Assembly: GCA_026388365.1 (NCBI GenBank) | Contig: JAPLJW010000103.1 | Span: 1 to 13,827, forward strand | Reading direction: 5' to 3' | DNA: 13,827 nt | Source of the DNA: Deltaproteobacteria bacterium | GTDB lineage: Bacteria > Desulfobacterota > Syntrophia > Syntrophales > UBA5619 | Shown here: positions 1 to 13,827 of the stretch, one piece after another | Layout of the letters: the number at the start of each line of letters is the position of its first letter | Position numbering within the stretch: the stretch's first letter is position 1 | The notes under the pieces: generated by a model | Told to the model about the DNA's origin: nothing | Database searches by the model: none | Seen by the model: only the letters and a program-made list of their open reading frames with translations | Program-made: the position numbers and the translations under genes

Positions 1-645
1 CCCAGCGATTATCCAGAGCGGGTCGGGCAAAACTGGACAGGTGCATAAGTGAGAAAATTGCTCTATAATGAACCCCAGGAGGATCAGAATATGAGCAAAA
101 GACCAAGACGGAATCATGCACCGGCATTCAAGGCGAAGGTGGCGTTGGAGGCCCAGAAGGGTGACCAGACGATCGTTGAGCTTGCCGAGCGTTACCAGGT
201 GCATCCGAATCAGATTACAGACTGGAAGAAGCAGCTTCTGAAGCATGCAGAGGAAATATAGAGTAAAGATCGGAAACCTGATCAAGGGCCAATCGTCAAA
301 GATCTTCATGCCAAGATTGGGCAACTGTCGATGGAGAACGATTTTTTATCAAGCGCGCTCGGTCGCATCGGCGATTCGAGCGCAAAGAAATGATCGACAG
401 GACGGATGAACTTCCAGTGAAACGGCAATGCGAGATTCTGGAGCTTTCCCGATCCGGCATTTACTATACCCCAGTTCCCATCAGTGCGAAGTATTTGGAG
501 TTGATGGGTAAGATCGATGAGATTCATTTTGCCTATCCGTTCTATGGCAGCCGGAAGATTCGCAACGCTCTGTGGGCCAAGGGTTATGACATCGGACGTG
601 ACCGGGTACGTCGCCTGATGCGTCGGATGGGCATTGAAGCACGCT
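1..645 (+). mobile_element. IS3-family insertion sequence, decayed 5' part
   Basis: Two overlapping reading frames, orfA (91-393) and the start of orfB (from 390), have the order and overlap of an IS3-family element. Both are damaged: orfA has an internal stop and orfB loses its family sequence near 642, well before the DDE catalytic core. The window opens inside or at the left end of the element, so the left inverted repeat cannot be defined. The right edge near 645 is placed where orfB similarity stops, and no right inverted repeat or target duplication was seen. The family assignment rests on the HTH protein and the orfB N-terminus; I would not name a specific IS. Confidence 0.8.
91..393 (+). 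pseudogene. IS3-family transposase orfA, in-frame nonsense codon
   Basis: OrfA is the helix-turn-helix DNA-binding subunit of IS3-family transposases. The start at ATG 91 follows a strong AGGAGGAT ribosome site at 77-84. Residues 1-56 carry the family pattern FKAKVALEAQKGDQT then VHPNQITDWKKQLL. A TAG at 259-261 interrupts the frame, but reading on gives the expected leucine-zipper-like half (KDLHAKIGQLSMENDFL, ending SSAKK) to a TGA at 391-393. The whole frame is 100 codons plus stop, the usual orfA length, so this is a full-length gene with a point nonsense change and no deletion. The stop overlaps the orfB start as ATGA, suggesting the original element used translational coupling. It should now give only a 56-residue fragment. 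Confidence 0.85.
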
Positions 646-716
646 ACGTAACTATGTGCTGGGATTCAAGTGGTAATCATCACCTCAATTCCAAATCGAA
701 AACCTTTGACTCGTAG
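390..716 (+). pseudogene. IS3-family transposase orfB, truncated
   Basis: OrfB is the catalytic subunit of IS3-family transposases. The frame opens at ATG 390, overlapping the orfA TGA. Residues 1 to about 84 match the orfB N-terminal HTH_21 region: LPVKRQCEILELSRSGIYY, then YPFYGSRKIRNAL and RVRRLMRRMGIEA. After about position 642 the sequence changes to an unrelated tail of about 22 codons ending at the TAG 714-716. The whole rve/DDE integrase core, usually about 190 more residues, is absent, so no activity is expected. The break marks a deletion or a later rearrangement. I could not identify the DNA that replaced it. Confidence 0.85.
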
Positions 717-805
717 GTGTCGCCAATGACCAGCACATGTCTTTTGGGCTGAGCTTTACGGGTCGAACTCTGCTACAAAATCAAATCGGCATTTCTTTTT
801 GACTA

Positions 806-840
806 CAATAAAAAAGAATCAAAGCTTCGCCTGGTGATTC
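806..840 (-). terminator. Rho-independent terminator after the HAD gene
   Basis: Read on the minus strand, the arms GAATCA (816-821 and 835-840 on the plus strand) form a perfect 6-bp stem with a 13-nt loop, followed at once by six T (plus-strand A 810-815). It lies about 40 nt past the HAD stop codon, in the right direction. The stem is AT-rich, so strength is uncertain. Confidence 0.5.
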
Positions 841-878
841 GGGGCTGTAAGCTGTAGTGAAAATAGTCCAGAAAGGGA

Positions 879-1898
879 TCAGCCGAGGATCCCGGGCAGG
901 GATGTGGGATCTGTGAGGATGAGTTCGGCGCCGGCTTGCAGCAACTCCAGGCGCAGGTTTTCCGGTTCGGCCGAGGAAAAGATCAACCCCACGCCCCGGT
1001 AACCGGTCCGGGATGATCGGGCCGCCTGCATGTCGTCGGGCATATCGCCCAGATAATAGCATTCGCTGAACTTTTTGCCAATCAGGCGAGGAATTAGGTC
1101 GAGCATGTAGGGATCGGGCTTTTTAAGCGAGATCCGTTCACCGCGCTCAGAAAGGATTCGCTCTTCCTCCCGCGTGCAATCATCCAGCGTGATCACGAGT
1201 TGAAAATATTTCCGCAGATCAAAACGGTCCAGCGGAAAATACGCCTCTGCCCGCGGGCGGCCGGTGGCGATGGCCAGGATGTGATTCCGGGAGAGATCTG
1301 CAAGCAGGGCCGGGTCCATCAGCAAGCTCTCCTGGTGGATCAGACCCTCTCCCTGGTAGAAGCGGGGAACGGGAACACCTTGCCGCAAGATGTCCCCGTA
1401 AAGCGCAGTGAAGAGTGACGGTCCAAGGTAGATCTCCTGGAAGATCCTCTTGATCACGTTGCCGGTGATGACGTCTCCCTGAAAACAGGCCGCCACAAAG
1501 GGGTCGTTTCGCCGACCGCAGCGAATGAGGAGATCCATCAACGGACGGGAAGTGGTTTTCAGGAAGCCGGCCAGTTCCGACAGGTCGCAATCCCGGATCG
1601 TCTCTTCCCATCCGAGGTAACCATCCGGAGATGAAGGCCTGGCGGATGTTTTGACCTTCGCAAACAGCAGATGGAGGGTCAGGGCGGTGAGGTCCCAGTC
1701 GTTGTTCAGGCCGCCGGTCTGTTTGAGTTCCGCCAGGTCGGTCAGCGGGAAGAGCGGATCAGGCAATTTCCCGAAACCCTTTGCCCCCGTGAAGAAGAGC
1801 CTCGCCGTCTTGCGGGCTGTCTCCCGGTAGGAGCCGGAGACGTCGATCAGGACGCCGTCCATATCGAAAACGATCAGTTTTGGCAGTTTCATGGCCAT
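879..1898 (-). CDS. HAD-superfamily hydrolase (subfamily IA, TIGR01548-like)
   Basis: This is a predicted cytosolic phosphatase of 339 residues. All HAD motifs are present: motif I FDMDG with nucleophile D12 and D14; motif II in IATGRP (T212); motif III lysine K259 or K260 in SLKKPDP; motif IV YLGDMPDD (D285, D288, D289). The pattern IDVSGSYRETARKTA followed by GGLNNDWDLT recalls the TIGR01548 HAD group seen in archaea and cyanobacteria; that subfamily call is from memory. I start at ATG 1896-1898, which has AAAGG 7 nt upstream, rather than the longer open frame whose first 33 residues look non-coding. Oddity: residues about 168-177 (GDILRQGVPV) are encoded by a copy of a palindromic repeat, between the helices ending in ALYG and GEGLIHQESLL. 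The gene is transcribed away from the glycosyltransferase operon. Substrate unknown; a sugar or pathway phosphate is plausible from context. Confidence 0.85.
   Translation of the reverse strand: MAMKLPKLIVFDMDGVLIDVSGSYRETARKTARLFFTGAKGFGKLPDPLFPLTDLAELKQTGGLNNDWDLTALTLHLLFAKVKTSARPSSPDGYLGWEETIRDCDLSELAGFLKTTSRPLMDLLIRCGRRNDPFVAACFQGDVITGNVIKRIFQEIYLGPSLFTALYGDILRQGVPVPRFYQGEGLIHQESLLMDPALLADLSRNHILAIATGRPRAEAYFPLDRFDLRKYFQLVITLDDCTREEERILSERGERISLKKPDPYMLDLIPRLIGKKFSECYYLGDMPDDMQAARSSRTGYRGVGLIFSSAEPENLRLELLQAGAELILTDPTSLPGILG
1369..1399. repeat. CCG-loop palindromic repeat inside the HAD gene
   Basis: The left arm 1369-1382 (ACGGGAACACCTTG) and right arm 1386-1399 (CAAGATGTCCCCGT) pair at 12 of 14 positions around the loop CCG. 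The core matches the elements at 6148-6190 and 8758-8804: a GGGGACA-type start, TG-CCG-CA at the tip and a TGTCCCC-type end. The two mismatches suggest an older copy. It lies fully within the HAD coding frame and keeps it open. Confidence 0.7.
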
Positions 1899-1930
1899 GC
1901 AGGGACCTTTTGCAAACGGCGCTTCGACGC

Positions 1931-1943
1931 GGGGACACCTTGC
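1931..1943. repeat. Half copy of the CCG-loop repeat
   Basis: GGGGACACCTTGC equals the left arm of the family consensus inferred from the three fuller copies, but the sequence diverges just where the CCG loop and right arm should follow. It lies 33 nt upstream of the HAD start. It may be a decayed or incompletely copied element; a 13-nt match can also be chance. Confidence 0.4.
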
Positions 1944-1947
1944 TCCC

Positions 1948-1973
1948 GTGGGAGAATTTCCCACAGCTTTTTT
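1948..1973 (+). terminator. Terminator-like hairpin with no plus-strand gene before it
   Basis: GTGGGA (1948-1953) and TCCCAC (1959-1964) form a 6-bp stem with a 5-nt loop, followed after AGC by a run of seven T. In shape it is an intrinsic terminator for plus-strand transcription, yet the upstream gene is on the minus strand. It could block antisense transcription into the operon side or be accidental. Confidence 0.35.
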
Positions 1974-2138
1974 ATTCCATCGCGGGTTGCCTGTCAAACA
2001 GAATCGCGTGGAGCGTTTCCCGAAAATATACTTTTCATTTGCTAATTTAATGAACTGGATGTATTTATCCTGCGGTCAAATTTCAGGGTGATGCCGCCCG
2101 GATCGTTGCAATCATTTTCATGCACACGCCCTTTTCGG

Positions 2139-2158
2139 ATTCCCGCTTTCGCGGGAAT
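2139..2158. repeat. dRS3-like hairpin, ATTCCC-N8-GGGAAT
   Basis: ATTCCCGC (2139-2146) and GCGGGAAT (2151-2158) form a perfect 8-bp stem around the loop TTTC. The pattern ATTCCC-N8-GGGAAT is that of the neisserial dRS3 repeat, and near-identical hairpins are dispersed in intergenic DNA of many environmental proteobacteria. There is no T-run, so it is better read as a dispersed repeat than as a terminator. Confidence 0.65.
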
Positions 2159-2337
2159 GACGAGAAGAGACTCTTGGCATGACAAAAAGAGACTTTTGCT
2201 ACAACAAAAGGGGGCGATTTTAACAGACGGTCGGTTCGTTGCGTCGGCGAGCCCCAGATGCCGCGCTGACGCCCTGCGGCAGTCAGCCGCTGCCGGAGAA
2301 GAGATCTCTCCAGTTTGATGAAGGTGGGAGCTTTTTA

Positions 2338-3615
2338 TTGAAACAAACAGACCTCAAGAACGGTCGGCGGAACCCGGAGAAATCCTCCCTGCGGATTTGT
2401 CTTCTCACCTACCGCGGAAACCCCACATGCGGGGGGCAGGGGGTGTACGTCAAATACCTGAGCCGGGCGCTCCGGGACCTCGGACACGAAGTCGATGTGC
2501 TGTCCGGGCCTCCCTATCCGGAGCTCGATGAAGGCATCGCCCTCCACAAAATCCCCGGCCTGGACCTCTACAATCCGGAACATCTCTTCAAGGTCGCTAA
2601 CATCCGGGATCTCTCCTCGCTGCTCAACCAGTTCGAATTTCTCAGCATGTGTTCCGGGGGATTCCCGGAACCTCTCACCTTCGGGTTCCGCGCCCACCGC
2701 TATTTGCGCAGGGTCCGGAACGGATATGATATCATCCATGACAACCAGAGCCTCTCCTACGGCCTGCTCGGCATCGCTGAGGGCGGCTATCCGACGGTGG
2801 CCACCATCCACCACCCGATCACCGTGGACCGGGATACGGAGGTCGATGCGGCGGGAAGCTGGCTGCGCCGGATGAAGGTCAGGCGCTGGTATTCGTTTCT
2901 GACCATGCAGAAGCGGGTCTCCCGGCGGATATCGAAGATCATCACCGTCTCCGAATGTTCGAAGCGGGACATCGGCCGGGAGTTCCACCTGCCCGCCGAG
3001 AGTTTCAGTGTTGTTCCGAACGGGATCAACACGGATTATTTTTATCCGCTGGACGGCATGAAACGGGCGGATGACCTGATCCTGGTAACGAACAGCGCCG
3101 ACACGCCGCTCAAGGGACTGCGCTATCTCTTGGAGGCGATCGCAGAGATCCGCCGGGAAAGGGCGGTCCGCGTCGTCGTCATCGGGAAACCGAAGGAGAA
3201 CGGAGTGATCGAACGCCTGGTCGCGGAACTTTCACTGGGCGATGCGGTCCGTTTCACCGGTCGGATTGCGGATCGGGAGTTTGCCCGTTATTACGCGGAG
3301 GCGGCAATGGCCGTCATCCCCTCTCTCTATGAGGGGTTCGGCATGCCGGCCGGCGAGGCGATGGCCTGCGGCGTGCCGGTGATCAGCACATCGGGCGGCG
3401 CGCTTCCCGAGGTGGTGGGGGATGCCGGAATCCTGGTGCCGCCGGGGGACGCAGCGGCCCTGCGGGATGCCATTGCGGCCCTGCTGAACGATCCGGAAAG
3501 ACGCATGAGACTCGGCGAGGCGGGGCTTGCGAGGGTTCGTAATTCGCTGACCTGGCGCCACGCCGCACAGAAAACCGTCGAGGTTTACCGGGAGGCGATC
3601 GATGCTCACGGTTGA
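2338..3615 (+). CDS. Glycosyltransferase family 4 (GT-B fold)
   Basis: This 425-residue cytosolic enzyme is predicted to move a sugar from a nucleotide-sugar donor. It has a GT4-type N-terminal acceptor domain with glycine loop CGGQGVYVKYLSRAL (residues 31-45), the linker VVPNGINTDYF (225-235), and the C-terminal donor domain with the EX7E motif YEGFGMPAGE (E332, E340) followed by GVPVISTSGGALPEVV. The chosen start is TTG 2338, 7 nt after GGTGGGAG; the upstream extension from 2239 looks non-coding. The 3' end overlaps the next gene by 14 nt. The stretches GGFPEPLTFGFRAHRYL and VATIHHPITVDRD resemble, from memory, a glycosyltransferase common in actinobacteria beside the same two following genes. 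No membrane segment is seen. Sugar and acceptor are unknown. Confidence 0.9.
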   Translation: MKQTDLKNGRRNPEKSSLRICLLTYRGNPTCGGQGVYVKYLSRALRDLGHEVDVLSGPPYPELDEGIALHKIPGLDLYNPEHLFKVANIRDLSSLLNQFEFLSMCSGGFPEPLTFGFRAHRYLRRVRNGYDIIHDNQSLSYGLLGIAEGGYPTVATIHHPITVDRDTEVDAAGSWLRRMKVRRWYSFLTMQKRVSRRISKIITVSECSKRDIGREFHLPAESFSVVPNGINTDYFYPLDGMKRADDLILVTNSADTPLKGLRYLLEAIAEIRRERAVRVVVIGKPKENGVIERLVAELSLGDAVRFTGRIADREFARYYAEAAMAVIPSLYEGFGMPAGEAMACGVPVISTSGGALPEVVGDAGILVPPGDAAALRDAIAALLNDPERRMRLGEAGLARVRNSLTWRHAAQKTVEVYREAIDAHG

Positions 3616-4309
3616 CTTTAGTCAGATCCCGCTGCGGGCGGGAATGCGGGTTCTTGATGCCGGATGCGGAAGCGGGAGACATCTCTGCGAGTCGTTCCGG
3701 ACGCCGGGCGTCGATGTCGCCGGTGTGGATCTGAAACTGGATGATCTGGGCAAAACGAGGGGATTTCTCTCGCTGATGGCGAAGGAACAGAAAGGGCGCT
3801 GGCTCGTGGCGCAGGCCGATGTCACGAAACTGCCCTTTGCAGACGGCAGCTTTGACATTGTCATCTGTTCCGAAGTTCTGGAGCACATCGAGGACAATAG
3901 GACCGCCGTCGCAGAACTCGTCCGCGTTCTCAAGCCCGGCGGGGATCTGGTCGTCACGGTCCCGCGCTTTGGACCGGAGCGGATCTGCTGGGCTATTTCC
4001 CGGGCCTATCACCGCGAGCCCGGCGGCCACATCCGGATCTATCAAAAGCAAGAACTGATGGACCTTCTGGAAGCGGCAGGCGTTCGTTGCCGGCGGATCC
4101 ACTACCGGCATGGTCTCCATGCCCCCTACTGGTGGCTCCGTTGTCTCGTGGGACACAAGAATGAAACCTTTTGGCTGGTCAAGGCATATCGGAAGTTTCT
4201 CGAATGGGACATCACCCGGCATCCCCCGCTGACGGCCTGGATGGATCGGATTTTGAACCCGCTGATCGGCAAGAGCATTATTTTCTATCTGAAAAAAGGA
4301 TACCGCTGA
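3602..4309 (+). CDS. Class I SAM-dependent methyltransferase
   Basis: The 235-residue protein has a Methyltransf_11 layout: motif I VLDAGCGSGRHL (residues 17-28), acidic post-I residue in GVDL (D43), FDIVICSEVLEHIED (84-98) and LKPGGDLVVTVPR (110-122). The second half (REPGGHIRIYQKQEL, GLHAPYWWLRC, ILNPLIGKS) lies outside the generic fold and recalls a methyltransferase that follows this glycosyltransferase in actinobacteria; this is memory, not a search. ATG 3602 follows GGGAGGCG about 4 nt upstream and lies 14 nt inside the preceding gene, so the two are probably co-translated. It probably methylates the sugar product or its acceptor. Methyl site unknown. Confidence 0.9.
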   Translation: MLTVDFSQIPLRAGMRVLDAGCGSGRHLCESFRTPGVDVAGVDLKLDDLGKTRGFLSLMAKEQKGRWLVAQADVTKLPFADGSFDIVICSEVLEHIEDNRTAVAELVRVLKPGGDLVVTVPRFGPERICWAISRAYHREPGGHIRIYQKQELMDLLEAAGVRCRRIHYRHGLHAPYWWLRCLVGHKNETFWLVKAYRKFLEWDITRHPPLTAWMDRILNPLIGKSIIFYLKKGYR

Positions 4310-5418
4310 TGGAACTCCCCCTTTCGCAAGGCCTTGCCCAGTCACCCGTCGATGTGAACGTCATCGCGGATTTTATCGCCGCTGTACAAAAACCGAATGG
4401 AGAAATCCCCTGGTCCGTCGGCGGCAAGACCGATCCTTGGGATCACGTGGAAAGCGCGATGGGGCTCAGCGTCGCCGGACGTCTCCGGGAGGCGGAGAAT
4501 GCCTATCGCTGGATGGAATCGACGCAACTGCCCGACGGGAGCTGGTGGTCGGCAACCCGGGATGGCGTTCCGGAGGACAAGACCCGCGACAGCAACGTCT
4601 CTTCCTACATCGCCGTCGGGGCTTACCATCATTTCCTCATCACAGGCGAGCTCCGTTTTCTCCGGCGGCTGTGGCCGACGCTGGAGGCGGGTATCGATTA
4701 CGCCGTCGGACTTCAAGCGGATACCGGAGAAATCGCCTGGGCCAGGAGCAGCGAGGGCATTGTCGATCGGATGGCGCTTCTGACCGGCTCCAGCTCGGTC
4801 TATATGAGCCTCAAGTGCGCCCTCGCCATCGCCTCGCTTTTGGGGAAGAGACGTTCGGACTGGAAATCGGCCAAACAGAAGCTGGGCGAGGCGATCCGCT
4901 ATCGTCCCAACCTGTTCAATATGATGAAGGCGCGCTATTCGATGGACTGGTACTACCCCGTGCTCTGCGGCGCCGTGACCGGCGCCGAGGCCCGCAAACG
5001 GATCGATCGCTCCTGGGAAAAGTTCGTCGTACCCGAATGGGGGGTGAAGTGCGTCTGCGATCAGCCCTGGGTCACGATTGCGGAGGCCTCCGAACTGATC
5101 CTGACGCTGGCGGCGGTTGGAGAATACGAGCGGGCGGCCATCGTCTTCAACTGGATCCGCGACAAGAAATACGATGACGGCGCTTATTGGATGGGGGTGA
5201 CCTTCCCCGACGGTGTGATCTGGCCGGAGGAGAGGACCTCCTGGACGGCGGCGGCCGTTCTGCTGGCCCACGACGCCCTCCACGACATCACGCCGGCAGG
5301 CCGTCTATTCAGCCACAGCTTCTGGAACGGAAACGGAATTTCCCGGAAGTGCAAAAGGACCTCCTTTGATGCATCCGATCGTCGGAACCGATCCGCTTTC
5401 CATACGAGTCGAGGTTGA
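4309..5418 (+). CDS. Prenyltransferase-like alpha/alpha-toroid protein
   Basis: The 369-residue protein belongs to the type usually labelled prenyltransferase by fold (six-hairpin or terpenoid-cyclase-like toroid). Repeated helical hairpins and Trp/Gly-rich turns are visible: KPNGEIPW, LPDGSWW, DSNVSSYIAVGAYHHF (residues 94-109), ALLTGSSSVY (156-165), MDWYYPVLCG (212-221), CDQPWVTIAEASEL (250-263) and DDGAYWMGVTFPDGVIWPEE (289-308). I see neither the DXDD motif of class II cyclases nor a clear zinc site of protein prenyltransferases, so prenyl transfer is doubtful; a carbohydrate-active (GH-like) role fits the Asp/Glu/Trp motifs better. ATG 4309 overlaps the upstream TGA by 1 nt, after AAAGGA. 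The tail after about residue 334 (S/R-rich, 35 residues) looks unlike the rest and may not belong to the fold. Confidence 0.8.
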   Translation: MELPLSQGLAQSPVDVNVIADFIAAVQKPNGEIPWSVGGKTDPWDHVESAMGLSVAGRLREAENAYRWMESTQLPDGSWWSATRDGVPEDKTRDSNVSSYIAVGAYHHFLITGELRFLRRLWPTLEAGIDYAVGLQADTGEIAWARSSEGIVDRMALLTGSSSVYMSLKCALAIASLLGKRRSDWKSAKQKLGEAIRYRPNLFNMMKARYSMDWYYPVLCGAVTGAEARKRIDRSWEKFVVPEWGVKCVCDQPWVTIAEASELILTLAAVGEYERAAIVFNWIRDKKYDDGAYWMGVTFPDGVIWPEERTSWTAAAVLLAHDALHDITPAGRLFSHSFWNGNGISRKCKRTSFDASDRRNRSAFHTSRG

Positions 5419-5423
5419 TTTCC

Positions 5424-6146
5424 GTGCGGAGAGATCATCGCCCCCATATCCTCAAACGTCTCGACCTGAATTTTCAGAAATGGTACGCAAACTATTTTCT
5501 CCGCACGCAGTTTGAACATCTCGGCCGGGGGTGCACCTTCATGAAACCCTGGCATGTCGAGATATTCGGCGGACCCGTCACCCTGGGGGACTATGCCACC
5601 GTCATTGCCACACCCGATCGTAAGATCCGGTTGACCGTCTGGTCTGTTCTGGGGGGGGAGGGAAGAATCGAGATCGGGAGCTGTTGCCTCATCTGTCCCG
5701 GTGTCCGGATCAGCGCCGCCACGGAGATTGTGATCGGGGAGAGCTGCATGCTCGCCCAGGGGGTCTTTGTGACCGATTCGGACTGGCATGGTGTTTACGA
5801 CCGGAGCCTTCCGATCGGCCAAACGGTTCCCGTTTATATCGGGAAAAATGTCTGGATCGGGGACAGCGCCATCGTCTGCAAGGGGGTCCGGATCGGCGAA
5901 AACAGCATCATCGGCGCCGGTTCCGTGGTGGTCCGGGATATCCCCGCCAATGCGGTGGCCGCGGGAAATCCGGCCATCGTCTTAAAATATCTCGATGCCG
6001 ACAGGCCGGTAAAGACGCGGGCCGACTGGCTGGCCGACCCCGGGGCGCTCGCTGCCCAGTTCGAGGAGATCGATCGTCATTTCATGAAAAACAACACCTG
6101 GCTGGGGTGGCTCCGCTCGCTCATCCTTCCCAGAAAGGGGGATTGA
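5424..6146 (+). CDS. Left-handed beta-helix acyltransferase (WbbJ/maltose-acetyltransferase type)
   Basis: A 240-residue hexapeptide-repeat O-acyltransferase, normally a trimer using acetyl-CoA. Hexapeptide turns run from about residue 82: IEIGSCCLICPGVRISAAT, IVIGESCMLAQGVFV, then YIGKNVWIGDSAIVCKGVRIGENSIIGAGSVVVRD in successive turns, closing with IPANAVAAGNPA. The loop TDSDWHGVYDR (residues 117-127) holds H122, where this fold keeps its catalytic histidine. The N-terminus (LNFQKWYANYF, FMKPWHVEIFG) is an extra cap. The start is uncertain: GTG 5424 has GAGG 9 nt upstream and is preferred; TTG 5415, overlapping the upstream stop, would add three residues. It is the last gene of the operon, with a perfect long hairpin starting 2 nt after its stop. 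It probably O-acylates the glycoside made by the upstream genes. Confidence 0.85.
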   Translation: MRRDHRPHILKRLDLNFQKWYANYFLRTQFEHLGRGCTFMKPWHVEIFGGPVTLGDYATVIATPDRKIRLTVWSVLGGEGRIEIGSCCLICPGVRISAATEIVIGESCMLAQGVFVTDSDWHGVYDRSLPIGQTVPVYIGKNVWIGDSAIVCKGVRIGENSIIGAGSVVVRDIPANAVAAGNPAIVLKYLDADRPVKTRADWLADPGALAAQFEEIDRHFMKNNTWLGWLRSLILPRKGD

Positions 6147-6147
6147 T

Positions 6148-6190
6148 GGGAATAGGGGGACACGATGCCGCATCGTGTCCCCCTATTCCC
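6148..6190. repeat. Perfect CCG-loop palindrome after the operon
   Basis: Arms 6148-6167 and 6171-6190 are exact 20-bp inverted copies around the loop CCG. The inner part, GGGGACACGATG-CCG-CATCGTGTCCCC, shares the tip and G/C blocks with the elements at 1369 and 8758, while the outer arm (GGGAATAG) is unique. There is no T-run, so it is a repeat element rather than a standard terminator, though it would still protect or terminate the transcript ending 2 nt before it. Confidence 0.85.
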
Positions 6191-6296
6191 CAAGGTCCAG
6201 CGAGCGGAGGGATTGTGATTTCCAAATGACGCATAATGTCAGAACCCTGTTTCACAGGGGTTATAGAGTTAAAACGGAATCCCAGGTGAATAAAAG

Positions 6297-7937
6297 ATGA
6301 AGGTCGCCATTGTCGCACCGCCCTATCCGCTGGAAGAGGCGCCCGCGCCGCCGCTCGGCGTGACCTATGTAGCCGCTGCTTTCGAGTCGGCCGGCGCGGA
6401 AGTACGGATTTATGATTATATCGTCAGCCGCTACACACCGGAAAAAATCCGGATGCAGATCGACGCCTTCCGGCCTGATGTCCTTGGAGCGACCTCCGTA
6501 ACACTGAATTTCCCGGGAGCCGCGGAGATCGTTTGCGAGGCCAAACGGCATCGGCCCTCGCTCATCACCTTGATGGGGGGACCCCACGTCTCCTTTGCCG
6601 CCGAACAGACGCTGAAAGAGTATCCGGGGATTGATCTGATCGTGGCTGGGGAAGGGGAGGGGACGATCGCCGAACTGATGGCCGAGGGGTTCCGTCCCGA
6701 AAAATGGGAAAAGATCCCGGGACTGAAATTCCGCCGTAACGGCAGCATCATCGATACCGGCCCCCGTCCTTTCATCGAAGACCTCGATACACTGCCGCTC
6801 CCCGCGCGCCATCTTCTCCCCTTGTCGCGCTATCAGGCACTCGGTTATTCGATCAGCATCGTCACCTCCCGCGGCTGCCCCTATTCCTGCATCTTCTGCC
6901 AGGGACGCCGCATGGTCGGGAACAGGGTCCGGCTGAGAAAGGCTGCCCTGGTCGTGGACGAGATCGAGGAGATTCTCTCCTACGGCATCGATCGGATCAA
7001 CGTGGCGGACGATCTGTTTGTCTCCAGCCGGGGGAAGGTGAAGGAGGTCTGCGACGAGATCCTTCGTCGCGGTCTCCGGTTTTACTGGAGCGCCTTTGCC
7101 CGGGTGAATACCGTGGACCTGGAAACCTTGAAGCTGATGCGGGAGGCGGGCTGTGACAGCATCAGTTTCGGGGTGGAAACGGGAAATCCGGAGATGCTGA
7201 AGCTGATCCGCAAAGGGATTACGCTGGATCAGGTCCGGCATGCGGTATCCCTCTGCCGGGAGGCGGGAATCATCGCCCACACCTCCTTCATTGTCGGCCT
7301 GCCCGGCGAAACGTCGGAGACCCTCCGGGAAACAGGGAAGTTCGCAGCAAGTCTCGGTTCGCTGTATGGATATCATTTCCTGGCCCCCTTTCCCGGCACG
7401 ACGGTCCGCGATGAGGTGGAGAAGTACGATCTGGAAATTATGACCGACGATTGGACCCGGTATGACGCGAACAGCGCCATTGTGCGGACCGCCGCCCTTG
7501 CTCCAGAGGAGATGAACCGTTTCGTGGCGGATTTCGAAGGCATGATCACAAAGGCCTGGGAAGAGATGGTTCAGGGATATCATGACAGAACCAACACGCC
7601 TGGGATTGACATGCAGGTCGAAGGTCATTTCCGGATGAAGCTGGTCTATCGCCTGCTTTCGGAAGATCTCATCGAAAAACTGGGCGCTTTTCCGGCGTCG
7701 GATTCCGTCCAAAGGGCGGACTTGCTCCAGGAGACGCTTTGCCGCCGGATCGAGGAAAAGGCCGGTGTCGAGGGGGGGCTCATCCGCCGGACGATCCGGG
7801 GATTCGTCGAAAAGGGTTACCTCCGCGCCGTGATCTCCGACGGGGAATGCCGCTGGCATTGGACGCACAACAACCGCATCGACCGTCTTTATGCGGAACC
7901 TGACTCAACCGCCGATCCCGGTCCATCGATCCCTTGA
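6297..7937 (+). CDS. B12-binding-domain radical SAM protein
   Basis: This 546-residue enzyme has an N-terminal cobalamin-binding-type Rossmann domain (residues 1 to about 165: VAPPYPLEEAPAPPLGVTYVAA, LMGGPHVSFAAEQTL, AGEGEGTIAEL) without the base-off DXHXXG motif, as is usual in the BchE-like group. The radical SAM core has the [4Fe-4S] motif RGCPYSCIFC (C194, C198, C201), then ADDLF (238-242), FGVETGNPEML (291-301) and a FIVGLPGET motif (331-339). A C-terminal alpha-helical extension completes it. ATG 6297 follows AGGTGA by 7 nt. Such enzymes methylate unactivated carbon or phosphorus, or form rings. The gene follows the glycosyltransferase operon after 150 nt and a hairpin, so it may be separately expressed. 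Its last 49 nt overlap the opposite-strand methyltransferase. Substrate unknown. Confidence 0.9.
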   Translation: MKVAIVAPPYPLEEAPAPPLGVTYVAAAFESAGAEVRIYDYIVSRYTPEKIRMQIDAFRPDVLGATSVTLNFPGAAEIVCEAKRHRPSLITLMGGPHVSFAAEQTLKEYPGIDLIVAGEGEGTIAELMAEGFRPEKWEKIPGLKFRRNGSIIDTGPRPFIEDLDTLPLPARHLLPLSRYQALGYSISIVTSRGCPYSCIFCQGRRMVGNRVRLRKAALVVDEIEEILSYGIDRINVADDLFVSSRGKVKEVCDEILRRGLRFYWSAFARVNTVDLETLKLMREAGCDSISFGVETGNPEMLKLIRKGITLDQVRHAVSLCREAGIIAHTSFIVGLPGETSETLRETGKFAASLGSLYGYHFLAPFPGTTVRDEVEKYDLEIMTDDWTRYDANSAIVRTAALAPEEMNRFVADFEGMITKAWEEMVQGYHDRTNTPGIDMQVEGHFRMKLVYRLLSEDLIEKLGAFPASDSVQRADLLQETLCRRIEEKAGVEGGLIRRTIRGFVEKGYLRAVISDGECRWHWTHNNRIDRLYAEPDSTADPGPSIP

Positions 7938-8572
7938 CATCCGGTGAGAAGGCCTGCCGATAACCTGCGCAGCACGCCCAGCGTACGGGTCATGGGCAGC
8001 TCCTCGAAGAGACCGGAGTCGAGGGCCATGCGATAGATGCAGCGGGGCGCCTGGCCTCCCTTTTCCGGGTCGGAAAAGATATCATGGATGACGAGGTATC
8101 CTCCCGGGAGGAGATGGGAGACCCAGGCGTTGTAATCGGTGAAAGCCGCCTCGAAGGTATGGCCGCCGTCGATGAAAATCAGGCTGAGCGGCGTGTTCCA
8201 GAAGCGGGCAACGACCGCTGAACGGGAGATGATCGGAATGACCGTCTCATCGAGACCCAGTTCCCGGATTGTATTCCTGAACGCGGGGAAGGTGTTGACC
8301 CGCCCCGTCACCGGGTCCAGGAGCTCGGGATCGAAATATTCCTGACCCGGCTGCTGCTCTTCCGACCCCTCGTGATGGTCGATGGAAAACAGAACCCCGC
8401 CTTCTTCCCGGCATCCGAGTCCCAGATAGGCGGCGGAGCAACCGCAGTAGCTGCCGATCTCCAGGCAGGGACCTCGCCGGGCGGCGTCCCGGGCCAGTTC
8501 GTACAGACGGGCGGTTTCCTCACCGGCCATAAATCCCTTGAAATGCATCCGCTTGAGTTCATCGATATCCAT
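7889..8572 (-). CDS. Class I SAM methyltransferase, Methyltransf_24/CmcI-like
   Basis: The 227-residue protein has motif I CLEIGSYCGCSAAYLG (residues 36-51), the acidic residue in FSIDHHEG (D65), and the family signature LIFIDGGHTFEAAFTDYNAW (131-150) with D135 and H138, followed by LLPGGYLVIHDIFSDPEKGG. These are typical of Methyltransf_24 O-methyltransferases, often found in antibiotic and polysaccharide clusters. ATG 8570-8572 is chosen; GTG 8573-8575 directly before it is also possible, as AAGGAAGG lies upstream of both. The TAA is at 7889-7891, inside the convergent radical SAM gene, so the last 15 or so codons of each gene are mutually antisense. A possible upstream attenuator lies at 8658-8687. 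Confidence 0.88.
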   Translation of the reverse strand: MDIDELKRMHFKGFMAGEETARLYELARDAARRGPCLEIGSYCGCSAAYLGLGCREEGGVLFSIDHHEGSEEQQPGQEYFDPELLDPVTGRVNTFPAFRNTIRELGLDETVIPIISRSAVVARFWNTPLSLIFIDGGHTFEAAFTDYNAWVSHLLPGGYLVIHDIFSDPEKGGQAPRCIYRMALDSGLFEELPMTRTLGVLRRLSAGLLTGCQGIDGPGSAVESGSA

Positions 8573-8657
8573 CACTCTTGGCCTTCCTTCCTAACAGCCG
8601 TCGACCGGTTGCGCATCCCTCAATCCCCACCTTATGGGCGGAGACAGGGGGCGCAAT

Positions 8658-8687
8658 CAAAAAAGACGGTTTCCTTACCGGGAAGCC
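8658..8687 (-). terminator. Terminator-like hairpin in the methyltransferase leader
   Basis: On the minus strand the arms GGCTTCC and GGAAACC (8681-8687 and 8668-8674) pair at 6 of 7 positions around a 6-nt loop, followed after GTC by six T (A 8659-8664). No minus-strand gene ends just before it, so if transcription of the 7889-8572 gene starts further upstream this would act as an attenuator. It could equally be chance. Confidence 0.3.
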
Positions 8688-8757
8688 AGCCTTGTGGGCG
8701 GCTTCTGAAACGCCCATCTGCTCCGTTTCCCTCATCCTTCTCCGTTCAACGTATTCC

Positions 8758-8804
8758 GGGGACATGTGGGGCCAACTTGCCGCAAGGTGTCCCCACATGT
8801 CCCC
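8758..8804. repeat. CCG-loop palindrome, 22-nt arms
   Basis: Arms 8758-8779 and 8783-8804 surround the loop CCG at 8780-8782. The outer 14 bp (GGGGACATGTGGGG and its complement) are perfect, and the inner 8 have two mismatches, giving 20 of 22 paired. The right inner arm, CAAGGTGTCCCC, closely resembles the copies at 1386 and 6171. It sits between two divergently transcribed genes with no T-run. Confidence 0.85.
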
Positions 8805-9007
8805 AACGCCTCACGGCTCAGGATTTCGGGGGCCTTGCATCCGGGCATCCCGTATCCGATACGGCACAAGCTTTTGAACAACCTGTAAAAGAGATTTTAT
8901 CATCATGCCGCTGACCGGCCCGGAATATACAATTCTCGTGTCCGAAAGGCAAGCCCTGCGGTCCGGTTTGCCGGATAATCCGCATCGCCTTTTTCATAAA
9001 ATTCCCC

Positions 9008-9036
9008 TTGACGTTATCAATATCTGGTAGTATGTA
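9008..9036 (+). promoter_or_regulatory. Sigma-70-type promoter of nrdD
   Basis: TTGACG (9008-9013) and TATGTA (9031-9036) are 17 nt apart. The -35 is near consensus and the -10 is weak, as expected for a regulated promoter. The predicted start near 9043 gives a leader of about 70 nt before nrdD. Confidence 0.55.
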
Positions 9037-9061
9037 AATATGCAACCCCAATATGTTGCGT
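9015..9061 (+). promoter_or_regulatory. Tandem NrdR boxes
   Basis: The core NrdR pattern CWATATNTWG is matched exactly by CAATATGTTG (9049-9058) and at 9 of 10 positions by CAATATCTGG (9018-9027). The starts are 31 bp apart, the three-helical-turn spacing known for paired NrdR boxes before ribonucleotide reductase genes. Box 1 lies between the -35 and -10, and box 2 just after the predicted start, so binding would block polymerase. NrdR senses ATP/dATP through its own ATP cone; no nrdR gene is in the window. Confidence 0.75.
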
Positions 9062-9113
9062 TTGTCGTCGGATCGGGAATTTCTTAAACCATCTCGGAGA
9101 ATGGGAACATTCC

Positions 9114-11198
9114 ATGCACGCAAAGATCAAGAAGAGAGACGGCCGTCTGCTGAAGTTCAACGCGGAAAAGATCACCAATGCCATCGCGAAGGCGGGAGCG
9201 GCAAGCGGCGAGTTCGAGCATTCGGTCGCCAAGACCCTGACCATCCGCGTTCTGAGTCTGGCCGAAAAGATCTTTGACCACCGGATTACGACGGTCGAGG
9301 AAATTCAGGACATCGTCGAGGAGGTTCTCCTCTCTTCGCCGTATCGCAAGACGGCGAAGGCCTACATCATCTATCGCGAGCAGCATGCCCGTCTCCGGGA
9401 AATCACCAACAAGATGGAGGTGGATCTGGTCGATCAGTATCTCAAAAAAATGGATTGGAAGATTCACGAAAACAGCAACATGGATTACTCTCTCCAGGGA
9501 TTGAACAATTACATCTCCTCCGAGGTCAGCAAGGTCTACTGGCTCAATGAGATCTATTCGCCGGAGATCCGCAAAGCCCATTCGGAGGGAGATTTTCATA
9601 TCCACGATCTCAGCCTGCTTTCGGTTTACTGCGTGGGGTGGGATCTCTACGATCTGCTCATGGAGGGATTCCGCGGGGTCTCCGGCAAGGTGGAGAGCAA
9701 GCCGGCCAAGCACCTCCGCAGCGCGCTGGGCCAGGTGGTCAATTTTTTCTATACCCTTCAGGGCGAAGCCGCCGGGGCACAGGCCTTTTCAAATTTCGAT
9801 ACGCTGCTCGCCCCCTTCATCCGCTACGACAAGCTGAGCTATCAGGAGATCCGGCAGGCGCTTCAGGAGTTCATCTTCAATATCAATGTTCCCACCCGGG
9901 TGGGTTTCCAGACGCCTTTTACCAACGTGACGCTTGATATGACCGTGCCGCGTGCCGACAAGAATGTCATTGTCGGCGGCAAACCGCAGCAGGAGATCTA
10001 TGCTGATTTTCAGGAGGAGATGAACCTGTTCAACAAGGCATTTCTCGAGGTCATGGCGGACGGCGATGCCAAAGGGCGTGTTTTTACCTTCCCGATTCCC
10101 ACTTACAGCATCACGAAGAATTTCAAATGGGATGATCCGAAATTTGATGGCCTCTGGGAAATGACGGCGAAATACGGCGTGCCCTATTTTTCAAATTTTA
10201 TCAATTCGGATATGAATCCGGAGGATGCCAGAAGCATGTGCTGCCGGCTGCGGATCGACAACCGAGAGCTTCAGAAACGGGGAGGGGGACTTTTCGGTTC
10301 GAATCCCCTGACGGGCTCTATCGGGGTGATCACGATCAATATGCCCCGAATCGGTTATCTGGCGGATGCGGAAGAGGCCTTCATGGAGCGTCTTGAAAAA
10401 TTAATGGTCACGGCCAAGGAGAGCCTTGAAGTCAAAAGAAAGGTGCTGGAGAAATTTACCGACGGAAACCTCTATCCCTATACGAAGCACTACCTCAGAA
10501 ATGTCAAGGAGCGGTTCGGTGAATACTGGAAAAACCACTTTTCTACCATTGGCCTCGTCGGGATGAATGAGGCCTGCCTCAACCTCCTCGGTCAGAACAT
10601 CACGACCCCGGAAGGGCAACGGTTTGCAAAAAAGACCCTGGATTTCATGCGCAACCACCTGGTTCAGTTTCAAAAGGAGACGGGAAACAACTACAATCTG
10701 GAATCGACACCGGCCGAGGGGACCTCTTATCGTCTTGCCAAGTCCGACAAGGAGAAATACCCCGACATCCTCTGCGCCAATGAGGAGAATTGCAGGGCGA
10801 GAAAGGCAGAGCCTTTCTATACGAACTCGACGCAACTGCCCGTGAACTTTACCGATGACGTTTTTGAGGCCCTCGATCTGCAGGATGAGATCCAGTCCAA
10901 ATACACCGGCGGGACGGTTTTCCACACCTATGCGGGGGAGCGCATTTCCGACCCTCGGGCCGTGAAGACCCTGGTCAAGAAGATCTGCACAAATTATCAT
11001 CTCCCCTACCTGACCTTTACCCCCACCTTCAGCATCTGCCCCTCGCACGGTTATTTGAACGGAGAGGTGGCGACCTGTCCGACCTGTAAAGAGGCCTGCG
11101 AGGTCTACTCCAGGGTGGTGGGATATCTCAGGCCTGTCAAGCAATGGAACAAGGGAAAGCAGGCGGAGTTTAGCCTCAGGAAAGAATACCGATTCTAA
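9114..11198 (+). CDS. nrdD: Anaerobic (class III) ribonucleoside-triphosphate reductase
   Basis: NrdD reduces ribonucleoside triphosphates to deoxy forms in anoxic cells, using a glycyl radical. The 694-residue protein begins with an ATP cone (about residues 3-92, KIKKRDGRLLKFNAEKI), the allosteric activity site. The catalytic barrel follows, with HIHD before C173 (LLSVYCVGWDL), C376-C377 (SMCCRLRID) and GGLFGSNPLTGSIG. The C-terminus has a four-cysteine zinc site (C642, C655, C658, C662) and the glycyl-radical segment RVVGYLRPV with G670, followed by the usual WNKGKQAEF end. ATG 9114 has GGGAA 6 nt upstream. The gene is whole, with nothing missing. It is followed after 2 nt by its activase. 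Promoter and NrdR boxes lie directly upstream. Confidence 0.97.
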   Translation: MHAKIKKRDGRLLKFNAEKITNAIAKAGAASGEFEHSVAKTLTIRVLSLAEKIFDHRITTVEEIQDIVEEVLLSSPYRKTAKAYIIYREQHARLREITNKMEVDLVDQYLKKMDWKIHENSNMDYSLQGLNNYISSEVSKVYWLNEIYSPEIRKAHSEGDFHIHDLSLLSVYCVGWDLYDLLMEGFRGVSGKVESKPAKHLRSALGQVVNFFYTLQGEAAGAQAFSNFDTLLAPFIRYDKLSYQEIRQALQEFIFNINVPTRVGFQTPFTNVTLDMTVPRADKNVIVGGKPQQEIYADFQEEMNLFNKAFLEVMADGDAKGRVFTFPIPTYSITKNFKWDDPKFDGLWEMTAKYGVPYFSNFINSDMNPEDARSMCCRLRIDNRELQKRGGGLFGSNPLTGSIGVITINMPRIGYLADAEEAFMERLEKLMVTAKESLEVKRKVLEKFTDGNLYPYTKHYLRNVKERFGEYWKNHFSTIGLVGMNEACLNLLGQNITTPEGQRFAKKTLDFMRNHLVQFQKETGNNYNLESTPAEGTSYRLAKSDKEKYPDILCANEENCRARKAEPFYTNSTQLPVNFTDDVFEALDLQDEIQSKYTGGTVFHTYAGERISDPRAVKTLVKKICTNYHLPYLTFTPTFSICPSHGYLNGEVATCPTCKEACEVYSRVVGYLRPVKQWNKGKQAEFSLRKEYRF

Positions 11199-11200
11199 AG

Positions 11201-11890
11201 ATGAAGATCGGGGGGCTGCAAAAAATCTCGCTGATCGATTATCCCGGCCGGATCAGCGCGATTGTCTTTACCCAGGGATGCAACTTCCGCTGCCCCTACT
11301 GTCACAACCCGGAACTGGTCGACCCCGCTCAATACGGTCCGATTCTGTCCGAGGAAGAGGTGATATCTTTTCTGGAACGGCGGCGGGGCAAACTGGACGC
11401 CGTCACGGTGACCGGCGGCGAACCTACGTTGCAGCCGGATCTCGAGCGATTTCTTCAAACGATCAAAGGAATGGGTTATCTCACCAAGATCGATACCAAC
11501 GGATCGAATCCCGATCTTCTGGAGAGGCTGATCCGCGAAAGCTTGGTCGATTATCTCGCCATGGACGTCAAGGGACCCCTGCGGAAATATGAACGGATTG
11601 CCAATGTCAAGGTTAAAGCCGCAAAGATCCGAAGAAGCATCGACCTCATTACGGCTTCAGGGATTGAGCATGAATTCAGGACAACCGTTGTTCGTTCGCA
11701 GCTTGATAACGAAGACCTGATCGCGACCGCAAAATTGCTGAAAAAGGCGCAGTTGTATGTGCTGCAGACTTTTGTTCCGGCAAAGACCCTTTGCCGCGAA
11801 TTTCTTGCCGAGACATCCTTTTCACCTGAAGAATTTTCTGCCGTTCAAGAATACCTGTCCGGAAAACATCTGCGAATTGTCTTACGTTGA
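11201..11890 (+). CDS. nrdG: Anaerobic ribonucleotide reductase activating protein (radical SAM)
   Basis: This 229-residue radical SAM activase creates the glycyl radical on NrdD. It starts GLQKISLIDYPGRIS and carries the [4Fe-4S] motif GCNFRCPYCHNP (C27, C31, C34), the GGEP motif (residues 72-75) and DTNGSNPDLL. It belongs to the longer NrdG2 type (TIGR02495-like), rather than the short enterobacterial NrdG. The start is 2 nt after the nrdD stop, so the pair is a single translational unit. The stop codon TGA (11888-11890) lies within the -35 box of the next promoter. All key cysteines are present. Confidence 0.95.
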   Translation: MKIGGLQKISLIDYPGRISAIVFTQGCNFRCPYCHNPELVDPAQYGPILSEEEVISFLERRRGKLDAVTVTGGEPTLQPDLERFLQTIKGMGYLTKIDTNGSNPDLLERLIRESLVDYLAMDVKGPLRKYERIANVKVKAAKIRRSIDLITASGIEHEFRTTVVRSQLDNEDLIATAKLLKKAQLYVLQTFVPAKTLCREFLAETSFSPEEFSAVQEYLSGKHLRIVLR

Positions 11891-11915
11891 CGAAAAAAAT
11901 GAATGGCATTATAAT
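11887..11915 (+). promoter_or_regulatory. Near-consensus sigma-70 promoter of the GAF/HD-GYP gene
   Basis: TTGACG (11887-11892) and a perfect TATAAT (11910-11915) are exactly 17 nt apart, the spacer beginning with seven A. Predicted start near 11922, about 48 nt before the gene. The -35 overlaps the nrdG stop codon, so the downstream gene is uncoupled from the nrd operon and probably constitutive. Confidence 0.75.
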
Positions 11916-11969
11916 ACCTCCACAGAAGGCCGCAATAGACCGGATTAAAAAACGGAAGGCAGGTGAAAT

Positions 11970-13637
11970 ATGGACGGAAGAAGGACTGAGAATATTCCCG
12001 ATCCGGCCACAGGTGCGCATCTCAATCCGTCAAACAGCCACGGGGGAGAGGAGACTCGGAAATTCAGCGAAATTCAGATAAAACAGATTCAAAGGCTCAT
12101 AAGGATCGGTACGGCGCTTTCGGCGGAGCGGAATATCGAGCGACTGTTCGAAATGATCGTCGAAGAGGCCCGGGAATTCACCGGAGCCGATGGTGGGACG
12201 CTCTACATCATGTCCGACGATGAAACCGCACTGCAATTTGCCGTCGTGCAGACTGAGACCCTCAATATCCGAAACATCCGAATGGGAGGAACCGGGGGGT
12301 ATATTACGTGGAAACCGGTCCGGCTGCTGAATTCCGAAGGATTGCCGAACCACGAAAATGTATCCGCCCATGTCGCGTTTACCGGGGATAGCGTCAATAT
12401 CCCCGATGTGTATGACGCGGAGGGTTTTGACTTCCAGGGAACCAGAAAATTCGACGCCGAGACGGGGTACCGCTCGAAATCGATGCTCGTGGTCCCCATG
12501 AAAAACCATGAAAATGATATCATCGGCGTTCTGCAGTTGCTGAATGCTCGAAACGAAGAACGCAGCGAGGTTATTTCCTTCTCCCCTGAATGTCAGGAAA
12601 TGACGGAATCCCTGGCCTCACAGGCCGCCGTGGCCCTTTCCAACAACCGCCTCATTCACGATCTCGAAGCCCTCATGGAATCCTTCATCCGCGCCATTGC
12701 GACCGCCATCGATGAAAAGTCTCCCTATACCGGGGGTCATGTCCGGCGCGTGGCCGAATTGACGATGGATATTGCATGCAAGATCAATGATATGATGGAG
12801 GGGCCTTATGCGGATGTCCGTTTTTCAGTCGATCAGATGAAGGAACTGCATACCGCGGCCTGGCTTCATGATGTAGGGAAGGTGACGTCACCCGAGTATT
12901 TGCTTGACAAGGCAACAAAGTTGGAGACCATTTTTGACCGGATCGAGATCCTGCGGCTCCGTTTTGAATTGTGCGGATTGCAAGCCAAGCTGCGGAAGTC
13001 GAACAAGAAGGCGATCCCAGAATTGGCGCAGACGGAACAGAATGATGAGACGGAAAAAACACTGCGGGAGGAATTCCATTTTTTATCGGATGCCAACAAC
13101 GGAAGTGAACCGATGTCGGATGAGATGATGGGTAAGGTCAGTGCAATCGCCGCGAGAACCTGGGAGTTGAATGGGGAAAGAGAGCCCCTTCTTTCACCCG
13201 ATGAGGTGGAAACCCTGAACATCCGCCAGGGGACCCTGTCCGCGAGGGAAAGGGAGGTCATCCATAATCATGCCGCGATGACCTACAAGATACTCTCTCA
13301 ATTGCCGTTCCCAAAGAAGCTGAGGCATGTGCCCGAATACGCGGCCTCACATCATGAAACACCCAACGGAAAAGGCTATCCCAGAGGCCTCGGCGCTGCC
13401 CAGCTTTCCCTTCAGTCTCGAATCCTGGCGTTGGCGGACATATTCGAGGCCCTGACGGCCCAGGACAGACCTTACAAAAAGGGGAAAACCCTTTCCGAGG
13501 CCATGCACACCCTGGAGATAATGGTGAAAGACGGATATATCGATCCGGACCTTTATACTCTTTTTCAGAAGGAAGGGATCCACCTCGACTACGCCCGCCG
13601 TGAATTGAGTCCCGAGAAGATCGATTCCGCCGGCTAA
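11970..13637 (+). CDS. GAF-domain HD-GYP phosphodiesterase-like regulator
   Basis: The 555-residue cytosolic protein combines a sensory GAF domain (about residues 40-225: LFEMIVEEAREFTGADGGTLYI, MLVVPMKNHENDIIGVLQLLNA) with an HD-GYP domain that in relatives hydrolyses cyclic di-GMP. Metal-site residues are present: H257 in YTGGHVRRVAE, H300-D301 in LHDVGK, H434 in the HNHAAMTYKIL segment, H461-H462 in SHHETPNGKGYP (GYP 469-471) and D490 in ALADIFEALT. The hallmark GYP is intact. Odd feature: about 110 extra residues (about 320-425, charged, helical, Lys/Glu-rich) lie between LHDVGK and the next histidine, where typical HD-GYP proteins have about 25. There is no receiver or membrane segment. 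AGGTGA lies about 5-6 nt before ATG 11970. The GAF ligand is unknown. Confidence 0.9.
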   Translation: MDGRRTENIPDPATGAHLNPSNSHGGEETRKFSEIQIKQIQRLIRIGTALSAERNIERLFEMIVEEAREFTGADGGTLYIMSDDETALQFAVVQTETLNIRNIRMGGTGGYITWKPVRLLNSEGLPNHENVSAHVAFTGDSVNIPDVYDAEGFDFQGTRKFDAETGYRSKSMLVVPMKNHENDIIGVLQLLNARNEERSEVISFSPECQEMTESLASQAAVALSNNRLIHDLEALMESFIRAIATAIDEKSPYTGGHVRRVAELTMDIACKINDMMEGPYADVRFSVDQMKELHTAAWLHDVGKVTSPEYLLDKATKLETIFDRIEILRLRFELCGLQAKLRKSNKKAIPELAQTEQNDETEKTLREEFHFLSDANNGSEPMSDEMMGKVSAIAARTWELNGEREPLLSPDEVETLNIRQGTLSAREREVIHNHAAMTYKILSQLPFPKKLRHVPEYAASHHETPNGKGYPRGLGAAQLSLQSRILALADIFEALTAQDRPYKKGKTLSEAMHTLEIMVKDGYIDPDLYTLFQKEGIHLDYARRELSPEKIDSAG

Positions 13638-13679
13638 GGTTGACGGTTTCTTAAAATGACCGGATGCTGCCGGGGAAGA

Positions 13680-13827
13680 TCAGTGCGGGAGTGAATCGAT
13701 TTCCTTTTTGATTTCGATCCATTTCGGGTCGTCCATAGAAAAATCCTTCAGAGCGGCCTTCAGGTGAAAGAGGGCACTGTCCACTTTCCCCTTTTTCTTG
13801 AAATAACGACCGAAGTAGTAGTGTGAA
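13680..13827 (-). CDS. C-terminus of a TPR-like protein (partial)
   Basis: The last 48 codons of a minus-strand gene enter the window; the TGA is at 13680-13682 and the frame is open to the edge. The visible part, beginning HYYFGRYFKKKGKVDSALFH then LKAALKD, has the helix A / helix B pattern of a tetratricopeptide repeat, followed by a charged helix ending IKKEIDSLPH. TPR tails of this kind close periplasmic M48 metalloproteases of the BepA type, but that is only one possibility. It converges on the HD-GYP gene with 42 nt between stops and no clear terminator. Confidence 0.65.
   Translation of the reverse strand, partial: SHYYFGRYFKKKGKVDSALFHLKAALKDFSMDDPKWIEIKKEIDSLPH

Follow-up and report, generated by a model that had tools for sequence, protein, structure and literature searches.

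Background

MMP (3-O-methylmannose polysaccharide) has so far been viewed as a polymer that mycobacteria and related bacteria make, and the published descriptions of an MMP-type, fatty-acid-binding sugar polymer that we found come from actinobacteria only. According to the 2023 study in which the MMP gene set of nontuberculous mycobacteria was worked out, this set consists of ManT, pMeT3, MmpH and MeT1, with pMeT3 putative even in mycobacteria, and the search range of that study comprised mycobacteria, eight related actinobacterial species and the genus Hoyosella (PMC9883506). Here we analysed a window (the whole stretch of DNA under study, 13,827 nucleotides) in which homologs of all four MMP enzymes are found between positions 2338 and 8575, a region that in our assessment is probably a locus for a cytoplasmic acylated MMP in a probable Syntrophales host. 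A preliminary description had taken the first three genes for a triad without an assigned product; the module corresponds to the pathway by which nontuberculous mycobacteria make MMP (PMC9883506).

Gene content and organisation of the locus

All four ORFs of the proposed tightly packed block are present (Table 1). In the ORF list, the glycosyltransferase and methyltransferase genes overlap by 14 nt and the methyltransferase and toroid genes by 1 nt; the junction between the toroid and hexapeptide-repeat genes is a 4-nt overlap if translation starts at TTG 5415, or the previously noted 5-nt gap if it starts at GTG 5424. Pfam and NCBIfam searches placed three of the block genes in the GT4, class I methyltransferase and hexapeptide-repeat families. 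The limit formerly set at 6146 was too narrow, as the gene block continues to 8575 with the radical SAM gene and, on the minus strand, a fourth pathway gene, the MeT1 relative, both overlooked when the triad was correctly picked out. The MeT1 gene is convergent with the radical SAM gene, overlapping it by 49 nt.

Table 1. Features of the locus, numbered by position in the window
Feature	Position	Strand	Description
ManT relative	2338..3615	+	GT4 glycosyltransferase, predicted GDP-mannose-dependent alpha-(1->4)-mannosyltransferase, TTG start
pMeT3 relative (putative)	3602..4309	+	Class I methyltransferase, predicted mannose 3-O-methyltransferase
MmpH relative (toroid)	4309..5418	+	Predicted endo-alpha-(1->4)-mannosidase recycling the polymer
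Hexapeptide-repeat protein	TTG 5415 or GTG 5424 to 6146	+	Predicted O-acyltransferase
Perfect palindrome	6148..6190	.	Arms of 21 nt, 1 nt between; 3' of the acyltransferase stop
B12-binding radical SAM protein	6297..7937	+	Pfam B12-binding and Radical_SAM
MeT1 relative	7889..8575	-	Predicted reducing-end 1-O-methyltransferase

The sequence of the palindrome was absent from all other loci compared. An Rfam scan of the window at the gathering threshold returned nothing, and a promoter and terminator scan showed no excess over shuffled sequence. Other genes in the window encode HAD-like, NrdD, NrdG-like and HD-domain proteins. A search of a plasmid collection returned one record.

Homologs of the four MMP enzymes

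The glycosyltransferase is a homolog of ManT for which mannosyltransferase activity is predicted. A PDB search returned 7QSG (ManT) with an E-value of 1.4e-111, the next match being at 4.5e-31, and the two proteins share 47% identity over 402 residues. Of the ManT residues compared, Lys240, Glu313, Gly314 and Phe315 are kept and Leu317 is replaced by Met. Bit scores also favoured ManT (377) over alpha-maltose-1-phosphate synthase (61), and in a phylogenetic tree the protein grouped with actinobacterial ManT, separate from tandem paralogs, with support of 100/100.

For the toroid, the PDB search yielded 7QSJ (MmpH) at 2.4e-100 and the next match at 0.013. Identity to MmpH was 49% over 320 residues, and nine of the ten active-site residues named in PMC9883506 are kept, including all three catalytic residues (Glu262, Asp47 and Asp50 of MmpH, corresponding to E259, D42 and D45 here). 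In an alignment of 84 MmpH sequences, E259, E262, W44 and Y216 were present in every one and D42 and D45 in 83. We therefore assign the protein as an MmpH relative and predicted endo-alpha-(1->4)-mannosidase. A terpene cyclase or prenyltransferase toroid was rejected, with no Pfam match found for the protein and PDB matches consisting of MmpH and, weakly, a putative alpha-rhamnosidase. The earlier view that the toroid lacks a cyclase identity thus held at the level of sequence, whereas its chemistry need not be left open, the closest solved relative being the endo-alpha-1,4-mannosidase MmpH.

The methyltransferase encoded at 3602-4309 occupies the position of the putative pMeT3 in the locus-tag order of M. 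hassiacum, between ManT and MmpH. It showed 46-47% identity to the methyltransferase at the same position in Nonomuraea L081, a comparison with an actinobacterial relative rather than with the mycobacterial sequence. Its PDB matches were to general methyltransferases only, and its score gap to paralogs was narrow among the sampled genomes. Assignment as MeT1 was rejected: the MeT1 structure was matched by the product of the minus-strand gene and is absent among the 35 PDB matches of this methyltransferase. The minus-strand product matched 6G7D/6G80/6H40, which we take to be MeT1, at an E-value of 2.8e-59, with the next match at 0.3, and it is 51% identical to a convergent homolog adjoining MmpH in Nonomuraea L081. 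It is accordingly a MeT1 relative by sequence, with predicted activity as a reducing-end 1-O-methyltransferase.

Co-occurrence, linkage and spread

Co-occurrence, for which the Fisher values ignore the relatedness of the genomes, was examined in 198 sampled genomes of a related phylum group. MmpH was found in 25, MeT1 in 24 and ManT and pMeT3 in 22 each, every one of these being an MmpH genome. In the 11 genomes where MmpH lies apart from ManT, the set of ManT, pMeT3 and MeT1 was nevertheless complete (11/11), and in Desulfobacterales-type genomes the genes are spread over two or three places. One genome with all of these genes is that of the isolate Desulfoluna spongiiphila AA1 (L069), which has MmpH, the acyltransferase, ManT, pMeT3 and MeT1; butyrate is used by two of the three Desulfoluna strains described in PMC7031245, AA1 being the one that does not use it. 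The proposed co-occurrence of the triad was confirmed, as was, for the most part, its adjacency: ManT, pMeT3 and MmpH lie together in most related loci compared, beyond what chance would give.

Nonomuraea L081, an actinobacterium, has the same gene layout, with the first three genes in the same order and a methyltransferase that starts MLTVDF, in agreement with the earlier statement that the triad is common in actinobacteria. The suggestion of a transferred functional module was upheld for a conserved module common with actinobacteria; transfer between phyla itself is plausible, in either direction. Of actinobacterial sequences, two were available for the comparison, and two MmpH rows of the tree had very long branches. 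One locus (L014) was assigned to Nitrospirota, where MmpH occurs in 1 of 245 genomes, namely its own; binning error is likely because the contig is only 5.6 kb. In three loci (L069, L071 and L073) MmpH and the acyltransferase are divergent from FadB-like and thiolase genes, an arrangement that favors a role in lipid metabolism. Since these loci form one clade, their FadB and thiolase neighbors represent a single event, and four other loci are near Hsp20 and Lon genes instead.

The hexapeptide-repeat protein matched Pfam Hexapep (E 6e-14) and, by sequence against the PDB, maltose transacetylase (E 1.4e-18); the best NCBIfam name, WbbJ, was below cut-off. Its D-W-H residues were invariant in 14/14 aligned sequences. 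The predicted structure had a mean pLDDT of 63.7 and gave no PDB match at an E-value of 0.001.

Proposed pathway and alternative explanations

The analysis shows gene content, homology, active-site conservation, co-occurrence and linkage; every reaction, the acylation of the product, its location in the cytoplasm and its role in lipid metabolism we infer, and for this phylum the product itself is a prediction. In the proposed pathway, GDP-mannose would be the donor from which ManT extends short methylmannosides by alpha-(1->4)-linked mannose, and pMeT3 would methylate O-3. MmpH would cleave completed chains to yield defined oligomers, which would act as primers for the next ones, making the process self-recycling, and MeT1 would add a 1-O-methyl cap to the reducing ends so released. 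The predicted acyltransferase would place esters on some of the hydroxyls, so that the polymer would resemble the acetylated MMP of Streptomyces griseus. The product is probably a cytoplasmic, acylated MMP, in line with the acylated, methylated glycoside anticipated in the preliminary description. In hosts turning over fatty acids, it would serve to bind long-chain acyl-CoA, either as a buffer or for delivery.

The same gene families could instead make a related intracellular methylated glycan that differs from MMP in sugar, linkage or methyl position, which we regard as unlikely. The identity of only 47-49% to the characterised ManT and MmpH is consistent with such a product and counts against acylated MMP; paralogous GT-GT-methyltransferase loci without MmpH exist, which shows that other products can be made with pairs of the ManT/pMeT3 type. 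However, the four MMP enzymes occur together, the MmpH active site, expected to contact the polymer, is nearly invariant, and ManT falls with its actinobacterial counterparts, away from the paralogs. It is highly improbable that the genes belong to a lipopolysaccharide or capsule locus and serve to export a methylated glycan to the cell surface. Genes for GT4, methyltransferase and hexapeptide acyltransferase proteins are common in such loci, and WbbJ was the best NCBIfam name, but reading of the window ORFs and Pfam searches revealed no flippase, polymerase or polysaccharide exporter, the neighboring genes are those listed above, and no signal peptide was seen in the MmpH relative by reading. 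This explanation, named beforehand as one that would count against a new glycoside operon, was therefore rejected.

Somewhat less unlikely, and still doubtful, is a plain MMP operon in which the acyltransferase and the radical SAM gene are neighbors with no action on the polymer. The radical SAM gene, which 36 of the 49 sufficiently flanked loci contain, is set off from the block by the palindrome and 150 nt, and more distant copies occur in genomes without MmpH; five of the 25 MmpH genomes lack an acyltransferase match, and one locus (L076) carries ManT-pMeT3-MmpH without it. Against this, the acyltransferase gene abuts or nearly abuts MmpH (within 266 nt in 48/49 loci with enough flank) and accompanies it where ManT and MeT1 sit elsewhere. 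It was found in 20/25 MmpH genomes and in just 1/173 without MmpH, that single genome being a point against an acylated product.

What would be new is a variant of the known MMP pathway in anaerobes, many of them fatty-acid-degrading, in which a modified polymer is likely made. Relatives of Smithella and Syntrophus are known for fatty-acid or alkane oxidation, and to our knowledge these anaerobes are without fatty acid synthase I. A complete pathway in anaerobes, Smithella and Syntrophus relatives among them, offers an independent setting for testing the purpose of the polymer, and genes that so far carry only a generic family name would gain a function. We tentatively suggest, as a possibility short of an even chance, that in fatty-acid-oxidising anaerobic Desulfobacterota a self-templating acylated methylmannan may carry or buffer long-chain acyl-CoA for beta-oxidation, with general acyl-CoA handling as the original role and the mycobacterial link to fatty acid synthase I as a later use.

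Comparison with known systems

By homology to MmpH, the toroid would share the (alpha/alpha)6 barrel and catalytic base of clan GH-L (GH15, GH125), as described in PMC9883506, but it is only a weak profile match (37 bits, where the cut-off is 821). The same source reports a proteobacterial 3-O-methylmannose homopolymer, the O-specific methylmannan of Oligotropha carboxidovorans, which has alpha-(1->2) linkages and belongs to the LPS, in contrast to an intracellular alpha-(1->4) polymer. MGLP (6-O-methylglucose lipopolysaccharide) of mycobacteria is likewise a polysaccharide that is polymethylated, alpha-(1->4)-linked and esterified with acyl groups and that binds long-chain fatty acids, but it is a glucose polymer made by other enzymes. 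The expected product resembles AMMP of Streptomyces griseus, an acylated methylmannan whose structure has been reported in limited detail; we found no acetyltransferase named for it in the literature consulted, and the present locus offers a candidate MMP acyltransferase. Closest is the mycobacterial MMP cluster, with which the locus has in common homologs of all four genes (that of pMeT3 being putative), the order of the first three and the MmpH active site. It differs in belonging to another phylum, in having MeT1 2.5 kb away on the opposite strand and in carrying the hexapeptide acyltransferase and B12 radical SAM genes between MmpH and MeT1.

Identification of predicted pathway genes in the window

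Four closely packed genes for a glycosyltransferase, a methyltransferase, a toroid protein and an acyltransferase, on which the preliminary description had been based, were confirmed in the window at the coordinates in the table. The first two genes overlap by 14 nt and the second and third by 1 nt. Two starts are conceivable for the acyltransferase: TTG 5415, which would make it overlap the end of the toroid gene, and GTG 5424, 5 nt past the toroid stop codon. In the related loci L066 and L069, this frame has no start codon before the position equivalent to GTG 5424.

Comparison with all solved structures matched the toroid protein to 7QSJ (E 2.4e-100; next match 0.013) and the glycosyltransferase to 7QSG (E 1.4e-111; next match 4.5e-31), identified in PMC9883506 as methylmannose polysaccharide hydrolase (MmpH) and ManT, both from Mycobacterium hassiacum. 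The triad, previously described as having no assigned product, thus matches the pathway for 3-O-methylmannose polysaccharide (MMP). Beyond position 6146 the block continues with a B12-binding radical SAM gene and a minus-strand methyltransferase. The latter matched 6G7D, 6G80 and 6H40 (E 2.8e-59; next match 0.3), named in the database merely as 'Methyltransferase domain protein', which we take to be MeT1, a 1-O-methyltransferase. The module proposed in the preliminary description is real, but its extent was incomplete, MeT1 having been overlooked as a fourth gene. PDB matches of the methyltransferase at 3602-4309 were all to general methyltransferases; its position corresponds to that of the putative pMeT3 (04403), which by locus tag stands in M. 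hassiacum between ManT (04402) and MmpH (04404), with MeT1 (04405) next; the tags given for M. smegmatis put MmpH and MeT1 in reverse order (PMC9883506).

Features of the window
Feature	Position (nt)	Strand	Remark
ORF of 108 aa, HTH_21 domain	390-716		at window edge
HAD-like gene			upstream of block
ManT relative	2338-3615	+	glycosyltransferase
pMeT3 relative	3602-4309	+	methyltransferase
MmpH relative	4309-5418	+	toroid protein
Acyltransferase	5415-6146	+	
Perfect palindrome	6148-6190		43 bp, 21-nt arms
B12-binding radical SAM gene	6297-7937	+	
MeT1 relative	7889-8575	-	methyltransferase; convergent to radical SAM gene, overlaps its end
NrdD gene			downstream of block
NrdG-like radical SAM gene			downstream of block; named by reading and position
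GAF/HD-domain gene			downstream of block

Window MmpH shares 49% identity with 7QSJ over 320 residues and retains nine of the ten active-site residues named in PMC9883506, Phe102 being replaced by Val97. The base Glu262 is kept as E259 and the candidate acids Asp47 and Asp50 as D42 and D45. Among 84 MmpH relatives with at least 80% query cover, E259, E262, W44 and Y216 were present in all and D42 and D45 in 83; in MmpH of Nonomuraea (L081) the second Asp is replaced by Asn. ManT is 47% identical to 7QSG over 402 residues, with Lys240, Glu313, Gly314 and Phe315 kept and Leu317 changed to Met. A tree of 35 ManT-like proteins placed the window and actinobacterial ManT apart from tandem paralogues (support 100/100); the MmpH tree contained two very long rows. 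The locus likely represents a variant of the known MMP pathway to which an acyltransferase gene is linked. To our knowledge, the MMP pathway is not known in this phylum. Literature searches for MMP or methylated polysaccharide in Deltaproteobacteria, Smithella and sulfate-reducing bacteria gave nothing beyond PMC9883506, most subscription papers being out of reach.

The block and the genes around it, ten in all, are arranged alike in L001, which comes from a Syntrophaceae metagenome assembly and has a 92% identical MmpH; the host thus probably belongs to Syntrophales. The palindrome, which stands between the block and the radical SAM gene, was not found in any other related locus compared and could be a REP-type element. 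The ORF at the window edge resembles the start of an IS3-type transposase.

Co-occurrence of the pathway genes

All genes were searched in the same 198 genomes from the phylum of the L016 genome, taken as Desulfobacterota, with score cut-offs chosen after the scores were seen. MmpH matched in 26 genomes at E 1e-3, of which 25 were kept and G092 (8.5e-4) was dropped. MeT1 matched in 43; the 24 retained (at least 52% identity, set off by a wide gap) all have MmpH. For ManT, 33 genomes matched at E 1e-60, and the 22 with at least 53% identity all have MmpH; G137 has a partial match (45-46%) near its MmpH, and ten further genomes with matches at 39-46% all lack MmpH. pMeT3 also matched in 33 genomes (E 1e-40), all 22 with E <1e-65 having MmpH and G137 matching at 40%; the ten MmpH-less genomes noted for ManT matched again, at 39-46%, and this gap is so narrow that identity alone does not separate genomes with and without MmpH.

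Conversely, among the 25 MmpH genomes, MeT1 is missing from G137 alone and counted ManT and pMeT3 from G048, G137 and G194. Relatives of both lie beside MmpH in G137; contig ends are the likely reason for the other two cases, since MmpH starts at contig base 82 in G194 and its match in G048 comprises just 50 residues. Fisher tests for co-occurrence with MmpH gave p values from 7e-19 (radical SAM) to 5e-30 (MeT1), which are not true probabilities because the genomes are related. Of the 24 MeT1 genomes, 18 have MeT1 and MmpH on the same contig, no more than 14 kb apart (MmpH being a fragment in G048 and G077); in the other six they are far apart or on different contigs. MmpH was sampled in two phyla, these 198 genomes and 245 from the phylum of the L014 genome, taken as Nitrospirota, where the only match was the starting genome itself. 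L014 is a Syntrophales-like MMP locus with 67-68% identity to the window; its short contig (5622 bases) was assigned to a genome labelled Thermodesulfovibrionia, likely through a binning error.

Related loci were the best 80 of 349 confirmed relatives and hence lean to close kin. In eleven of them (L065, L066, L067, L069, L071, L073, L074, L075, L077, L078 and L080), neither ManT nor MeT1 lies on the available flank of MmpH, which is short downstream in L073 and L080; a pMeT3 copy stays near MmpH in L077. Their whole genomes all encode MeT1 (52-63%), ManT (54-60%) and pMeT3 (45-54%), so that the genes are not scattered independently over genomes; ManT adjoins pMeT3 in all eleven, with MeT1 beside them in four. 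A set that stays whole although scattered argues for one pathway more strongly than mere adjacency would. Assembly error does not explain the splitting, as L069 comes from Desulfoluna spongiiphila AA1, an isolate, and a single 3.4-Mb contig holds L016.

The linked acyltransferase and radical SAM genes

Among named families, the hexapeptide acyltransferase comes closest to WbbJ, at a score below cut-off, and to maltose O-acetyltransferase. A D-W-H motif is invariant in 14/14 aligned sequences; the structure model of the protein was of too poor quality for use. Of the 49 loci that extend from MmpH by 2.5 kb or more upstream and 5.5 kb or more downstream, 48 have the acyltransferase, which starts no more than 266 nt from the MmpH match, compared with 40 for ManT, 41 for pMeT3, 36 for the radical SAM gene and 28 for MeT1 within 8 kb. 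In the set of 198, the acyltransferase is carried by 20 of the 25 MmpH genomes and by one of the other 173, and it stays behind MmpH even where ManT is elsewhere. Acetylated MMP has been reported from Streptomyces griseus with limited structural detail, and the literature examined names no acetyltransferase for it.

The radical SAM gene was found at 52% identity or above in 17 of the 198 genomes, all with MmpH; more distant copies (36-47%) turn up where MmpH is absent. Eight of the ten genomes with ManT-like matches and no MmpH (G020, G021, G058, G059, G093, G122, G175 and G189) carry such a distant copy on other contigs, and the protein may belong both to the MMP pathway and to the sister module of these genomes. 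In L147, L148, L149, L151 and L158, from genomes without MmpH, two tandem ManT-like glycosyltransferases (39-46% to ManT) precede a pMeT3-like methyltransferase; L150 has a single glycosyltransferase. Two more upstream genes in L149 and L151, accompanied by another methyltransferase, resemble ATP-grasp proteins of the D-Ala-D-Ala-ligase type (with a Pfam check for L149). This sister module possibly makes another methylated glycan.

Proposed pathway and link to lipids

In mycobacteria, according to PMC9883506, MmpH cuts MMP into primers that ManT elongates from GDP-mannose, MeT1 caps fragments whose reducing end is free, and 3-O-methylation is likely the task of pMeT3; a mutant in mmpH made no MMP and grew more slowly at 15 degrees. 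The same cycle of cutting, extension, capping and 3-O-methylation would run in the host of the window, with acylation as a probable addition. From the literature and host life style, we infer a lipid role of the polymer. MmpH and the acyltransferase are in L069, L071 and L073 transcribed divergently from a FadB-like gene, which encodes 3HCDH and ECH domains and is followed by a thiolase gene; this beta-oxidation pair lends genomic support to a lipid role in one lineage, counting once because the three loci form one clade. L065, L066, L067 and L078 instead have a conserved run of MFS-type transporter, Hsp20 and Lon protease family genes downstream of the acyltransferase, the families being assigned by clustering with a Pfam check in L066 only. 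Upstream of ManT, 28 of the best 80 of 349 loci have a PHP-domain family member and 14 have a hotdog thioesterase (for example, L058 1745-2395 and L051 4892-5290).

Comparison with actinobacteria

The one actinobacterium compared, Nonomuraea gerenzanensis (L081), encodes ManT (48% identity to the window), the methyltransferase (46%), MmpH (43%) and MeT1 (51%). Its methyltransferase begins MLTVDF, so the actinobacterial triad named in the preliminary description, including this start, is borne out. MeT1 is convergent and downstream of MmpH in L081; between the two stands a DUF1702 gene (10148-11155), in the place that the genes for the acyltransferase and the radical SAM protein take in the window.
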